Of a DNA stretch of 64,000 nt, positions 1 to 64,000 are shown in pieces (positions within the stretch are counted from its first letter, which is position 1; every line of letters starts with the position of its first letter). The stretch spans positions 3,823,546-3,887,545 of the forward strand of contig NZ_CP036269.1 in the NCBI RefSeq assembly GCF_007744675.1, read 5' to 3'. The position numbers and the translations under genes were made by a program. Origin of the DNA: Gimesia alba (GTDB taxonomy: Bacteria > Planctomycetota > Planctomycetia > Planctomycetales > Planctomycetaceae). The notes under the pieces are model-generated. The model made no database searches. It had not been told where the DNA came from and saw only the letters and a list, made by a program, of their open reading frames with translations.

Positions 1-184
1 GATCAAAAAAACGTTCTTTTTCCTCTGGGACTTCTTCAGCCGTGACTGTCCCATCTGAGTTTTTGTCAAGTTGCTGGAAGATATTCTGAGACGGGGACTC
101 GTCTTTTTCCGGTGCTGCGGCGAGATGATTGACCGTAAAGCCAAGCAGAGTCAACAAAGTCAAACATTGGTAAGTGCGCTTCAT
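1..184 (-). CDS. EF-hand domain protein, secreted (5' part only)
   Basis: This is the beginning of a gene that runs off the left edge. Reading leftward from ATG at 184, the product starts with a basic/hydrophobic signal peptide (MKRTYQCLTLLTLLGF) followed by a segment carrying one canonical calcium-binding loop, DKNSDGTVTAEE, at about residues 40-51. The frame stays open to base 1. An in-frame ATG at 199 is possible, but AAAGGGA sits just upstream of the ATG at 184, which makes 184 the better start. Secreted multi-EF-hand proteins are common in planctomycetes. The rest of the protein, and therefore its full function, is not visible here. Confidence 0.8.
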   Translation of the reverse strand, partial: MKRTYQCLTLLTLLGFTVNHLAAAPEKDESPSQNIFQQLDKNSDGTVTAEEVPEEKERFFD

Positions 185-454
185 GACAGTCCCTTTCATG
201 GGATTGCTGAGATAGAAAAAGTTCCAGAGATTTCATGCCCGAACACGTTTCCAGCACGCATTCCAAAGGCCCCTGACCGAAGGTTTTGATCAGGAATACC
301 CTTACTGAGGTTGGAATGGGACTCCTCTGCCCCTGCCCGGTCTAATACATTAAACACGATTCCAACCGATAAGTATTGGTCAATTTTCGTAAAAATCGGA
401 CTGATTTCAGTGACTTGTCGAATGCCCTGAATCTGCTTCTTTAAAGGGGACGCA

Positions 455-2191
455 TTATTCCGCTGTTTTTTTCATCGTAACCCGGACAGAGAAAAAGCCA
501 TGGTCATCAGGAACGGTATAACCGGCGGTAATCGGGAGGTATTTGATCACGCCTTCAAGATCCTGAAACTGGGATAAGATGTCTTCATCAATGTCGACGG
601 AATCTTTGTTTTTCTGGAAGAGTTGTGTGATTGCCAGAATCGACGTATCTAATCTTTGGTATGAAATGATCGAGGTCTTTGTGGGGAAAATCTGCGATAT
701 TTTTTTGTAATTGGGATCATCGACTAACGAGTCTGTCTGGCGATCATTCCGGATGATTTTTTCCAGCGCTTTCACATTGGTTGATGCAATCAGTGTATTA
801 TCGGTAATGCAAAAAGCGGCAGGGATCAGGCCTTCGGGATATTCATACAAGGTGGTCCCCTGAAACTCTCGCGTCGCTATTTTGGAATCATTCCATTCTA
901 GTAATGCGTGCATGATCTTTTGGAATGCTTCCGGGTTTTTCAGGCCAACTGCGACCGTATATCTTCCTAAGAGTTGTTCAGCAATTTCTTCGCCCTGCTG
1001 GGTTGCGATAATCTGAATTCTGCCAGTCAGGTTATCCAAAATGTCCTTCTTAAGATGAATTTTGGGAGAATCCTCTTGCTTCGAATAGTCATCGATGGCT
1101 TGTGCGAGTGCACCGGGATTCACACGAAAACCGTCATGCAATGATTCAACAGCTTGATAGGCATCGTCAATCGCCCAGTTGAAAGAGTAATAACTGGAAC
1201 ATTGATTCGAAACCCACCAGGGAGGTTGTTGCGCGACTGCGGGGCAGCGAAATATTTCGATCAAGCCATAGCCAGGCAGTTTCACATAGGTAAAGGTCTT
1301 TGAGATAAATTCGTAGTCTCTGGTAAAAAAATAAGCTGAACCACCCACGGCTTTCAAATTTGAAATTCCCAGTGAGGGTAACACTCCCTGGGCCATGCCT
1401 GCCATTGGTTCGGATTTTTTATAAATATCCAATGTTGATTGAATGGTACCGACCGGGTTCAGGTACCAGTGGGTGGAGGCAGCCGCATCTTTCTGGGCAC
1501 ATTTATTGAAGATATATTGAAACTCTTTGTTATCAGCCAGAGAATCTCCTTTACGCCCCTCCCAGTTAGTTAAAATGGATTCCAGCAGCTTGTCATCATT
1601 TGAAATAACCAGCGTATTGTCTTTTAGAAAATACGCGACTTTTCTGGCGAAGGGACTGGAATCTGGTGTTTGTCTTGTCTCTTCAAAGGAATAAATTCTG
1701 AAGATGGTACCTCGAACGCTCTTAATGGAACGACTGGCACCGCCGTTGGTCATCTCATCGGCAGCAAGCCCTAATAGTTTTTTCAAAACCACACTGCTTT
1801 CGCCTGCTCCATACTCCATGAGTGCGACACTACCAATGTGGTCATCTGAAGTATTGAAGGCGGAAATGGAAACTTCTCCACTGGGAACATCCCAAATGGT
1901 AGCTAGAGAATATCCCGTTTTTTGTTCGATCTCCCGGGATGCTTTCTCATAGTTCGTTTTCAGTTTCTGGTTAAAATCTGCAAAGGCGGGCTCGTCCAGC
2001 ATCTGTAAAACAGAACGTTTTTTCCATTGTTCCACCAGATTTTTAATATCCGGCATGGTGAGATAAAAATAAGAATCAGCAGGTATGCGGCGTGCCATCT
2101 GACCACTGGCTTGCACGGCGCTGTCTTGAATACCCGGCAGTAAGAAGATTTGTGTCAAACAAAAAACAGACAGCAAAAATGACTTTCGCAT
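455..2191 (-). CDS. Secreted DUF3352-like hypothetical protein, copy 1
   Basis: This is a protein of about 578 residues with an N-terminal signal peptide (MRKSFLLSVFCLTQIFLLPG) and no clear further membrane segment, so it is probably exported. Near the mature N-terminus it has a 'RIPADSYFYLTMPDIKNL' segment of the kind found in planctomycete DUF3352-like proteins, which begin with a statement of the type PADS-hhhh-hPD. Its function is unknown. It is clearly paralogous to the next gene (2475-4241) along its whole length; both share the 'CPAVAQQPPxWVS' and 'GYTVPDDxGFF' blocks. I chose ATG 2191 over the upstream TTG 2212 because 2191 aligns with the paralogue's internal Met and has AAGAGAA upstream. 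Confidence 0.72.
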   Translation of the reverse strand: MRKSFLLSVFCLTQIFLLPGIQDSAVQASGQMARRIPADSYFYLTMPDIKNLVEQWKKRSVLQMLDEPAFADFNQKLKTNYEKASREIEQKTGYSLATIWDVPSGEVSISAFNTSDDHIGSVALMEYGAGESSVVLKKLLGLAADEMTNGGASRSIKSVRGTIFRIYSFEETRQTPDSSPFARKVAYFLKDNTLVISNDDKLLESILTNWEGRKGDSLADNKEFQYIFNKCAQKDAAASTHWYLNPVGTIQSTLDIYKKSEPMAGMAQGVLPSLGISNLKAVGGSAYFFTRDYEFISKTFTYVKLPGYGLIEIFRCPAVAQQPPWWVSNQCSSYYSFNWAIDDAYQAVESLHDGFRVNPGALAQAIDDYSKQEDSPKIHLKKDILDNLTGRIQIIATQQGEEIAEQLLGRYTVAVGLKNPEAFQKIMHALLEWNDSKIATREFQGTTLYEYPEGLIPAAFCITDNTLIASTNVKALEKIIRNDRQTDSLVDDPNYKKISQIFPTKTSIISYQRLDTSILAITQLFQKNKDSVDIDEDILSQFQDLEGVIKYLPITAGYTVPDDHGFFSVRVTMKKTAE

Positions 2192-2411
2192 TGGTCGATT
2201 CTCTTTTTTCAACGATGGTTCAAAAGTGCGCTGGTGGTATTCATTCGAATATATCTGGATGCCTGAGTTATGACCAGAATTCCTGCTTTGGAAATTTCAA
2301 CTTTTGAGCGATTCACTTTCTCTGAACTCAGGGAATCGGTCTTTGCAGTTTGAAGTGACATTTATCATTCAAATGGCAAACGCTGGGACTGGGACAAGTT
2401 CTAGTCTGGCC

Positions 2412-2448
2412 AAAAAAATAACCCGGTGAGAGGTCTCACCGGGTTATT
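2412..2448 (-). terminator. Rho-independent terminator of the 2475-4241 gene
   Basis: A perfect 15-bp inverted repeat (arms 2417-2431 and 2434-2448, core CCCGGTGAGA) is followed, in the minus direction, by a run of seven T residues. It lies 26 bp after the stop codon of the minus-strand gene ending at 2475. Placement and structure fit an intrinsic terminator separating the two paralogues. Confidence 0.88.
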
Positions 2449-2474
2449 AAGCTCAAGCATGAGATTTAAATATT

Positions 2475-4241
2475 TTAGTTTTCAGACTTTTTAATACCAA
2501 AAGTGGAAGTGAAGAACCCTTGATCGTCGGGAACAGTATATCCGCCTGAAATGGGCAAATACTTTTTAATCACTTCGAATGAAGGCAACTTGGATAAATC
2601 AAGCCCTTGCAGATCGACATTGTTGTCATTTTTTCTCATTAATTCATAGAGAGCATGAACCTGTGCGTCTGCATTCTGATAAGTAATGATAGACGTTTTC
2701 TCGGGGAAGTTTTCCGAAATCCGTTTGTAATTGTCGCTATTGACCAGCGAACCAACGCCACGGTCTTTGCGTAAGACGTTTTCGATTTGCTTGACATCAT
2801 TGGCAATGAAGAGTTGGTCTTCTGCAATACAGAAGGCAGCATCCGTGGGGGAACTCAAGATGGCCCCCGGGAGTTCATAGAGCGTAATTCCCTGAAACTC
2901 TCGAGTCTGACCCGGGAAGTCATCTCTGGCAGTCAGCGATGCAATGACTTTCTGGAATGCGTCAGAATTTTTGAGTCCGAACGCCACGGTGAACTGGCCC
3001 GACATTTTAGTCAAGTCAACTTGTTCCCCTTCGGTCAATTCCGTAGCGACCTGAATGCGGCCGCTCATATTATCGACAATATCTTTTTTGATGTGAATTT
3101 TCGGCCCTTCGGGTTTCTCAGCCATTTGATCGATGATGGCTGCGAGTGCTCCGGGACGTCCTTGGAAACCGTCAAAGAGTGTCTCAATCGAATCATAAGC
3201 ACCGCTGATGCTCCAGTTGATTGAGTAATAGGTTGAGACTTTGTCGGAAACCCAGATCGGCGGTTGTTGAGCGACTGCCGGGCACTTAAACATATCGATC
3301 ACACCGGAAGTCGGCATTTCAACATAAGTAAACGATTTCGAAATCGAGTCGTAGTTTTTCGTTGCAAGATAAGTCGAGCCGCCAACTGCTTTGAGGTTGG
3401 TAATCCCTAATGCGGGAAGGAATCCCGATACCATACCAACTTGCGGATTGATACGGCTGGCAACACCTAAAATAGACTGTAGACCACCAATGGGATTCAT
3501 GTACCACTGCATAACGGCCGGATTTGTTGCATCAGCACATTTATTCTGAATGTACTGATATTCTTTTTTGCTCGCTAAGGTATTCTGTCCCTGGCCATCC
3601 CAATTGGCTAAAACCGATTCCAGAATTTTGTCATCGTTTGAGGCAACAAAGGTTTTGTCCTTGAGGAAGTAAGCAAATTTCTTTGCCAGCGGAACTTTGA
3701 CCGGTGCATTGTCTTCGTCTGATTCAAAGGAATACACGACGATTTTTGTTCCATCAACACTGCGGATTGAACGCTGAGCGCCTTCTTTATCAAAGCCGTC
3801 AGCGGCTTTCTCCAGGATCTTTTCCAGGATTTCACCGCTTTCGCCATATTCCATCAGACCCAGGCCGCCAAACTTTCCTTCCTCACTTTTGACGAACGCG
3901 AGCGCGACTTCGCCGTTGGGAATGCTGAGAACATTGCTGAGGCTCAAGTCTGTTTCTTCTTCGAACTTTTCGGAGAATTTTTCGGAGAGTTTGATCAGAT
4001 CTTTCTTCAGATCAGCAAATGCGGGATCATAAGTCATCTGACCCATGGAACACCGGCTCCACTTATCACCCAATGTTTCAACATCGGGAATCGAAAAGTA
4101 GAGCAAAGAATCTGCGGGAATACGTTGGGCCGCCTTGACACGGTCTTGTGCATAGCTGTCCTGAACTGTGGTAAGCAGGAACATCGCCTGCATCAGCATC
4201 AAAGTAAAAAACAAAAGTGGCTTTCTCATTGGAGCCTTCAT
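2475..4241 (-). CDS. Secreted DUF3352-like hypothetical protein, copy 2
   Basis: This 588-residue protein has a signal peptide (MRKPLLFFTLMLMQAMFLLT, ending near 'SYAQ') and a mature part that begins with 'RIPADSLLYFSIPDVETL'. It is a full-length paralogue of the gene at 455-2191; by eye about half the aligned positions are identical, and the blocks 'CPAVAQQPPIWVS' and 'GYTVPDDQGFF' are shared. The function is unknown, and a planctomycete DUF3352-type family is the best assignment. The start is 4241 or the in-frame ATG at 4229, which aligns with the paralogue's start and has GAAGG upstream. A strong terminator follows the gene, so the two copies are probably expressed separately despite being neighbours. 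Confidence 0.72.
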   Translation of the reverse strand: MKAPMRKPLLFFTLMLMQAMFLLTTVQDSYAQDRVKAAQRIPADSLLYFSIPDVETLGDKWSRCSMGQMTYDPAFADLKKDLIKLSEKFSEKFEEETDLSLSNVLSIPNGEVALAFVKSEEGKFGGLGLMEYGESGEILEKILEKAADGFDKEGAQRSIRSVDGTKIVVYSFESDEDNAPVKVPLAKKFAYFLKDKTFVASNDDKILESVLANWDGQGQNTLASKKEYQYIQNKCADATNPAVMQWYMNPIGGLQSILGVASRINPQVGMVSGFLPALGITNLKAVGGSTYLATKNYDSISKSFTYVEMPTSGVIDMFKCPAVAQQPPIWVSDKVSTYYSINWSISGAYDSIETLFDGFQGRPGALAAIIDQMAEKPEGPKIHIKKDIVDNMSGRIQVATELTEGEQVDLTKMSGQFTVAFGLKNSDAFQKVIASLTARDDFPGQTREFQGITLYELPGAILSSPTDAAFCIAEDQLFIANDVKQIENVLRKDRGVGSLVNSDNYKRISENFPEKTSIITYQNADAQVHALYELMRKNDNNVDLQGLDLSKLPSFEVIKKYLPISGGYTVPDDQGFFTSTFGIKKSEN

Positions 4242-4469
4242 TCTTTCTCTTATTTAGAAGGGATTTAAAAGATCTCACGCTCGCTTTGACTTAAAGGCCC
4301 TGTCGAAGCAATTGAGCACGACGATAATAAATACTGATTATTTGTAGCATTTCTGTTTTTTCTGACAACCCCAACCTGCCTTGCATCCTGCTCTGATACA
4401 AAAATATTGACGGGGGAAATTCATCAGGGTGTACCAGCAAAAACAGACACTGGTTGCAAAAATCTTCAC

Positions 4470-5429
4470 TTACTTTTCAGAATTCACTGTTTTTCTGCGA
4501 GGCGCATCAAAATAGCGATAGCCTGTATTGGGACTCGTTTTATCGAATGCAAAGGCATCACGATTATCCAGAAAATGTTTCACATAGGTAATCGGAATCG
4601 CAAAGCCCAGGCCTTCGCCGAGAATCAACTTCATATTGGTCACGCCGATGACTTCCCCACGCGAATTGAACAAGGGGCCGCCACTGTTACCGGGATTGAT
4701 CTGGGTTGTTGTCTGGATATAGACAATCCCCTGCATGTTGCGATTCCGAGTACTGACGATTCCACGCGAGACAGATCGTTCCAGCCCCAGTGGGTTTCCG
4801 ATGGCAAAGACTTCTTCTCCTTCGCGTTGTTGATCATTTTCTGCCAGATACACGGTGCGAAATGAGATATCTTTCTGTCGCGGAATGCGTAGCAATGCCA
4901 AATCAAAAAATGGGTTCAACGCCACAATTTCCACATCTTTGATCTGTCGACGTTGAAACTCTCCGTTCGCGGTTCGATGAAAAATGGTAACGGCGATCCG
5001 CGTTTCTTTCTCTACCACATGATAGTTCGTGACGCAGTAGCCGCGGTCATTGATGATGAAGCCAGAGCCAAGTCCGCTGGGGGTCTGAACCAGAGTCACT
5101 GCTTCCCCATAAATTCGGGCCAGTTCCTTAATACTTTTCACCGGGAGTTCGGCAACGGAATAGAGTTTATCTTTGCTTTGGGAAATCGTTTTTTTGACAT
5201 CAGACAGCTTATCGGACTTTGACCGTGAGCGTATCTGATCCACCGGAATTCGTAGAACCTCAATGCCGATATCGACGAGAAGATGATTATTGCTTTCCTT
5301 GAGTACGTCTCCCTGAATTTTGTGGCCGTTGACCAGTTCAATCCAATCTGCACGGACAAAATTGCCAGCTCCCAGAATCGTAATCAATAAGCAGGCTCTC
5401 AGCCCTGTATGGCACCAATTGTGTATCAT
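4470..5429 (-). CDS. Trypsin-like serine protease (S1C, DegP/HtrA-type) without PDZ domain
   Basis: This is a 319-residue exported protease. It has a short hydrophobic signal segment (residues 8-24), then a small beta-rich N-terminal domain (about 28-66), then the protease domain. The catalytic triad is visible: His137 in TNYHVVE, Asp176 in FFDLALL and Ser249 in NPGNSGGPL. The GLGFAIPI block that normally precedes a PDZ domain is at about 273-280, but the protein ends about 40 residues later, so no PDZ domain is present. Family knowledge suggests an envelope protein-quality-control or processing protease. It is downstream of the heme-motif lipoprotein on the same strand, with a gap of 77 bp. 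Confidence 0.9.
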
Positions 5430-5506
5430 TCCTTCGATTTCCTCTCTGCGACTTGCTTGCCGGTGTTGGTGTGTTTGAGTCAGCTAAGATCCATGTCGAA
5501 TTGGTC

Positions 5507-6616
5507 TTACTCTTTATATTCGCTATGGCATTCCGTGCAGGCTTTATAGACTCGTGTTAACCCTTTATCGAATTCCGGGAAATTGTCACTTTTTGCCGCT
5601 GCAACCATTTGCAGGCTGGCTTCTGCCATCGGGTTAGCATGGTTTAAGAAACCCTCATCATCGACATAACCGTATCCTTCAGTTGTAATGATTTTTGAGA
5701 TGGCAGCCAAAAGATGCGCTTCCTCAATTACTTTCTCTTTTTCCGATTTCAACGCGTCCGCACTACCAACATTTGATTTCAGCCATTTCGAGGCAATGTC
5801 AGCCCGCTTCATCAAATCTCCCATTGAAGCGACATCGGACAGGGGCTTCTTCTCATCCGCGTCCGCAATTCCTGCAGGCAGGCTGCCATTCATGATCACA
5901 ATCATTTGTTCATAGGGAACTTGAATCTCACGAAACGATTTAGCGCCGCGCTTCAAAGGCTCTGCTGAAATCCCTGCTGCCAGATCACGCAGATACTTGG
6001 CATTTTTTTTCCAGCTGACGTCTTCCGAGTGTTCCGTAACAATGCCTGCCAGTGCAGCGAGGGTTGTTGTGAACGTTGGGATTTCCAGGTAGCTGTTATT
6101 GTAGGTACCAACCGACTGCATATTTTTGGTGAGTCGATTCCGAATTTCTTTCACGTGGGCTTCCAGAACCGGCATGGGAATGATGGTTTTCCAGTCGATC
6201 CCACCAGCGACTGGGGTACCGGGCGTGGCCGCGGTTTTCATTTCACTTGCGGGGGCGGGCGTCGTGGGAGTCGCTGTGACTGCATTACCTGGCAGCGAAA
6301 CGGGGGCAACTGCCTGAGTATTTCCCGCCACTGATAACGGATTATCAAACCAGACATCATATGGGATGCCGTCAATCATTTTGCGGCCCTCCTTTTTCTT
6401 ATCATTTTTTTGAGGCTCTGCTTGAGCCGTCTGAGCAGCAGGATTCGCGGGAGCCGGTGCGGGAGTGGTCGCTGTTTGAGATTGTGGCGGAGGCGTTGCC
6501 GGTGGGGTACTCCCACCGCAGCCTGTAAAGAGTAACAAAACAGATAGACAGGCATAAGACGCTACTGCTGAGCGCAAGATTGGTTTCTGTTTTAACCGGT
6601 TTGCCGGCTCGTTCAT
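5507..6616 (-). CDS. Lipoprotein with C-terminal c-type heme motif
   Basis: This protein of about 369 residues has a lipoprotein signal (LLLFTGC) followed by a long Pro/Ala/Thr-rich linker (roughly residues 35-140) and a helical C-terminal domain. The only heme-attachment motif, CTECH, is six residues from the C-terminus, the position expected in cytochrome c'/c556-like four-helix folds. I infer a membrane-anchored single-heme electron carrier or sensor. ATG 6616 is chosen because GAGGGAGA lies just upstream; the longer reading from 6631 would need a TTG start. Downstream on the same strand is an S1C protease. The heme motif is seen directly, and the fold is inferred. Confidence 0.78.
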   Translation of the reverse strand: MNEPANRLKQKPILRSAVASYACLSVLLLFTGCGGSTPPATPPPQSQTATTPAPAPANPAAQTAQAEPQKNDKKKEGRKMIDGIPYDVWFDNPLSVAGNTQAVAPVSLPGNAVTATPTTPAPASEMKTAATPGTPVAGGIDWKTIIPMPVLEAHVKEIRNRLTKNMQSVGTYNNSYLEIPTFTTTLAALAGIVTEHSEDVSWKKNAKYLRDLAAGISAEPLKRGAKSFREIQVPYEQMIVIMNGSLPAGIADADEKKPLSDVASMGDLMKRADIASKWLKSNVGSADALKSEKEKVIEEAHLLAAISKIITTEGYGYVDDEGFLNHANPMAEASLQMVAAAKSDNFPEFDKGLTRVYKACTECHSEYKE

Positions 6617-7184
6617 GGATATCTCCCTCAAGTCCTTGAAATTAAACCAATTAGATTATGTGTGATCTCAGCCGCTGATGCAACTCCAGCTTACCTCATT
6701 TGTTTAATTCCTATTCTCGTATTGCCGGGAACTCTTGAGAAGCTCAAATCGGCTCAATTCACAAAACCCATGTGTCGTGCATGACGATTTCCTTTGGAGA
6801 TACTGCAATTCCCTGTCATTAAAGACTTTGAAATACAATGGTGTAAAAATATTCCGATCGGGCGGTTCGGGGTTGTTTGACAGTTTACGTAAAAAAAGTA
6901 CAAACCAGCCTTGTCATCTCAAAGTTCACTTATTATCTCTGACCATTATCAGGCTCGTAACTGATACCGGTTTTTCATTACCTTGCTCGAAAATTTCAGC
7001 CGCCTGTTTCAGGTAGGTTATAATTTGGTGGTGGACAACCGCGAAAACATCCCGACTATTCAATTGCCTGAATTTTAACATTCTGGAGAATGGCCAGGCA
7101 CGTCGTCAGGGAGAGACATTATTGATTTTTATCAATCCGCTACCTTCATGGAGTTCACCGTGGTAGCAAAAGGAGTATTCAGAG
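6617..7184. other. Intergenic region between divergent genes
   Basis: This gap of about 570 bp separates the minus-strand heme lipoprotein from the plus-strand cysteine-rich protein and should hold both promoters. A TATAAT hexamer occurs at 7019-7024, about 160 bp before the plus-strand gene, but with no convincing -35 box at standard spacing. An open frame at 6735-7016 has no ribosome-binding site and an atypical composition, so I do not call it a gene. I see no RNA gene or repeat. Confidence 0.5.
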
Positions 7185-7655
7185 ATGAACAAGATTGTTT
7201 GTTACACATTGGGTATGATGGCCCTTACCGTTACGGCAGCTCAGGCACAAGGTCCTGCATTTGATTTGGGACAGGGTGTTTATTTGAGTCAAACGACTGC
7301 AGCGCCCCCTGCGACTGCAATTGCTCCTGAGCCGATGCCAGAGTTGACACCGCAACCGTATAAGCATCATGTTGCTTCCCACGCGATTCCGCTGTTCGAT
7401 TGTGTAAAATACAAGCGGCCTCGCAACATTGCCCCCTGCTCAAATCCGAAGTTGGTCACCATTGTTGATCCTTGTGCTCCCAAACGCAGCTGTTGTGAGC
7501 CTGGGTGTGTTGCTGTAGAAATTTGTGCTCCTGCTTGTGCTTGTGAGTGCGTTCGCTGCAGTAAAGATGGCCGTCGCAAAGTATTTGATTATGGTAAATA
7601 CAGCGTCGTGGTTGAATCTCGACGCGGAAAAGTGACTGTGACTTATCGCAGTTAA
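7185..7655 (+). CDS. Small cysteine-rich secreted protein
   Basis: This 156-residue protein of unknown function has a signal peptide (MNKIVCYTLGMMALTVTAAQAQ), a Pro/Ala-rich stretch (about 38-60), then a cysteine-dense region with about 11 Cys between residues 73 and 125 (for example SCCEPGC and CAPACACECVRC), and a basic beta-like tail rich in Lys, Arg and Val. The cysteines suggest disulfides or metal binding at the cell surface. Planctomycete cell walls are rich in cross-linked cysteine proteins, but a structural role here is inference. An AAAGGAG site 10 bp upstream supports the start. A terminator follows at 7687, so the gene is monocistronic. Confidence 0.75.
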   Translation: MNKIVCYTLGMMALTVTAAQAQGPAFDLGQGVYLSQTTAAPPATAIAPEPMPELTPQPYKHHVASHAIPLFDCVKYKRPRNIAPCSNPKLVTIVDPCAPKRSCCEPGCVAVEICAPACACECVRCSKDGRRKVFDYGKYSVVVESRRGKVTVTYRS

Positions 7656-7686
7656 TTTAGAGTTAAGTAGCTTCATCACAATTTTG

Positions 7687-7722
7687 AACAGCCGGTAACA
7701 TTTTTGTTTCCGGCTGTTTTTT
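7687..7722 (+). terminator. Rho-independent terminator after the cysteine-rich gene
   Basis: A 9-bp perfect stem, AACAGCCGG/CCGGCTGTT (7687-7695 and 7710-7718), with a 14-nt loop is followed by a T-run to 7722. It lies 32 bp after the stop codon of the plus-strand gene. Confidence 0.88.
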
Positions 7723-8016
7723 ATGCGCGCACTGAAAAGCGATTGCCTGCAGGTTTGAGTAGTTCCTGCTTGGCACAGATGAAAACCCTGACCGAAAATG
7801 AACACCCCGTGATCCCCTTTGATAGCCACAGAAGCTGTTGTGATCTACTTTGAAGTGCCTGTGAAAGCAATCGATAGACGTGTTTTTCAACGCTAACCAG
7901 AGCTCCCTGCGAACAGGAGAATTTATATATTGGTCTTGAATTCAGGTGTATTTCGACTTCTGATTCAGAATAACAGCGTCTTGAGTTTGTCAACCGGAAA
8001 CAGGACGCTCCTTTCC
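7723..8016. other. Intergenic remainder between convergent genes
   Basis: About 290 bp (361 bp including the terminator) lie between the cysteine-rich gene and the 3' end of the sodium/solute symporter gene. Open frames on the minus strand here lack ribosome-binding sites and recognisable motifs. I see no further structure. Confidence 0.5.
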
Positions 8017-9996
8017 TTAAGCGACTGCAGCGAGATATTTCGTCAGCCAGATGATCGCACCGACGGCGCACCAGGCCAGGATAAAACCGCCGAGATCCTC
8101 AAGCGTCGGTTTGGGAATTTCGATGTCCTTGGAATTGGGAAAAAGTTTTTTACCCACCGGTTCCGGGTTCTCCGGAAGGGTACAAGGTGACTCGATGACT
8201 TCGTTCAATTTGACGGGGGTATGCATCAAGTTGTAGAAATGGTCGAGTTTTTCCTGTGATTGGCGAGGCGTGAGGAAGCTGGCAATGATCCCACTCAGGA
8301 TCGCCAGACTCATGAAGGAGAACATCTGCCACACGTCCCACATTTTGACTGATTCACCATCAACCTTAAACATCATATCCGGTAGCATTCCTGATTGATA
8401 TAACCAGTCCGGATAGAAGGCAACCGCAATCCAGGCCAGAATTCCCGTCACAGTAGAAACCCAGACGGAGATCACATTCCAGCGTCTCCAGACGATCCCA
8501 AACCAGAGGCTGATCCCGATACAGGCGGGAGTTTTTACAATGACTTTCAAAGCCGCAATGATATCCGTAAACGTCGTCTGCAAAATGAGTGCAAGGATCA
8601 CAATCACCAGCCCCGCAATACGCCCGACCCAGAGATAGTGTCGTTGCGATCGATTTTTCACCAGGCTCTTTTTATAGATATTCTCGGTAAACAGACCACT
8701 GGAGATAATCATCTGGGCATCGCTGGTGCTCATTACGGCGGCCAGCAGCGAAGCGAGCAACAAGCCGATCAGTCCCGGTGCGATCCGAGGCAGAATATCA
8801 TGTGCCGCCATCCCGAAGAGTCGATCGGCGAAATTACGATCGGTGGTCTCGATTTTCGCTTGCTCTTCTGCAGGTAAGTCGTGGAATTCGGGACTGGCCC
8901 GCATGATCAATGATTGATAAATCGCCTGATCTGCTGGATCGGGTGAGGTCTTCAAAGGGCTGCTGTCTCCCATGTACCAGATAATGCATGCCAAGCCGGT
9001 AAAGGTCCAGGCGACCGTGCAGAATCGTTTGAGAAAGTTCCCTACAGTGAAACCGAAACGGCCTTCGAATTCAGTCTTCCCTGCTCCGCAGACCCCCATG
9101 ATATGCGGTTGAATCACAATGCCCGCCAAAGCAGTCACCGATAGCATGAAGACATAAAATGGAGTAATTGGCTCACTCCCCAGGGTGGCAGCGATTTCTG
9201 GACTGGCAATCAGATCCAGCATACCCGGTTTGAGTTCTGACTGGGGATGAAGTTTGCCGAAGCCGCCGATCTCAAAAAAGACGAACGGCAACAGTAAAAA
9301 GGAAAAGATGATCGTCAGGATACCCTGAATGAAGTCGGTAATAATCGCTGCGCCCAGCCCGCCCGCCATTCCATAGATGACGAACATGACCGTCACCGCC
9401 AGGATTGCATACTCATACCCCTGCAGTCGGCGTTCTGTGATTTGAAATGTTTTCTCTTTCGCATCCCATTCAGCAGCAGGAACCATAATATTGGCTTGAA
9501 TTGCCATGCGATCAAGTTCATTTCCGGTCAAGGCATCCACCATTTTACCAGTGCCGAACAAACCGCCGGCGATAAACGTGATTGAGATCGCAATCCCATA
9601 GAATGAGTACAGGACAGCCGTGGGGCCATTGAACCGGGTTTCAAAGAAATCGGCCGTAGTCAACGCGCGCATGCGTCTCATGATCGGAGCAACGATCCAG
9701 TAGAAAGGAGTTGCCCAGAGCCAGAGAAATTGCCACCAGATACCTGCCAGACCGGCGCGCCAGGTACCTGCCACCACACTGATAGCTTGTTCGCTGCTTG
9801 TCCCCGATCCAAAGGCAAAGAACATCATGAAGACTTTGCCGAACCGGCGGCCCCCCATGAAGAAGTCCGTCATATCTTTTACTTTTTTGATTGACCACAG
9901 ACCAATCGCAAGAATGACGACAAAGTACAATGCCAGTACAATCCAGTCGGCAGGATGAAGCCCCAACCAGGTATTCTTATCAGCGGCGAGTATCAT
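8017..9996 (-). CDS. Sodium:solute symporter family transporter (SSS)
   Basis: This is a large inner-membrane protein of about 659 residues with roughly 13-14 predicted hydrophobic helices. It starts with 'WIVLALYFVVILAIGLWS', typical of the first helix of the solute:sodium symporter family, and contains the SSS-type segments 'GGRRFGKVFMMFFAFGSGTS' and 'ASLLAAVMSTSDAQMI'. It should import a small solute such as a sugar, carboxylate or amino acid with Na+; the substrate cannot be told. I use ATG 9996 because AGAGGAT precedes it and the first helix then begins normally; a longer reading from 10074 adds a poorly hydrophobic leader. It is divergent from murD. Confidence 0.88.
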   Translation of the reverse strand: MILAADKNTWLGLHPADWIVLALYFVVILAIGLWSIKKVKDMTDFFMGGRRFGKVFMMFFAFGSGTSSEQAISVVAGTWRAGLAGIWWQFLWLWATPFYWIVAPIMRRMRALTTADFFETRFNGPTAVLYSFYGIAISITFIAGGLFGTGKMVDALTGNELDRMAIQANIMVPAAEWDAKEKTFQITERRLQGYEYAILAVTVMFVIYGMAGGLGAAIITDFIQGILTIIFSFLLLPFVFFEIGGFGKLHPQSELKPGMLDLIASPEIAATLGSEPITPFYVFMLSVTALAGIVIQPHIMGVCGAGKTEFEGRFGFTVGNFLKRFCTVAWTFTGLACIIWYMGDSSPLKTSPDPADQAIYQSLIMRASPEFHDLPAEEQAKIETTDRNFADRLFGMAAHDILPRIAPGLIGLLLASLLAAVMSTSDAQMIISSGLFTENIYKKSLVKNRSQRHYLWVGRIAGLVIVILALILQTTFTDIIAALKVIVKTPACIGISLWFGIVWRRWNVISVWVSTVTGILAWIAVAFYPDWLYQSGMLPDMMFKVDGESVKMWDVWQMFSFMSLAILSGIIASFLTPRQSQEKLDHFYNLMHTPVKLNEVIESPCTLPENPEPVGKKLFPNSKDIEIPKPTLEDLGGFILAWCAVGAIIWLTKYLAAVA

Positions 9997-10144
9997 TGGC
10001 TGATCCTCTGAATGCGGGATGATTAATAAATTTTGTTCCGAAATCAGACTACCGCGGATCAACCAAATATGCAAACCTACTGATACAAGGCCCCTCCAAA
10101 GTCGGTTCTCAATTCATTGACTCGAGAAAGAGTCGCATTACGCT

Positions 10145-11575
10145 ATGTCATTAAATCCTTATCTGATCCAAGATTTTGAATTGAAGGGACGTCCCGTCAC
10201 TCTGCTGGGATTAGGCCGGTTCGGCGGAGGGATTGCTGCAGTCAGATATTTGGCGGCCCAAGGGGCACAGATTACGGTTGTCGACGGCAAAGACGAAACG
10301 TCGCTTACCGATTCCCTGCAGCAGCTCGAAACTCTGTCTCAGATCAAATATCAGCTGGGAAGCGAGCCACACGAACTGCCTGAAACCGATCTGCTGGTCG
10401 TCAACCCAGCGATTCCCCCCAGCCATCCTTTGCTGAAAAACGCAGAGGCGCATCAAATTCCTGTGACCAGTGAAATGGAGCTCTTCTGGCAGTTGAATCC
10501 CGCGAGAGTGATTGGCGTGACCGGGAGTAATGGAAAATCGACAACGACAGCCATGATTCATGCGATCATGCAAGCTTCAGGCGCTCGCTGCTGGTTGGGA
10601 GGCAATATCGGCGTCAGTCTCTTGCCGGTCGTCGATCAGATTCAACCTGACGACTGGGTGATTCTGGAACTGAGCAGCTTCCAGCTCGAAGCATTGAATC
10701 GGATTCAGGCCAGCCCGCAGATTGGGGTAGTCACCAACTTCAGCCCCAATCATCTGGACTGGCATCAGACGGTCGAGCACTATCGTGAGTCAAAGCAGAC
10801 CATTTTTCGCTGGCAGACGCAAAACGACTTTAGCATCATCAATGCGGAAGAACCGGAACTACAGAGTTGGTGTGCCGCCGGTAAGATGGTCCGGTATGGA
10901 GCTGTCCCGGAGACTCAGCCTGATGTCTTGCTCAAGGGAGATGCATTTGAACTGACGAAGCAGAATGACACAATTCTGCCACACTTGAATGTTCCTGGAA
11001 TGCATAATCGGATGAATGCGGCAGCAGCGATTGCTGCTTGTACTTGTGCCGGCGTGGAAGTTGCGGCGATTCAGGCAGGACTGAAAAATTTCGAGGGACT
11101 GCCCCACCGACTCCAGTTCGTCGGAGAATTTCTCGAGCGTCGTTTTTATAACGATTCCCTGGCAACAACCCCGGAATCTGCTATTTGTGCTTTGGAAGCG
11201 TTTAAGAATTGTTCCATCATCCTGCTGGCAGGAGGCTCAGACAAAAAAGTGGATTTGACGGATTTTGCCACTCAGATCCTGAAGCATTCGAAAGCGACTT
11301 CATTAATGGGAGAGACGGGGCCGGTGCTTTCTGAGCTGATGCATAATTTGAAGAAGCGGTCGGACGTGAATTCTTCGACAGTGATTTCCCCTCAGCAAAC
11401 TTCGTTTGAAGCCGCCTTTGACTGGGCAATTCGGCAATCTGGACCAGGGGACCTGATTTTACTATCGCCAGGATGTGCCAGTTACGGTTGGTTTTCCAGT
11501 TTCGCCGAACGAGGAGAACGTTTTGTGAAACTGTTTTCTGAGCTGAATGCCAGAACGCGAGATTCAACCGAGTAA
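10145..11575 (+). CDS. murD: UDP-N-acetylmuramoylalanine--D-glutamate ligase
   Basis: This 476-residue cytoplasmic ligase adds D-glutamate to UDP-MurNAc-L-Ala in peptidoglycan synthesis. The N-terminal Rossmann-like domain begins with 'LLGLGRFGGG', the ATP-binding loop GSNGKST is at residues 127-133, and the Mur ligase signatures 'LELSSFQLE', 'TNFSPNHLDWH' and 'MHNRMNAAAA' are all present, as is the late 'LLAGGSDKK' block. Length and motif order are normal. It stands alone rather than in a dcw cluster. Its 3' end overlaps the end of the convergent epmB-like gene by 12 bp. Peptidoglycan genes in planctomycetes are now accepted, so its presence is not anomalous. Confidence 0.95.
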   Translation: MSLNPYLIQDFELKGRPVTLLGLGRFGGGIAAVRYLAAQGAQITVVDGKDETSLTDSLQQLETLSQIKYQLGSEPHELPETDLLVVNPAIPPSHPLLKNAEAHQIPVTSEMELFWQLNPARVIGVTGSNGKSTTTAMIHAIMQASGARCWLGGNIGVSLLPVVDQIQPDDWVILELSSFQLEALNRIQASPQIGVVTNFSPNHLDWHQTVEHYRESKQTIFRWQTQNDFSIINAEEPELQSWCAAGKMVRYGAVPETQPDVLLKGDAFELTKQNDTILPHLNVPGMHNRMNAAAAIAACTCAGVEVAAIQAGLKNFEGLPHRLQFVGEFLERRFYNDSLATTPESAICALEAFKNCSIILLAGGSDKKVDLTDFATQILKHSKATSLMGETGPVLSELMHNLKKRSDVNSSTVISPQQTSFEAAFDWAIRQSGPGDLILLSPGCASYGWFSSFAERGERFVKLFSELNARTRDSTE

Positions 11576-12571
11576 CGAAACTTTATGCGATTCGCCGGCA
11601 ATTTCTCGAACATACTGGGGGACGGCATAACCAGGCAGGCGTCTGCGTAATTCGTGGATGATCACTCTCCCCTGCTCTTCAGGCACTTCAAAGTGCGCAG
11701 CGCCGGCAACGCGGTCCAGTTGATGCAGGTAGTACGGAGTCACTCCCAGATTGATTAAACGCTCCGAGAGACTGACGAGTGCGTCAACAGAATCATTGAT
11801 GCCTTTTAGTAATACAGATTGATTGAGAACCGGAATCCCTGCAGAAACCAGTTGTTTGAGAGCGGTTTCAACGTCCTCGGCGATTTCATTCGGGTGATTG
11901 GCGTGAATGACCATCCAGACGAGCGTCCCATGTTCTGCGAGTCGTTGAAACAGTTCCAGCAAGCCGGAGTGAATTCGATCGGGGAGCACCACTGGCATGC
12001 GACTATGAATCCGCAACCGCTTCACATGCGGAATTTCAGAAATTCGCTCGCAGAGTTCCTGTAATCGGAGGTCGGTCAAAAGAAGCGGGTCTCCTCCACT
12101 CAGGATCACTTCCTGGATCGAAGTGTCCGCGCTGAGTGCATCCCAGACGGGTTCCCACTCAGCCAGTGTGCGGGGCTCATCGCGGTAAGGGTAGTGTCTA
12201 CGAAAGCAGTAACGGCAGTTGATCGCACAGGCGCCGCTCACCATCAAGAGGGCACGACCCTGGTATTTATGTAAAATCCCCGGCGTGGTGCGTACTTTCA
12301 GATCACCGACGGCGTCGTCAGAAAACCCGGGAACGGTTTGATTCTCATAATTTACAGGCAGGACCTGCTTGAGAAGCGGATCTTCTGGGTTGCCTGGTTC
12401 GATGCGATTCAAATAGCTCAGAGGGACCATGAGCGGAAACGATTGAACAGTATTAAGAGCCGGGGGCAGCAAGGATTCAGGGAGCCTGAGTTGGGAAATC
12501 AGTTGTCTGGGGTCACGGATGGCCTGTGCGAGCGACTTTTGCCAGGTGGATTCTGAAAGCGTTGAGGTCAT
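11564..12571 (-). CDS. epmB: EF-P beta-lysylation-type lysine 2,3-aminomutase (EpmB family)
   Basis: This 335-residue radical SAM protein of the KamA/EpmB family has the cluster-binding cysteines C115, C119 and C122 in ACAINCRYCFRRHYPY. 'SGGDPLLLTD' is the usual downstream motif. EpmB converts lysine to (R)-beta-lysine, which EpmA attaches to EF-P. The short length matches EpmB better than true catabolic KamA (over 400 residues). A late Lys in 'GESHKVS' may be the PLP lysine. The neighbouring divergent gene encodes EF-P itself, which strongly supports the role. No epmA is visible in this window. Confidence 0.88.
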   Translation of the reverse strand: MTSTLSESTWQKSLAQAIRDPRQLISQLRLPESLLPPALNTVQSFPLMVPLSYLNRIEPGNPEDPLLKQVLPVNYENQTVPGFSDDAVGDLKVRTTPGILHKYQGRALLMVSGACAINCRYCFRRHYPYRDEPRTLAEWEPVWDALSADTSIQEVILSGGDPLLLTDLRLQELCERISEIPHVKRLRIHSRMPVVLPDRIHSGLLELFQRLAEHGTLVWMVIHANHPNEIAEDVETALKQLVSAGIPVLNQSVLLKGINDSVDALVSLSERLINLGVTPYYLHQLDRVAGAAHFEVPEEQGRVIIHELRRRLPGYAVPQYVREIAGESHKVSLLG

Positions 12572-12717
12572 TTAAGGCAATTTTCCAAATAATTCAGCAG
12601 TTTGAGGCCACGCGCAGTCTTTAATAGCGGGAAATCAGCAAGATCTGTTTTCAGCAAAAAGGCATCTCTACGAAGCGCAGGCGCCAGAAATTGGTCGACA
12701 TTTCCCCTGCTCTCCGT

Positions 12718-12745
12718 TTGCAACCGGTTTAAGATATGTTATTCT
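12718..12745 (+). promoter_or_regulatory. Candidate sigma70-type promoter for efp
   Basis: TTGCAA (12718-12723) and TATTCT (12740-12745) are separated by 16 bp, about 65 bp before the efp start, in the gap between the divergent epmB and efp genes. This is a motif match by eye only. Confidence 0.35.
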
Positions 12746-12811
12746 CTCGGGCTTGGAAACAAAACACAAATGTCTTTTTCACAACACTTTTATTGTCAGA
12801 GAAATTAAGCG

Positions 12812-13384
12812 ATGCCACAAATCAGTACAGGCGATTTTCGCAAGGGCGTTAAGGTGATCGTCGAAGGTGATCCTTATGAAATGATCGAAGTCAATTTCGT
12901 CAAACCAGGCAAAGGCCAGGCCTTGTACAAAACGAAACTGCGAAATTTGCTCAAAGGAACCATTCTCGATCGTACTTATAAAAGTGGAGGTGAGAGCCTG
13001 GAACAAGCTGATATCCGCAAAGGCGATGGGCAGTTTCTGTACAAAGATGCGAACGGGCTGCATTTCATGGACAATGAAACGTATGAACAATATAACATTG
13101 ACGAATCGGTCTGTGGAAATGCCGCGGAATATCTTCTGGATGGGGCGATCTGCAGCCTGTTATTCTGGAATGATCAGCTGATTGGAATGGACCCGCCGCA
13201 GCAGGTGATCGTTGAAGTGACCTATACAGAGCCTGCCGCAAAAGGAAATACAGCGACCAACGTGACCAAGCCGGCCACGATTGAAACAGGGGCTACGGTC
13301 AATGTGCCTGCCTTCATCAATGTGGGCGAAAAAATCAAAGTGGACACGGCGACTGGTTCTTATGTGGAACGAATTCGCGAATAG
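12812..13384 (+). CDS. efp: Translation elongation factor P
   Basis: EF-P of 190 residues binds between the P and E sites and relieves stalling at polyproline. The KOW-like N-domain carries 'FVKPGKGQA' with Lys34 at the tip, the position that EpmA/EpmB modifies with beta-lysine. The two OB-fold domains follow ('GATVNVPAFINVGEKIKVDT' near the C-terminus). Length is typical. Divergent epmB next door implies beta-lysylation at Lys34 rather than rhamnosylation, which uses Arg at this position. Many other genes in the window encode Pro-rich linkers, consistent with a need for EF-P. Confidence 0.96.
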   Translation: MPQISTGDFRKGVKVIVEGDPYEMIEVNFVKPGKGQALYKTKLRNLLKGTILDRTYKSGGESLEQADIRKGDGQFLYKDANGLHFMDNETYEQYNIDESVCGNAAEYLLDGAICSLLFWNDQLIGMDPPQQVIVEVTYTEPAAKGNTATNVTKPATIETGATVNVPAFINVGEKIKVDTATGSYVERIRE

Positions 13385-13400
13385 TCAATGGGGGGGCTGG

Positions 13401-13425
13401 GGAGCGATCGGGGGCAAATCGCTCC
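13401..13425 (+). terminator. Weak terminator-like hairpin after efp
   Basis: GGAGCGAT and ATCGCTCC form an 8-bp stem with a 9-nt loop, 17 bp past the efp stop. No T-run follows, so intrinsic termination is uncertain. Confidence 0.35.
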
Positions 13426-13646
13426 TCAAACTCATAAATCAGCGTAGAAATGCCTGTTTTTTGTGATTCTTTTGTGTGGGTTTCATGAAACTGGCTTAAA
13501 TGATATTGAAATATTAACAGGTGTTGCCAAAAATACCTGTTCAAGCCGCGTATCAGCTTGTGAGCGACGGGTTTAAGGGAGTTGTTAACTGTAGGTCGCA
13601 ACTAAAATCACTATAAGTGCCACCATGGATCTCAAGGAGGATTGAC

Positions 13647-13865
13647 ATGGATGTCTGGAATCTAATCTTGTACGTTGTCGCGTCACTTTTAGCGTTAAAG
13701 TCTCTGGCTTCGTTGATGACGCATCACAAGAAAGTCGTGGTCCAGCAACTGGCCATTGAATATACGCAGGAATTAGCCCCCAAGGGGAAAAAAGCGTCCA
13801 GTAGTGATTCGTTAAATGCAGAGACAGATCCTGCTTCTGCAGATCAGCAAGCATCAGCAGCTTAG
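13647..13865 (+). CDS. Small single-helix membrane protein
   Basis: This is a 72-residue protein with one N-terminal hydrophobic helix (about residues 2-22, WNLILYVVASLLALKSLASL) followed by a polar tail rich in Lys, Ser, Ala and Asp. A perfect AAGGAGG six bases before ATG 13647 fixes the start; the longer frame from GTG 13617 would read through this ribosome-binding site. It lies between efp and miaB on the same strand, with gaps of about 260 and 100 bp. The function is unknown, and I recognise no family. Confidence 0.7.
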   Translation: MDVWNLILYVVASLLALKSLASLMTHHKKVVVQQLAIEYTQELAPKGKKASSSDSLNAETDPASADQQASAA

Positions 13866-13966
13866 TCACTGCTATAATTTTTTAGACCCTCGAATATTCG
13901 CAGATCTGGTGGAACGGTTTTCCGCTTGAGATGCGTTTTTCTTTTTTTGATTAGTTGAATCAGTTC

Positions 13967-15508
13967 ATGTCTCAGATTGATCAAACCGGTAACATCGATT
14001 CAGAGCAGATTCCTGTCGCTGAGACAGAAGGCCTGCCAGATGTTGTGACAGACCATAATCACAAGCTCTACATCGAAACCGTAGGCTGCCAGATGAATAT
14101 GCTGGACAGCGAACTGGTAGTGGCTGATCTTCGAAAACGGGGTTATGAGCTCACGCAGGATGTAAAAGAAGCAGAGACCATCCTGTTCAATACCTGTAGC
14201 GTCAGAGAGCACGCCGAGCATAAAATCTACAGTTCATTAGGCCGACTGCGATACGGTGCCCGGAAAAATCCGAAGAAAGTTATCGGCGTGATGGGATGTA
14301 TGGCGCAGAAAGATCAAAAGCTGATTTTTCAAAAAGCACCTCAGGTCGATTTTGTCGTCGGAACAGGCCAACTGGCACAAGTTTCCGGGCTGATCGATAA
14401 AGCACGCATTCATCACAGCAAAAGCGAACGGAGCCGCGAACTGGCTGTGGGCTTAGGCCGCAAAGATGGCAAGCTGGCTGAGATTACCAACAGTTTCCAA
14501 AGTTATGATCCCCTGCGTGATCCGGAAATGCGGCCCTCGCCTTATCAGGCGTTTGTGCGGATTATGATCGGCTGTGATAAGTTTTGTTCCTATTGCGTCG
14601 TTCCCTCAACACGAGGGCCGGAACAAAGCCGTTCCCCTCGCGAAATTCTCTCAGAAGTCAAAGTCCTCGCTGATCAAGGTGTGAAAGAAGTCACATTACT
14701 GGGACAGACTGTCAACAGTTATAAGCATACGCAGGATGGCAAGCTGTTTCGGCTTTCTGATCTGTTGTATCTGATTCACGATGTCGAGGGGATTTCACGC
14801 ATCAAATTCGTCACCAGTTATCCCAAAGATATGACAAACGATCTTCTGGAAGCGATTCGGGATCTCCCGAAAGCGACGCGTTATCTGCATGTTCCCCTGC
14901 AGCATGGCTGCAACGATGTCTTAAAAATCATGAAGCGTGGATATACCGTTGAGGATTACCGCGACATGATGCAGCGGGTCAACGAAATTCTGCCGGGCTG
15001 TTCTGTTTCCAGCGACTTTATTGTCGGGCATCCGGGAGAAACGGAAGAATCACATCAGAAAAGCCTGGAATCCATTCGGGAGTTTCGCTTCAAGAACAGC
15101 TTTATTTTCAAATATAGCGAGCGACCGGGGACCAAAGCAGCAGAGCGGTTTCAGGATGACATTCCGGACGAAGTCAAGAAACGCCGCAATAATGAAATGC
15201 TAAAGCTGCAGAACGAGGTCAGCGAAGAAGATAACGCCGAGTTTATCGGCAAAGAAGTCGAGGTTCTTGTCGAAGGGCCCAGTAAATCAGCGCTGAAAGC
15301 CAGTGAAGACGCCGGTGACACTCTGGCTGAACAGCTGATGGGACGTTCGAATTGTGATCGTATCGTCGTCTTTGATGGCAATCCGCGATTAGCGGGTACT
15401 CTAGCTCACGTGGAAATCTTTGATGTGACGCCGACCACGTTAATCGGATCAATTGTCACCAAAGAGTTTCAACATAACCCAGGCTCATCGCTTCCGATTC
15501 TGCAGTAA
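13967..15508 (+). CDS. miaB: tRNA-2-methylthio-N6-dimethylallyladenosine synthase
   Basis: MiaB is a radical SAM methylthiotransferase that modifies A37 of tRNAs reading UNN codons. The UPF0004 domain shows its three cluster cysteines in 'GCQMN', 'NTCSVRE' and 'GVMGCMAQ', and the radical SAM motif is CDKFCSYC, followed by 'VPSTRGPEQSR', a MiaB signature. A TRAM domain fills the C-terminus (after about residue 430). At about 513 residues it is slightly longer than usual, because of a non-conserved N-terminal extension of about 30 residues and a short tail. ATG 13967 is taken as start; TTG 13955 is also possible, and neither has a strong ribosome-binding site. Confidence 0.94.
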   Translation: MSQIDQTGNIDSEQIPVAETEGLPDVVTDHNHKLYIETVGCQMNMLDSELVVADLRKRGYELTQDVKEAETILFNTCSVREHAEHKIYSSLGRLRYGARKNPKKVIGVMGCMAQKDQKLIFQKAPQVDFVVGTGQLAQVSGLIDKARIHHSKSERSRELAVGLGRKDGKLAEITNSFQSYDPLRDPEMRPSPYQAFVRIMIGCDKFCSYCVVPSTRGPEQSRSPREILSEVKVLADQGVKEVTLLGQTVNSYKHTQDGKLFRLSDLLYLIHDVEGISRIKFVTSYPKDMTNDLLEAIRDLPKATRYLHVPLQHGCNDVLKIMKRGYTVEDYRDMMQRVNEILPGCSVSSDFIVGHPGETEESHQKSLESIREFRFKNSFIFKYSERPGTKAAERFQDDIPDEVKKRRNNEMLKLQNEVSEEDNAEFIGKEVEVLVEGPSKSALKASEDAGDTLAEQLMGRSNCDRIVVFDGNPRLAGTLAHVEIFDVTPTTLIGSIVTKEFQHNPGSSLPILQ

Positions 15509-15537
15509 TCTTTAGCCTTTCTCAAACGGAATTCTGC

Positions 15538-16443
15538 TTAGTTTGCCAAAATGGCGCGCAGTGCGTCTTCCAGTTTTGGATACTGGAATTCGAACCCGGC
15601 AGACTGCAGTTTCTCAGGAGTAACGCGGGCACTACTCAACATCAGCTCTCGCCCCATTTCACCGAACAGGGTTTTAATTCCAAAGGTGGGAACCGGCAAG
15701 CAGGTGGGACGCGACAAAACTTTGCCTAACGTTTTTGTGAACTCCAGATTGGTCACTTCGTCTGGAGCAACAAAGTTGACCGGGCCCTGTATCGTTTCGT
15801 TTTGCAGGCAGAATAAAATCGCCTTGATGACGTCGGGTAAGGCAATCCAGCTCCAATACTGTGAACCCGAACCAATTTTTCCGCCGACTCCCAGCTTGAA
15901 CGGCGTCAGCATTTTGGAAAGCGCCCCCGCTGATTGATCCAGAATCATTCCAAACCGCATGTTCACGACACGAATCCCGGCTTTGACTGCAGGTTGCGAC
16001 GCATGTTCCCAGGCTTCACAAACATCCGCCAGGAATCCCTGCCCTTTAGAGCTGCTTTCATCGAGCCGGTCTGCTCCGCGATCTCCATAAAAGCCAATCG
16101 CGGAAGCACACAAAAACGTGGACGGCGGCGTTTCCAATGAAGCTAACGTATTGGACAGCAGGCTGGTCGATTGCACACGACTGTTATAAATTGATTGTTT
16201 GACATCAGGAGACCAGCGTTGATTCGCAATATTTGCGCCTCCCAGATGAATGACGGCATCGATTCCTGATAACAAATCGGGAGAAAGACGGTCCTGAGAA
16301 GGCTGCCAGATCACGGATGTGCCAATGCCTTTAGAAGAAGGAGAACGAACCAGACGCACGATTTCAAAAGCAGAATCGGAATCCAGACTCTGACATAACT
16401 GAGAACCAACCAGTCCAGAGCTACCTGAGATCAATAGTTTCAT
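15538..16443 (-). CDS. TIGR01777 family NAD(P)-dependent epimerase
   Basis: This 301-residue protein of the extended short-chain dehydrogenase class begins with 'MKLLISGSSGLVGSQL', the dinucleotide-binding glycine motif. 'VIHLGGANIANQRW' and the 'SAIGFYGDRGAD' block (YxxxD-type active-site region) place it in the TIGR01777 (YfcH/SulA-like) group, and the last about 50 residues match the DUF1731 tail. The substrate is unknown for the family. ATG 16443 is preferred because the Rossmann motif starts right there; the longer frame from 16473 adds ten unlikely residues. A repeat-family copy lies 58 bp upstream. Confidence 0.88.
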   Translation of the reverse strand: MKLLISGSSGLVGSQLCQSLDSDSAFEIVRLVRSPSSKGIGTSVIWQPSQDRLSPDLLSGIDAVIHLGGANIANQRWSPDVKQSIYNSRVQSTSLLSNTLASLETPPSTFLCASAIGFYGDRGADRLDESSSKGQGFLADVCEAWEHASQPAVKAGIRVVNMRFGMILDQSAGALSKMLTPFKLGVGGKIGSGSQYWSWIALPDVIKAILFCLQNETIQGPVNFVAPDEVTNLEFTKTLGKVLSRPTCLPVPTFGIKTLFGEMGRELMLSSARVTPEKLQSAGFEFQYPKLEDALRAILAN

Positions 16444-16501
16444 ACAAGAGTCTTTTCCAGCAAGAGAGATCACGCTACCATAAAAGGAACAGTATTACAT
16501 C

Positions 16502-16597
16502 CTAGAGCGCATCACATTTTACCATAGCATGCCTCAGTCTAATATACCAGGTCCAAATAGCCTTGGAGACGCTACAGTAAAACTGGACACAGTCTAG
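16502..16597. repeat. 96-bp dispersed palindromic repeat, copy 1
   Basis: This 96-bp sequence is bounded by CTAG at both ends. It is nearly identical to the segment at 19355-19450 and related to 43091-43185. The two halves are imperfect inverted repeats (CTAGA...TTTTAC..TAGC at the left against the reverse complement at the right), so the single strand can fold into one long hairpin. It sits between a divergent gene pair, 58 bp upstream of the epimerase start. Confidence 0.85.
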
Positions 16598-16646
16598 ATA
16601 CCAATAGTAATCATTCCAATTAATCTGAGAGGATCAAGACCAAATC

Positions 16647-17339
16647 ATGGATCGTTCGCAAATCCGTAATATGTTACTGCAAACCTTTGCAGATTTTCAG
16701 ATGACGCGCAGTGAACGTTCCGCATTGAACCAGATCTTTTCTCATATCACGCTTACGGACCATAATCTGGCGCTCGTTCGCAAAGAAGCGTTTGAGATCT
16801 TTCGGGAGCACAAGCCCGCCACTGTTCCTGATGAGAAAAGCCTGGCCTGGCTGGAAGATGTGATGAAAATTCTGGCCAATACCAAAAGTCGAGAGTCGGA
16901 TTTAAAATCGGAAGCGCTCTTCAGTCCCCGCGATGATTGCTCGCATCGTATTTGTCGAATGATTGACTCTGCAAGAAAACAAATTGATATTTGTGTCTTC
17001 ACAATCACTGATGACCGAGTCACGCGTGCCATTCAAGATGCCCATCAACGCAAAGTCAGCGTTCGAATTATCTCAGATAATGATAAATCTTATGATCTGG
17101 GTTCAGATATCGAACAGCTTTCCCGGTCTGGAATCCCCGTTCGAATTGATCAAACGGAATTTCATATGCACCATAAATTTGCCTTGTTTGATTCTGAATT
17201 CATGTTAACAGGCAGCTATAACTGGACCCGGAGTGCATCAAAAAACAATTCAGAAAACTTGATTATTACAAATGACCCTGCTCTATTGATACGTTTTGAA
17301 TCTGAGTTTGAAAAACTCTGGGACGAATTCGAACCTTAA
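16647..17339 (+). CDS. Single-HKD phospholipase D-like nuclease (mitoPLD/Nuc type)
   Basis: This 230-residue protein has no signal peptide. The N-terminal 90 residues form a helical region of unknown role. The PLD domain follows: 'FTITDDRVTRAI' and 'VRIISDNDKS', then the catalytic HxKx4D motif with H175, K177 and D182 (HMHHKFALFD), and 'GSYNWTRSASKNNSEN'. This arrangement resembles bacterial Nuc and mitochondrial PLD6/Zucchini, which act as homodimers because each chain has one HKD. I infer a cytoplasmic phosphodiesterase or nuclease. GAGAGGATC upstream supports ATG 16647. It is followed 48 bp later by a sulfatase gene on the same strand, and co-function is not evident. Confidence 0.88.
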   Translation: MDRSQIRNMLLQTFADFQMTRSERSALNQIFSHITLTDHNLALVRKEAFEIFREHKPATVPDEKSLAWLEDVMKILANTKSRESDLKSEALFSPRDDCSHRICRMIDSARKQIDICVFTITDDRVTRAIQDAHQRKVSVRIISDNDKSYDLGSDIEQLSRSGIPVRIDQTEFHMHHKFALFDSEFMLTGSYNWTRSASKNNSENLIITNDPALLIRFESEFEKLWDEFEP

Positions 17340-17387
17340 TCCAGGACAAAACTTCAACGAATCATCTAAACGAAAGAGATCGAATCG

Positions 17388-18770
17388 ATGCGTATAGTGA
17401 AAATGCTCAAACCGATATTATTTCTGCTGTCCGTTGTACTCTGGACCAGGTTACCGCTTCAGGCTGCAGAAAAGCCAACCAAGCCGAATGTGCTGGTGAT
17501 TTTGGTAGATGATCTCGGCTATGGTGATTTGAGTAGCTATGGGGCCACCGATTTGAAATCGCCGCAGATCGATCAGCTCATTGGCCGCGGGATGAAGTTT
17601 ACAAATTTTTATGCAAACTGCCCTGTTTGCTCTCCGACGAGAGCTGCTTTATTGACCGGGCGCTATCAAGACCTGGTTGGTGTTCCCGGAGTGATCCGAA
17701 CTCACCCTGAGAATAGTTGGGGGTACTTATTGCCTACGGCAATCACATTAGCGGATGTTTTTCATCAAGCAGGCTATTACACCGGCATCATTGGGAAGTG
17801 GCACTTGGGACTTGAATCGCCCAATACACCGAATGAGCGTGGATTTGATTTCTTTCATGGATTTCTTGGTGACATGATGGATGATTATTACCAGCACCGA
17901 AGACACAACGTAAATTATATGCGACTCAATCAGAAAACGATTGATCCCCAAGGCCATGCCACTGATTTGTTTACAGATTGGGCCTGTGAGTTTTTGCAGC
18001 AACAGGCAACGAGTCCAAAACCGTTCTTTTTGTATCTGGCTTACAATGCTCCGCATACTCCCATTCAACCTCCGAAAGAGTGGGTTGAAAAAGTCGTTCG
18101 ACGTGAACCCGGCATCGACCCCAAACGCGCGAAGTTGGTTGCGCTAATTGAGCACCTGGATGAGGGAATCGGAAAAGTCATTCAGACACTGGATCAAACA
18201 GGCTTAAGCGAGAATACGATCATTGTATTCAGCTCGGATAACGGCGGACAATTAAGTGTGGGGGCGAATAATGGGAACCTTCGCGACGGCAAACAGAGCG
18301 TTTACGAAGGGGGGCTGAAAGTTCCTACCGGAGTCGTCTGGCAAAATCGGATTGCGCCCCAATCCCAGAGTGACTTCATGGCAATGAGCATGGATCTGTT
18401 CCCGACGGTATGCGAAGCGGCTGGAATTTCTGTACCTGAAGGTTTAGACGCCGTCAGTATTTTGCCAACTCTTGAAGGTAAGACGCAGGCTCCGTTACGG
18501 CAGAACTGGTTCTATCGCAGACGTGAAGGAGGAACGCGTTATGGAGGAAAAACGATTGAAGCAGTCCGCAGTGGTGACTGGAAGCTACTGCAGAACAGCC
18601 CCTTCGCGCCGCTGGAACTTTACAACTTGAAAGCTGATCCGCTGGAGAAAAATAATCTCGCCGAGAAAAATCGAAAAAAGTTCAATCAGATGTCAGCACT
18701 GCTGCGGGCTGAGATCCAGCGTTATGGAAGTGTTCCCTGGCAGAAACCGATCTCAAGTACTTCTGATTGA
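17388..18770 (+). CDS. Sulfatase (arylsulfatase family), exported
   Basis: This 460-residue type I sulfatase has a signal peptide (residues 1-27, ending at LQAAE). Metal-binding Asp residues occur in 'VDDLGYGDL' (41-42), and the formylglycine site is CSPTR at residues 81-85, so maturation needs a formylglycine-generating enzyme. 'GKWHLG' and 'SDNGG' are further sulfatase signatures. The substrate is probably a sulfated polysaccharide; planctomycetes carry many such enzymes. Length is normal. It is convergent with the LRR lipoprotein gene, 13 bp apart. Confidence 0.94.
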   Translation: MRIVKMLKPILFLLSVVLWTRLPLQAAEKPTKPNVLVILVDDLGYGDLSSYGATDLKSPQIDQLIGRGMKFTNFYANCPVCSPTRAALLTGRYQDLVGVPGVIRTHPENSWGYLLPTAITLADVFHQAGYYTGIIGKWHLGLESPNTPNERGFDFFHGFLGDMMDDYYQHRRHNVNYMRLNQKTIDPQGHATDLFTDWACEFLQQQATSPKPFFLYLAYNAPHTPIQPPKEWVEKVVRREPGIDPKRAKLVALIEHLDEGIGKVIQTLDQTGLSENTIIVFSSDNGGQLSVGANNGNLRDGKQSVYEGGLKVPTGVVWQNRIAPQSQSDFMAMSMDLFPTVCEAAGISVPEGLDAVSILPTLEGKTQAPLRQNWFYRRREGGTRYGGKTIEAVRSGDWKLLQNSPFAPLELYNLKADPLEKNNLAEKNRKKFNQMSALLRAEIQRYGSVPWQKPISSTSD

Positions 18771-18783
18771 TCTTTGCTGCGGG

Positions 18784-19308
18784 CTATTTGTAAATTGTAC
18801 AGTCGCGTAGATTCGCTTTGAGGTCCTCGATCGTTTGCGGTTTTACCGCAGTTCCGTACAGAAAGATCTTTCGCAATTGGGGAAATCGTGTCAGTTTACT
18901 GACCTCTTCATCTGTGACACGCGTGTAGGCAATTTCCAATGATTGCAACTTTGGTAAACCAGAAATATTCGCCAGGCCTTTGTTGGTCAGATTGGTTCCG
19001 TGCAGATTCAGCGATTCCAGATAGGGCAAATCGACAAACTTTTTCATATCAAGATCTTTAATTTTGGCATCTGTTAAATCGATCTCTCGAACAGCAAAAT
19101 CTCCTTCCGGAATTTTGCCAGTTGTATCGATGGGGAGATCACTGTTGACCGGAATGACTTTCCCCCCGGCCTGCAGAACGAACTCCGTCACTGCCCTGCT
19201 GTTGGGGTCATGAGTCCCACAGCCACAGGTCAGCAGGCAGATCATTGTGATGAAACAAATTCCTGGTGAGAGCCTTCTGGCGAATGGTTTTATGGTCAAG
19301 TTCTGCAT
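18784..19308 (-). CDS. Leucine-rich-repeat lipoprotein
   Basis: This protein of about 174 residues has a hydrophobic leader ending in 'CLLTCGCG', which looks like a lipoprotein cleavage site, followed by four or so leucine-rich repeats ('LPYLESLNLHGTNLTNKGLANISGLPKLQSLEIAYT' is the type region, roughly residues 90-150). LRRs of this bacterial kind mediate protein binding at the cell surface, and the partner is unknown. The start is uncertain: 19308 gives a good signal peptide, whereas in-frame starts at 19335 or 19368 add residues partly encoded by the adjacent repeat copy at 19355-19450. Confidence 0.7.
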   Translation of the reverse strand: MQNLTIKPFARRLSPGICFITMICLLTCGCGTHDPNSRAVTEFVLQAGGKVIPVNSDLPIDTTGKIPEGDFAVREIDLTDAKIKDLDMKKFVDLPYLESLNLHGTNLTNKGLANISGLPKLQSLEIAYTRVTDEEVSKLTRFPQLRKIFLYGTAVKPQTIEDLKANLRDCTIYK

Positions 19309-19354
19309 GTTACACCCAAATTCTTGAGGAGCCATTGACTCTGGCAGGATAGTT

Positions 19355-19450
19355 CTAGATCGCATCACATTTTACCATAGCGTGTTTCAATCTAATATAC
19401 TCGGTCCAAATGGCCTTGGAAACGCGACAATAAAACTGGACACAGTCTGG
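19355..19450. repeat. 96-bp dispersed palindromic repeat, copy 2
   Basis: This has the same length and orientation as copy 1 at 16502-16597, with only scattered substitutions, and the same imperfect inverted-repeat arms. It is bounded by CTAG at the left and CTGG at the right. It lies in the gap between the divergent LRR lipoprotein and GGQ-protein genes, 46 bp upstream of the preferred LRR start. Confidence 0.85.
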
Positions 19451-19573
19451 CAGAAGGCGATCGAGATTATCTATAATCATAGACCGCCCGCTGTATCATA
19501 GTCGGATTATTTTGATCTGTGAAGCACGCTGAAAACACAACATGGCTTCTTTTGAAAAGTAAAGTGATTTGAG

Positions 19574-20110
19574 ATGACTTCGGCCGATTCTGTGAAAACA
19601 CTCTACGGAAAGGTTCATCCTGCTTGCCTCGATCAGGAGTTGTTACTCAAAGATTGTAAAATCCAGCATGTCAGGCGCTCAGGGCCAGGAGGACAGCATC
19701 GCAACAAAGTGGAAACCGGAGTTGTGATCAAGCACCTTCCAACAAATATCATCGGAGAAGCGTCTGAAACACGACAGCAGGCTCGAAATCGTCAGATGGC
19801 GATATTTCGATTGCGGGTGAATCTGGCAATCGAATATCGTTTGCAGGAGATTCCGGAATCCCCTTCTCCACTTTGGCAAGGGCGACTTAGAAATGGGACA
19901 CTCAAAGTAAATCCGGAGCATGATGATTTTCCGGCACTCCTTGCTGAAGCACTCGATTCAATCGCCCATTTTCAGTTTGATGTGAAAGCAGCCTGCCAGT
20001 TTCTGGGGTGTTCTTCATCACAGTTGATCAAGTTTTGCAAGAAAGATCCACGCGCGTTTAACTCGCTTAATCAAAAACGGAAGGAGGCGGGACTTCACCC
20101 ATTGAAGTAA
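19574..20110 (+). CDS. GGQ-domain peptide chain release factor-like protein
   Basis: This 178-residue protein has the class I release factor catalytic domain, with GGQ at residues 39-41 in 'SGPGGQHRNKVETGV', but has no stop-codon-recognition domain. This layout is that of ribosome-rescue hydrolases (ArfB/ICT1, C12orf65-like). The C-terminal 60 residues do not form the usual basic Lys/Arg-rich tail of ArfB; instead there is a compact helical segment ('ACQFLGCSSSQLIKFCKKD') that resembles a helix-turn-helix. I infer peptidyl-tRNA hydrolysis on stalled ribosomes. ATG 19574 is used; GATTTGAG upstream is a weak ribosome-binding site. Confidence 0.82.
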   Translation: MTSADSVKTLYGKVHPACLDQELLLKDCKIQHVRRSGPGGQHRNKVETGVVIKHLPTNIIGEASETRQQARNRQMAIFRLRVNLAIEYRLQEIPESPSPLWQGRLRNGTLKVNPEHDDFPALLAEALDSIAHFQFDVKAACQFLGCSSSQLIKFCKKDPRAFNSLNQKRKEAGLHPLK

Positions 20111-20275
20111 GGACCGAAGTTCACTTTCCAGTCGAATGGAGAGAAACATCAATCCCTGTTTTTCGGTAGGATTCGCCATAGATCTTTCTCTGCTTGCTGA
20201 TAAAATGAAAGCAGCACAAGAAAGGCTGTTGCATGTCTCTCTGATTTTAGTGGCGCTGTTATTAGATACTATGAT

Positions 20276-21688
20276 ATGAAGCATCGACTCAATGAATTCT
20301 GGCAAAGGCGAGCGGAATGGCGTCCGGGGCTGATTATCATGTTCGTCGCCGCCTTTGTGTTTACTTATACGTTTCAAGCACCACTCACACTCGGCCGTTT
20401 GCACCATAACTTGCCTCTGATACTCAGGATTGTTGCGGCAGGCATCTTTCTTTGGGGATTCCATCAAGTTCTGATTTCGTTTTTTCCGAAATTAAAGCGA
20501 TTTCAGCTAAAACGGATTGGGCGAAATCGTGTCTCCCTCCCCCGAGATGGCGTCGTCTATTTATTAATCATGATGGTGCTCTTTGTCGGATCTGTGCTCT
20601 CTCGCGAAAACATGTTAATGCTGGTATTTGCGATGATGACGGGGCCATTTGTTCTCAATGGCTGGATCACATACAGCATGTTAAAGAACATTAAGTTAAA
20701 AAGAATCACTCCCCAAAGAGTAATGGTCGGTGAAACCTTTACCGCTGAAATCATTTTAGAAAATAATAAAAGACTCATCGCGGCTTATCTGATGGAAGTG
20801 AATGACAGCTTCTCCAATCGCGATGATCAACTGGAAGCATCAGTTGTCTTCAGACGCGTTGGGCCACGTCAGAACTTGTCGGCTCACTATTATGCGAAAT
20901 TGAAGCATAGAGGGATTTATCAATTCGGACCTTTACAGGTTTCAACCCGTTATCCTCTGGGGCTGGTGAAACGTGGCGCCATTTTTTCTGAATACAGTGA
21001 AATCATCGTCCATCCTCAAATTGGCAGATTAAGTTCGCATTGGGCTGACGATTTTTTCTCGATCGCAGAAATGGCTCAGCAGAATCAAAGTCGACGTGGT
21101 GTGTTTGATGACGAGTTTAACCACATCCGTGAGTACCGATCTGGTGACAGTCAACGCGCCATTCACTGGCGAAGTTCTGCCCGTCAGGGAGAATTGATGG
21201 TTCAGGAATACCATCAAAATCGAAACTACGATTTAATTATCGGACTGGACTTGTGGTTGCCCTCTTTTGCGAACCAGGAACAGGCAGAACGTGTGGAATG
21301 GGCGATCAGTTTTGTAGGAACACTTTGCAGAGAGCATTTACGATACAGCCGAGATACAAAACTGACTCTGGTTTCTCAAGGCAAGTCTCTGGAGCTGTTG
21401 GAAGTCGGCATTGGTTCGATGGGGCTGGAATATTTATTGGATTTTCTGGCAACACTCGAACCAGGTAAGTCACAGACCGATGGCGAATTTGCAAAATTGA
21501 TTTCACAAATGAGTTCCCCGCGTTCCAGAACGGTTCTACTCACAACAAGAAACGAAACTGGATCAAAAAAACACAACCGCCTGCAAACGATATTTGAAGA
21601 ACAGGGAGTCGAAGTCCATGGACAATGGAGAATGATTGAAGCAGATCCTGAAGTCCTCTCTCGTTGGCTCGTTCTGGAAACAGACTGA
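20276..21688 (+). CDS. DUF58 domain membrane protein
   Basis: This 470-residue protein has membrane helices at about residues 22-40, 50-68 and 95-135, then a long beta-rich section and the DUF58 core 'EYRSGDSQRAIHWRSSARQG' at about 285-305, followed by a VWA-like segment 'YDLIIGLDLWL'. DUF58 proteins usually pair with MoxR ATPases and transglutaminase-like proteins. Here the transglutaminase gene follows 38 bp downstream, but no moxR gene is adjacent; the only moxR in the window is at 55.6 kb. The precise function is unknown. ATG 20276 follows a short leader with no strong ribosome-binding site. Confidence 0.85.
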   Translation: MKHRLNEFWQRRAEWRPGLIIMFVAAFVFTYTFQAPLTLGRLHHNLPLILRIVAAGIFLWGFHQVLISFFPKLKRFQLKRIGRNRVSLPRDGVVYLLIMMVLFVGSVLSRENMLMLVFAMMTGPFVLNGWITYSMLKNIKLKRITPQRVMVGETFTAEIILENNKRLIAAYLMEVNDSFSNRDDQLEASVVFRRVGPRQNLSAHYYAKLKHRGIYQFGPLQVSTRYPLGLVKRGAIFSEYSEIIVHPQIGRLSSHWADDFFSIAEMAQQNQSRRGVFDDEFNHIREYRSGDSQRAIHWRSSARQGELMVQEYHQNRNYDLIIGLDLWLPSFANQEQAERVEWAISFVGTLCREHLRYSRDTKLTLVSQGKSLELLEVGIGSMGLEYLLDFLATLEPGKSQTDGEFAKLISQMSSPRSRTVLLTTRNETGSKKHNRLQTIFEEQGVEVHGQWRMIEADPEVLSRWLVLETD

Positions 21689-21726
21689 ATTCTTTTCTTA
21701 TAAATTCTATTAGCTGAGTAACTCTT

Positions 21727-24048
21727 GTGAATTTAACTCTCACATTTCAAGTTAGTATCTATCTGCTTGTCACTTTATCCAGCATCATGTTTATGATGGC
21801 CGAAGGGGGCATCTTCCCACAATTGTTGACAATTCCCCTGGGGTTGCTGACGCTGTTCTTTACAGATCGCTGGGAGAAATTCAGTCTCAGTCCTCTCTGG
21901 GCGAACATTTTTGGTCTGCTGGCGATTCTGATTGTCTGTGCAGAATTTTTCTCGAATATCGAAGGACGTTTGCTTGCCGGTGCCCATTTTTTAGTTTATC
22001 TCACCTGGATCATTCTTTTACAGAAGAAAAGCGATACCCAATATTGGTGGCTCTGTGCATTGGGATTTCTGCAGATCGCCGTCGGGGCGGTCCTCACTGA
22101 ATCGGGTTATTATGGTACTTTGCTTGTCATCTATCTGTTTTTAGCCATTTGGACGCTTTCCGTATTCTCGCTTTACAGAACACGAAACGCTTTTTTTCAG
22201 CAAGATGCGACGGTCGGCCTTCCCACTCTGAGCGTAGAGCAGACTACAGTTTCGCCATTTCAGCAACCCAGTCAGGTTCAAGGGGGAGTGCAATCAGACC
22301 AAAGCCGACGCTGGCTTACCGCGGAATTTTTCTGGGCGACGATCGGCTGCTCGATTTCAGCTCTATTAATTTCAATGTGTTTCTTCTTGCTGATTCCCCG
22401 TTTATGGGCAAATCGGTCTTTTTTCAATAATGAAACGCTTGAAGGGGGCAATAAACCACTGGTGGGTTTCACTGAAAAAGTACAACTCGGCGAAATGGGA
22501 GAGATTCTCGAGAGTTCTGAGCGTGTGCTGGAATTGGCGATCTATGATAATGAAACAAACGAGCCTGTTACAATCACAGAATTTGTTGAAAGGTATGGCT
22601 TAGACGAACCTCTCTTCCGCGGTACGGTGCTCTCAGAGTATCAAAATGGAAGTTGGAGTAAAGCGCGAAGACAACGACTGAGGGCTTCTGAATATCGGCC
22701 TACCAGATCGGATGAGCTTGATATAAAAGAACTTTATCGGCAGGAAATTATACTGGAACCGATAGGGACACGGGTCTTGTTTATGATGCAACCTCTTGTC
22801 GCTATGGATATGCTCAGTGACAGTAAAGACTATCTGAATCCGGAAACCGATGAAGTACGTCAAAAACAATTCCCGGGAAAAGAGGGGAACACAAAATACA
22901 ATATATTTACGGCGAAGAATCCTGACGAAAATAGTGAGCTGGCGAAGTTGTATCGTGAGGGGCTTTATTTAAGATTGCCGAGCAGAGATCTTAAACGACT
23001 CATCCAATATTCCAAAGATTTAATTGCAGCTCACCCGGAATTGAAAACGGACACTGAAAAAGCCAGATTTATCGAATCACATTTACGCGATTCTGGCGAA
23101 TTTAGTTACACTTTAAATATGTCGATTGAAGATCCCACGATTGATCCGGTTGAAGACTTTCTTTTCAATCGTAAGTCAGGACACTGTGAATACTATGCGT
23201 CGGCTCTGGCATTAATGTTAAGGGCCATTGGAGTTCCTACGCGTGTTATTACTGGATTCAAAGGGGGCGAACCAAAGTATTTATCAAATCAATTCGAAGT
23301 TCAGCAACGTCATGCCCATTCGTGGATCGAGGCCTATCTGGATGATCGTTGGGAAACGATGGATGCGACTCCCGCTTTACAGCGGGCAGAACTTGTCGCA
23401 AAGAATGCCGCTTCATTGGGTAGTTGGCGAGGAGCCAGCAAAATGCTGACCCAATTCTGGAACGATTATGTGATTGGGGTTTCCTATCAACGTCAAAAGC
23501 GTGCTTTTTATGACCCGATTATCAGAGCCGGAAAAAAACTGGGAAAACAGCTTTTGGATATTCGCGCTACCATTGCCGCTGCCATGAAAACGGTCAAAAG
23601 CTTTCTCTCTTCCCCCCGCCGTTGGTTTAGCTGGGAGGGAGGCGCAGCCGTCTTTATTCTCGCCGGTTTGTTTTTTGGTCTGAAATGGTTATTGAAAATA
23701 AGCATCAAGCTGTTCCGGTTCCTGTTCAATAAAGAAACAGATCAATCTGGGGCATTGCGCTCTGCGAATATTGCCTTCTATGCGAAGTTTCAAGCATTGC
23801 TTGAGAAGAAAGGGCTTGTTCGTGGTTGTTCAGAAACGCAGAAAGAGTTTTCAGATCACGTCAAAACCGACTTACGGACCGAACTGACTGATGCACAGAT
23901 CACCGATTATCCAGACCAGTTTACAGAACTCTATTACCAGGTCCGGTACGGAGATCACACTCTAGAACCGCGCGTCACAGATGAAATTCAACAAAAATTG
24001 ACGACTCTCGAATCTGTTTTACTGAAAGATGAACAAACACAAAATTGA
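21727..24048 (+). CDS. TgpA-like membrane transglutaminase domain protein
   Basis: This is a 773-residue protein. The N-terminus has six or so membrane helices (about residues 5-165, plus one near 205), then an extracytoplasmic domain with the transglutaminase-like triad Cys487 (GHCEYYAS), His531 (HAHSWIEAY) and Asp546 (WETMDATP). A further helix at about 645-665 precedes a cytoplasmic DUF4129-type tail. The architecture equals TgpA of Pseudomonas, an inner-membrane transglutaminase. It starts at GTG 21727 and forms a pair with the upstream DUF58 gene. Its 3' end meets the convergent permease gene 11 bp away. Confidence 0.9.
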   Translation: MNLTLTFQVSIYLLVTLSSIMFMMAEGGIFPQLLTIPLGLLTLFFTDRWEKFSLSPLWANIFGLLAILIVCAEFFSNIEGRLLAGAHFLVYLTWIILLQKKSDTQYWWLCALGFLQIAVGAVLTESGYYGTLLVIYLFLAIWTLSVFSLYRTRNAFFQQDATVGLPTLSVEQTTVSPFQQPSQVQGGVQSDQSRRWLTAEFFWATIGCSISALLISMCFFLLIPRLWANRSFFNNETLEGGNKPLVGFTEKVQLGEMGEILESSERVLELAIYDNETNEPVTITEFVERYGLDEPLFRGTVLSEYQNGSWSKARRQRLRASEYRPTRSDELDIKELYRQEIILEPIGTRVLFMMQPLVAMDMLSDSKDYLNPETDEVRQKQFPGKEGNTKYNIFTAKNPDENSELAKLYREGLYLRLPSRDLKRLIQYSKDLIAAHPELKTDTEKARFIESHLRDSGEFSYTLNMSIEDPTIDPVEDFLFNRKSGHCEYYASALALMLRAIGVPTRVITGFKGGEPKYLSNQFEVQQRHAHSWIEAYLDDRWETMDATPALQRAELVAKNAASLGSWRGASKMLTQFWNDYVIGVSYQRQKRAFYDPIIRAGKKLGKQLLDIRATIAAAMKTVKSFLSSPRRWFSWEGGAAVFILAGLFFGLKWLLKISIKLFRFLFNKETDQSGALRSANIAFYAKFQALLEKKGLVRGCSETQKEFSDHVKTDLRTELTDAQITDYPDQFTELYYQVRYGDHTLEPRVTDEIQQKLTTLESVLLKDEQTQN

Positions 24049-24059
24049 ATTGTGATTGT

Positions 24060-25169
24060 TCAAGCATCACGTAAGCGAGGATCAGAGGCTTCCTGAAGTC
24101 CTTCACCAATCAGATTATAGGCCAGCACTGCCAGGAAGATTGCCATTCCCGGAAAGACGATCAACCACCACATCTGTAAGTTTTGTCGCCCCAGGTTGAG
24201 TAAAGTCCCCCAACTAGGATTGGGAGGGGGGGCACCAAACCCCAGGAAACTCAGACCGCTTTCAATCAAAATAGCGGCAGCAATTCCAAATGTAATGGGA
24301 ACCAATACGGGTGCTAGTGAGTTTGGCAGTATATAGCGGAAAATAATTCGGAACTGACCTACGCCTGTTGTTTTGGCAGCTAGAACAAAATCACTTTCTC
24401 GAAGCTTCATGAATTCGGCGCGGGCCAGACGGGCAATCCCCGTCCAGCCAGTACAGCCGATAATCGCCATCATGTGCCAAATGGTGGGGGAATCAATAAT
24501 GGCGATGATGGCGAGAATTAAAATCAAAGTGGGAATACACATTACGACTTCAATCAGACGACTGAGTGCCATATCAATCCATTTGCCATAAAATCCAGCT
24601 AATGCACCGACAATGATCCCAATGACACCCGCAATCCCCATCGAGACAAAACCGACGAGTAAGGCGATCGTGGTTCCATGCACCATTTGCGCAAATACGT
24701 CGACGCCACGTTGGTCGGTCCCAAACCAGTTTCGCAGACTGGGAGCGCCGTTATCCTGAGTGGGATTGCCTGGCAGTCCCTTCCATTCATTGTCATAAAC
24801 ACGGCGATAGGGGTCTTGATAGACTAAAGGCCAGATCGCCCAGCTGTGAGGGTCTTTCTTCTTGAGATTTTCAGGAAAGCGATTTCGAAATCGATCTTTA
24901 TAGAAGATCGGGTTTTCCCATTCGCGTCGAAAATAGCCCATGGCTGGAAAATAGATGTGTCCTTTGTATTTGCATATAATGGGTTTCGTACCGGCAATCG
25001 CAGGAGCAAAGACCGCGACAATTCCCAGGAACCCAATATAGATCAGAGCCAGCATTGCCATTTTGCGGCCCTTAAAACGTTGCCAGGTTTCAGCCCAGAA
25101 ACTGGGGGACTTTGCCACAGCCTTCCGCTCTTTAGAAGAGGTTGTCTTTTCTTCAGATTGCTCTTGCAT
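24060..25169 (-). CDS. Oligopeptide ABC transporter permease (DppC/OppC type)
   Basis: This 369-residue inner-membrane permease has an N-terminal cytoplasmic segment, a first helix at about residues 36-55 and a large extracytoplasmic insertion of about 100 residues containing 'NWFGTDQRGVDVFAQMVHG', which is the OppC-family start signature. Five more helices and the EAA loop ('AAKTTGVGQFRIIFRYILPN') follow. It is the last gene of the minus-strand importer (ATPase, CAP protein, binding lipoprotein, DppB type, DppC type). The insertion before the signature is longer than in E. coli DppC, as in other planctomycete homologues I recall. Confidence 0.92.
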   Translation of the reverse strand: MQEQSEEKTTSSKERKAVAKSPSFWAETWQRFKGRKMAMLALIYIGFLGIVAVFAPAIAGTKPIICKYKGHIYFPAMGYFRREWENPIFYKDRFRNRFPENLKKKDPHSWAIWPLVYQDPYRRVYDNEWKGLPGNPTQDNGAPSLRNWFGTDQRGVDVFAQMVHGTTIALLVGFVSMGIAGVIGIIVGALAGFYGKWIDMALSRLIEVVMCIPTLILILAIIAIIDSPTIWHMMAIIGCTGWTGIARLARAEFMKLRESDFVLAAKTTGVGQFRIIFRYILPNSLAPVLVPITFGIAAAILIESGLSFLGFGAPPPNPSWGTLLNLGRQNLQMWWLIVFPGMAIFLAVLAYNLIGEGLQEASDPRLRDA

Positions 25170-25230
25170 AGTTATTATGATTCAAAAGGAATGCGACAAG
25201 TAGGATAAATGATAACTTCATAATCTCTTG

Positions 25231-26217
25231 TTAATGGTCTGCAATCTTCACGCGCGGGTCTGCCATCGCATAGAAGATATCCGCTAGCAACTGGCCTGCT
25301 AACGTCAAAATGGAAAACATCAGCGTCAAGCCCATGATCGTGGGATAGTCTCGTTCCAGAATTGACTCGAAATAAAGCTGCCCCATTCCCGGCCAGCTGA
25401 AAATTCGTTCGATGATCACAGAACCGCCCAACAGAGATGGCAGAGTCAAACCAATTAACGTGACCAGTGGAATGAACGTATTGCGAAATGCATGTTTGAC
25501 TAACACGTTAATCGGCCCCAGACCTTTTGCGCGTGCTGTGCGGATATAGTCTTGTCTCAGAACTTCATGCATATTCGCGCGAATGAAGCGACTATAATAA
25601 GCCAGACTGCCATAGGTGTAACAGATCACCGGCATCAGCGCATGTTTGAATATATCCCAGGTTTGCTGCGCGCCGGTCATGGATGAATAACCATCGCTTT
25701 TCATTCCATATAAGGGCAGCCATCCCAATTTGTTCGCTAAATAGATCTGCAGGAACAGAGCCGCCACGAAACTCGGAAATGAATACAGCATGTAGAGAAT
25801 CGTTCCGACCGTCCGTTCATCCAGTTTCCCTTGCCTTGCTGACGAATATAAGCCGATCGGAATTGCCAGGAGATAGGTCAGAAACAGAGAACTTATCGAT
25901 AAAATCAGAGTCGGGCCCATGCGCTCATGAATGAGACGGGAGACGGGCTGTTTTCGTGAGATAGACCGACCGAAATCGAGTCGAAAAACATTTCCAACCC
26001 AGAGGGCATATGCCTGCGGCCATGGCTTATTAAGTCCGTAAGCTTTCCTCATGCGTTCTATATCAGCCGGATTTAATTCTTTTCCCGGATCCACCATGGC
26101 CATCTGGGTCGAAATAGGCGACCCAGGCATGTTACGGATCAGTCCAAAAATAATGAACGTAATCAGAATAAGAGTAATCAGGCCGATGAAGAGCCTACGC
26201 ACAAGATAGCTGAACAT
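25231..26217 (-). CDS. Oligopeptide ABC transporter permease (DppB/OppB type)
   Basis: This permease of about 328 residues begins with 'YLVRRLFIGLITLILITFIIF', the typical DppB first helix, and has six helices. It also has the EAA loop 'RTARAKGLGPINVLVKHAFRN' region and 'IERIFSWPGMGQLYFESI', a strong DppB signature. It works as the partner of the adjacent DppC-type permease for peptide or similar solute import. ATG 26217 is preferred to TTG 26226. Gap to the DppC gene is 61 bp and to the binding-protein gene 78 bp. Confidence 0.93.
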   Translation of the reverse strand: MFSYLVRRLFIGLITLILITFIIFGLIRNMPGSPISTQMAMVDPGKELNPADIERMRKAYGLNKPWPQAYALWVGNVFRLDFGRSISRKQPVSRLIHERMGPTLILSISSLFLTYLLAIPIGLYSSARQGKLDERTVGTILYMLYSFPSFVAALFLQIYLANKLGWLPLYGMKSDGYSSMTGAQQTWDIFKHALMPVICYTYGSLAYYSRFIRANMHEVLRQDYIRTARAKGLGPINVLVKHAFRNTFIPLVTLIGLTLPSLLGGSVIIERIFSWPGMGQLYFESILERDYPTIMGLTLMFSILTLAGQLLADIFYAMADPRVKIADH

Positions 26218-26295
26218 GCTTTTCAATCAATCCATTAACAGAATCAACAAAAATCGTAGCGACTGACAACGCAATTTGAAAAGAGCATTATCAGG

Positions 26296-28245
26296 CTATT
26301 TACTGACAGGCTTCCAGAGACTTCCAAATCCTGGTCCATAGCCATAAGGGCCACGAGGACTGAAGACATAACCTCTCAAATCCTTGTTAAATCCATAGAA
26401 TGAATTACGGAAATAAAGCCAGGTATAGGGCTGATCTTCATACAGAATCTCATGGATTTTGCCATAAATTTTTGCCCGTTTGTCTTTATCGAATTCACGT
26501 CGCCCTTCTTCAAACAGTTTGTCAATTTCTGGATTGGAATATTGACCATAATTTCGAGGAGCGTCTGTTTTCCATAAATTGATTGAGGTATCAGGGTCCG
26601 TTCCTGTCCCCCATCCACCAAACATTGCCTGAAACTGATGATTACGTGCCTTATCCTGCATCACCGTAAACTCGGTTGGTTTGACTTCACAGATAATCCC
26701 AATCTGGTCCAGGTTTTCTTTGAGTAACGTACAGATAGAAAGGGATAAAGGCCTGTTTGCAGTCATGATCGTAAACCGGAATGGAATCATTTTCCCATCG
26801 AATTCCTTGTCTCGAATGCCATCTCCGTCATGATCGATCCAGCCTGCTTCGTCCAGCAGATCTTCTGCCTTGTTTAAATTCTGTTGAAACGGTTTGGTCA
26901 TTGGTTTGGGAGCCATCCAGGCCGTTTCGTGATAAATGCCGGTACATGGCTGGTACAATCCATAGCAGAGTTCATTCAGCATTTCTTTATGATTAAATGC
27001 ATAAGTCATTGCCTGACGCACTTTTTTATCTTTAAAGAATAAGGTTTCACAGTTCCAGCCAAAATAAAAGTAAACCCATTCCAGGCCATTCGCCTTTGTG
27101 CAGGTTTTATAAAAGTCTTCGTTTTCGGTTTGGGTTTTCCAGAGTTCAGGGTTGAGCGCCATTTCATCGATTTCCCCCTTTTTTAATGCGAGCAATGCAG
27201 TATTGGGGTCCTGAATAATTCTGAGTCGGACACGCTCAAAATAGGGCCGAGTACGAACTTCTTTTCCATCCTGCATGTACCAGCTTTCTCGACGCTTTAA
27301 AATGATTTCCTGCCCACGGACTCGTTTTTCAATTTCATAAGGCCCGCCGGTAACAGGTTCATTTTCATATTTTACGTGGTATTGGCTATCTTGCAGAGTT
27401 GGATCCGTTTCCAGTTCTTTCTCATAAATGTGCTTGGGGATAATGGGAAAGTTCAGGTTCCAGACGTTTGTCGGGAGCGCTTCTTTATGGAAAAAGACCA
27501 GAGTCTGATCATCATAGGCCTGAATCCATTTGAGTTGGTCGGTACCAGAGCGAACTGCAGGAACAGGAACTCTGGGGTTCATGATCGTCTTGAAAGTAAA
27601 CACAATGTCGTGTGCAGTGATGGGAGTGCCATCTGACCAGGTCAAATCATCTCGGAGAACGACTTTGTCGTATAACATGTCTTTACTGGTCTGCCAGGAG
27701 ACCACGGTGTCGGAAACTGCAAAAGGTCTAAAGTTCCAATCGAAACTGAAGAGGCCGAATCCGGTGAGAGAGGACACCTCAAACTCGACAGCAGAACTAC
27801 CCATGATTGGGTTGGTGCTCTTCAAGTCAGCACCCACATGCCGATTAATGGTCGCATTCCAATCGACTTCTTCAGCATTTTCAGGAAGTCGGCCGAGAGC
27901 ACTTAGAATCTTTTCGTTGATCTCCTGATTGGTATTTTTCAGCTTTAACGCTTCCTCCACACTAACCAATGGCTTTTCTTTGCTCTGACGTTCCCGTAGT
28001 AGCTCCAAACTATCCAGGACAGGCTGTTCTTCCCATTCAACCTCAGCATCCAGGTCGACTAAGCTGGGAGCATCAAATGGCTCTAAGAGAGGTTCTGGAG
28101 GAGCATCTTCTTTTGATGCCGTGTTTGAATTTTCTGATGACTCTTCGGTCATATCGGTTGAAGGTGATGGTCCAGGACATCCTGTGAGAGAGAACGTGAG
28201 CAAAATGATCAAAAGCAATAGATTCAGGCGGGGAACTAAATTCAT
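26296..28245 (-). CDS. ABC transporter substrate-binding lipoprotein (SBP family 5)
   Basis: This protein of about 649 residues has a lipoprotein signal (LTFSLTGC, Cys23) and then an acidic linker of about 90 residues. The SBP_bac_5 domain shows 'VVLRDDLTWSDGTPITAHDIVFTF' (about 200), 'RQAMTYAFNHKEML' and a 'DPDTSINLWKT' segment. It captures oligopeptides or related solutes and delivers them to the adjacent permeases. GAAGGAATATCC precedes ATG 28245. It is longer than E. coli OppA/DppA because of the N-terminal linker. A CAP-domain gene sits between it and the ATPase gene. Confidence 0.93.
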   Translation of the reverse strand: MNLVPRLNLLLLIILLTFSLTGCPGPSPSTDMTEESSENSNTASKEDAPPEPLLEPFDAPSLVDLDAEVEWEEQPVLDSLELLRERQSKEKPLVSVEEALKLKNTNQEINEKILSALGRLPENAEEVDWNATINRHVGADLKSTNPIMGSSAVEFEVSSLTGFGLFSFDWNFRPFAVSDTVVSWQTSKDMLYDKVVLRDDLTWSDGTPITAHDIVFTFKTIMNPRVPVPAVRSGTDQLKWIQAYDDQTLVFFHKEALPTNVWNLNFPIIPKHIYEKELETDPTLQDSQYHVKYENEPVTGGPYEIEKRVRGQEIILKRRESWYMQDGKEVRTRPYFERVRLRIIQDPNTALLALKKGEIDEMALNPELWKTQTENEDFYKTCTKANGLEWVYFYFGWNCETLFFKDKKVRQAMTYAFNHKEMLNELCYGLYQPCTGIYHETAWMAPKPMTKPFQQNLNKAEDLLDEAGWIDHDGDGIRDKEFDGKMIPFRFTIMTANRPLSLSICTLLKENLDQIGIICEVKPTEFTVMQDKARNHQFQAMFGGWGTGTDPDTSINLWKTDAPRNYGQYSNPEIDKLFEEGRREFDKDKRAKIYGKIHEILYEDQPYTWLYFRNSFYGFNKDLRGYVFSPRGPYGYGPGFGSLWKPVSK

Positions 28246-28379
28246 GGATATTCCTTCAATTAACTCCATTGAAAAGTCGGAAAATTCACCGGAGGACGAA
28301 GCGGCTTACTTTGCATAAAACAAAATTTAATTATTCGAACGCCTCAGGCTAGATTGTGGCAGACTAAGCCAAATAGAAC

Positions 28380-28442
28380 AAGGCTGATTTTGGTTTTAAA
28401 CGCAAGTTGCGTTTAGACTTAACATCAACCAAAATCAGCCTT
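28380..28442. repeat. Nested inverted repeat between two ABC importer genes
   Basis: A perfect 16-bp outer inverted repeat (28380-28395 and 28427-28442, AAGGCTGATTTTGGTT) encloses a second perfect 9-bp palindrome, TAAACGCAA-G-TTGCGTTTA (28397-28415). It is downstream of the minus-strand CAP gene and upstream of the binding-protein gene. No T-run follows in the minus direction, so it may be an attenuator, RNA-processing or mRNA-stability structure rather than a full terminator. Confidence 0.7.
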
Positions 28443-28495
28443 ATCATAATCACTTGGCAGTTCTGCGCTCAAGTGTCAGCTCTACCTGGCTCATC

Positions 28496-28951
28496 TTATT
28501 GAAAGACACCGACCCAGTAGTATTGACCATTCAGGACCATGTAGCCAAAGCCAGCCTGTGTTCCTGTGAGCATAATCGAATGGTGGGCGGGAGAAGCTAT
28601 CCAGCCATTGACGGCAGCAGCTGCCGATGTGGGGCCTTGGAAGATGATCTCAGGCCAAGGCAGGTTGCTGTGCTGGTAGTAGCCGGTTTGTGCCATCCAT
28701 TTTGCGTGCTCTTGCGCTTTCAAACACATCTTGGTGTTCAATGTCAGCGCTGGTAATCCGTTTCTGGCTCGTTCTTGATTGTGCAGCTTCAACAATTTCA
28801 GAATAGTAGGGTGCTTGATCAGCCAATCATGCTCACCCGCTTTTGGTTTTGCTGCTTCTTTAGGGGCTTCTTCTGAAGAAGCAGGCTGAATGAGCATCAG
28901 ACAAAACAGACTTGCTAAAACGACTCTCCATGATGGTTTTATTGTCATCAT
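28496..28951 (-). CDS. CAP (SCP/PR-1) domain protein, secreted
   Basis: This 151-residue protein has a signal peptide (about residues 1-27) and a single CAP domain: 'LLKLHNQERARNGLPAL', 'AQEHAKWMAQTGYYQHSN', 'GWIASPAHHSIML' and 'AGFGYMVLNGQYYWVGVF'. The usual CAP-cavity residues (His in QHSN and His in AHHS) are present. Bacterial CAP proteins are exported, and the role is unsettled (lipid or wall binding). Its position inside an oligopeptide transporter gene group is unusual. AGGA lies upstream of the twin ATGs at 28951/28948. Confidence 0.88.
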   Translation of the reverse strand: MMTIKPSWRVVLASLFCLMLIQPASSEEAPKEAAKPKAGEHDWLIKHPTILKLLKLHNQERARNGLPALTLNTKMCLKAQEHAKWMAQTGYYQHSNLPWPEIIFQGPTSAAAAVNGWIASPAHHSIMLTGTQAGFGYMVLNGQYYWVGVFQ

Positions 28952-28962
28952 CTTTTCCTAAT

Positions 28963-29071
28963 CTTTCCGTATAGGATGGTAAAATATTTCACCGGCATAA
29001 ACTTTACCGGTCCCGTAGACTGTGAAGGAAAGGTTAGCAATGGCAATTTCACTGGTCTACTGTACGGAAAG
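28963..29071. repeat. 109-bp element with terminal inverted repeats and two inner hairpins
   Basis: CTTTCCGTATAG (28963-28974) and its near reverse complement ending at 29071 form a 12-bp outer stem with one mismatch. Inside are GGTAAA/TTTACC (28978-28983, 29003-29008) and GTAGACTGTGAA pairing with TTCACTGGTCTAC (29015-29026, 29048-29060). Together they form a three-way-junction-like structure. It fills the gap between the ATPase gene and the CAP gene. It could be a structured leader of the CAP gene or a MITE relic. Confidence 0.6.
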
Positions 29072-29122
29072 CAGAAAATCAGGTCTTGGATCATATTGAC
29101 AAATCTACATATTACCCCTTGT

Positions 29123-30991
29123 TTACGCTTTAAATGCCTGTTTTTTCCTATCATTAACCCTCTTCTTGATTTGCATCAAGTCATCAGTGGGAATGGATTC
29201 GATCAACTTTCTTGTATACCCCTGTTGGGGATTCTGATAGATCATTTCTGACGGTCCGAGTTCCACCAGTTTTCCCTGATTCATCACCGCCATCATGTCA
29301 GACATAAATTTGACAACGCTCAAATCGTGGCTGATAAAAATGTATGTCAGGTTATACTGTTCCTGCAAATCTTTGAGTAAATTTAAGACTTGAGCCTGTA
29401 CTGAGACATCCAGGGCTGAGACAGATTCATCGCAAATGATAAATTCCGGTTCGACCGCTAAAGCGCGAGCAATTGAGATTCTTTGACGCTGCCCTCCTGA
29501 AAACTCGTGGGGATAGCGGTCCAGGTACTCAACGGGCAACCCGACTTCTTCCAATAGAGAGGCTGCCCGGTCGCGTCGATCCTGTTTGGATGCGCCTAAA
29601 TTATGCGCGATCATCGATTCGGTAATAATGGTGGAGACCATCATGCGAGGATTCAATGAACTGTAAGGGTCCTGAAAAATAATCTGGACCTTACGTCGAA
29701 ATGGTTTTCGGCCTCCCCGGCTCATATGGGCCAGATCGTTTCCCTCAAAGAGAATTTTCCCATCCGTGACAGGGGCGAGACCGACGATTGCCTTACCGGT
29801 TGTTGTTTTTCCGCAACCAGATTCCCCTACGAGTCCCAGTGTCTGACCACGATAAATATTTAATGAAATCCCATCAACGGCCTTCACGTGATCTACAGTT
29901 CTACGAAGAATTCCACTTTTGATCGGATAATAAACCTGAAGCTGGTCGAGACTCAAAATGGGGGCCTCCCCTTCTTTGACCAGTTGAGATTCGGGAAGCG
30001 CTTTGACATCAGCCGCCTGGTAACCCATTGTTTTCAACTCGGAAAGGGGATGCAACAACCTTTGGCGTCCATGTGAGGTCAAGTCATTGAACTGACTTTT
30101 ATCAAATTCCTTTTCCTCGATGAGATACTCGCCTGTCTCTGTTTCTTCAAAATCCATGAAATCAGAAACGGTTGGCAGACGCTTAAAAGTCGTATCTAAA
30201 GCCGGTCGACAGGCCAATAAGCCTTTTGTGTAGGGATGCTCCGGGTTTTCGAATATGTCAAGCACAGGCTTGTATTCCACTAATTTGCCACGGAACATGA
30301 CTGCGACATCATCTGCAATTTCCGCAATCACACTTAAATCATGGGTGATAAATAAAACGGACATTCCCCGTTCATCACGCAACTTCCGAAGCAGATTCAG
30401 GATTTGTGCCTGAATCGTAACATCCAGTGCCGTTGTGGGCTCATCAGCAATGAGTAATTCAGGGTTGCAACTTAATGCCATGGCAATCATCACCCGTTGT
30501 TTCTGTCCCCCCGACATCTCATGCGGATAACTCGAAAATCGGCGTTCCGGATCCAGAATCCCGACTTCGTGAAACAGTTCAATGGTACGTTGCTTTGCTT
30601 CAGCCGCAGTGACCTTCTGGTGCAGCATAATGGTTTCCATCACCTGTTTCCCAACGCGAAACACAGGGTTTAGTGATGTCCCGGGTTCCTGGAAAATCAT
30701 GCTGATATCACGGCCGCGAATATTCCGCATTTCCGGATCTGATAATTTCACCAGATCTTTTCCCAGAAACGATATTGAGCCTGCATCAATCTTGGCAGCG
30801 GTCTCAGGCAACAGCTTCATAATCGATAGCGAAGTGACAGACTTTCCTGAGCCGGATTCCCCCACCAGTCCCAGAGTTTTCCCTTTTTCGATTTTGACCG
30901 TCAAATCCTCAACTGCTTTCACTAGGCCACGGCCTGTGTGAAAATAGGTTTTTAAACCATTGATATCGAGTAAAGTCGCGGTGTCTGTCAT
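29123..30991 (-). CDS. Fused double ATPase of oligopeptide ABC importer (DppD-DppF type)
   Basis: This protein of about 622 residues has two complete ABC ATPase domains, about 1-265 and 330-610. Each has a Walker A ('GESGSGKS' and 'GESGCGKT'), a signature ('MSGGQKQR' and 'FSGGQRQR'), a Walker B with DEP or DES, and the oligopeptide-type tail ('[11 protein letters not shown]' and '[11 protein letters not shown]'). Fused DppD/DppF proteins are known, for example GsiA and YejF. It is the first gene of the importer set. AAGGA before ATG 30991 supports the start over the upstream reading from 31018. The linker of about 65 residues is acidic. Confidence 0.93.
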
Positions 30992-31150
30992 AAGAGTTCC
31001 TTCTGAATTCAATTTCAAATCACCTGGATCGTTTCTGAGTATTTAAATTTCATTTGTCTCACTTTGTAATTTTGAAAGTGATTTGCGTATAATAGCGAAA
31101 CTTCTGTGAGATGGGAGAGGAAACGATCTAAACCTGGTGATTGGAAAAAA

Positions 31151-32101
31151 ATGAATGGCATTGTTGCGAGTCCTGTTATGAGAGTACTTCGATTCAGTTT
31201 ATTCCTGGCCTTGACTTGTTTGAGTACCAGCGGCTTTATTTTCGCGGAAGAAATCGCGTTTCCTAAAGTATTAACGCATTTTGTTCCTTATTCGAATAAT
31301 CCGATCTTTACAGCAGAAGGTCCCGGTCACTGGGATGTGAAAATACGAGAACGTGGATGGATTCTCAAGGAAGGTGATTTTTACCATCTCTGGTTTACCG
31401 GCTATGATGGAACCCGAGCAGGACTAAAAATGCTGGGATATGCCTGGTCTTGCGACGGGATTCATTGGACCCGCTCTCCCTGTAATCCGGTATACAAAAA
31501 ACACTGGGTTGAAGACATGATGGTTCTCAAACATGAGGGCACCTATCACATGTTCGCCGAAGGAAAAAATGATATCGCCCAGCATCTTATTTCGCATGAT
31601 GCCGTTAACTGGAAACGCGTGGGCCCCTTGGATGTTCGCTTGTCAAATGGGACTCCGATACCTGAAGGTCCGTATGGCACACCTGTTGTCTGGTTTGAAG
31701 AGGACCAGTGGTATCTCTTCTATGAACGGCGCGATGCCGGGATCTGGCTGGCAAGGTCTCCCGATCTCAAAGTCTGGACTAATTTGAATCATGATCAGCC
31801 CATTATGAAGCCGGGGCCCCAGCCGTATGACCAGAAGATGATCGCCATGAATCAGATCATTAAATACCAGGGAACCTATTACATGATCTTTCATGGGACC
31901 GCTGCAGCGCAAAAACCCTCTTTGTGGACAACAAATATCGCTGCATCCAAAGACCTGCTACATTGGAAAAAATATACCGGCAATCCTCTGACAAAACCCG
32001 AAGCCAATCAATCCAGTGGGTTATTAATTCCCGACGGAAAACGCTTTCGCCTCTACACAATGCACAATCAAGTCGACCTGAATTTACCCCAGGATCCTTG
32101 A
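31151..32101 (+). CDS. Five-bladed beta-propeller glycosidase-like protein, exported
   Basis: This protein of about 316 residues has a signal peptide ('VLRFSLFLALTCLSTSGFIF'). The mature part shows the repeated blades of GH43/GH32/GH130-like glycosidases: 'FYHLWFTGYDG', 'LGYAWSCDGIHWTRSP', 'YHMFAEGKNDIAQHLISHD', 'WYLFYERRDAGIWLARSPD' and 'YYMIFHGTAAA'. It most likely acts on an extracellular glycan, and the exact family and substrate are unclear. ATG 31151 is the most plausible start (GGA upstream); GTG 31106 and ATG 31178 are alternatives. It is divergent from the transporter gene set and followed by comEC 29 bp downstream. Confidence 0.78.
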   Translation: MNGIVASPVMRVLRFSLFLALTCLSTSGFIFAEEIAFPKVLTHFVPYSNNPIFTAEGPGHWDVKIRERGWILKEGDFYHLWFTGYDGTRAGLKMLGYAWSCDGIHWTRSPCNPVYKKHWVEDMMVLKHEGTYHMFAEGKNDIAQHLISHDAVNWKRVGPLDVRLSNGTPIPEGPYGTPVVWFEEDQWYLFYERRDAGIWLARSPDLKVWTNLNHDQPIMKPGPQPYDQKMIAMNQIIKYQGTYYMIFHGTAAAQKPSLWTTNIAASKDLLHWKKYTGNPLTKPEANQSSGLLIPDGKRFRLYTMHNQVDLNLPQDP

Positions 32102-32130
32102 TACCTGGATAGAACTGAATGGTCTGATCC

Positions 32131-34728
32131 ATGAGCAAATCCTTCTCTCAGATTTCTGCACAGGCACTGGGTCAGGATCCGGCTCAGAACAAAATAGAAC
32201 GTTCTCCCGCACTCAGTGTGCTGATCTGTTTTTCCCTGGGGATCTTAGTTGATTTCTGGTTTGCCTGGGAACTGGTCCATTGGCTCCTCTTTGGTTTCAT
32301 CCTCTCTGTTGGCTGGGCCGTCAGTTATCGATCGCGAAAGTATTCCATTGCGGCGGTCTTTCTGTTGCTTTTGACTATATGCCTGGGAGGCATGCGGCAC
32401 CATGAATTCTGGTTCTGTCATACTCCCAATTATATCACCCGCCTCTTAAAAACTTCGGGACATTCAGAAGACAATACCCGTCTTATTCGCGTGACGGGAG
32501 TGATCTGCAAAGAGCCACAGATCAAGACGCCTGCCGACGAGGAGCAGTTTAATCCGAAGCAGCCAGCACAACAGACGAATTTGATTCTTGACTGCAGGGA
32601 ACTCGATACAGGAACGGCAACCATTCCTGTCACCGGAAAAATCTTTGTTACCATTTATGATCAAGTGAATTCACTGCAACAAAATCAGCCCCATTTATTC
32701 TCAGTCGGTGATACCATTGATGTATGTGGAAAACTAAAGCTGTTCTCACCCAAAGATAACCCGCATGATTTTGACTTTCGTCAGCATTTTCGAAAAGAAC
32801 AAATTGATGCGATTCTGACTTTGAAGTCTTCACAGGCAGTCCATCTCATCGCCCAAACGCCGCCTTTCTCCTGGATCAGTGTGCGGAAACAGATCCATAA
32901 TTCATTTGCACAGATCATCAGAGATAACACAAGTGAAAGCACACAGCCGCTTGCGATGGCTTTATTACTGGGAGACCGTTCTAAACTCAGTTCAGGAATT
33001 CAAAAGAAATTCAGTCAATCCGGTTTGATCCATTTTTTGGCGATCTCAGGTTTACATATCGGTTTTTTTAGCGCGTTTATCTGGAGTATCTGTCATCTAG
33101 TAAATTTACCTAGAACAGTCGCCGTTTCACTGCTGCTGTTTGCAATTCTCTTTTATCTTTCCATCATTGAAATCCGTCCTCCGATCCTCCGCGCCGCTTC
33201 ATTTTGTGCGCTGGTCACACTGGGGTTGATCAGCTGGCGAGCAATTACCACTTTAAATCTGGTTTGTATTTCTGCGATCCTCATTTTGATTATCAATCCG
33301 ACCGACCTGTTTGATGTCGGAACGCAGCTTTCATTTCTGGCTGTTGCCTCAATCCTCTGGACCGTTCAGCAGGACTTTTTCCAAAACCCGTTTCAACAAA
33401 ACTGGATTCCGTTGCGTTGGAGAATTCTCGCCAGTGATCCAGTCTTGCAATCGCCGTTGCAATGGTGTTTGATTCGCTATTTTCGCTTGCTATACAGTGT
33501 GTTTCTGGTCACTTTTTTCATTTGGCTCGTAACGGCGCCACTTGTTCTCTATCACTTTAAATTACTTGCTCCGATTGGGCTTCTGGTCAACACGCTGATC
33601 TTTCCCTTTTTGTTTCTGATCCTCTTGCTGGGATACCTGCTGATCTTTCTGGGATCATGGATTCCATTTCTGGCGGGAGTGTTTGGCCTTATTTTTGACT
33701 ATAGCCTGCGAGTTCTGTTGTGGATTGTCGAATTTGCATCGTCTCTCCCTTATGCGCACTTTGATTTACCAGGACCACCCGTATGGTGGTTACTGGTGTA
33801 TTACTCATTGATTCTTATCGTGATCCGGCCTGGGAGTTTAAGATTCAATCGTTACCAGAACTGGTTACTGCAGAAGCTGCGTCTCGCACTGGTTCCAGCC
33901 TGGATGATTATCGGCATGTTGGTCCCTCTGCTGACAACAGAGACAAACGCTTTGCAATGCACATTTATCGCTGTCAATCATGGGATTTCTATTCTAATCG
34001 AATTACCTGATGGTCAGACGATCCTGTATGATGCCGGATCAATGTCTCCGGTCGAACAAACCTATGCAAAAATCAAAAATACATTGTTGGCCCATGGGGT
34101 TCGGCGAGTTGATTTACTGTTCATTTCCCATGCAGATCGCGATCACTATAATTCAGCTGCCGAATTGATCACCAACCACTATGTTCGTGAACTCGCATTT
34201 CCCCAGGCGTTTCTCAGGCGAGAACAGCCTGGGACACTTTCGTTGTGCAATACCGCAGCACGCAATCAAGTTCCCATCAAAATCATTGGCAGGGGGGATC
34301 GCTTCGATTTTGGTCCTCAAACTTCACTTGAAGTTCTCCATCCCAGATTTGCAGATAAGTATGAACAAGACAATCCGGCCAGCTTAGTGATTCTGCTTTC
34401 GCGCAAGGACCGAAAAATATTACTCACGGGCGATCTGGAAGGTCAGGGGTTGGAAAAACTGCTGACTGAAAATGCTGCCATGCCACTGGATATTCTACTT
34501 TCTCCACATCATGGCAGCGCAACGGCCAATACATCTGATTTGGATCGCTGGGCCAGACCTGACTACCTGATTGTCAGTGGCGGAAGGAAACAGACGATTC
34601 CCCAATTGCAAAGCGTCTTTTCGGCTAGCACTCAGATTTATTCGACCCGAAAGCACGGCGCAATCACCTGCCTGATCGACAACTCAGGGAATTTAGAAGT
34701 CATCCCGTTTCGCTCGGCAATGAATTGA
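32131..34728 (+). CDS. comEC: ComEC/Rec2 family DNA-uptake channel protein
   Basis: This is an 865-residue membrane protein. N-terminal helices (about 28-85) are followed by an OB-like soluble domain (roughly 100-255), then the competence domain beginning 'ALLLGDRSKLSSGIQKKFSQ', with 'SGLIHFLAISGLHIG' and about ten helices. The C-terminal metallo-beta-lactamase domain has 'ISHADRDHYNS', 'LLTGDLEGQG' and 'LSPHHGS'. It should carry single-stranded DNA across the inner membrane in natural transformation. The usual final Gly of the HxDxDHxxG motif is replaced by Ser. No other competence gene is nearby. Confidence 0.92.
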   Translation: MSKSFSQISAQALGQDPAQNKIERSPALSVLICFSLGILVDFWFAWELVHWLLFGFILSVGWAVSYRSRKYSIAAVFLLLLTICLGGMRHHEFWFCHTPNYITRLLKTSGHSEDNTRLIRVTGVICKEPQIKTPADEEQFNPKQPAQQTNLILDCRELDTGTATIPVTGKIFVTIYDQVNSLQQNQPHLFSVGDTIDVCGKLKLFSPKDNPHDFDFRQHFRKEQIDAILTLKSSQAVHLIAQTPPFSWISVRKQIHNSFAQIIRDNTSESTQPLAMALLLGDRSKLSSGIQKKFSQSGLIHFLAISGLHIGFFSAFIWSICHLVNLPRTVAVSLLLFAILFYLSIIEIRPPILRAASFCALVTLGLISWRAITTLNLVCISAILILIINPTDLFDVGTQLSFLAVASILWTVQQDFFQNPFQQNWIPLRWRILASDPVLQSPLQWCLIRYFRLLYSVFLVTFFIWLVTAPLVLYHFKLLAPIGLLVNTLIFPFLFLILLLGYLLIFLGSWIPFLAGVFGLIFDYSLRVLLWIVEFASSLPYAHFDLPGPPVWWLLVYYSLILIVIRPGSLRFNRYQNWLLQKLRLALVPAWMIIGMLVPLLTTETNALQCTFIAVNHGISILIELPDGQTILYDAGSMSPVEQTYAKIKNTLLAHGVRRVDLLFISHADRDHYNSAAELITNHYVRELAFPQAFLRREQPGTLSLCNTAARNQVPIKIIGRGDRFDFGPQTSLEVLHPRFADKYEQDNPASLVILLSRKDRKILLTGDLEGQGLEKLLTENAAMPLDILLSPHHGSATANTSDLDRWARPDYLIVSGGRKQTIPQLQSVFSASTQIYSTRKHGAITCLIDNSGNLEVIPFRSAMN

Positions 34729-34753
34729 ACGAATGATTCAGGCCTGACGATTT

Positions 34754-35704
34754 TCAGTCCAGTCCAATGGAATTGATCAACTCTTCGTGCGCTCGCAGCT
34801 CAAGAACTCTGTGCCTGAGTAGTTTTCGCATATCACTTAGCGTCTTCACTGTCTTCTGAAAATTCTCATTTGCTTCTGCCAGTTCTGAATAATGTTTTTC
34901 CCCTTGCGAGATACAACGATTCAGATTCAGTAGATTGGGGGTAAACCCTTTTTTCAGGTCATCTACGATCGAAGATGATACTTCTTTGATTTCTTCACAC
35001 AGCTGATGAATTTCCCCGCGATCCTTCAGACGTTCTTCGACAGATAACTGTTTGGTTGAAATCGAGGTGTCTTTTTTTCTCAAAGACGTTTCATCAACTA
35101 ATCTGCCAAAGGGGTTGAAATTCTGTTTTTCTTTTGTTGTTTCAATATCCAGTTTTTTAAGTGCGTTAATTGCTTTTTTGAAATGGGGAGAAAGTTCAAG
35201 TGTTCGCGAAAAACTCGAATGCGCCTGGGTATGGTTTTTCATTTCCAGATAGACATTGCCCAGGTTGAAGTTTGCATCAACCATATCCGGGTCAAACACG
35301 ATGGCCTGTTTATAGGCGGTGACCGCCATGCTTAACTGATTTAATCCTTTATGAGCAATTCCCATATTATAGAACGCGTCAGCCGATTTTTTATCTTTCT
35401 GAACAGCTTTACGCAACACATTGAGCGCTTGCTTGTATTCTCCCATACGGTTATAGATCGCCCCGATATTAATATAAGGCGAGGCATCGGCAGGCGATAA
35501 TCGAGCCAGTTGTTCAAAATGCTTGATGGCATCCTGGTACTGCTTTAATTGAAAATAAGCAGCAGCAATTCCCGCGTGTGCTTTTTTTTCGGCAGGTTTG
35601 ATGCTCAAAATTCGCTGGTAGATTTCAACCGCCTGAGAAATGTTGCGGTCTTTTATTTGCTTGCGCGCCTGCTGGAATAGTTCTGTGATTTTTGAGTCAC
35701 TCAT
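34754..35704 (-). CDS. Tetratricopeptide-repeat protein
   Basis: This 316-residue protein has no signal peptide. The first 180 residues are about five TPRs ('AVEIYQRILSIKPAEKKAHAGIAAAYFQL' type, then 'AYKQAIVFDPDMVDANFNLGNVYLEM'). The second half (about 200-316) is charged and probably coiled coil. TPR proteins are scaffolds, and the partner is unknown. GGAGGAGAGGAA upstream of ATG 35704 is a strong ribosome-binding region. It is convergent with comEC (25 bp gap) and lies downstream of a winged-helix gene on the same strand. Confidence 0.86.
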   Translation of the reverse strand: MSDSKITELFQQARKQIKDRNISQAVEIYQRILSIKPAEKKAHAGIAAAYFQLKQYQDAIKHFEQLARLSPADASPYINIGAIYNRMGEYKQALNVLRKAVQKDKKSADAFYNMGIAHKGLNQLSMAVTAYKQAIVFDPDMVDANFNLGNVYLEMKNHTQAHSSFSRTLELSPHFKKAINALKKLDIETTKEKQNFNPFGRLVDETSLRKKDTSISTKQLSVEERLKDRGEIHQLCEEIKEVSSSIVDDLKKGFTPNLLNLNRCISQGEKHYSELAEANENFQKTVKTLSDMRKLLRHRVLELRAHEELINSIGLD

Positions 35705-35753
35705 GATCGAGTTCCTCTCCTCCAGGGCGCTCCAGGGAATATGTAATTCTGTC

Positions 35754-35795
35754 TCCCTGATAGCAGAGACGTGCCCTGCTCTCTGCTATCAGGGA
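35754..35795. repeat. Perfect 16-bp inverted repeat between winged-helix and TPR genes
   Basis: TCCCTGATAGCAGAGA (35754-35769) and its exact reverse complement (35780-35795) flank a 10-nt loop. It lies between two minus-strand genes, 20 bp after the first and 50 bp before the start of the next. There is no T-run on either side. It may be an attenuator, terminator without U-tract, or protein operator. Confidence 0.7.
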
Positions 35796-35815
35796 AAAGA
35801 AATGGCAAACTATCC

Positions 35816-36043
35816 TCAGTCATTCACAAGTGAAATCAATTTACTTCGAGAACCTTGGTGAAATTCAATTTTCCCTTCTCTGCCAAGCCAACCGACGGCT
35901 TGCATCACGAGATCGCGAGGCGCTTCGATTTCACGAGATAATTTACTTAAAGTAACGGGTTCATGTTCACTCAAATATTGCCAGACAATCCCAGCGACAA
36001 CTCCAATGCTCTCGACTTGGTGCGACTCAATTTCCGCTGACAT
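35816..36043 (-). CDS. Small winged-helix domain protein (DUF2582-like)
   Basis: This 75-residue protein fits a single winged helix-turn-helix: 'GIVWQYLSEHEPVTLSKLSREIEAPRDLVMQAVGWLGREGKIEF'. It resembles PF10771 (DUF2582) proteins, which are small stand-alone winged helices of unknown role. CAGGAGC 8 nt before ATG 36043 fixes the start. The next gene on the same strand encodes a TPR protein, and a perfect inverted repeat lies between the two. DNA binding is inferred from fold only. Confidence 0.8.
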   Translation of the reverse strand: MSAEIESHQVESIGVVAGIVWQYLSEHEPVTLSKLSREIEAPRDLVMQAVGWLGREGKIEFHQGSRSKLISLVND

Positions 36044-36237
36044 CAACTTGCTCCTGAACTATAAACCTGAAGAATTCGGTAATAGAACGTGTGTTTCTAT
36101 TTTGTTTTTGACGCGCTTGATATCCATATACACAATACAAAATAAGTTAACTGGCAGATGATCCCTATTATAGAACCGAAGAACTTTGGGAAGCAATCAT
36201 TGATTTCCCAAGTTTTGTTCGTCAATGAAGATTTTCA

Positions 36238-36696
36238 TCATACAATGTTCAAATATCCCTCAAAATCGTTGTCAAAACATTCCAGACTGGTCGAAATCGC
36301 TTCCAGGTCTTTCAGAGTTGTTTTCAAGTCTTGATCTGTCCCCTGGTATAAGACAAATGCGGTAAACAATTCTGTTTTAAAGACACGCAGGTAAGCACTG
36401 TTGATCAATTCTGAGCATACAAATTCGATGTCATGCCCCACGCATTCTTTGCCTGCCATTGTCCCTTTGAATTCGTAAATGTCGAGTTCATTGTATTCAT
36501 CTCGAAATACTTTGACTGACTGAGCCAGTAACTCCTCTGGGGGGATCTCGACAAAATATAACGAGATCAACCAGAATGAGGAATCTGCTCCATAAACACT
36601 GACTTGGATTTCACCGTTGGTTTCATCAACCTCTTTTGATAGCTCCCACTCACTGGGATATTCAAATGAGATTCCATATTCATTAAAAAAGTTCAT
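36238..36696 (-). CDS. Hypothetical protein, PsbP/DUF1795-like
   Basis: This 152-residue cytoplasmic protein lacks a signal peptide. The start 'YGISFEYPSEWEL' followed by alternating beta-strand sequence is like the PsbP/Mog1 fold family (DUF1795-type: YxFxYPxxW). Acidic residues are frequent (calculated by eye). Three cysteines are present, none in a recognised motif. No function can be given. The gaps on both sides (over 140 bp) suggest separate transcription. The start is ATG 36696 with no strong ribosome-binding site. Confidence 0.65.
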   Translation of the reverse strand: MNFFNEYGISFEYPSEWELSKEVDETNGEIQVSVYGADSSFWLISLYFVEIPPEELLAQSVKVFRDEYNELDIYEFKGTMAGKECVGHDIEFVCSELINSAYLRVFKTELFTAFVLYQGTDQDLKTTLKDLEAISTSLECFDNDFEGYLNIV

Positions 36697-36840
36697 TGTT
36701 TCAATTTGATTCTTTGTAGTAATACTTTGAGTAAATCACTCCCGTAATGTTCAGCATAATATGCTGAGCAACACAATTGATTATAACTAATTCAGGAGAC
36801 TCTTGAAGGACTCCGGGTTCTTTCTTTTTTAAGGATCTAC

Positions 36841-39387
36841 TCACCTGTGTGTTGAATTCGAAATGAAATCATTCAACATTTGGCCCGTCTGGCCCGTTTT
36901 TCGTACTGAGATCTCTTCTGGAGTTCCTTCATCAAGAATGATGCCGCCGGATTCACCTCCTTCAGGACCTAAATCGATCATCCAGTCAGCGGCGAGAATC
37001 GCTTGCGGATGATGTTCGATCATCAGAACAGAATTGCCTTCCTGGACCAGCCGATCCAAGACTGATAATAAACAATCAATATCGGCTGCATGCAAACCTC
37101 TTGTTGGTTCATCCAGGACAAAAAGTGTCATAGCAGTCGGGTTTGAGATCAATTCCGTAGCGAGTTTGATTCTTTGTGCTTCCCCACCAGACAACATGTT
37201 TGCTGGTTGACCTAATGCGAGGTAACCTAATCCCAGTTCTTTAAGAACCTGTAATACTTTTTTAAGTTTGGGAATCTGATCAAAAAATACAACGGCTTCG
37301 TCAACGGGCATATCTAAAATATCACTGACCGATTTTCCTCGATATTTAACAGCAAGTGTTTGTTGATTAAAACGCTTCGTCTTGCATTTTTCACAGGGGA
37401 GATAGAGAGGCGGTAGAAATTGCATATCAACGCGTCGATACCCTTGCCCATGACAATGTTTGCAGCGGCCCTCTTTAGCGTTAAAGCTGAAACGCCTGGC
37501 GGTATAACCACGCATTCGGGATAATTTTGTTTTCGCAAACAGTTTCCGAATTTCATCCCATATTCCACAATAGGTTGCCGGGTTGGAACGCCCACTTTGA
37601 CCCAGGGGGGCTTGATCAATGATTTTGATCTGCTGCAGAAATTCGCTCCCTTCAAGAGAATCATATTCCAGGTCTTGTCTGGATTCACTCTTGAATTCTG
37701 CTTTCAATGCGGGGACCAGTGTTTCGAGGACCAGAGAACTTTTTCCACACCCGCTAACACCGGTGATACATACCAACTTCTGTAATGGAATTTTGAGAGT
37801 GACATTTTTTAAATTGTTAAGCTTTGCCCCTTTAAGCACCAACTCCGGCTTCGCTCCAGACTGAGGTGTATCAGGGCGTGATTTGATCTCATATTCGGCA
37901 TTCAATGCACGGGAGGTAAACGAGCGATGATTCTGAATGACATCCTGATAACATCCCGAAACAACAACCTCTCCCCCCTGTTCTCCCGCCTGAGGGCCTA
38001 GATCCAATATATAATCACTCGCTTTAATGACATCATGATCATGCTCAACGACGAGGATCGTATTCCCAGCCTGATTGAGTCGTTTTAAAATCTTTAACAG
38101 TTTTTCTGTTTCGTTCGCGTGTAAACCAGCCGTTGGTTCATCCAAAATATAGCAGGCTCCCGTCGTTTCCGCTCCCAAAAACGATGCCAGTCTGGCTCTT
38201 TGATGCTCGCCGCCTGATAACGTATGAGCAGGACGGTTCAATTTGATGTAGTTCAGACCAATTTCAGCTAGATACTTCAGCCTGCTTCGAATTGGAGGCA
38301 AAAGTTGATCCACGATTTCCTGGTCCTGAGAATTGTGAGACGTTAGCTCTGAACGTTCCCAGTCATTTAACCACACGAGAATTTCAGGGGCTGTCTGATC
38401 GACTAGCTGGTCGATGGATTGGCCTTTTAGTTTTACAGAACGACCATATTCATTGATTCTTGCGCCCTGGCATTCCGGGCAAACCTGTTCTATTTTCTCA
38501 TGATTGCTTGCCTCGATAACGCCTAATCCCTGGCAGTTTGGGCACGCACCATAGGGACTGTTAAAACTGAAGGTACGTGGCTCAGGATCAGGAAAGCTCA
38601 GTTGACATTTCCCGCAGGCGAGCCTTGTACTCAGAAATCGATCTGACCAGCATGTTTCTGTTTCCTGGCTGACGATACAGACACCATCACCATGTTTTAA
38701 TGCCAGATCGATTGATTCTTTGAGACGGGCATCGATTCCTTCTTTTACGATGATTCGATCGATCACAATGTCAATGTCATGGAAGTCGCTCTCCTTGAGA
38801 TCCTGTGACTGGGAGAGATCTACGACCACTCCATCTACTCTGGCTCGAACAAAACCTTCTTTTGCAATTTTGTTCAAAACCGCAGTGTGGTCTCCCTTTT
38901 TTGCCGTGATCACTGGAGAAAGAATAATCACTTTCTTCCGATCCTCCAAAGCGAGAATCAGATCAACAATCTGTTCCGCAGACTGTTGATGAAGCGGTTG
39001 ATGACATTGGGTACAATGAACTGTTCCGCGTTGCGCAAACAGCAGGCGGAAATAATCGTAAAGCTCCGTCATGGTTGCTAAAGTACTACGGCGGGAATGA
39101 ACTCTTTGCGTTTGTTCAATACTGATTGTGGGGGGGAGTCCGCTGATCTGGTCGACGTCAGCGGGCTGCATCTGGCTGAATATTTGGCGCGTCCCAGGAG
39201 AAAGATTTTCCAGAAAACGCCTCTGCCCTTCACTGTGAATTGTGTCAAATGCGAGACTGCTTTTACCACTGCCACTGACGCCTGTGATGACCGTCAGCTG
39301 GAGATGAGGGAGATCCACATTGATATTTTTGAGGTTGTGGGTACGTGCTCCCCGAATGCGAATATAGTTATCAGACTGGTCTTGCAT
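36841..39387 (-). CDS. UvrA-family excision repair ATPase, shortened
   Basis: This 848-residue UvrA-like protein (bacterial UvrA is about 940) has two ABC ATPase modules with 'GVSGSGKSSLAF' (from residue 36) and 'GVSGCGKSSLV', both signatures ('LSGGEHQR' and 'LSGGEAQR'), and zinc modules ('CGKC...CPNC', 'CKHCHGQG...CEKC'). The UvrB-binding region ('KEGFVRARVDGVVVDL') is kept. Between CPNCQGLG and CPECQGARI only about 20 residues remain, where standard UvrA has about 100 (the insertion domain). It may therefore be a paralogue with altered DNA damage recognition rather than the main UvrA. It is convergent with nothing nearby and stands alone. Confidence 0.85.
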   Translation of the reverse strand: MQDQSDNYIRIRGARTHNLKNINVDLPHLQLTVITGVSGSGKSSLAFDTIHSEGQRRFLENLSPGTRQIFSQMQPADVDQISGLPPTISIEQTQRVHSRRSTLATMTELYDYFRLLFAQRGTVHCTQCHQPLHQQSAEQIVDLILALEDRKKVIILSPVITAKKGDHTAVLNKIAKEGFVRARVDGVVVDLSQSQDLKESDFHDIDIVIDRIIVKEGIDARLKESIDLALKHGDGVCIVSQETETCWSDRFLSTRLACGKCQLSFPDPEPRTFSFNSPYGACPNCQGLGVIEASNHEKIEQVCPECQGARINEYGRSVKLKGQSIDQLVDQTAPEILVWLNDWERSELTSHNSQDQEIVDQLLPPIRSRLKYLAEIGLNYIKLNRPAHTLSGGEHQRARLASFLGAETTGACYILDEPTAGLHANETEKLLKILKRLNQAGNTILVVEHDHDVIKASDYILDLGPQAGEQGGEVVVSGCYQDVIQNHRSFTSRALNAEYEIKSRPDTPQSGAKPELVLKGAKLNNLKNVTLKIPLQKLVCITGVSGCGKSSLVLETLVPALKAEFKSESRQDLEYDSLEGSEFLQQIKIIDQAPLGQSGRSNPATYCGIWDEIRKLFAKTKLSRMRGYTARRFSFNAKEGRCKHCHGQGYRRVDMQFLPPLYLPCEKCKTKRFNQQTLAVKYRGKSVSDILDMPVDEAVVFFDQIPKLKKVLQVLKELGLGYLALGQPANMLSGGEAQRIKLATELISNPTAMTLFVLDEPTRGLHAADIDCLLSVLDRLVQEGNSVLMIEHHPQAILAADWMIDLGPEGGESGGIILDEGTPEEISVRKTGQTGQMLNDFISNSTHR

Positions 39388-39554
39388 AAAACACTTCAGA
39401 AGATCAAATGAGGTTCGCCTGGGGGATGTAGTGCAGAGTGGCAGTTACAAAGATAGTTGTCGCCGTTTAATGGTATGAATGATTCACAGTTGTTATGATT
39501 TTAACAGCCTCGTCTATTTTTTATAGTTCCTTTTACAATAATCTATTTTCTATT

Positions 39555-40187
39555 ATGTCGATCATTCCTCATTCATTTTATTTCCGCCATTCTGTTTCTG
39601 TGCCAGAAATAAAGGTAATCCCTCGTAAACGCGGTCAATTATTAAAACTCCCCAAGTCGGCTTTGATTCCAGATTTAAACTTCAAAGCAAAAACAGACCA
39701 TTGGGGAGAAATCCGGATCGGCTGGAATAATAATGGCTTGGGAATCAGCCTGAAGGTTAAACAAAAACAACACCCGACGACTGATGCGGAATACTTTAAT
39801 GTCTGGATTGATACCCGAGATACGAAAACAATCCATCGTGCCAATCGTTACTGCCACTTTTTCCAGTTTCGGCCGGTTGTAAATGCCCCAAATCAGTCTC
39901 AACCAGGTTGCACCCAACTCACCATCAATCGGGCGCAAGCAGATGCACGTCAATCTGATCTTTCAAAGATACAGCTCTGGTCGAAGATTGAATCAACTGG
40001 ATATGAGCTGGAAGCCTGGATTCCGGCAAGTGAACTGACCGGTTTCGATCCCGGTTCCTATCCGCAAATGGGGTTTTACTACACGATTTTCGATTCAGAA
40101 TTGGGAGAACAATTCATGACCGTTGACCAAGAATTGCCGATCGGACAAGATCCCAGCTTATGGGCTACAATGCGATTAGAAGCTTGA
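39555..40187 (+). CDS. CBM9/DOMON-like beta-sandwich protein
   Basis: This protein of about 210 residues has no signal peptide if it starts at ATG 39555. The sequence has features of the carbohydrate-binding module 9/DOMON-like sandwich: 'WGEIRIGWNNNGLGISLKV', 'EYFNVWIDTRDTKTIHRANRYCHFFQF' and 'GYELEAWIPASELTGFDPG'. Stand-alone cytoplasmic versions are common in planctomycetes, and the ligand is not known. The upstream frame from 39495 gives a hydrophobic N-terminus but lacks conservation. A bidirectional terminator follows at 40195. Confidence 0.68.
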   Translation: MSIIPHSFYFRHSVSVPEIKVIPRKRGQLLKLPKSALIPDLNFKAKTDHWGEIRIGWNNNGLGISLKVKQKQHPTTDAEYFNVWIDTRDTKTIHRANRYCHFFQFRPVVNAPNQSQPGCTQLTINRAQADARQSDLSKIQLWSKIESTGYELEAWIPASELTGFDPGSYPQMGFYYTIFDSELGEQFMTVDQELPIGQDPSLWATMRLEA

Positions 40188-40194
40188 AATAGAA

Positions 40195-40228
40195 AAACAG
40201 CGATGGCAATATCATGTCATCGCTGTTT
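40195..40228. terminator. Bidirectional terminator between convergent genes
   Basis: AAACAGCGATG (40195-40205) and CATCGCTGTTT (40218-40228) form an 11-bp stem with a 12-nt loop. A-rich sequence at the left gives TTTTT on the minus strand after the stem, and a shorter TTT is seen on the plus strand. It lies between the CBM9-like gene and the minus-strand gene at 40255-40527. Confidence 0.85.
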
Positions 40229-40254
40229 CGTATAAGCATTCGTGTGTTGTGTGT

Positions 40255-40527
40255 TTAGCGGCGTTTCGGTAATGCGGCAGCGTAGAGCATCGTAACTGCG
40301 CCAATTGACATCATGCTGAAAGCAGCCCAATCAGGGGGATTGAGGACTTCTTGTTGATCTTCGTTCAGCGTAGTCATTCCCAGAAAACCACGGAACTCCG
40401 GCTCACGCACAGGCTCTGGTTCTTCCAGTACGACTTTATGCGTCAGCACCATTTTGTCGACAAAAAGAAATGAAGTTCCCGTCAGTAATACAAATAAGCC
40501 AGCAGCAAAAAAAGATGAGCGAAACAT
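40255..40527 (-). CDS. Small two-helix membrane protein
   Basis: This is a 90-residue protein with an N-terminal helix ('SSFFAAGLFVLLTGTSFLF') and a C-terminal helix ('WAAFSMMSIGAVTMLYAAALP') joined by a charged loop containing three EPEP-like acidic repeats and the sequence 'REPEFRGFLGMTT'. AGGGA seven bases before ATG 40527 supports the start. The function is unknown. It is flanked by terminators and an apparently non-coding 462-bp region. Confidence 0.68.
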   Translation of the reverse strand: MFRSSFFAAGLFVLLTGTSFLFVDKMVLTHKVVLEEPEPVREPEFRGFLGMTTLNEDQQEVLNPPDWAAFSMMSIGAVTMLYAAALPKRR

Positions 40528-40989
40528 GCGATGTCCCTGTCCTGTAGCATACATCGATTTCTATTTCGCTTGCTCCTCCTGAGCACAGCCCTTTTTCCAA
40601 AGTACCTTCCTGATCTTCAGGGCTTTTATATGCGAATCGACGACGAATTTAAATAATTAGCCCACTACTGCAATACAATCCGAGGAGAGCGGGATCTAAT
40701 CTTTTTATCGGAATCTGAACCAAATCTCTTGATTTTGCACCGCTAAGAATAATCTTCCCCCCTTTCTTACTGGCCGGTTGTAACGATAATGCGGCTCTCA
40801 CTTCTGGTACTGAACATATAATGAAATGCTGCTCTAGCGGGTTTCGGCTCCTATGTAGTTTGGCTCCATTTAAAAAAGTGACCTGATGCCGACTGGAGTT
40901 TTGGCTATACAGACGCTAAATTGGCCATTTCGTAGTTTAAAAATACCTGATTGTCTCTGACATCGAGAAACCAAGCGAGGAAATGACAA
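40528..40989. other. Intergenic region upstream of leuB
   Basis: This 462-bp gap lies between the divergent small membrane protein gene and leuB. A perfect TATAAT occurs at 40817-40822 but has no good -35 at 17 bp. I found no open reading frame of note and no leucine-codon-rich leader peptide, T-box or other recognisable riboregulator. Promoters for both neighbours are probably here. Confidence 0.5.
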
Positions 40990-42063
40990 GTGGAAGCTCG
41001 GATTACATTATTACCCGGCGATGGGATCGGTCCTGAAATCGTAGCAGAAGCAAAACGGGTACTGGATACAATTGCTGACAAATTCGGTCACCAGTTTGAA
41101 ACACCATCCTGTCCAATGGGAGGAAATGCCATTGATGAATTTGGCGACCCTCTTCCACCTCAAACATTAGAAACCTGTAAAGATTCGCAGGCGATCTTGC
41201 TGGGAGCTGTAGGCGGGCCTAAATGGGATGATCCCTCAGCCAAGACGCGCCCCGAGGCAGGTTTACTTAAAATTCGAAAAGAATTGGGCCTGTTTGCGAA
41301 CTTAAGACCGATCAAGCCTTACTCCGAGTTATTGGATGCATCACCTTTAAAACGTGAAATTATTGAAGGTACCGACATCCTCTTTTTCCGGGAATTAACA
41401 GGCGGGATCTATTTTGGTGACTCGGGAAGAATGGAGCATCCGGATGGAGAAAAAGCGTTTAGTGTCATGACTTATACGACATCGGAAATTGCCCGCATTG
41501 TGCGTCTGGCAGCAGAATCGGCTCGCAACCGGGGGGGGAAATTAACATCTGTCGATAAGGCAAATGTCCTGGAAGTCTCAAGGCTCTGGAGACAAGTGGC
41601 CGAAGATGTTGTGAAAAACGAATTCCCCGATATCGAATACGAAGTCGTGTTGGTCGATGCAATGGCGATGCACTTGATCTCCCGCCCTTCCGATTTTGAT
41701 GTTGTTGTCACTGGAAATATGTTTGGCGACATTCTGACTGATGAAGGATCAATGCTGCCCGGATCTTTGGGATTGCTTCCCTCTGCTTCATTAGGTGAAT
41801 CGGGACCGGGCCTTTACGAACCCATTCACGGATCGGCTCCCGATATTGCCGGAAAAGGTATCGCGAACCCATTGGCCACAATTCTAGCAACAGCCATGTT
41901 GCTGCGACATTCGCTGTCGCTGGAAACTGAAGCCGCTGCTGTTGAAGCTGCTGTCGCAAGTGTGCTGGCTGCCGGTCACCGAACTGCGGATATTGCCGCT
42001 GGTGGTACCAGTATTTCAACAACAGAAATGGGTAATCATGTGATTGAGGCACTTTTAGCCTGA
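40990..42063 (+). CDS. leuB: 3-isopropylmalate dehydrogenase
   Basis: LeuB of 357 residues oxidatively decarboxylates (2R,3S)-3-isopropylmalate in leucine biosynthesis. '[12 protein letters not shown]' at the N-terminus, '[13 protein letters not shown]', '[11 protein letters not shown]', '[14 protein letters not shown]' and '[27 protein letters not shown]' are the family blocks, and the 'GxIYFG' and Glu/Asp metal ligands are in place. It starts at GTG 40990 preceded by GCGAGGAAATG. A strong terminator follows, so it is monocistronic; leuA, leuC and leuD are not nearby. Confidence 0.96.
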
Positions 42064-42088
42064 GTATCAACATTCGGAATCGTTGAAA

Positions 42089-42120
42089 AAAGCGGGGACG
42101 AATTAAATCGTCCCCGCTTT
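42089..42120. terminator. Bidirectional terminator after leuB
   Basis: AAAGCGGGGACGA (42089-42101) and TCGTCCCCGCTTT (42108-42120) form a perfect 13-bp GC-rich stem with a 6-nt loop. An A-run before and a short T-run after make it active in both directions. It separates leuB from the convergent isomerase gene ending at 42148. Confidence 0.93.
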
Positions 42121-42147
42121 CGTATTTATAAAATACTGTGACCGGAA

Positions 42148-43047
42148 TTAGACGTCACAGAGCTCTACGGCTTGCTTCAGCCCCTGAATAGGATCGCGTG
42201 TTGGTATAAACTCCTGACCAACATAACCCTGGTAACCAATTTCCTGTAAAGCCAGCATGATGGCGGGATAATTGATTTCCTGTTTCTCGTCCAGTTCACC
42301 TCGTCCGGGATTACCGGCTGTGTGAACGTGGCCAATGTAATCTTTGTGCTGTCTGATACGCCGAATCACATCGCCATCCATAATCTGGACATGATAGATA
42401 TCAAACAGCAGTTTCATCCGGTCGGAGCCAATCTGTTTGATGATATCGATGCAATATTCAGTGTGATCTCCCTGATAGCCGGGATGTCCTTTCATGGGAT
42501 GGCTGTCATCACGCGAGTTCAGCATTTCCAGACAGAGATTTACTTTATTCTTCTCTGCATAGCCAATGATTTTTTTGAGGCCGGCAACACAGTTTTTGGC
42601 CCCTTCTTCATCACTGATGCCGTCACGCATTCCAGTGAAAGTGATTACATTCTTGACTCCTCCAGCCGCACATTCATCAATTCGCTTGCGTAGAATTTCA
42701 GTGCAGTGATCCCAGTTATCAGGATTGTTGAAGCCCACCTTAAAACCGTGGCTGGAAGCAATTGCGCAGGTTAAACCATGTTTCTTGAGTGTCTTCCAGT
42801 TTTCGGCAGGAGTCAATTCAACGCTCTTGATTCCCAACTGGCTGGCAACTTGTGCTGTTTTTTCAATATCCCAATACTTCTTAAAGCACCAGTGAACTAC
42901 TGACTGGTTGATATTACCTTTCAGAGGTTGTGAGGAACCCACTTTACTCTCGCCCGCTAGAGAGGGTTTCATTCCCAGTCCCAATGCCGTGGCAGCGGCC
43001 ACTCCCGAGTTTTGCAGGAGTTTTCTTCGGCTGATTTCTGATTTCAT
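42148..43047 (-). CDS. Sugar phosphate isomerase/epimerase (TIM barrel), Tat-exported
   Basis: This 299-residue protein has a twin-arginine signal ('SRRKLLQNSG', Arg7/Arg8) and a hydrophobic stretch ('VAAATALGLG'). The rest is the AP-endonuclease-2/xylose-isomerase-like TIM barrel of hydroxypyruvate isomerase-like proteins: 'HGFKVGFNNPDNWDHC', 'NLCLEMLNSRDD', 'LFDIYHVQIMDGDV' and 'IGHVHTAGNPGRGELD', with metal-ligand Glu, Asp, His and Glu. It probably isomerises a sugar or keto acid in the periplasm, and the substrate is unknown. A repeat copy lies 43 bp upstream of the start. Confidence 0.88.
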   Translation of the reverse strand: MKSEISRRKLLQNSGVAAATALGLGMKPSLAGESKVGSSQPLKGNINQSVVHWCFKKYWDIEKTAQVASQLGIKSVELTPAENWKTLKKHGLTCAIASSHGFKVGFNNPDNWDHCTEILRKRIDECAAGGVKNVITFTGMRDGISDEEGAKNCVAGLKKIIGYAEKNKVNLCLEMLNSRDDSHPMKGHPGYQGDHTEYCIDIIKQIGSDRMKLLFDIYHVQIMDGDVIRRIRQHKDYIGHVHTAGNPGRGELDEKQEINYPAIMLALQEIGYQGYVGQEFIPTRDPIQGLKQAVELCDV

Positions 43048-43090
43048 GGTAACCTCTGTTTGGTTTTGGTGCTATTTCTAGTGGAATACT

Positions 43091-43185
43091 CTGGAGCAGT
43101 ACAATATTACCAGCGCGTCGCACTTTATGATACCCGATCCCAATCTGGCCTTGGAGACGTTATCATAAACTTGGGCACGGGCTAG
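43091..43185. repeat. Dispersed palindromic repeat, diverged copy 3
   Basis: This 95-bp sequence aligns along its length with the copies at 16502 and 19355; the block 'GGCCTTGGAGACG' is nearly identical, as are the order of the inner blocks and the CTAG end. It has accumulated many more changes. It is in the same orientation, again just upstream of a minus-strand gene (43 bp before the isomerase start). Its right end shares CTAG with the next element at 43182. Confidence 0.7.
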
Positions 43186-43327
43186 GTAGTGTTTATTTAA
43201 TAGTATTGAGTGTGATATTGCCTTTGTTTCTTGGGCTATGACCGCAAAAAAAGCCACTAGCCGCAGGGCGTTAGCCCCGGTTGGACGTCTTGGATAGCCA
43301 CCGTTCGAATTAATAAACGCTACCTAG
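43182..43327. mobile_element. 146-bp MITE-like element with 18-bp terminal inverted repeats
   Basis: The left end CTAGGTAGTGTTTATTTAA (43182-43200) is the reverse complement of the right end TTAATAAACGCTACCTAG (43310-43327) with one mismatch and one indel. The interior holds a GC-rich hairpin, CCGCAGGGCGTTAGCCCCGG (43261-43280), then A7 at 43246-43252, which reads as T7 after the stem on the minus strand. No coding sequence is inside. The right end overlaps the stop codon of the permease gene at 43324. It may be a non-autonomous element that also terminates transcription of the array. Confidence 0.7.
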
Positions 43328-44892
43328 CGTGATGCGAGATAGACTAAACGTTCCCTGATCAGGAAGTGTGAAATAATAATACCGACTGACATAGCCAGAG
43401 TAAATATGATATTGAGTGCTTCCAGGAATCCAGCCCCACCGCCGCGGAAACCGAAGCCAAGCGAAAGCAGCGCGATACAAAAATAAAAGAACATATTCCC
43501 GACCCACATTAATACAAATGCCAGCGGCAAAGCCCCCCACTTAATATAGGTCGAGAGCAAAGCGGTTAAATGCCAGAAAAAAAGCACTTCAACACAGATT
43601 GTCCAGAAGCTTGGTTCTGATAGAATCAGACCGATGTCGTAGGCCATTTCGTTAAGGCTAAGCAGAGTTCCAATAAACAGATATAGAGCAGCCGGAACCA
43701 GGCCAAGCAGGCATCCGGATACTTTTGAATAGGCAATGCTTGACATCGACTGCGGCAGCATCGCAGTCGAAACCAACGTTTTCCACTGAACTTCAACATG
43801 AAAAACGCGTGCAGAAATCAGACTGATTTCAATCAGAAGTACAATCAGCATGGTCCAGAATATTGTGAGACCAATTTCCTGATAGGAATAGCTGCGAGAT
43901 GTATATTGAATAAAAGAGCATAATCCCAATAAGGCAGCCCCATAACAGATGAATTTAATCACCGACATCCCATAGCCACCATTGACGAAAAAGAAATCCT
44001 TCCACATCAGTGCATTGACCCAGGCGCGACCCGGTGAAAAAAGCCAGCTTTTCTTTTTAGAAATCATTCCCCGCGCCGGGCTGGTAGACACTTCAGTCAA
44101 TGCAAAACGGTTGAAAAGCAGGCATGCCAACAGAAACAGGAGTATGCCCACAATCAAATTACTCCAAAACTGAATTCCCCAAGGGGACTCACTGAAACCT
44201 GACGTGAGAATGGTGTGGACCTGTCTCAGAACAGACGATTGACTCAGCCAGTCCAGAACTTGATTTGTTGAGGTGACAAAGAAAGTCCCATCTGCCACCC
44301 ATCTGTCTTGAACCATGATATCGAAGGCCCATTTACTGAGAGGCACACCCCAGAAAAATGCTGCCAGAGAAATCACAACAAGCGTTGAGGCAGCGCGGGA
44401 TCGTGCACAAACAACGGAACAGAGCAGTCCCAGGTTGGAGAGACAAAATAAAAAGACTGCCAGGGAAGCGTATGCGGCAATCACTTGTGAGAATGTGACG
44501 CCGCCCAGAGTGATGGCGAGTAACGTAAATGGGAATTGAACTGATAATAGCAGTAACGCAGTGACTAGTCGCGGCAATGATTTCCCCAAGAGCAGGGAAA
44601 TCGGATTGACGCCTGCCATTAACAGTAAGCCGATCGTTTGTTCTTCTTTTTCTTCCGTGATCGCTGTGGCAAAAAAACTGACTCCTGCCATTAAAATAAA
44701 GACAAAATTGAGATAAATGATTTGTGTAAACAGGATCAACCCGGCTGCGCCGATCACTCGGCTGGACAGGTTTGCAGAAACTAAGCAAAACAAAATCAGG
44801 AGGGCGAATAGAAAGCGAAACAAATGCGAACGCGTCAACCGAAAGTCGACACTCAAAGCGCGATTAAAAAGTGCAAACGTGCCTTGAAACAT
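43324..44892 (-). CDS. ABC-2 type transporter permease, last gene of the large array
   Basis: This 522-residue membrane protein has about 12 hydrophobic helices and an ABC-2 permease profile: 'ITEEKEEQTIGLLLMAGVNPISLLLGKSLPRLVTALLLL' is the typical cytoplasmic coupling region after the second helix. It works with the ATPase encoded immediately upstream (TAATG overlap of one base). It resembles the permease at 47757-49634 in order and motif. The direction of transport is presumably export, and the substrate is unknown. The stop codon TAG lies in the terminal inverted repeat of the MITE-like element. Confidence 0.86.
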   Translation of the reverse strand: MFQGTFALFNRALSVDFRLTRSHLFRFLFALLILFCLVSANLSSRVIGAAGLILFTQIIYLNFVFILMAGVSFFATAITEEKEEQTIGLLLMAGVNPISLLLGKSLPRLVTALLLLSVQFPFTLLAITLGGVTFSQVIAAYASLAVFLFCLSNLGLLCSVVCARSRAASTLVVISLAAFFWGVPLSKWAFDIMVQDRWVADGTFFVTSTNQVLDWLSQSSVLRQVHTILTSGFSESPWGIQFWSNLIVGILLFLLACLLFNRFALTEVSTSPARGMISKKKSWLFSPGRAWVNALMWKDFFFVNGGYGMSVIKFICYGAALLGLCSFIQYTSRSYSYQEIGLTIFWTMLIVLLIEISLISARVFHVEVQWKTLVSTAMLPQSMSSIAYSKVSGCLLGLVPAALYLFIGTLLSLNEMAYDIGLILSEPSFWTICVEVLFFWHLTALLSTYIKWGALPLAFVLMWVGNMFFYFCIALLSLGFGFRGGGAGFLEALNIIFTLAMSVGIIISHFLIRERLVYLASR

Positions 44893-45854
44893 TAACGAAC
44901 TCCCTGCTCTGTTAAATCTAAAAATGCCTGGTTTAAGTGCTTTTTATCTCGTTGGAAGGCTTCAATCGAGCCATGCAGCTCAATGATCTTTGACAGCAGG
45001 TTTCCAGTGGAAGTGACTGTTGCATCGAAGGAAACACGGAACTCCCGAGACTTTTCAGTTTTACTAACAGACAGAATTCCGGTCTCATTTTCCAGCGATT
45101 GTAGAAGCCCCGCATCCACTTCTGATTCCAGTGTCACTTTATAGCTGGGGTGTTCCTCTTCGTGAGTTAAGAGCCCATCCATTGAGCCGCTATACTTGAT
45201 CAACCCCCGGTCAATAATTGTGACGCTATCACATAGCTCTGCCAATTCGCTGAGAATATGGGAACTGATAAAGATTGTTTTCCCCATACGTTTCAGTTCT
45301 TGAAGAATTTCCATCAGTTCGATTCGCGCGCGAGGATCGAGCCCTGAAGCTGGTTCATCCAGCAGTAATAAATCAGGATCGTTCACTAAGACACGAGCTA
45401 AACTAACTCGCTGCTGCATTCCTCTGGAGAGACCACTGATCAGAGTATCTTTACGACCATCCATATCAGTCAGCGTGAGTACATCGTTGATCACCTGATC
45501 TCGCTGTTCGACCCCCAGACCATACGCGGCTCCAAAAAAGTCCAGATATTCAAACACCGTCATTTGCCTGTAGGTACTAAAGTGATCTGGCATAAAGCCA
45601 ATTCGTTTGCGAATATTCTTGACGGCTGACCGTACGTCATTTCCAAATACTTCGACTTTGCCACCCTGAGGATGCAGAAGCGTGCAAATGATTTTTAACG
45701 TTGTCGTTTTACCCGCGCCATTCGGCCCCACAAACCCATGCAAGGATTGAGGCTGGACCTGAAAACTGATCCCTTGCAGCGCCCGATGTCCTTTAAAGGA
45801 ATGGGAAACATTTTGAATATCAATGACAGGTTGATCAAAAATTGGCTCAGTCAT
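44892..45854 (-). CDS. ABC-2 type ATPase, second module
   Basis: This protein of about 320 residues is a CcmA/DrrA-type ATPase: Walker A 'GPNGAGKT', Q-loop 'GFMPDHFSTYRQMTV', signature 'LSRGMQQR', Walker B 'DLLLLDEPASGLD' and the switch His in 'SSHILSEL'. The about 90-residue C-terminal extension is typical of the class. ATG 45854 is used, since it overlaps the upstream gene's end (8 bp) and gives a normal start; the longer reading from 45896 lies inside that gene. It forms a unit with the permease at 43324. Paralogue of the ATPase at 49631. Confidence 0.92.
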   Translation of the reverse strand: MTEPIFDQPVIDIQNVSHSFKGHRALQGISFQVQPQSLHGFVGPNGAGKTTTLKIICTLLHPQGGKVEVFGNDVRSAVKNIRKRIGFMPDHFSTYRQMTVFEYLDFFGAAYGLGVEQRDQVINDVLTLTDMDGRKDTLISGLSRGMQQRVSLARVLVNDPDLLLLDEPASGLDPRARIELMEILQELKRMGKTIFISSHILSELAELCDSVTIIDRGLIKYSGSMDGLLTHEEEHPSYKVTLESEVDAGLLQSLENETGILSVSKTEKSREFRVSFDATVTSTGNLLSKIIELHGSIEAFQRDKKHLNQAFLDLTEQGVR

Positions 45855-47760
45855 TTTTATCGTTCTTTTTTTCAGGGAGAGGTAAATCATAGGCAAAGAG
45901 TACGCGCCCTTGTTGAACGCCTTGCACGTTTGTCTTCAACTTGAATTCTTCTGGTATATCAGAATAAAGAAACAGCTTAATACGCGACTTCTCACCCTGA
46001 TACTGGTTAAGTTGACTGGGACGCGCCAGATTCAGGTATTTCATGACCATTCTTTCATACAGGGCGTCATAAATTTGGGATGTGTCTTTTTTTTCTGTGA
46101 GATATTCATAGCTTCGCCTGAATCTTGACTCAACTTCCAACCTTGTGTTCCACGCAGAAAGAGGCTTGCGACCATTTCCCAGTACCCAGTATGTACGCCC
46201 GTCTTCTTCAGATTGTTTCAGATCATAGATCTTGCGATCATAAATCAAATGAACTTGAGAGATGTGATCAGGCAGTGTGGCGCGGGACTCAATCAATAAT
46301 GATTCCAGTTGTGAATTGGCGTCGATCTTACAATTGATCACTTTAAGATTGTGCTCTTTATAAGGGGCTTTGATACGATACATGAAACGTCGTGAAGAAA
46401 AGGGCGGAATGTCCGAGTAAAATATCCCATCGAGTCCGTTAAAAATCGCCCCACGGACTTTTTCCGCTTCTTGAGCAGTTGTGAAAATAACTCCATTACC
46501 TGTTGATGAAAATTGATATTCAGCCCCACTTGTAACAAAGGAATTAACCCAGCATGTTAAGTCGTATTGATCTCCCTTGAGAGGGCTTGCGATAACCAAA
46601 CTGTTGATGGTTGTGGTCTCTCCATACCCGCGTTTACCCACACTCCAGAATATTGTGCTGAAGATCATTACTGTGAGTAGGAGAAACAATAATGAATTGC
46701 GATAGTGATAGTGCTTCTGCTTCTTATTGAATAAATAGCATCCTGGAAATATCAAGAATATATAGAGCACGGTCAGGATATAGATGATGGTCCAGTTATG
46801 ATCGGGACGCGTCATTTCTGAAATGGCACTCAGAATATTTGCATTCGCATCTCCATAATAATACGAATCATCATGTTGTTGCGTTACTGACTGTTTTTTC
46901 TCACTCTCAGATGGTTTGGGGGCTGCTACCATTGCCAGCTCTTCTGCGAGGGCCTCTTGCAGACTTGAAACAACGAGACTTTCAGTCAATTGGTTCAGTT
47001 TCCCCTGGTGACGAATCACAAGACCTGTCCCCACACGAAAATGATCTTGCGGTGTGTTAAGCTCAATCATGCTTGTTGTGAAATTCAAGTTTGCTCCGGA
47101 TGAATCAGAAAGTAAATGGAGCGTGCCTCCCTGGTACAGCCAGTCCATAAAAGACTCTTTACGAGCAGCATCCCAGCGAGGGACGTGATCTAAAATGACT
47201 TCGTCAAGGGAATCCGTTGCCGTTACTGAAGGTGGAAAAAGCTCTTCTGGATAGCTTTTGAATTGACTCCCACTTTGAGATAGCGCGGTTGAACTGGTAA
47301 GAATAATTCGTGAGAGTTGCGCTCCCGATTCCTGTTTTTTCGCGTAATTCCCTGCATTTCGGGAAATTTTACGACTGTAAATAAAACGGGGCCCCCAGTT
47401 GAGAGACCAGTCACCTTGTCTTTCGTCAATGACATAAGGATAAAACTGTACCCATTGAGAACTGTAGGGAGCAAGGAATATTTTTCGGCAAAGTGGCGCA
47501 CCGACTTTGTTACCACTATATTGAATACGACTTAACTGCACCAATTCATCAAAAACCTCCGGCGTGTTATTGCTCAACTTGAGAGAAAGCGGGATACACT
47601 TTCCCGTCGAATTCTGGTTATTAAAACCCCAGATGGCTTCTTCAATATCAATGGCAAAAACAGATCCGGGAAGCACCATCATCATTCCGATCCAGAAGAC
47701 CAGACTTAAATAATGCTTTCGGTTTGCTGTCGATATGATTTTCACAAGTTGACCAGTCAT
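45847..47760 (-). CDS. Large membrane protein of the ABC-2 module, copy 2
   Basis: This 637-residue protein of unknown function has an N-terminal signal or anchor ('HYLSLVFWIGMMMVLPGSVFA'), a large extracytoplasmic region, then two helices at about residues 320-345 and 355-372 ('IYILTVLYIFLIFPGCYLF' and 'LLFLLLTVMIFSTIFWSVG'), and a second extracytoplasmic region. This architecture recurs in the protein at 50623-52794, including the 'PG.Y.' end of the first helix and the following basic stretch, so the two are probably paralogues. It overlaps the next gene (8 bp) and the previous one (4 bp). It might be an accessory to the ABC-2 exporter. Confidence 0.72.
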   Translation of the reverse strand: MTGQLVKIISTANRKHYLSLVFWIGMMMVLPGSVFAIDIEEAIWGFNNQNSTGKCIPLSLKLSNNTPEVFDELVQLSRIQYSGNKVGAPLCRKIFLAPYSSQWVQFYPYVIDERQGDWSLNWGPRFIYSRKISRNAGNYAKKQESGAQLSRIILTSSTALSQSGSQFKSYPEELFPPSVTATDSLDEVILDHVPRWDAARKESFMDWLYQGGTLHLLSDSSGANLNFTTSMIELNTPQDHFRVGTGLVIRHQGKLNQLTESLVVSSLQEALAEELAMVAAPKPSESEKKQSVTQQHDDSYYYGDANANILSAISEMTRPDHNWTIIYILTVLYIFLIFPGCYLFNKKQKHYHYRNSLLFLLLTVMIFSTIFWSVGKRGYGETTTINSLVIASPLKGDQYDLTCWVNSFVTSGAEYQFSSTGNGVIFTTAQEAEKVRGAIFNGLDGIFYSDIPPFSSRRFMYRIKAPYKEHNLKVINCKIDANSQLESLLIESRATLPDHISQVHLIYDRKIYDLKQSEEDGRTYWVLGNGRKPLSAWNTRLEVESRFRRSYEYLTEKKDTSQIYDALYERMVMKYLNLARPSQLNQYQGEKSRIKLFLYSDIPEEFKLKTNVQGVQQGRVLFAYDLPLPEKKNDKND

Positions 47761-49634
47761 GATTCTGAACTCAATAGAGATTGATTAATCGATGAGATGC
47801 TTGGTGAACGAGAAATGTCTGCATCATCACCACCCAGTCTACCAAGTTTTTCATCAATATGGTTGCGGCATTGAGAACGAAACAAAAGATAGCAACCACC
47901 ATAGATAAACGTATTGACAATGAGCGGCCCCCATGCCGAACCGAACTCGTGAAATTCCGCAATTTCATTGATGACAATATAGGACGCTGGGCTTAGAAAT
48001 AAACCATATATGATTGAGTCTTCATCAAATGAGGGACTCAAAATAAAAATCGGAAACGCTAAGATAAAAGGCAGGATACACCAGACGATGATCGCTCCTA
48101 ATGCAGTCAGAATAGCCTTGGTTTGCGATTTGATTTTCATCCCGATCCAGCAGAACATATAGACTAACATCGGCAGATATATGCTGATCGTCAGTAGTGA
48201 TCCGATAAGATAAGGCAACCATTGTAACGCATAGCGATTCCTGTTTGTTGGATTGATCTGTGCATATTCCCATTTCCACCAGGTTTCAAACAACACAATT
48301 GTTAACAGTGGAATCAGTAGCACCAGGCACAAACGTTTCACGCCAGCAAGTTTTTGCTCCAGCAATCTATTTCCGGAAATGGGAGTCGTTAACAATACGT
48401 CCAGGGTTTCATGAGAACGCTCACCAGAGATCAGGCTGGTTGCAGAAACAGCAATCAACAGAACAGCCAGCCCCCAGATCAGCCAGTACAGCATGACGGC
48501 ACCAGGTACAACGGCATCGGGTTCAATAGTTGCAATAAATACGCATAACAGCAAAACCGGAACTTCCAAGGACACAAGAATACGAAACAGATAACGGAAC
48601 GTTCCCAATGATTTTTTCGATGTTTCACGCCATGCAATTGGATCATTGTCAGGAAGGCGAATCTGATCTTTTACGAGGACAACTCCTCTTGTAATCCGGT
48701 TGTTATTAATTTTTGAAAATAATCGATCGAGATTTTTGAAAACGTTTAATAGAAAATTTCGAGCAGGGAGAAATGCGCGTCGGACTAAAAAGAAATGTGC
48801 GAAAATCAAAAACAGAAATGTAATGAGGAGTATGGGTACACTGAAAACAATCGTCCCGATTATTGCTGCTGGCCCGGTTCCAGCAGTCCATGTAAATCGG
48901 TCAAACCAGTATGGACCAAACAACATGAAATTGAGTTCAAAGCCACCTCGGGTAAAATAGCTACTCCAAAAAGGAGAGTCTCTAAAAGTGTGAGAAATCA
49001 TCCGAATGAAGTCGCCATAATAAAACAGATTCAACTCGTATGCGATAGGAAGTCCAAATATCATCAAAAAACCGAAAATATAGGTTGCGATAAAGGAACC
49101 CACAGTCGTACGAAAGAAACTGGAACAGAGTACACCCAGTGCCGCAACCTGGAACATGGTGATGGTCAGTAACCAAAGCCCATTGATGAACATCGCGGGC
49201 GAAACACCACCCAGTGAATAGGCAAACGCCAGAATGGGGAGCCCCAGCATCAGGAACGTGATCATTGTGATTAAACGTCCCAGATATTTTTCCAGTATGA
49301 TCGTAGAAGGACTTAAACGTGTAATGAGCAATAAGCCCAGACTGTTTCGTTCTTTTTCTTGAGTAATCACACCACAGGTAATCGCGGGCAGGAACAAGTA
49401 GATGGCAGTAAATTGCAGATACACCATCGATTCAAATAATTGTCGGCCTCGTCCTAGAATCGCCATCGGATTATTGCGAAGACCTGACATCAGATCAATG
49501 TATATGAAGCCGACACACCCTAAAAAAAGCAGTGCATAAATTGTTCTGATGATATAAGTTCGTTTACGGTTGGCCAGCTCAGTCAGTTCTTTGGACAGCA
49601 ATGGGAGACTGAAATGAAATTTGCGCAGTTTCAT
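47757..49634 (-). CDS. ABC-2 type transporter permease, first module
   Basis: This 625-residue protein has about 12 hydrophobic helices in two groups. 'ITQEKERNSLGLLLITRLSPSTIILEKYLGRLITM' near residue 90 is the ABC-2 coupling region, and a second copy of the motif appears at about 410 ('ISGERSHETLDVLLTTPISGNRLLEQKLAGVKRL'). It thus looks like two half-permeases fused in one chain. ATG 49634 and the stop of the upstream ATPase overlap as ATGA, and the stop overlaps the next start the same way. Substrate is unknown. Confidence 0.86.
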   Translation of the reverse strand: MKLRKFHFSLPLLSKELTELANRKRTYIIRTIYALLFLGCVGFIYIDLMSGLRNNPMAILGRGRQLFESMVYLQFTAIYLFLPAITCGVITQEKERNSLGLLLITRLSPSTIILEKYLGRLITMITFLMLGLPILAFAYSLGGVSPAMFINGLWLLTITMFQVAALGVLCSSFFRTTVGSFIATYIFGFLMIFGLPIAYELNLFYYGDFIRMISHTFRDSPFWSSYFTRGGFELNFMLFGPYWFDRFTWTAGTGPAAIIGTIVFSVPILLITFLFLIFAHFFLVRRAFLPARNFLLNVFKNLDRLFSKINNNRITRGVVLVKDQIRLPDNDPIAWRETSKKSLGTFRYLFRILVSLEVPVLLLCVFIATIEPDAVVPGAVMLYWLIWGLAVLLIAVSATSLISGERSHETLDVLLTTPISGNRLLEQKLAGVKRLCLVLLIPLLTIVLFETWWKWEYAQINPTNRNRYALQWLPYLIGSLLTISIYLPMLVYMFCWIGMKIKSQTKAILTALGAIIVWCILPFILAFPIFILSPSFDEDSIIYGLFLSPASYIVINEIAEFHEFGSAWGPLIVNTFIYGGCYLLFRSQCRNHIDEKLGRLGGDDADISRSPSISSINQSLLSSES

Positions 49635-50578
49635 GCCGTCTTCCCTTCCGTTAACTTCATAAACACGGTTTCCATATCCATCGCTTCAGCCTGAAACATG
49701 CGAATTTTTGCACCGCTGGCTGCAATTTGTGCGTGCAATTCTTCCACTGCCAGTTGGTCTTCCTGTAATTGGATTGCCAGGCGATCTGCCTGCACGGTGA
49801 CCGATTTCACTCCATTGATATTCTCAATTGTCTGACAGATACCATTCATTTCACCTACGATTTGGACATGAATGATTCGACTCAATTCCAAACGTTTGTA
49901 AATATGATCTAAGGAACCCTGTGTGACAAATTGTCCGGCCTCGATGATACCGATACTCGTACAGAGCTGTGACAGTTCATGCAGAATATGACTTGAGATG
50001 ATAATCGTTTTTCCCATTTCCTTGAGAGCGACTAATAGTTCACGAACTTCAATCCGAGCACGGGGGTCCAGGCCACTCGCCGGCTCGTCAAGTAACAATA
50101 AATCCGGGTCGTGTAATAAAACACGCGCCAATGCCAGACGCTGCTTCATGCCGCGTGATAATGAATCTACCGGTGAATCAATTTTTTCGGTTAAATCTGT
50201 CAATTGCAGTACATCGTCAACGATGACTTTACGACGACTTTTATTGATTCGATACGCGGCTGCAAAAAAATGTAAATATTCTCTGGCGGTCAGGTCTTCA
50301 TAAACCCCAAAGAAATCGGGCATATAGCCGATCATTTCTCTGATCAGATGAGGAGCTTTATTAACAGAAATACCATTTATTTTAACAGCGTCACACTCAT
50401 ACTCACGCTGTAACGTCGCCAGAACTTTGATCGTGGAAGATTTTCCCGCACCATTCGGACCGATAAAGCCGAACACTTCACCTTTAGGAATCGAAAAGGA
50501 AATCCCCTTTACGGCTTCATATTTTCCGTAACGGACCCACAAATTATTCACTTCCACCATTGGGGGTTGTATGCTCAT
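49631..50578 (-). CDS. ABC-2 type ATPase, first module
   Basis: This 315-residue protein has Walker A 'GPNGAGKSS', Q-loop region 'GYMPDFFGVYEDLTA', signature 'LSRGMKQR', Walker B 'DLLLLDEPASGLD' and switch 'SSHILHEL', with an ABC-2-type C-terminal extension (about 220-315). It partners the downstream permease at 47757. The similarity to the ATPase at 44892 in every motif points to module duplication. It starts at ATG 50578, 44 bp after the upstream gene, the largest gap in the array. Confidence 0.93.
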   Translation of the reverse strand: MSIQPPMVEVNNLWVRYGKYEAVKGISFSIPKGEVFGFIGPNGAGKSSTIKVLATLQREYECDAVKINGISVNKAPHLIREMIGYMPDFFGVYEDLTAREYLHFFAAAYRINKSRRKVIVDDVLQLTDLTEKIDSPVDSLSRGMKQRLALARVLLHDPDLLLLDEPASGLDPRARIEVRELLVALKEMGKTIIISSHILHELSQLCTSIGIIEAGQFVTQGSLDHIYKRLELSRIIHVQIVGEMNGICQTIENINGVKSVTVQADRLAIQLQEDQLAVEELHAQIAASGAKIRMFQAEAMDMETVFMKLTEGKTA

Positions 50579-50622
50579 AGGAATCGGTATTCTTCTCGTA
50601 AATTAGCGAAGTAAAACAGGGA

Positions 50623-52794
50623 TCATGTTTTTGAAATAATAAGTTGTCTGTATATTGTATCTTGCTCATCCCCGGGGACATAAATCACAACGAGCCATTG
50701 TCTAGGATCAGAAGGATCCAGAATACTCAGGTCTTCATAGTTTCTTCCACCCGATGGTGACGTTTGCGAAATGATCTGAAATAGCCCGCCCTGATTTCTG
50801 ACACAGAGATCATCCATAAAACTCCGCTGGCGCTCTTGATTCACAGAACGTCCCTGGTAGGGAGGCGCGATCGGATTGACTAAAGCATATGCCTTCGAAT
50901 AACGAGTCTGGGTATGTGGGACAGAGCTAAGGTATCGATAATTTTTGACTTTTCCATTGCGGACGCCTTGGTAAATTAATAATTGAGCCTGGTTACCAAA
51001 TGCCTGATAAACTTGTTTTTGGATTTTTTGTCGTCCTGGCTCAGATTTCAATTCTGCAACCTGAATTGAAGACCAGTTAAATTCTGTCTGTAACTCAGCT
51101 GGATAATTAGAAATAATTCGATTGAGCTGAGGTGTCCACTGAGGCATCCGTAGATAAACGGAATATTGAGTAGGAATTGATCCTGAATAAAATGGGGGCT
51201 CCACCAGTGCCGGGGTTGTATTTCGATTATAGACGTTGTAGTTCTGAATCATTCCTAATTCAGAATGATTCAAGGTAGCAAATAACCCCGATTTCACATT
51301 GGTTTCAATTGTCTGGTAGGAACCAGTAAATAACAACTCGATCTGATTTTCCTTTACTGGTTTTCCCTGTGCATCAAGATCAATGATTGCCAGGTTCTTT
51401 CGTTCATGTGATGTCTGCATGAAATAATCAGAAATCATAAAAACGAGAAATGCAAAGCAGATCGAGATTGCAGGAAACGTAATCCAGGTAAAGCGTCTTA
51501 GCTTGAATTTCCCCAGAATAAAGTACTCACCGGGTCCAACCAGGAGCACATATCCAAATAAAATCGATGCAATAAGCCAGGAAGGAACAATCCGCATTTC
51601 TGACGGCATTAAGTCAGTTACGACGGCCCCTCCAGTAAAGATAGGCCGATAATTTAAATTGAAAATTTCACTGGCTATATAGGGATTTCTATATCGGTGG
51701 TTCACAGTTTCCTGACTTTTGACAAACACCTTGACCATTTCCTGATAATCCCACGTTTTTTCTTTCTCATAGTAGTTTCGTTGTGATTCTCTTAATTTCC
51801 AGAGAAAAAAGGGAATCTGAATTAATTCCTGTTCAGAGAGAAGCTCCTTTTCAAGCGTTTCAGACTGGACGATCACACTTCTTCCCCAGCCTGTTCTCTG
51901 GAACCAGATTTGATTGGCTGGATCGACGTCGAGCTTGCCTTCCGGACTAAGCAGAAAAGGGGATCTCGTATCGTCTCCTGCAAGTTGATTTAGAAACTGC
52001 AGTTGTGTTGTTCCAGGAGTTGCCCCCGTGATCAGGCATAAGCTTCCACCTGATCTGACCCACTGATAAATTGCCTTGAAGTGACGTGATTCCAATAGTT
52101 CAAACCCACGTGGCGTGATCAACATGAGATCGTATTGATGGCATTCAATCGGTAGCTGCGGGAATTCATCCGGAGTGATCTGAATGGAAACCGTTTTGCA
52201 ATTCAGTGACATCGGTCGATTATTAATTATATTGAGTAACTGTGAATTTGCCTGAATGACAGTTGGATCAAGTTTGACCGTAATTGGGCTTTCTGGACTA
52301 ATTGATTCGAACTTTAATTTCTCCAGGAAATCTTTTGTTTTGGGTAATAAATTACTATCAAACGGATCACAGATTCCCAAGGCAAAAGTTCGCAGAAACG
52401 TTCGTCCAACTCGTAACGTAAATTCATCTTTGAAGTCGTGTCGTTGCTCAGATGTTACAAAACTCAGCTTTAGTTTGACTTCGGAAAAAGGATTATCAAC
52501 CTTGATGGGAGGTAACATCATGGGAACTTCGTGGAATCCCGAGTGAAGCGCAACCTCATGCGATTTATATTGTCCAAACTGTTCTGAACCATCATGAACA
52601 GTGACGAGAAAGTAGCCTTCCAGTAATCCCGTTGCTGAAACCGAACACTGCCAGACAAAATCAATCGGGCCGTCCCCTTTGGGAAATTGAGTCGGCTGGT
52701 AAATATCAACGGTCATTGGGAGTTTTTGTGCGGAGACCACTCCTGGAATCAACATCAAGCACAGCCAGGCTAAATAGAAAATGTTCCGGAACAT
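50623..52794 (-). CDS. Large membrane protein of the ABC-2 module, copy 1
   Basis: This protein of about 723 residues has unknown function. It has a signal peptide ('MFRNIFYLAWLCLMLIPGVVSA'), a long extracytoplasmic region of about 350 residues containing a Rossmann-like segment ('YDLMLITPRGFELLESRHF', 'GGSLCLITGATPGTT'), then two helices near residues 400-455 ('WLIASILFGYVLLVGPGEYF' and 'WITFPAISICFAFLVFMI') and a second soluble region. The glutamine-amidotransferase-like part resembles proteins beside MoxR/BatA operons. ATG 52794 is preferred; the longer frame from 52911 runs into the upstream gene. It is similar in layout to 45847-47760. Confidence 0.74.
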   Translation of the reverse strand: MFRNIFYLAWLCLMLIPGVVSAQKLPMTVDIYQPTQFPKGDGPIDFVWQCSVSATGLLEGYFLVTVHDGSEQFGQYKSHEVALHSGFHEVPMMLPPIKVDNPFSEVKLKLSFVTSEQRHDFKDEFTLRVGRTFLRTFALGICDPFDSNLLPKTKDFLEKLKFESISPESPITVKLDPTVIQANSQLLNIINNRPMSLNCKTVSIQITPDEFPQLPIECHQYDLMLITPRGFELLESRHFKAIYQWVRSGGSLCLITGATPGTTQLQFLNQLAGDDTRSPFLLSPEGKLDVDPANQIWFQRTGWGRSVIVQSETLEKELLSEQELIQIPFFLWKLRESQRNYYEKEKTWDYQEMVKVFVKSQETVNHRYRNPYIASEIFNLNYRPIFTGGAVVTDLMPSEMRIVPSWLIASILFGYVLLVGPGEYFILGKFKLRRFTWITFPAISICFAFLVFMISDYFMQTSHERKNLAIIDLDAQGKPVKENQIELLFTGSYQTIETNVKSGLFATLNHSELGMIQNYNVYNRNTTPALVEPPFYSGSIPTQYSVYLRMPQWTPQLNRIISNYPAELQTEFNWSSIQVAELKSEPGRQKIQKQVYQAFGNQAQLLIYQGVRNGKVKNYRYLSSVPHTQTRYSKAYALVNPIAPPYQGRSVNQERQRSFMDDLCVRNQGGLFQIISQTSPSGGRNYEDLSILDPSDPRQWLVVIYVPGDEQDTIYRQLIISKT

Positions 52795-52823
52795 CTTAAA
52801 TAATTCCAGTCTATATTTGTGAC

Positions 52824-54707
52824 TCAGGAAGGGATACCGGCAGGTCGGCGTTGAAAATACCACCACTCTGCCAGCAGTAATACAAAAGCAATGAGCGCGA
52901 ACTCGCTCCATAAAGGCTTGTCGCTATCTATTTGTGTTTGGGCCGCTGTAACGGGCACTTCACTAAATTGGATCTCTTCAACTGAAACGAGAGACGTTTC
53001 TAAAGGGTTCAATAAACTGACACTTATCTCGTCTGAATCTGCTCCCTCGCCACTGATAACATATTTGCCAATGTGCAAAGCGGCGATCCCCGAAACAAGG
53101 CCATATTTATTACTTTCGGTACTCAACTCTTTGCCAGTCGGCGTTTTGATTTGGTACTTCTTTTCCGGGAGATATTCGACAGCCGGTAAAACAGGAGTCG
53201 CCGCTGCTTGAACTTCAGCAATCCCTGCTTCCTGCATCGTCAGTTGGATCAGATTTGAGACCATAATCGGAAATCCGACTCGATACGGCATCGTCGAGCG
53301 GTCTGTGTTGAACAGAAAATAAAATTCCAGATCGCCGGCATTCCGTTTTTGCAATAATAATGGGCCCAGACGGCCATGGACTACGACTTCGTAACCTAAT
53401 TCTTCCAGATTCTCAACGCTGGCGTTCTCGGCCCAGACTGGTTGTTCTGTGATCTGCACGTCGTTCAATTCAACGTGTCTTAAGAATGAAGAACTACGAT
53501 TCCAGTCAACAACATCAGTTAACTTAGTTTCGATGTTAATATATTTCTTTAAATCCTCTGGAACAAAACCGACTCCCAGTTTTACAAGAGCCTGTTTCTC
53601 AAAATTCTTTTCTGATGCTGAAATAATTAAATCATATTCCGGGGGGCCAACTGTTTCTCCCGCTTCCGGGTACAACTCCAGTTCTTTATTGTCGGCGAGC
53701 GCGTATCGATAACTCGAAAGATCAGGATCGATGAACACAAGCAAGGAACGTGCCCGAGGGATTTTAAGAAAAGCGCGATTATCAGAAGACAAACTGTCAA
53801 AAGCGCTTGGCGTTAAGACAGCTTCCAGCGAAGAAGCATTGTCGGAATTAATTGAGAATTCCAGTCGTTGCGAATCCCCAGTACCTAAGACCACCTCTTC
53901 TTTAGCAACACTCTGACCATCCTGAAGTAATTCGACAGTCGCCGGAGTGTCAGAGTTACCAGAGTTCTCAATCCGAATAAAAATATCCCAGTTTCCAGTC
54001 TGATTTTTCCGTGCGTTAAAAGAAGTAATTCCAAGATTTGATCCTGCGGGGGGAAGCCGCTGATAATTCAGTTCAAATGGCAGCTCAAAATTCACTTCTT
54101 TCGGGAAATTGCCATCCGAATAAAAAAGAACTGTTTTAATCGGTGCGGTTCGAGAAAGCGCCTGTGTCATCCGTAATGCATCTTCCAGTTGACTTGGCAC
54201 ATCATCTACGGTTAAGCCAGCCAAAGCCTGTTTTAAGACCCGCTGGTTGTCGGTAAAGTCGGTTAATCTACGGGCTGTTGAGCTGACAGCGACTAAGGAA
54301 ACTCGTTGATCTGGAAGCAGGTTTTCAATGAGTTCGGTCACACGTTCTTTTGCCAGATCAAGGCGTGTTTGTTTTGTTGCTGGATCTTTGGCTCCCATGC
54401 TGGCAGAACAGTCAATCAGAATCGGTAAATACTCCGCACGCTCTGCCCCACTTTGGATATATGGCTGCATCAGAGATAACACTAAAAAAAGCAGTAATAA
54501 AATTTGCAGTAATAGCAAGATGCTGCGTTTAAATTTCTGGAAGGGAGAATTCACGCGGCGGTCGTTAATGACCTGGCTCCACAGCGCCAGCGAAGGAACA
54601 CGCTTATGCGGCCGTTTCAACTTCAGAAAATAGAAGATAATCAAAGGCAGCAACAGCAATAGATACCATGCTCCCTGAAGCGAATAAAAGCCAGGCCAAA
54701 AATTCAT
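52824..54707 (-). CDS. BatA-like VWA domain membrane protein
   Basis: This protein of about 627 residues starts with two helices and the BatA signature ('LLLLPLIIFYFLKLKRPHKRVPSLALW', then 'ILLLLQILLLLFLVLSLM'). A VWA domain follows with the metal site 'LIDCSASMG' (about residue 92), a beta-sandwich region and a final helix ('FALIAFVLLLAEWWYF'). It probably assembles with the MoxR and DUF58 products upstream. ATG 54707 overlaps the upstream stop by ATGA, which fixes the start. Function in envelope integrity or regulation is inferred from family context. Confidence 0.88.
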   Translation of the reverse strand: MNFWPGFYSLQGAWYLLLLLPLIIFYFLKLKRPHKRVPSLALWSQVINDRRVNSPFQKFKRSILLLLQILLLLFLVLSLMQPYIQSGAERAEYLPILIDCSASMGAKDPATKQTRLDLAKERVTELIENLLPDQRVSLVAVSSTARRLTDFTDNQRVLKQALAGLTVDDVPSQLEDALRMTQALSRTAPIKTVLFYSDGNFPKEVNFELPFELNYQRLPPAGSNLGITSFNARKNQTGNWDIFIRIENSGNSDTPATVELLQDGQSVAKEEVVLGTGDSQRLEFSINSDNASSLEAVLTPSAFDSLSSDNRAFLKIPRARSLLVFIDPDLSSYRYALADNKELELYPEAGETVGPPEYDLIISASEKNFEKQALVKLGVGFVPEDLKKYINIETKLTDVVDWNRSSSFLRHVELNDVQITEQPVWAENASVENLEELGYEVVVHGRLGPLLLQKRNAGDLEFYFLFNTDRSTMPYRVGFPIMVSNLIQLTMQEAGIAEVQAAATPVLPAVEYLPEKKYQIKTPTGKELSTESNKYGLVSGIAALHIGKYVISGEGADSDEISVSLLNPLETSLVSVEEIQFSEVPVTAAQTQIDSDKPLWSEFALIAFVLLLAEWWYFQRRPAGIPS

Positions 54708-55609
54708 AAGACCCACCCCTTTCGCCTTAGCTGATCAAATAAGACATGCTCCAGGGAATCGCCACTATTGATGGTCAAAAAACGGCCGGAACGCTGGCGA
54801 CAAAGCATTGCCAGATGCTCTTCCAGTAACACCCGATGCTCATGATACAAACCGAGTAAGTCACCAGCAGATGAGATATCCAGAGTCTGACCGCTTTCGC
54901 TGTCAACCAGACGTAAATCACCATTGATTTCCGGGTTAATTTCCGAAGGACCTAATATCTGAACACCAAACAGCTCCAGGCCTGCGCTATACAGCATGTT
55001 AAAAGGGCGTTGTAAGTCGCCAAAAGACTCATAATCGGAAAGCACGACGGCAATCCCTCTTCCTCGATGTGTGCGTAAGACATCTTCCACTGCCTGTTCA
55101 ATTGGAGAATCGCCACCTGCTTCAATTTGAGTCAGAAAATCAAACAGGCGCTTCATACTGATGCGACCAGTCGCAGGTGAAAATTTATCCGGCCGTCTCC
55201 CTTTTTGATTACATACGTAAGCACTGACTTTTTCAAAGTTTAACAGCCCCATTACGCCAAACGCAGCAGCCAACTGTTTGCAGCGTAAAATTTTGTCTTC
55301 GTATTCCATTGAGGATGAGGCGTCCAAAATCAGGACGACATGCATTTCTTCTTCATGCTGGTATTGTTTCATGAAAGGACGGTTTAACCGCGAGAAAATA
55401 TTCCAGTCAATATAACGCACATCATCGCCGGGAACGTAGTTTCGATAATCGGAAAACTCGGTACTGGTGCCGCCTTTACCAGAAAGATGCTCGCCGCGAC
55501 TTCGATTTGTCAGTCGGCGCGTGGGGTTTAAGCGCATTCTCTCCAGCATCGATAACGTCTTGTTATCAAAGAGCGATGTAAATTGATTGAATTGAGTTCC
55601 CTCTGACAC
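54704..55609 (-). CDS. DUF58 domain protein, MoxR-associated
   Basis: This 301-residue protein has no membrane helix. The DUF58 core 'SDYRNYVPGDDVRYIDWNIFSR' (53-74) is followed by a VWA-like metal site 'LILDASSSM' (93-101). It is the usual partner of a MoxR ATPase, encoded 6 bp upstream. It is the second DUF58 gene in the window and much shorter than the one at 20276, which has membrane helices. Its stop overlaps the BatA-like start by ATGA. Confidence 0.9.
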   Translation of the reverse strand: MSEGTQFNQFTSLFDNKTLSMLERMRLNPTRRLTNRSRGEHLSGKGGTSTEFSDYRNYVPGDDVRYIDWNIFSRLNRPFMKQYQHEEEMHVVLILDASSSMEYEDKILRCKQLAAAFGVMGLLNFEKVSAYVCNQKGRRPDKFSPATGRISMKRLFDFLTQIEAGGDSPIEQAVEDVLRTHRGRGIAVVLSDYESFGDLQRPFNMLYSAGLELFGVQILGPSEINPEINGDLRLVDSESGQTLDISSAGDLLGLYHEHRVLLEEHLAMLCRQRSGRFLTINSGDSLEHVLFDQLRRKGWVL

Positions 55610-55615
55610 TGACGC

Positions 55616-56632
55616 TTAGTCCTTCTCTGGTAGTTCTTTGCAAATCTGGGTAATCAAGTCTTCTACAATAATGTTTTCTGCCTGACCATCGTAATTGAGC
55701 AAGACACGATGCTGAAGCACTTCGTTTGCAAAATAGCGAATGTCTTCGAAGGCGACATGCGCACGTCCCTCACTGAGGGCACGGACGCGCGCGGCTTTTA
55801 CCAGTGATTGAGCAGCGCGCGGACTGGCTCCCCAATGCACAAAACGACGAATTTCTTCTGTTGCAAAATCGGTCCCGGGATGAGTCGAAAGCACCAGGCG
55901 AATGGCGTAGTCCCTGATCGGTTCCACCACAACGACCTTTTCCAGCACACTCCGCAATTCGAGGATTTGCTCGCTGTTTAATAACTTTTTCAATTCAACG
56001 GGTTGCTTCAAAATCGTTTGCTGCACAATCGTGTTGAGTTCATCACGGTTGGGAAAAGGAACATTCACTTTAAACATAAAGCGGTCTAACTGAGCCTCAG
56101 GTAAAGGATAGGTCCCTTCCTGCTCGATCGGGTTCTGTGTAGCCATTACAAAGAAGGGTTGATCCAGTCGATATTGGGTCCCTCCCGCTGTAACCGTTCC
56201 TTCCTGCATTGTCTCCAGTAGTGCCGATTGAGTTTTGGGAGAAGCCCGATTGATTTCATCGGCTAGCAGTAATTGCGTAAAAATGGGCCCCTTCCGGAAT
56301 TCAAATCGATAAGTACCCGTTTCATCAGTACTCATGATGTTGGTTCCAATGATATCAGCCGGCATTAAGTCAGGCGTAAACTGAATTCGCTGAAAATGCA
56401 GGTCCAGCACTTTTGAGAGCGCTTTGACGAGTTCGGTTTTTCCCAATCCGGGTACGCCTTCCAGCAAGACATTACCGCCACAAAACAGTGCGTAGAGTGT
56501 TGATTCAACGACCCTTTCCTGGCCAATGATCATCCGTGCGACTTCAGACCGCACTTCATTAAAGATCTTTTTGAAGTGGTCTGCTTCAGCCTGCAATACA
56601 GTCGGTTCTTCAGTCGTTTCTGGCTGGTTCAT
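55616..56632 (-). CDS. MoxR family AAA+ ATPase
   Basis: This 338-residue ATPase has Walker A 'GVPGLGKT' (59-66), Walker B 'LLLADEINRA' (121-130), sensor 1 'FFVMATQNPIEQEG' and an arginine finger region 'EAQLDRF'. It belongs to the MoxR class, which acts as a chaperone with VWA proteins. It lies in the middle of the array, 26 bp after the giant VWA gene and 6 bp before the DUF58 gene. ATG 56632 is clear. Confidence 0.95.
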   Translation of the reverse strand: MNQPETTEEPTVLQAEADHFKKIFNEVRSEVARMIIGQERVVESTLYALFCGGNVLLEGVPGLGKTELVKALSKVLDLHFQRIQFTPDLMPADIIGTNIMSTDETGTYRFEFRKGPIFTQLLLADEINRASPKTQSALLETMQEGTVTAGGTQYRLDQPFFVMATQNPIEQEGTYPLPEAQLDRFMFKVNVPFPNRDELNTIVQQTILKQPVELKKLLNSEQILELRSVLEKVVVVEPIRDYAIRLVLSTHPGTDFATEEIRRFVHWGASPRAAQSLVKAARVRALSEGRAHVAFEDIRYFANEVLQHRVLLNYDGQAENIIVEDLITQICKELPEKD

Positions 56633-56658
56633 ATTTGTTGTCTCCGCGGTATAAAAGT

Positions 56659-59600
56659 CTATTGTTTTTCGTCGTCTGATTGTCGTTTACGTTTGAGATC
56701 CAGTAAGCGCCCCGTAGTCGATTGGTTCTCAGTAGAATCGGTCGGTGGTGCATTTGAAGACGTATTACCTGATTGTGTCGGTGTTTTTTTTCCGGTTTTG
56801 TCTGGTTGACTCTGTCGAGATGAATGCTGTTTCTGTTCTTGCAGTTTGGAAATTCTTGATTGTGTGTTTTGTTGAGCGGCTGTGGTGGAAGCCGTTCCTT
56901 TTCTCTGGTCCATTTCCTCGGCAACCCCCTGTTTTCGCTGCAAGAGGGCTCCCATCGTGGCTGTGCTGGTTTGTTTATCGGAACCAAAGCCGAACCAGCT
57001 TCGAATGACATACCAGTCCAATTGAACGCGCCGGATTCCCACATCCAGTGGTACTAAAATTGCCAGCACAATCAGTAACCAGTCAAATACCGGATTGGAA
57101 CTCTGTTTGGGATCTCGGCGACCATAGATGACTTTGGCTGCGTTCTCTGGATCAAGCCTTTGCCCCCCGGTCCGTTCAGCGATTTCTTCCAGAACAATCG
57201 GATTCGAACGGAAACGGAGGAATTCTGGTGAATAAGGCACGATAAATCCACCGTTTGTATGATCTTCACGGTCCCCGGCTTTTCCAACAGCCATCACCTG
57301 ATAGCGCCCTTTTCCCCAAAGTGGGATCGAAGCCTGGTACCGTCGGGGGCTGACCTGCTTGAGTACGACTGTTTCTTCCCGATCATGTGGACCGGAGATT
57401 TTAGCGGCGACATTCAGGAACGATTCTTCAGGATGAAAATCTTCCACCATAATTGTGGCATTATTACCAGAGGTATGGCTCCACATTTTCAGATGTTCCT
57501 GTTTTTGCACGCGAGAGATCTTGATCATTAACTGCTTGATGAATGCACGATAATGCTCCCAATTCACCCAATCTGCTCCCCAGTTGGGTGATAAATCAGA
57601 CGTAAAGGCAGCCGTTGTTCCCAGACCATAACGCCAGAAAGAGAGTACCGGATCAATTTCACCTTCTGCTTCTTTCTTTTCAGGAGCGTTTAAAATCCCC
57701 TCTGCCCTTGGCTTGATCGTGGTTAATACATACCCATGCAAGGGGGGGATTTCCTGGATCCCTTTCAGTACCGGAGAAATCATGCCGACTTCAGGAGTGA
57801 TGGTTTCGTTTTGAATCATACTCCGTTTCAGAGTTTTCGATTCTTTAATAAAGATCGAAGGTAACTGGTTGGGGTCAGAAGGAAAATAATAGCGTCCCCC
57901 GGTTGCGCCGGCGATCCCTCGCATCGTCGAGATATCACGCCCTCCGTGAGGATAGATCGCGACCATCGATACACTGACTTTGTTGTCCTGAAACTTTTTG
58001 ATTAAAGCGGGAGACGGTGGTTGGGGATCGCCGTCCGAAATGATAATCATATGCTTTGTGGATGCATCACTTTTGATCAGCCCTGTTAGACCTAATTCCA
58101 TGGTGTTCGCAAAGCTAGGCATATCTCCAATTTGGGCGCCATTGATCTTGGGGACCATTTTTTCATACTCATCGGCGGGAGTCAGTTCAAATAGCCATTT
58201 TTCCCCTCCCATGAAATCATAAATCAGGACGCCTACTTCGTCCTGGGCTCCTAAAACCTTAATCGCCTGTTTTGTGATCCGTTTTCCCCAGGTATTGCCT
58301 TCCGGAAATTCACACGTATGCAGAATGATCGCCAGAGCGCCCTTGGGAAGTATTTTCTTCTTGGTGATGTCCATGGTCACGGGGAGCGCGTCTTCGATTA
58401 CAGTACGATGGTAACCTCCGGGACCATAACTGTTCTCCCCCCCCACCATCATGAAACCGATTCCCTGATTAAAAATCGAATCATGGACGGCTTTCAGTTG
58501 AACCACATTGAACGCATCGGCGGGAACATTGACGAATACGATCGCGTCATAGGGCATCAGCGATAAAGAATCACTGGGAAACTCATATGCTGAAATCGTA
58601 TCGACGTTTCGCTCTCCTTCACGAATTGCTTTCACCAGAGACTGCCAATCACGATCATCTCCCACGGGATCGGTTACCACCAGGACCTTGCCTTCACCGG
58701 CGACATAGATGTAGTTCAGTACGGTATTATTTTCGCGAATCTGGTCATCGTCCCGCTTTGTTTCAATTGTTGCTGAATATTCATAATAGCCAGCATCTCT
58801 CAAGTAAATCGGCACCACGAACCGATTCTTTCCTGCTTTGAAGGAAACCTCTTCTTCATAGATTGGCTCACCATTCTCTCGCAGCACCAGTTTGCCGGAG
58901 CCATCCTGTAACGAAGAGAGTACAACAGCCGCTTCGTAGTTTTCTCCCAATTTAACGAAACGGGGAAGTTCCAGATTTTCCAGCCAGACCTCTTTGTCGT
59001 ATTCGTACTGAATGGGTAAAACATCAACGGCAATATCCCGCGACTTTAACTCTTCCAGAATTTGTGAAATCGAGCCTTCGGTTTCTGTGCCATCACTGAT
59101 CAATACGATCCGGCCACGATTCTCCTCAGGCAGCATGGCAGCCGCCAGGGACAGAGTCTGTTGCAGATTGGTGGCATCACGATCGATTCGCGAGTTCAGA
59201 GCCTCAAATGGAAACGAAACTCGTGGCGGAAGTTCGACAGCGGAGTTCCTGCCGAATACCACCAGCCCCGCTTCGTCAGTTTGTGGTTTTTCAGTGACCG
59301 TCTTTGTGACAAATTCCAGAGCAGAATCAACAGAAGATTCACCAATCGAATCAGAAAGATCGACCGCGTACACAACTGAGATGACATCACGAACCCGAAC
59401 GGAGCGTGGTTCTGCAATCAACATCACAAACAGTCCGAGCATCAATAAGCGTGAGATCAATGCAGCCAGGGCGCGGCCTCTACTCAGACCACCATATCCG
59501 GCAACAGAAAGCCACCAGACCCAGATTGAAAAAAGGATCAGACCAAAAGCCCAGGGACGGGCAAATAGCAGGACGTTTGACAATTCAAGACTGATACAGA

Positions 59601-59706
59601 CGATCGCATAAAGAACCAGAAAGACGATCAATGGCATCGTTCGTCGCCAGGTCACAGCGATGCGCGGTCGTGGAACGAATTGATGATAGAGTTCTTTGAT
59701 CTTCAT
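56659..59706 (-). CDS. Giant VWA/glutamine-amidotransferase-like membrane protein
   Basis: This 1015-residue protein has three N-terminal helices (about 24-100), a VWA domain with metal site 'DLSDS' at 116-120, and a large extracytoplasmic region. A class I glutamine-amidotransferase-like segment ('AIVFVNVPADAF', 'GFMMVGGENSYGPGGYHR') and a second VWA-like section ('MIIISDGDPQPPSP') follow, then a helix near 900 ('VFDWLLIVLAILVPLDVGI') and a Gln/Ser/Thr-rich cytoplasmic tail of about 100 residues. The start ATG overlaps the upstream stop as ATGA. It is probably a BatA/MoxR-pathway membrane protein, but the exact role is unknown. Confidence 0.86.
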   Translation of the reverse strand: MKIKELYHQFVPRPRIAVTWRRTMPLIVFLVLYAIVCISLELSNVLLFARPWAFGLILFSIWVWWLSVAGYGGLSRGRALAALISRLLMLGLFVMLIAEPRSVRVRDVISVVYAVDLSDSIGESSVDSALEFVTKTVTEKPQTDEAGLVVFGRNSAVELPPRVSFPFEALNSRIDRDATNLQQTLSLAAAMLPEENRGRIVLISDGTETEGSISQILEELKSRDIAVDVLPIQYEYDKEVWLENLELPRFVKLGENYEAAVVLSSLQDGSGKLVLRENGEPIYEEEVSFKAGKNRFVVPIYLRDAGYYEYSATIETKRDDDQIRENNTVLNYIYVAGEGKVLVVTDPVGDDRDWQSLVKAIREGERNVDTISAYEFPSDSLSLMPYDAIVFVNVPADAFNVVQLKAVHDSIFNQGIGFMMVGGENSYGPGGYHRTVIEDALPVTMDITKKKILPKGALAIILHTCEFPEGNTWGKRITKQAIKVLGAQDEVGVLIYDFMGGEKWLFELTPADEYEKMVPKINGAQIGDMPSFANTMELGLTGLIKSDASTKHMIIISDGDPQPPSPALIKKFQDNKVSVSMVAIYPHGGRDISTMRGIAGATGGRYYFPSDPNQLPSIFIKESKTLKRSMIQNETITPEVGMISPVLKGIQEIPPLHGYVLTTIKPRAEGILNAPEKKEAEGEIDPVLSFWRYGLGTTAAFTSDLSPNWGADWVNWEHYRAFIKQLMIKISRVQKQEHLKMWSHTSGNNATIMVEDFHPEESFLNVAAKISGPHDREETVVLKQVSPRRYQASIPLWGKGRYQVMAVGKAGDREDHTNGGFIVPYSPEFLRFRSNPIVLEEIAERTGGQRLDPENAAKVIYGRRDPKQSSNPVFDWLLIVLAILVPLDVGIRRVQLDWYVIRSWFGFGSDKQTSTATMGALLQRKQGVAEEMDQRKGTASTTAAQQNTQSRISKLQEQKQHSSRQSQPDKTGKKTPTQSGNTSSNAPPTDSTENQSTTGRLLDLKRKRQSDDEKQ

Positions 59707-61565
59707 GGTATCAATTTTACGATTAAACGATTGCCAGTGTCAGCGACGATCACTTGATCTTTTGAATTTACAGTAAGTCCCCAGGGAGTTAAAAACTCCC
59801 CTTGTCGCATTCCTGTTTTTCCAAATCTGCCTAATATTTTACCGGTTAAATCTGTTTTAGTGACCCGACCTGCTCCATATTCCACGATATAGAGCACTTC
59901 ATTCGTCCGGTCGATGGCAATGTCATAAGGGTAATAGAGTGGAATTCCCCCCGTTTTTGTGCCCAAAATTTCTAAAAATGTGCCCTCATCCGAAAATACC
60001 TGAATTCGATTATTGTCCGCATCAGCGACATAGATTTTCCCATTATGCCAAACCATTCCGGCAGGTCGCTGAAATTCCCCAGGGTTGGTGCCGACTTTTC
60101 CAAATTCCAGCAGAAATTCTCCCTGCTCGGAAAATTTTTGAATCCGATTATTCTTACCAAATTCACAGACAAAAATGTTTCCCTCTGGATCCTGGACTAC
60201 GGAGACCGGGTAAATAAATTGTCCCGGTTCAACACCATATTCGCCAAGGATTTTTTGAACATTTCCTTGTTCGTCAAAAAATATCACCCGGTGGTAATGT
60301 GTGTCAGCAACTGCAATTTGACCATTTTTTAAAAAGCAGACCCCCTCAGGCTTTCCTACATCAGATTCGGGCATCTTCCACTGTCTGATTAATTCATTAT
60401 TCGAATCATAAATCAGAACGCGACCAGCATTGTCAAGTACATAGAGTTCGTCATAGGGCCCGACATTGACGCTGCGCGGCGCGGGAATCATGATCCCTTC
60501 CGATGGCACCGGCCACTGCGTAATCTTGGAGAAGACGAGTTCCGGTGCTGAATCAGAAGAGCACCCTGAATTGAATAACAGGCACAAGAACAACATTAAT
60601 AAGCGAATCGAAATTCGATCCCCTTTTTGCAGTTCTGGCCTGACTGGACGATGGTACAAGGTCTGGGTGGCCTGGGACTCTCTGTGAGTCACAATGACTT
60701 CTTCGACCGAACCACTGAATAGAGTTGATTTGACTTCCCACAAACTCAGTTCATCTTTGTCTAACGTGATCTGCTCAGCGCGAACCAGATTGGATTCATG
60801 GTTGTCTTGTTGACGTTTCGACGGAATATTCATCGAGACAAGATCGTTGACTGGACCCAAATAAGTAGCCGCTTGATACGAGTGAGGAGTATCATACAAT
60901 ACGCTTACTTCGCCAGAATAAATAACCTTACCTTGGTCGAGACAAATCACGTATTCCGCTTCTCTCAACACAAGCTCTGGCTGATGCGTTGAAAAGACAA
61001 GCGATGTATTATTTTCCTGACAATGTTCCCGGATTGTATTCCAGTATAAAGGCCAATGGGTCTGATCGACATGGATCAATGGCTCATCCATCACTAAGAC
61101 TTTTGCTTTACTGGCCAGTGCCCGGGCGACTGCTAAACGTGAAGCCTCTCCCTGTGAAATTTGTCCGGGGTATTGATTGCGAACCTCTGTCAAACCCAAT
61201 GTGGTGAGTAGTTCGTCCACAGTTTCCTGTCGAGAATCAGGGTTGGGGTGAACCAGCATTAAGTGGTCCTGAACTGTATATTGCGGCCACAAACCGAGAT
61301 TATGGGGGACCCAAAACAGATCGAGATCAGCGTTAGCCTGAAACCCATCATTCGTGCGAGTAATGTTTCCCCGATCGGGAACTTCATAAGCGATCAGTAA
61401 ATTCAGTAAAGAGGTTTTTCCCGCGCCAGAATATCCCATGATTGCAGTCACGCCTCGTGGGATCTCAAGATCAACCCCATCTAAACGGACGCCGGACGCA
61501 GACATCAGGCTGACATGATTCAGTGACCACAACAAGGTATCTGATTGTAAGGTGTCAATAGTCAT
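59703..61565 (-). CDS. ABC ATPase fused to a membrane anchor and NHL-repeat propeller
   Basis: This 620-residue protein combines parts not usually joined. Residues 1-235 are an ABC ATPase (Walker A GYSGAGKT 44-51, Walker B VLVMDE 156-161, switch His194). Residues 265-322 look like a TOBE-type beta domain. A hydrophobic helix with a lipobox-like NSGC (Cys335) follows, then six NHL-type blades to the end ('VADTHYHRVIFFDEQG', 'FVCEFGKNNRIQKF', 'VADADNNRIQVFSDEG'). The signature is ISQGE (136-140) and the Q-loop Gln is His88, both unusual. It should pair with the permease encoded upstream (gap 7 bp). An internal ATG at residue 324 could yield a free NHL lipoprotein. Confidence 0.86.
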   Translation of the reverse strand: MTIDTLQSDTLLWSLNHVSLMSASGVRLDGVDLEIPRGVTAIMGYSGAGKTSLLNLLIAYEVPDRGNITRTNDGFQANADLDLFWVPHNLGLWPQYTVQDHLMLVHPNPDSRQETVDELLTTLGLTEVRNQYPGQISQGEASRLAVARALASKAKVLVMDEPLIHVDQTHWPLYWNTIREHCQENNTSLVFSTHQPELVLREAEYVICLDQGKVIYSGEVSVLYDTPHSYQAATYLGPVNDLVSMNIPSKRQQDNHESNLVRAEQITLDKDELSLWEVKSTLFSGSVEEVIVTHRESQATQTLYHRPVRPELQKGDRISIRLLMLFLCLLFNSGCSSDSAPELVFSKITQWPVPSEGIMIPAPRSVNVGPYDELYVLDNAGRVLIYDSNNELIRQWKMPESDVGKPEGVCFLKNGQIAVADTHYHRVIFFDEQGNVQKILGEYGVEPGQFIYPVSVVQDPEGNIFVCEFGKNNRIQKFSEQGEFLLEFGKVGTNPGEFQRPAGMVWHNGKIYVADADNNRIQVFSDEGTFLEILGTKTGGIPLYYPYDIAIDRTNEVLYIVEYGAGRVTKTDLTGKILGRFGKTGMRQGEFLTPWGLTVNSKDQVIVADTGNRLIVKLIP

Positions 61566-61572
61566 CGTTTTA

Positions 61573-63036
61573 TTAAGTCTCAGTCAGACCCGAACGGTTT
61601 GAACTTAAAATCCACAGTTTTTTGACAAGCGGGAACAGCAACAGACTTACGCAAACAGGAATGCATAGACTGAGAAAGGTGATTCCAGACAACATTGAAT
61701 TCTGCCCGTAATGCATCAGATTATAAAGGCGGACAGTTGAAGGTTGCGCCTTATTTGGCGCCAATATGGAACTGAGGGTGACATTCCAATAGGCCCAGAA
61801 GGCAAGGATCGCAATTGCCCAATATTGCATTTTTCCATTCACTGACCAGAGTAATTGGACTCCCTTGAGTGCTTGTGTTTTATGTTTTGACCGACTCAAC
61901 AGCCGCGCCAGATAGAGGGCATCGTTTTTGGTTTGGGGCAGAAAGATCAATTTCAAAAAAACGGCTCTGGGAAAAAGAAACAGCACCATCGCGAGAATGA
62001 TCGCCAGAGGAGTATCGTACAGCCAATAACCGTAATTCGTTAACAATAATGAGGCTATCAAAAGCGCCAGAGTCAAAGCACCACAAAGGCCGGGTAGACA
62101 GCAGAGACAACCCAGGATTTTGATTTGGGAACTCTGCTTTGTGGCAAAGAAAATGTTAGCCAGCCCCCAGGCGGCAATACCAGAGGTCAACCCATACACG
62201 AGCCCCCAGGCGGATTCCTGTAGGGTCCCCCTCAATTGTAATTGATTCTGCAGAAGACTCCCTAATGCATGCACACCGCCCCATCCAATGAAAATAAACG
62301 GCACGAACCCGATCAGGAAAAATGCAGCAAGTACATAACCCCATGACAAGATTGTGGAAACACGTGAGATGTTGGGGCGCTGAAATGGTTGATTCAGGGC
62401 AGGTTGATTCTTCAGCCGCGACAGGAGCAAGATGACACCAGTAATGAGAATTAATTCAATAAGGAGCGGTCCTGATATAAATGACAGAGTTTGATTCACA
62501 GGAACACCTCCTGCTTGCGCGTCGAATATCCAGACTGTCCATGAATCCTGGTAAAGCAATGACGCCATCTCAAATTCCTGAAATGACAAAAGAAATAACA
62601 ACGCTCCGATCGGAAATGTACGAATCACGGTCTTCCACAGAAAGAAATTCCATTGTGAGCGAGGCTTTGTAATCTGCGCTACAGGTGATCGGACTGATTT
62701 TCTGATAAAATCAGCCTCTGGAGAAATCGCAGAGGGAGGGGATAGACAAAAACAGATTATTCCCACAGGAACCACTTTCAGTAATACCAGGCTTGAATAA
62801 AGCAACTCGATTAAAAAGGGATAATGCACCAATTTGAGGGAAATGAGTTGCCAGGCATAAGCCACAATCAATTCGGGCATCAATAAAGGGACTAAGATCA
62901 GTGTAAATAGAAATAGGGAACGACGTGAATACCCTGCCTCAACGATCCGTGATACGTGTCCGGATAAAAAGACTCCTATGATAGAAATGCAGAAACTGCG
63001 TAACACTGTCACGCCACAAGCTGTGGCCAGGCTCAT
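61573..63036 (-). CDS. ABC importer permease, two-module (FbpB/ThiP type)
   Basis: This 487-residue membrane protein has about 12 hydrophobic helices in two halves with EAA-like loops ('EADFIRKSVRSPVAQI' in the first half and 'DALYLARLLSRSKHKTQAL' in the second). This pattern is that of ferric-iron/thiamine-type permeases with a doubled domain. The start overlaps the upstream binding-protein stop by ATGA. The ATPase partner is the NHL fusion encoded downstream. The substrate is not determined; iron or a small cation-like solute is the family expectation. Confidence 0.84.
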   Translation of the reverse strand: MSLATACGVTVLRSFCISIIGVFLSGHVSRIVEAGYSRRSLFLFTLILVPLLMPELIVAYAWQLISLKLVHYPFLIELLYSSLVLLKVVPVGIICFCLSPPSAISPEADFIRKSVRSPVAQITKPRSQWNFFLWKTVIRTFPIGALLFLLSFQEFEMASLLYQDSWTVWIFDAQAGGVPVNQTLSFISGPLLIELILITGVILLLSRLKNQPALNQPFQRPNISRVSTILSWGYVLAAFFLIGFVPFIFIGWGGVHALGSLLQNQLQLRGTLQESAWGLVYGLTSGIAAWGLANIFFATKQSSQIKILGCLCCLPGLCGALTLALLIASLLLTNYGYWLYDTPLAIILAMVLFLFPRAVFLKLIFLPQTKNDALYLARLLSRSKHKTQALKGVQLLWSVNGKMQYWAIAILAFWAYWNVTLSSILAPNKAQPSTVRLYNLMHYGQNSMLSGITFLSLCIPVCVSLLLFPLVKKLWILSSNRSGLTET

Positions 63037-64000
63037 TTCAAGTACTCCGATTTAAGCCAGGCCAGCGTTTCTTCTCGCTGTTTTACCAGATTTACTAAAG
63101 GGTATGCATTGATAATGTAGGGTCGATATTCTTTGACTGTTTCAGGCACCTCGTCCCAGTTCACAGTCCCTATAGGGATTTGACGGGACTGTGATTGCGC
63201 CAATTTTATCTCAACTTCTTCAGAAAGTAAAAAATCTACCAGCGCTTCTGCTTGTTTACGTTTTTTTGTTCCTTTGATGATGGCAACACTATTCGGAATG
63301 AGGATTGCCTTATCGTTCACTGTGATCGGCACCGCAGCAACTGGTTTTGCTTCATCAACGGCGACATAATAGTCGTCGGTATCAGTAAATCCTAAAACAC
63401 AGGTGCCATTCGCCACCAGATTTTTCACACTGGCGTTTCCAGAAGTTTCCTGAATCCCCCGTTCCTTCAGGGAGTGATACCAGGCCTTCAATCGGTCCAG
63501 TCCCCATGCATCACAGAGCACGGTAAAGTGAGTCAAGGTTGTGCCATAGAGCGGCTTCGCAATTGCAACATCAGTCAGAGATCCCGCTAACTTCTGCTCG
63601 ATACTCTCTTCGGATGCGTTCATCTTTTCTGTATTAGTAATATAAACGCGCAATCGCGCTGCAAAACCGGTCCAATAGCCTTCGGGGTCTTTAAACTCAT
63701 CGGGAATCCTGTCATAACCATCTCCTTGATACGCTTCCAGCACCCCCTGCTCTTTGAGAGCAGCTGTCCCCAGGGTCTGGTTATTCCAGAAAACATCACA
63801 ACGTGGATGGTCTTGTTCCCGGACAATTAAGTTTGTCAAACCCAGCGACTTGGTTGCTTCCGTATCGAAACGTGGTTCAACTTTGATTCCCGTTTTTTGC
63901 TCAAACGCGTTTAATATTTCTTCCGAAAATACGGCGTCATGTGCGCAGTAAACAACGAGAGCATCGCTTTGTTGCTGGTAAAAAAAGACTAATCCAACGG
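63033..64000 (-). CDS. ABC transporter substrate-binding protein, ferric-type (N-terminus beyond window)
   Basis: The reading frame is open to the right edge, so the gene start lies outside. The visible 322 residues include part of an N-terminal hydrophobic segment ('VGLVFFYQQQ') and then 'ALVVYCAHDAVFSEEILNAF', the opening beta-alpha unit of the Fe(III)/FbpA-type binding proteins. Later parts include 'CDVFWNNQTLGTAALKEQG' and 'EGYWTGFAARLRVYI'. It should bind a solute outside the membrane and deliver it to the two-module permease. A TTG at 63839 is not the start, because the homologous sequence continues upstream. Confidence 0.88.
   Translation of the reverse strand, partial: VGLVFFYQQQSDALVVYCAHDAVFSEEILNAFEQKTGIKVEPRFDTEATKSLGLTNLIVREQDHPRCDVFWNNQTLGTAALKEQGVLEAYQGDGYDRIPDEFKDPEGYWTGFAARLRVYITNTEKMNASEESIEQKLAGSLTDVAIAKPLYGTTLTHFTVLCDAWGLDRLKAWYHSLKERGIQETSGNASVKNLVANGTCVLGFTDTDDYYVAVDEAKPVAAVPITVNDKAILIPNSVAIIKGTKKRKQAEALVDFLLSEEVEIKLAQSQSRQIPIGTVNWDEVPETVKEYRPYIINAYPLVNLVKQREETLAWLKSEYLK

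Follow-up and report, generated by a model that had tools for sequence, protein, structure and literature searches.

One gene of Gimesia alba encodes an ABC ATPase, a TOBE-like domain, an internal lipoprotein-type signal and a six-bladed NHL propeller in a single uninterrupted frame of 620 codons. We propose that this frame specifies a precursor of two products, to which Lgt would attach a lipid and which signal peptidase II would cleave in front of Cys335. From the sequences compared here we put the probability of this reading at roughly 0.6. A permanent link between an inner motor and an outer sensor is not required.

Results

A transporter ATPase and an NHL propeller share one frame

The gene is located in a window of 64,000 nucleotides, i.e. 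the whole stretch of DNA that was analysed. Its frame starts at 61565 and ends at 59703 on the minus strand; the plus-strand reading of the same segment contains many stops. In the one protein Pfam matched both ABC_tran (E 2.7e-23, residues 28-163) and, with E 1.4e-29, NHL. This bears out the initial annotation, which had read both domains in one frame.

Table 1. Features of the fused gene and its neighbours, in window coordinates.
Feature	Position	Strand	Basis
Fused ORF, 620 aa: ABC ATPase, TOBE-like domain, internal lipoprotein signal, NHL propeller	59703..61565	-	
ABC nucleotide-binding domain, about residues 11-225	60891..61535	-	motifs, Pfam
TOBE-like domain, about residues 237-322	60600..60857	-	orthologue and profile matches; low model confidence
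Internal lipoprotein-type signal, residues 315-335	60561..60623	-	alignment of fusions
Cys335 codon, predicted lipidation and cleavage site	60561..60563	-	invariance
In-frame ATG, residue 324, candidate alternative start of the initial annotation; not conserved	60594..60596	-	
Six-bladed NHL propeller, residues 347-619	59709..60527	-	Pfam, AlphaFold2, Foldseek
Permease, 487 aa	61573..63036	-	label from the initial annotation, hydrophobic runs, position
Solute-binding protein (SBP), SBP_bac_8 type, extends past the window edge	63033..64000	-	Pfam
VWA / GATase1-like protein, 4-nt overlap with the fused ORF	56659..59706	-	
MoxR-like AAA ATPase (presumed name); homologues after VWA in several relatives	55616..56632	-	

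On the minus strand the gene order is SBP, permease, fused gene, VWA and MoxR. According to the ORF ends, SBP and permease overlap by 4 nt, permease and ABC part are separated by a gap of 7 nt, and NHL part and VWA overlap by 4 nt. The permease and VWA/MoxR genes flank the fused gene as had been annotated. At the thresholds used, neither Pfam nor NCBIfam matched the permease; its homologues lie upstream of the ATPase in relatives, and it is identified by position and by homology among relatives. For the SBP the nearest NCBIfam models were 2-aminoethylphosphonate SBPs, below cut-off. The last gene of the row we take to be MoxR-like, following the initial annotation.

The Cys at the junction is invariant

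The junction Cys was present in 74/74 fusions of the family, spanning 26 genera. A script had selected it from a 27-position window; in a plain alignment of 24 fusions it fell into one column. The residue ahead of it was Gly in 69, Ser in 3 and Ala in 2 proteins, and the neighbouring columns varied. Fusions from outside the family carried [GS]C in 4/4 cases read, so that the Cys was found in 78/78 ATPase fusions altogether. The hydrophobic segment with a lipobox-like Cys335 in the initial annotation stands. Between residues 316 and 353 of 28 diverse fusions Gly334 and Cys335 were the sole invariant positions. In the 74 fusions the n-region was basic with a median net charge of +3, and the uncharged run before the Cys had a median of 13 and a maximum of 18 residues. 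Basic n-region, hydrophobic stretch and [GAS]-Cys, i.e. the features of a lipoprotein signal, were all found in these 74 proteins and in the four from outside the family. In the fused form this signal starts at about residue 315, not at the N-terminus. In relatives with two separate genes Gly-Cys was located near the NHL start in 35/35 cases.

An invariant Gly/Ser/Ala-Cys amid drifting surroundings is the mark of a working, processed lipobox. The invariance of Gly334 and Cys335 is as expected where lipidation and cutting are important; for a mere anchor it is not. The G. alba genome contains one LspA gene and two Lgt-type genes. The second Lgt-type gene (G000:C1:4246727-4247461) is the weaker match with 106 bits compared to 234 for the first.

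The shortness of the hydrophobic stretch was considered as proof against an anchor and dropped. The permease's own hydrophobic runs have a median of 15 by the same measure, and run length does not separate a cut signal from an uncut anchor.

Fused and split states coexist in the family

A draw of 59 relatives yielded 47 matches; the nearest named relative found was a Gimesia sp. MAG (L038) with 72% identity. In further genomes of the genus the same uninterrupted frame was observed in 15/16; only G015, with a completeness of 74%, had no match. A stop between the halves in all close relatives is thus not what the genus displays. At family level 127/170 genomes matched at E 1e-45. Leaving out G024, G033, G069, G090, G106, G150 and G152, 120 were classified: 74 with an open ABC-NHL junction, one fused but cut by a contig end (G127), 35 split and 10 with NHL only. 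G343, G071 and G025 were classified by direct reading where the tabulated open-frame length disagreed. The full-length architecture is accordingly widespread in other planctomycetes, and both states that the initial annotation had proposed to look for exist. Of the 74 fusions 72 were clean. The remaining two are from draft genomes: in G036 a TAA interrupts the ATPase half, and in G185 the frame changes within the NHL half. Such interrupted copies would speak for an assembly or frame error in the window, near 60.6 kb. We give this explanation virtually no credence and rejected it: the G. alba genome is a single contig, 99.97% complete, and the same open frame recurs across genus and family, in several cases in one-contig genomes.

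In the split state two genes share one locus. A possible NHL start overlaps the ATPase stop by 4 nt in at least 16 split relatives. In the 10 NHL-only loci no ATPase was found in the stretch examined; three of these genomes (G111, G085, G086) have an SBP-permease-ATPase set at another site.

A class-wide draw of 248 genomes showed no fusion outside the family among the matches listed. G343, among the matches listed the only outsider with both halves, is split by a stop between them. This genome is assigned to a different family within the class, yet its locus (L189) contains SBP, permease, ATPase, NHL and VWA genes resembling those in the family of the window; either transfer or a misplaced contig may be behind this. 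The impression from the class draw that the fusion is confined to the family was wrong. In a draw of 392 genomes from the phylum full-length matches were obtained in five genomes of four other families. G368, G459, G525 and G621 were read and are all fused, with SBP, permease and VWA around; G663 is apparently fused by the match table and G381 is split by match-table rows.

In three other genomes of the phylum (loci L271, L274 and L278) a more distant ATPase gene is located upstream of NHL-VWA and is not fused. Other long frames before NHL (L196, L201, L260-L268, L272, L273, L275, L279) had no ATPase, permease or SBP match on the NHL strand when queried with the respective parts of the window or of the Phycisphaerae MAG L039.

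A like propeller is also joined to a permease

In L039 (L039:726-3539) the NHL half resides in a frame of 938 codons, the first part of which is a permease according to NCBIfam permease models, below cut-off; an SBP gene is directly upstream. The L039 protein matched 128 of the 392 phylum genomes. The C-terminus of a permease and NHL share one frame in 16 read genomes (L240-L255) and in L039. L240 (G579) was counted although only 237 in-frame residues precede the Cys; L259 (G606) was unclear and left out. In these 17 loci an SBP precedes in 15, VWA follows in 13 and MoxR in 12; some loci end early. Gly or Ser stands before the Cys in 17/17. In three relatives permease and NHL are separate neighbours. 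With the ATPase of the window as a query no ATPase was detected beside the permease-NHL fusions (E 1e-5).

In a tree of NHL domains the ATPase group (28 of 109 rows plus four fusions from outside the family) and the permease group, with 21 rows, formed separate clades with support of 100 and 97. The separate fusions and clades indicate that NHL lipoproteins of this kind became attached to two different subunits of a transporter, in both cases to the one encoded immediately upstream.

Properties of the two halves

Motifs of the ATPase half are GYSGAGKTS (Walker A), ISQGE (signature), VLVMDEP (Walker B) and His194 (H-loop). Walker A G-x-S-G-x-G-K, signature S-x-G-E and D-E-P were conserved in 109/109 rows, the H-loop His in 108/109. 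At the Q-loop (residue 88, 61302-61304, minus strand) the protein of the window has His, and the canonical Gln is absent. Gln is kept in 7/74 fused versus 27/35 split rows; substitutes in the other 67 fusions are Pro, His, Ala, Ser and Gly. A link of this change to the fusion was considered and rejected, as independent pairs gave no support.

Residues 237-322 are probably TOBE-like, with moderate support. Pfam found no TOBE in the protein of the window itself, whereas TOBE_2 matched 6/28 orthologues. A profile of the region had its best solved match in the C-terminal part of the Thermus FbpC-type ATPase 9j4r, a weak one (E 0.0063), followed by titin at E 0.043. The consensus is LGPxNW...RPEQL...FxGSxxE...HRP...GxRVxLR. 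The split ATPases of G062 (L176), G071 (L177), G104 (L156) and G105 (L149) end ahead of this region.

An AlphaFold2 model built from 11 rows (mean pLDDT 74.8) predicted 24 strands between residues 347 and 619, i.e. a confident propeller of six four-stranded blades, a helix at 314-331, and pLDDT below 50 at 226-312. In Foldseek the propeller resembled the NHL propellers of Thin and TRIM71, in line with the six blades annotated before, and the ATPase resembled those of the FbpC/MalK type.

Discussion

A probable route to two products

The ribosome would first make the ABC ATPase and the TOBE-like domain. The last TOBE-like strand (KGDRISIRL), which is basic, may double as the n-region of the internal lipoprotein signal. 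The hydrophobic stretch 323-334 would then enter the membrane N-in/C-out, Lgt would lipidate Cys335 and signal peptidase II (LspA) would cut between Gly334 and Cys335. The predicted outer product is an NHL-propeller lipoprotein, the inner one an ATPase subunit that keeps a short tail in the membrane. Perhaps the tail is later trimmed by an S2P protease such as RseP, which is reported to take part in the elimination of signal peptides (PMC8144685). Frame, domains, lipobox invariance, the Lgt and LspA genes and the alternative split state lend support at sequence level; membrane insertion, lipidation and cutting are what we infer from them. A likely consequence would be synthesis of both products at a fixed ratio.

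Several points count against cutting. A lipoprotein signal behind a cytoplasmic part of 320 residues is unusual, and stretch 323-334 could be an uncut anchor. The TOBE-like region abuts the membrane segment without a linker, and docking on the permease is hard to place. In canonical importers TOBE sits away from the membrane. Therefore, the tail would here need trimming, or the geometry would be unusual.

Other readings of the junction

In an uncut bitopic protein the ATPase would be anchored covalently by residues 323-334 and the propeller would be held outside, possibly lipidated, as a sensor or substrate funnel of the importer. We regard this as unlikely. The junction is open in 74 genomes of the family and in other families, the operon includes SBP and permease, AlphaFold2 predicts the helix at 314-331, and a like propeller is fused to a permease in another group, a hint that proximity to the transporter may be of importance. 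The invariant lipobox, however, bears the mark of processing, 35 genomes have separate genes, and in 10 loci no ATPase was found beside NHL. The covalent link is thus dispensable. Further, 13 class-level loci gave no match to an SBP, permease or ATPase of this type, and in 10 of them NHL lies near VWA (in one 3 kb away). The steadier partner of NHL is the VWA gene; because NHL stays near VWA even without the transporter, a transporter-sensor role is unproven. Of the inside ATPase tied to an outside propeller in the initial annotation, the topology is supported as a prediction. The lasting covalent tie to a sensor is doubtful, as the invariant lipobox predicts a cut between Gly334 and Cys335 and the halves occur apart.

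The two products might also arise by internal initiation, ribosomes starting near residue 324 in addition and yielding a free NHL lipoprotein beside the long fusion. The ATG is there, as had been annotated, and some ATG is located from -40 to -10 of the Cys in 25/74 fusions. Yet codon 324 is ATG in just 5/16 genus members, the window included; 7/74 ATPase fusions and 3/17 permease fusions have no ATG, GTG or TTG in that interval, and a start at 324 would leave no basic residue ahead of the hydrophobic stretch. Nor is the junction under extra synonymous constraint: in the 16 genus members synonymous variability at residues 301-340 was 0.57, among the higher values of the gene. It was lowest at 601-620 (0.23), directly ahead of the downstream VWA start, and also low at 1-20 (0.36), 521-560 (0.41) and 581-600 (0.36). 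Low values thus also occur away from start sites, the control is not clean, and this measure is suggestive only. Neither the start-codon survey of the 74 fusions nor the synonymous variability of the 16 genus members revealed a visible initiation signal at the junction. We rejected Met324 as an internal start on both grounds, the latter with its unclean control; internal initiation is quite improbable.

Why the fusion exists is another matter. Compatible with cutting, it may be a near-neutral accident of gene overlap with ATPase and propeller functionally unlinked: a lipoprotein gene in a tight operon becomes joined to whatever precedes, and processing makes the joining harmless. This account has a real, if less than even, chance. 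It agrees with the possible 4-nt overlaps in split relatives, with two different upstream partners and with NHL-VWA loci lacking the transporter. The changes between the two states point the same way. Fused and split states require 6 changes on a tree of ATPase plus NHL, and 9 on the best tree of NHL plus VWA with outgroup, at least 5 of them forced by supported branches; both trees leave out the fusions from other families, their base is poorly resolved and long branches meet there. Fused G063 and split G062 even belong to the same genus. Against near-neutrality, the fusion persists across 26 genera and in all matching members of the genus, and it is the commonest state among the classified family genomes.

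Relation to known systems

The ATPase half is like importer ATPases of the FbpC/PhnT2/ModC type (Thermus FbpBC 9j4r, FbpC 3fvq) in Walker A, signature, Walker B and H-loop, in the putative TOBE-like C-terminal domain and in the adjoining SBP and permease genes. It differs by the lipoprotein signal and propeller added after the TOBE-like region and by the replaced Q-loop Gln in 67/74 fusions. The 25 NCBIfam models among the matches listed all score far under their own cut-offs. The propeller shares fold and repeat motif with TRIM71, Thin and Brat, and the model of bacterial ScyF matches below cut-off; unlike those of TRIM71, Thin and Brat it is predicted to be an exported lipoprotein in a transporter/VWA operon.

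In the MacB/ABCG type an N-terminal ATPase is followed by membrane and extracytoplasmic sequence, and the transmembrane domain itself is within the chain; the protein reported here carries a single lipoprotein-type signal instead. A related principle is that of FbcH, the cytochrome b/c1 precursor of Bradyrhizobium. There, one gene gives rise to two membrane-linked proteins by a cut at an internal signal peptide; the cleavage site is not a lipobox and the products are two respiratory subunits. Here, the gene has a lipobox and a transporter ATPase, and the two mature products are predicted. In titles, abstracts and open PMC text we found no description of such a protein. The lipobox form, in which the first product is either a transporter ATPase or a permease, appears to be new among genes whose product is cut at an internal signal.

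In a wider sense, we lean towards the view that Planctomycetota use signal peptidase II as a polyprotein splitter. Envelope lipoproteins would be made as C-terminal extensions of a transporter subunit facing the cytoplasm, either an ATPase (Planctomycetaceae and some other families) or a permease (the Phycisphaerae MAG and 16 further genomes), be released at an internal lipobox and thus be subject to obligate one-to-one synthesis. If cut, the protein would be a polyprotein that occurs naturally in bacteria and is resolved through lipoprotein processing, and its first partner is of two different kinds. If uncut, it would be an importer ATPase whose outer propeller is anchored by a lipid, and this would be stranger still. 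Either way, the label 'ABC ATPase' alone or 'NHL protein' alone omits half of the product.
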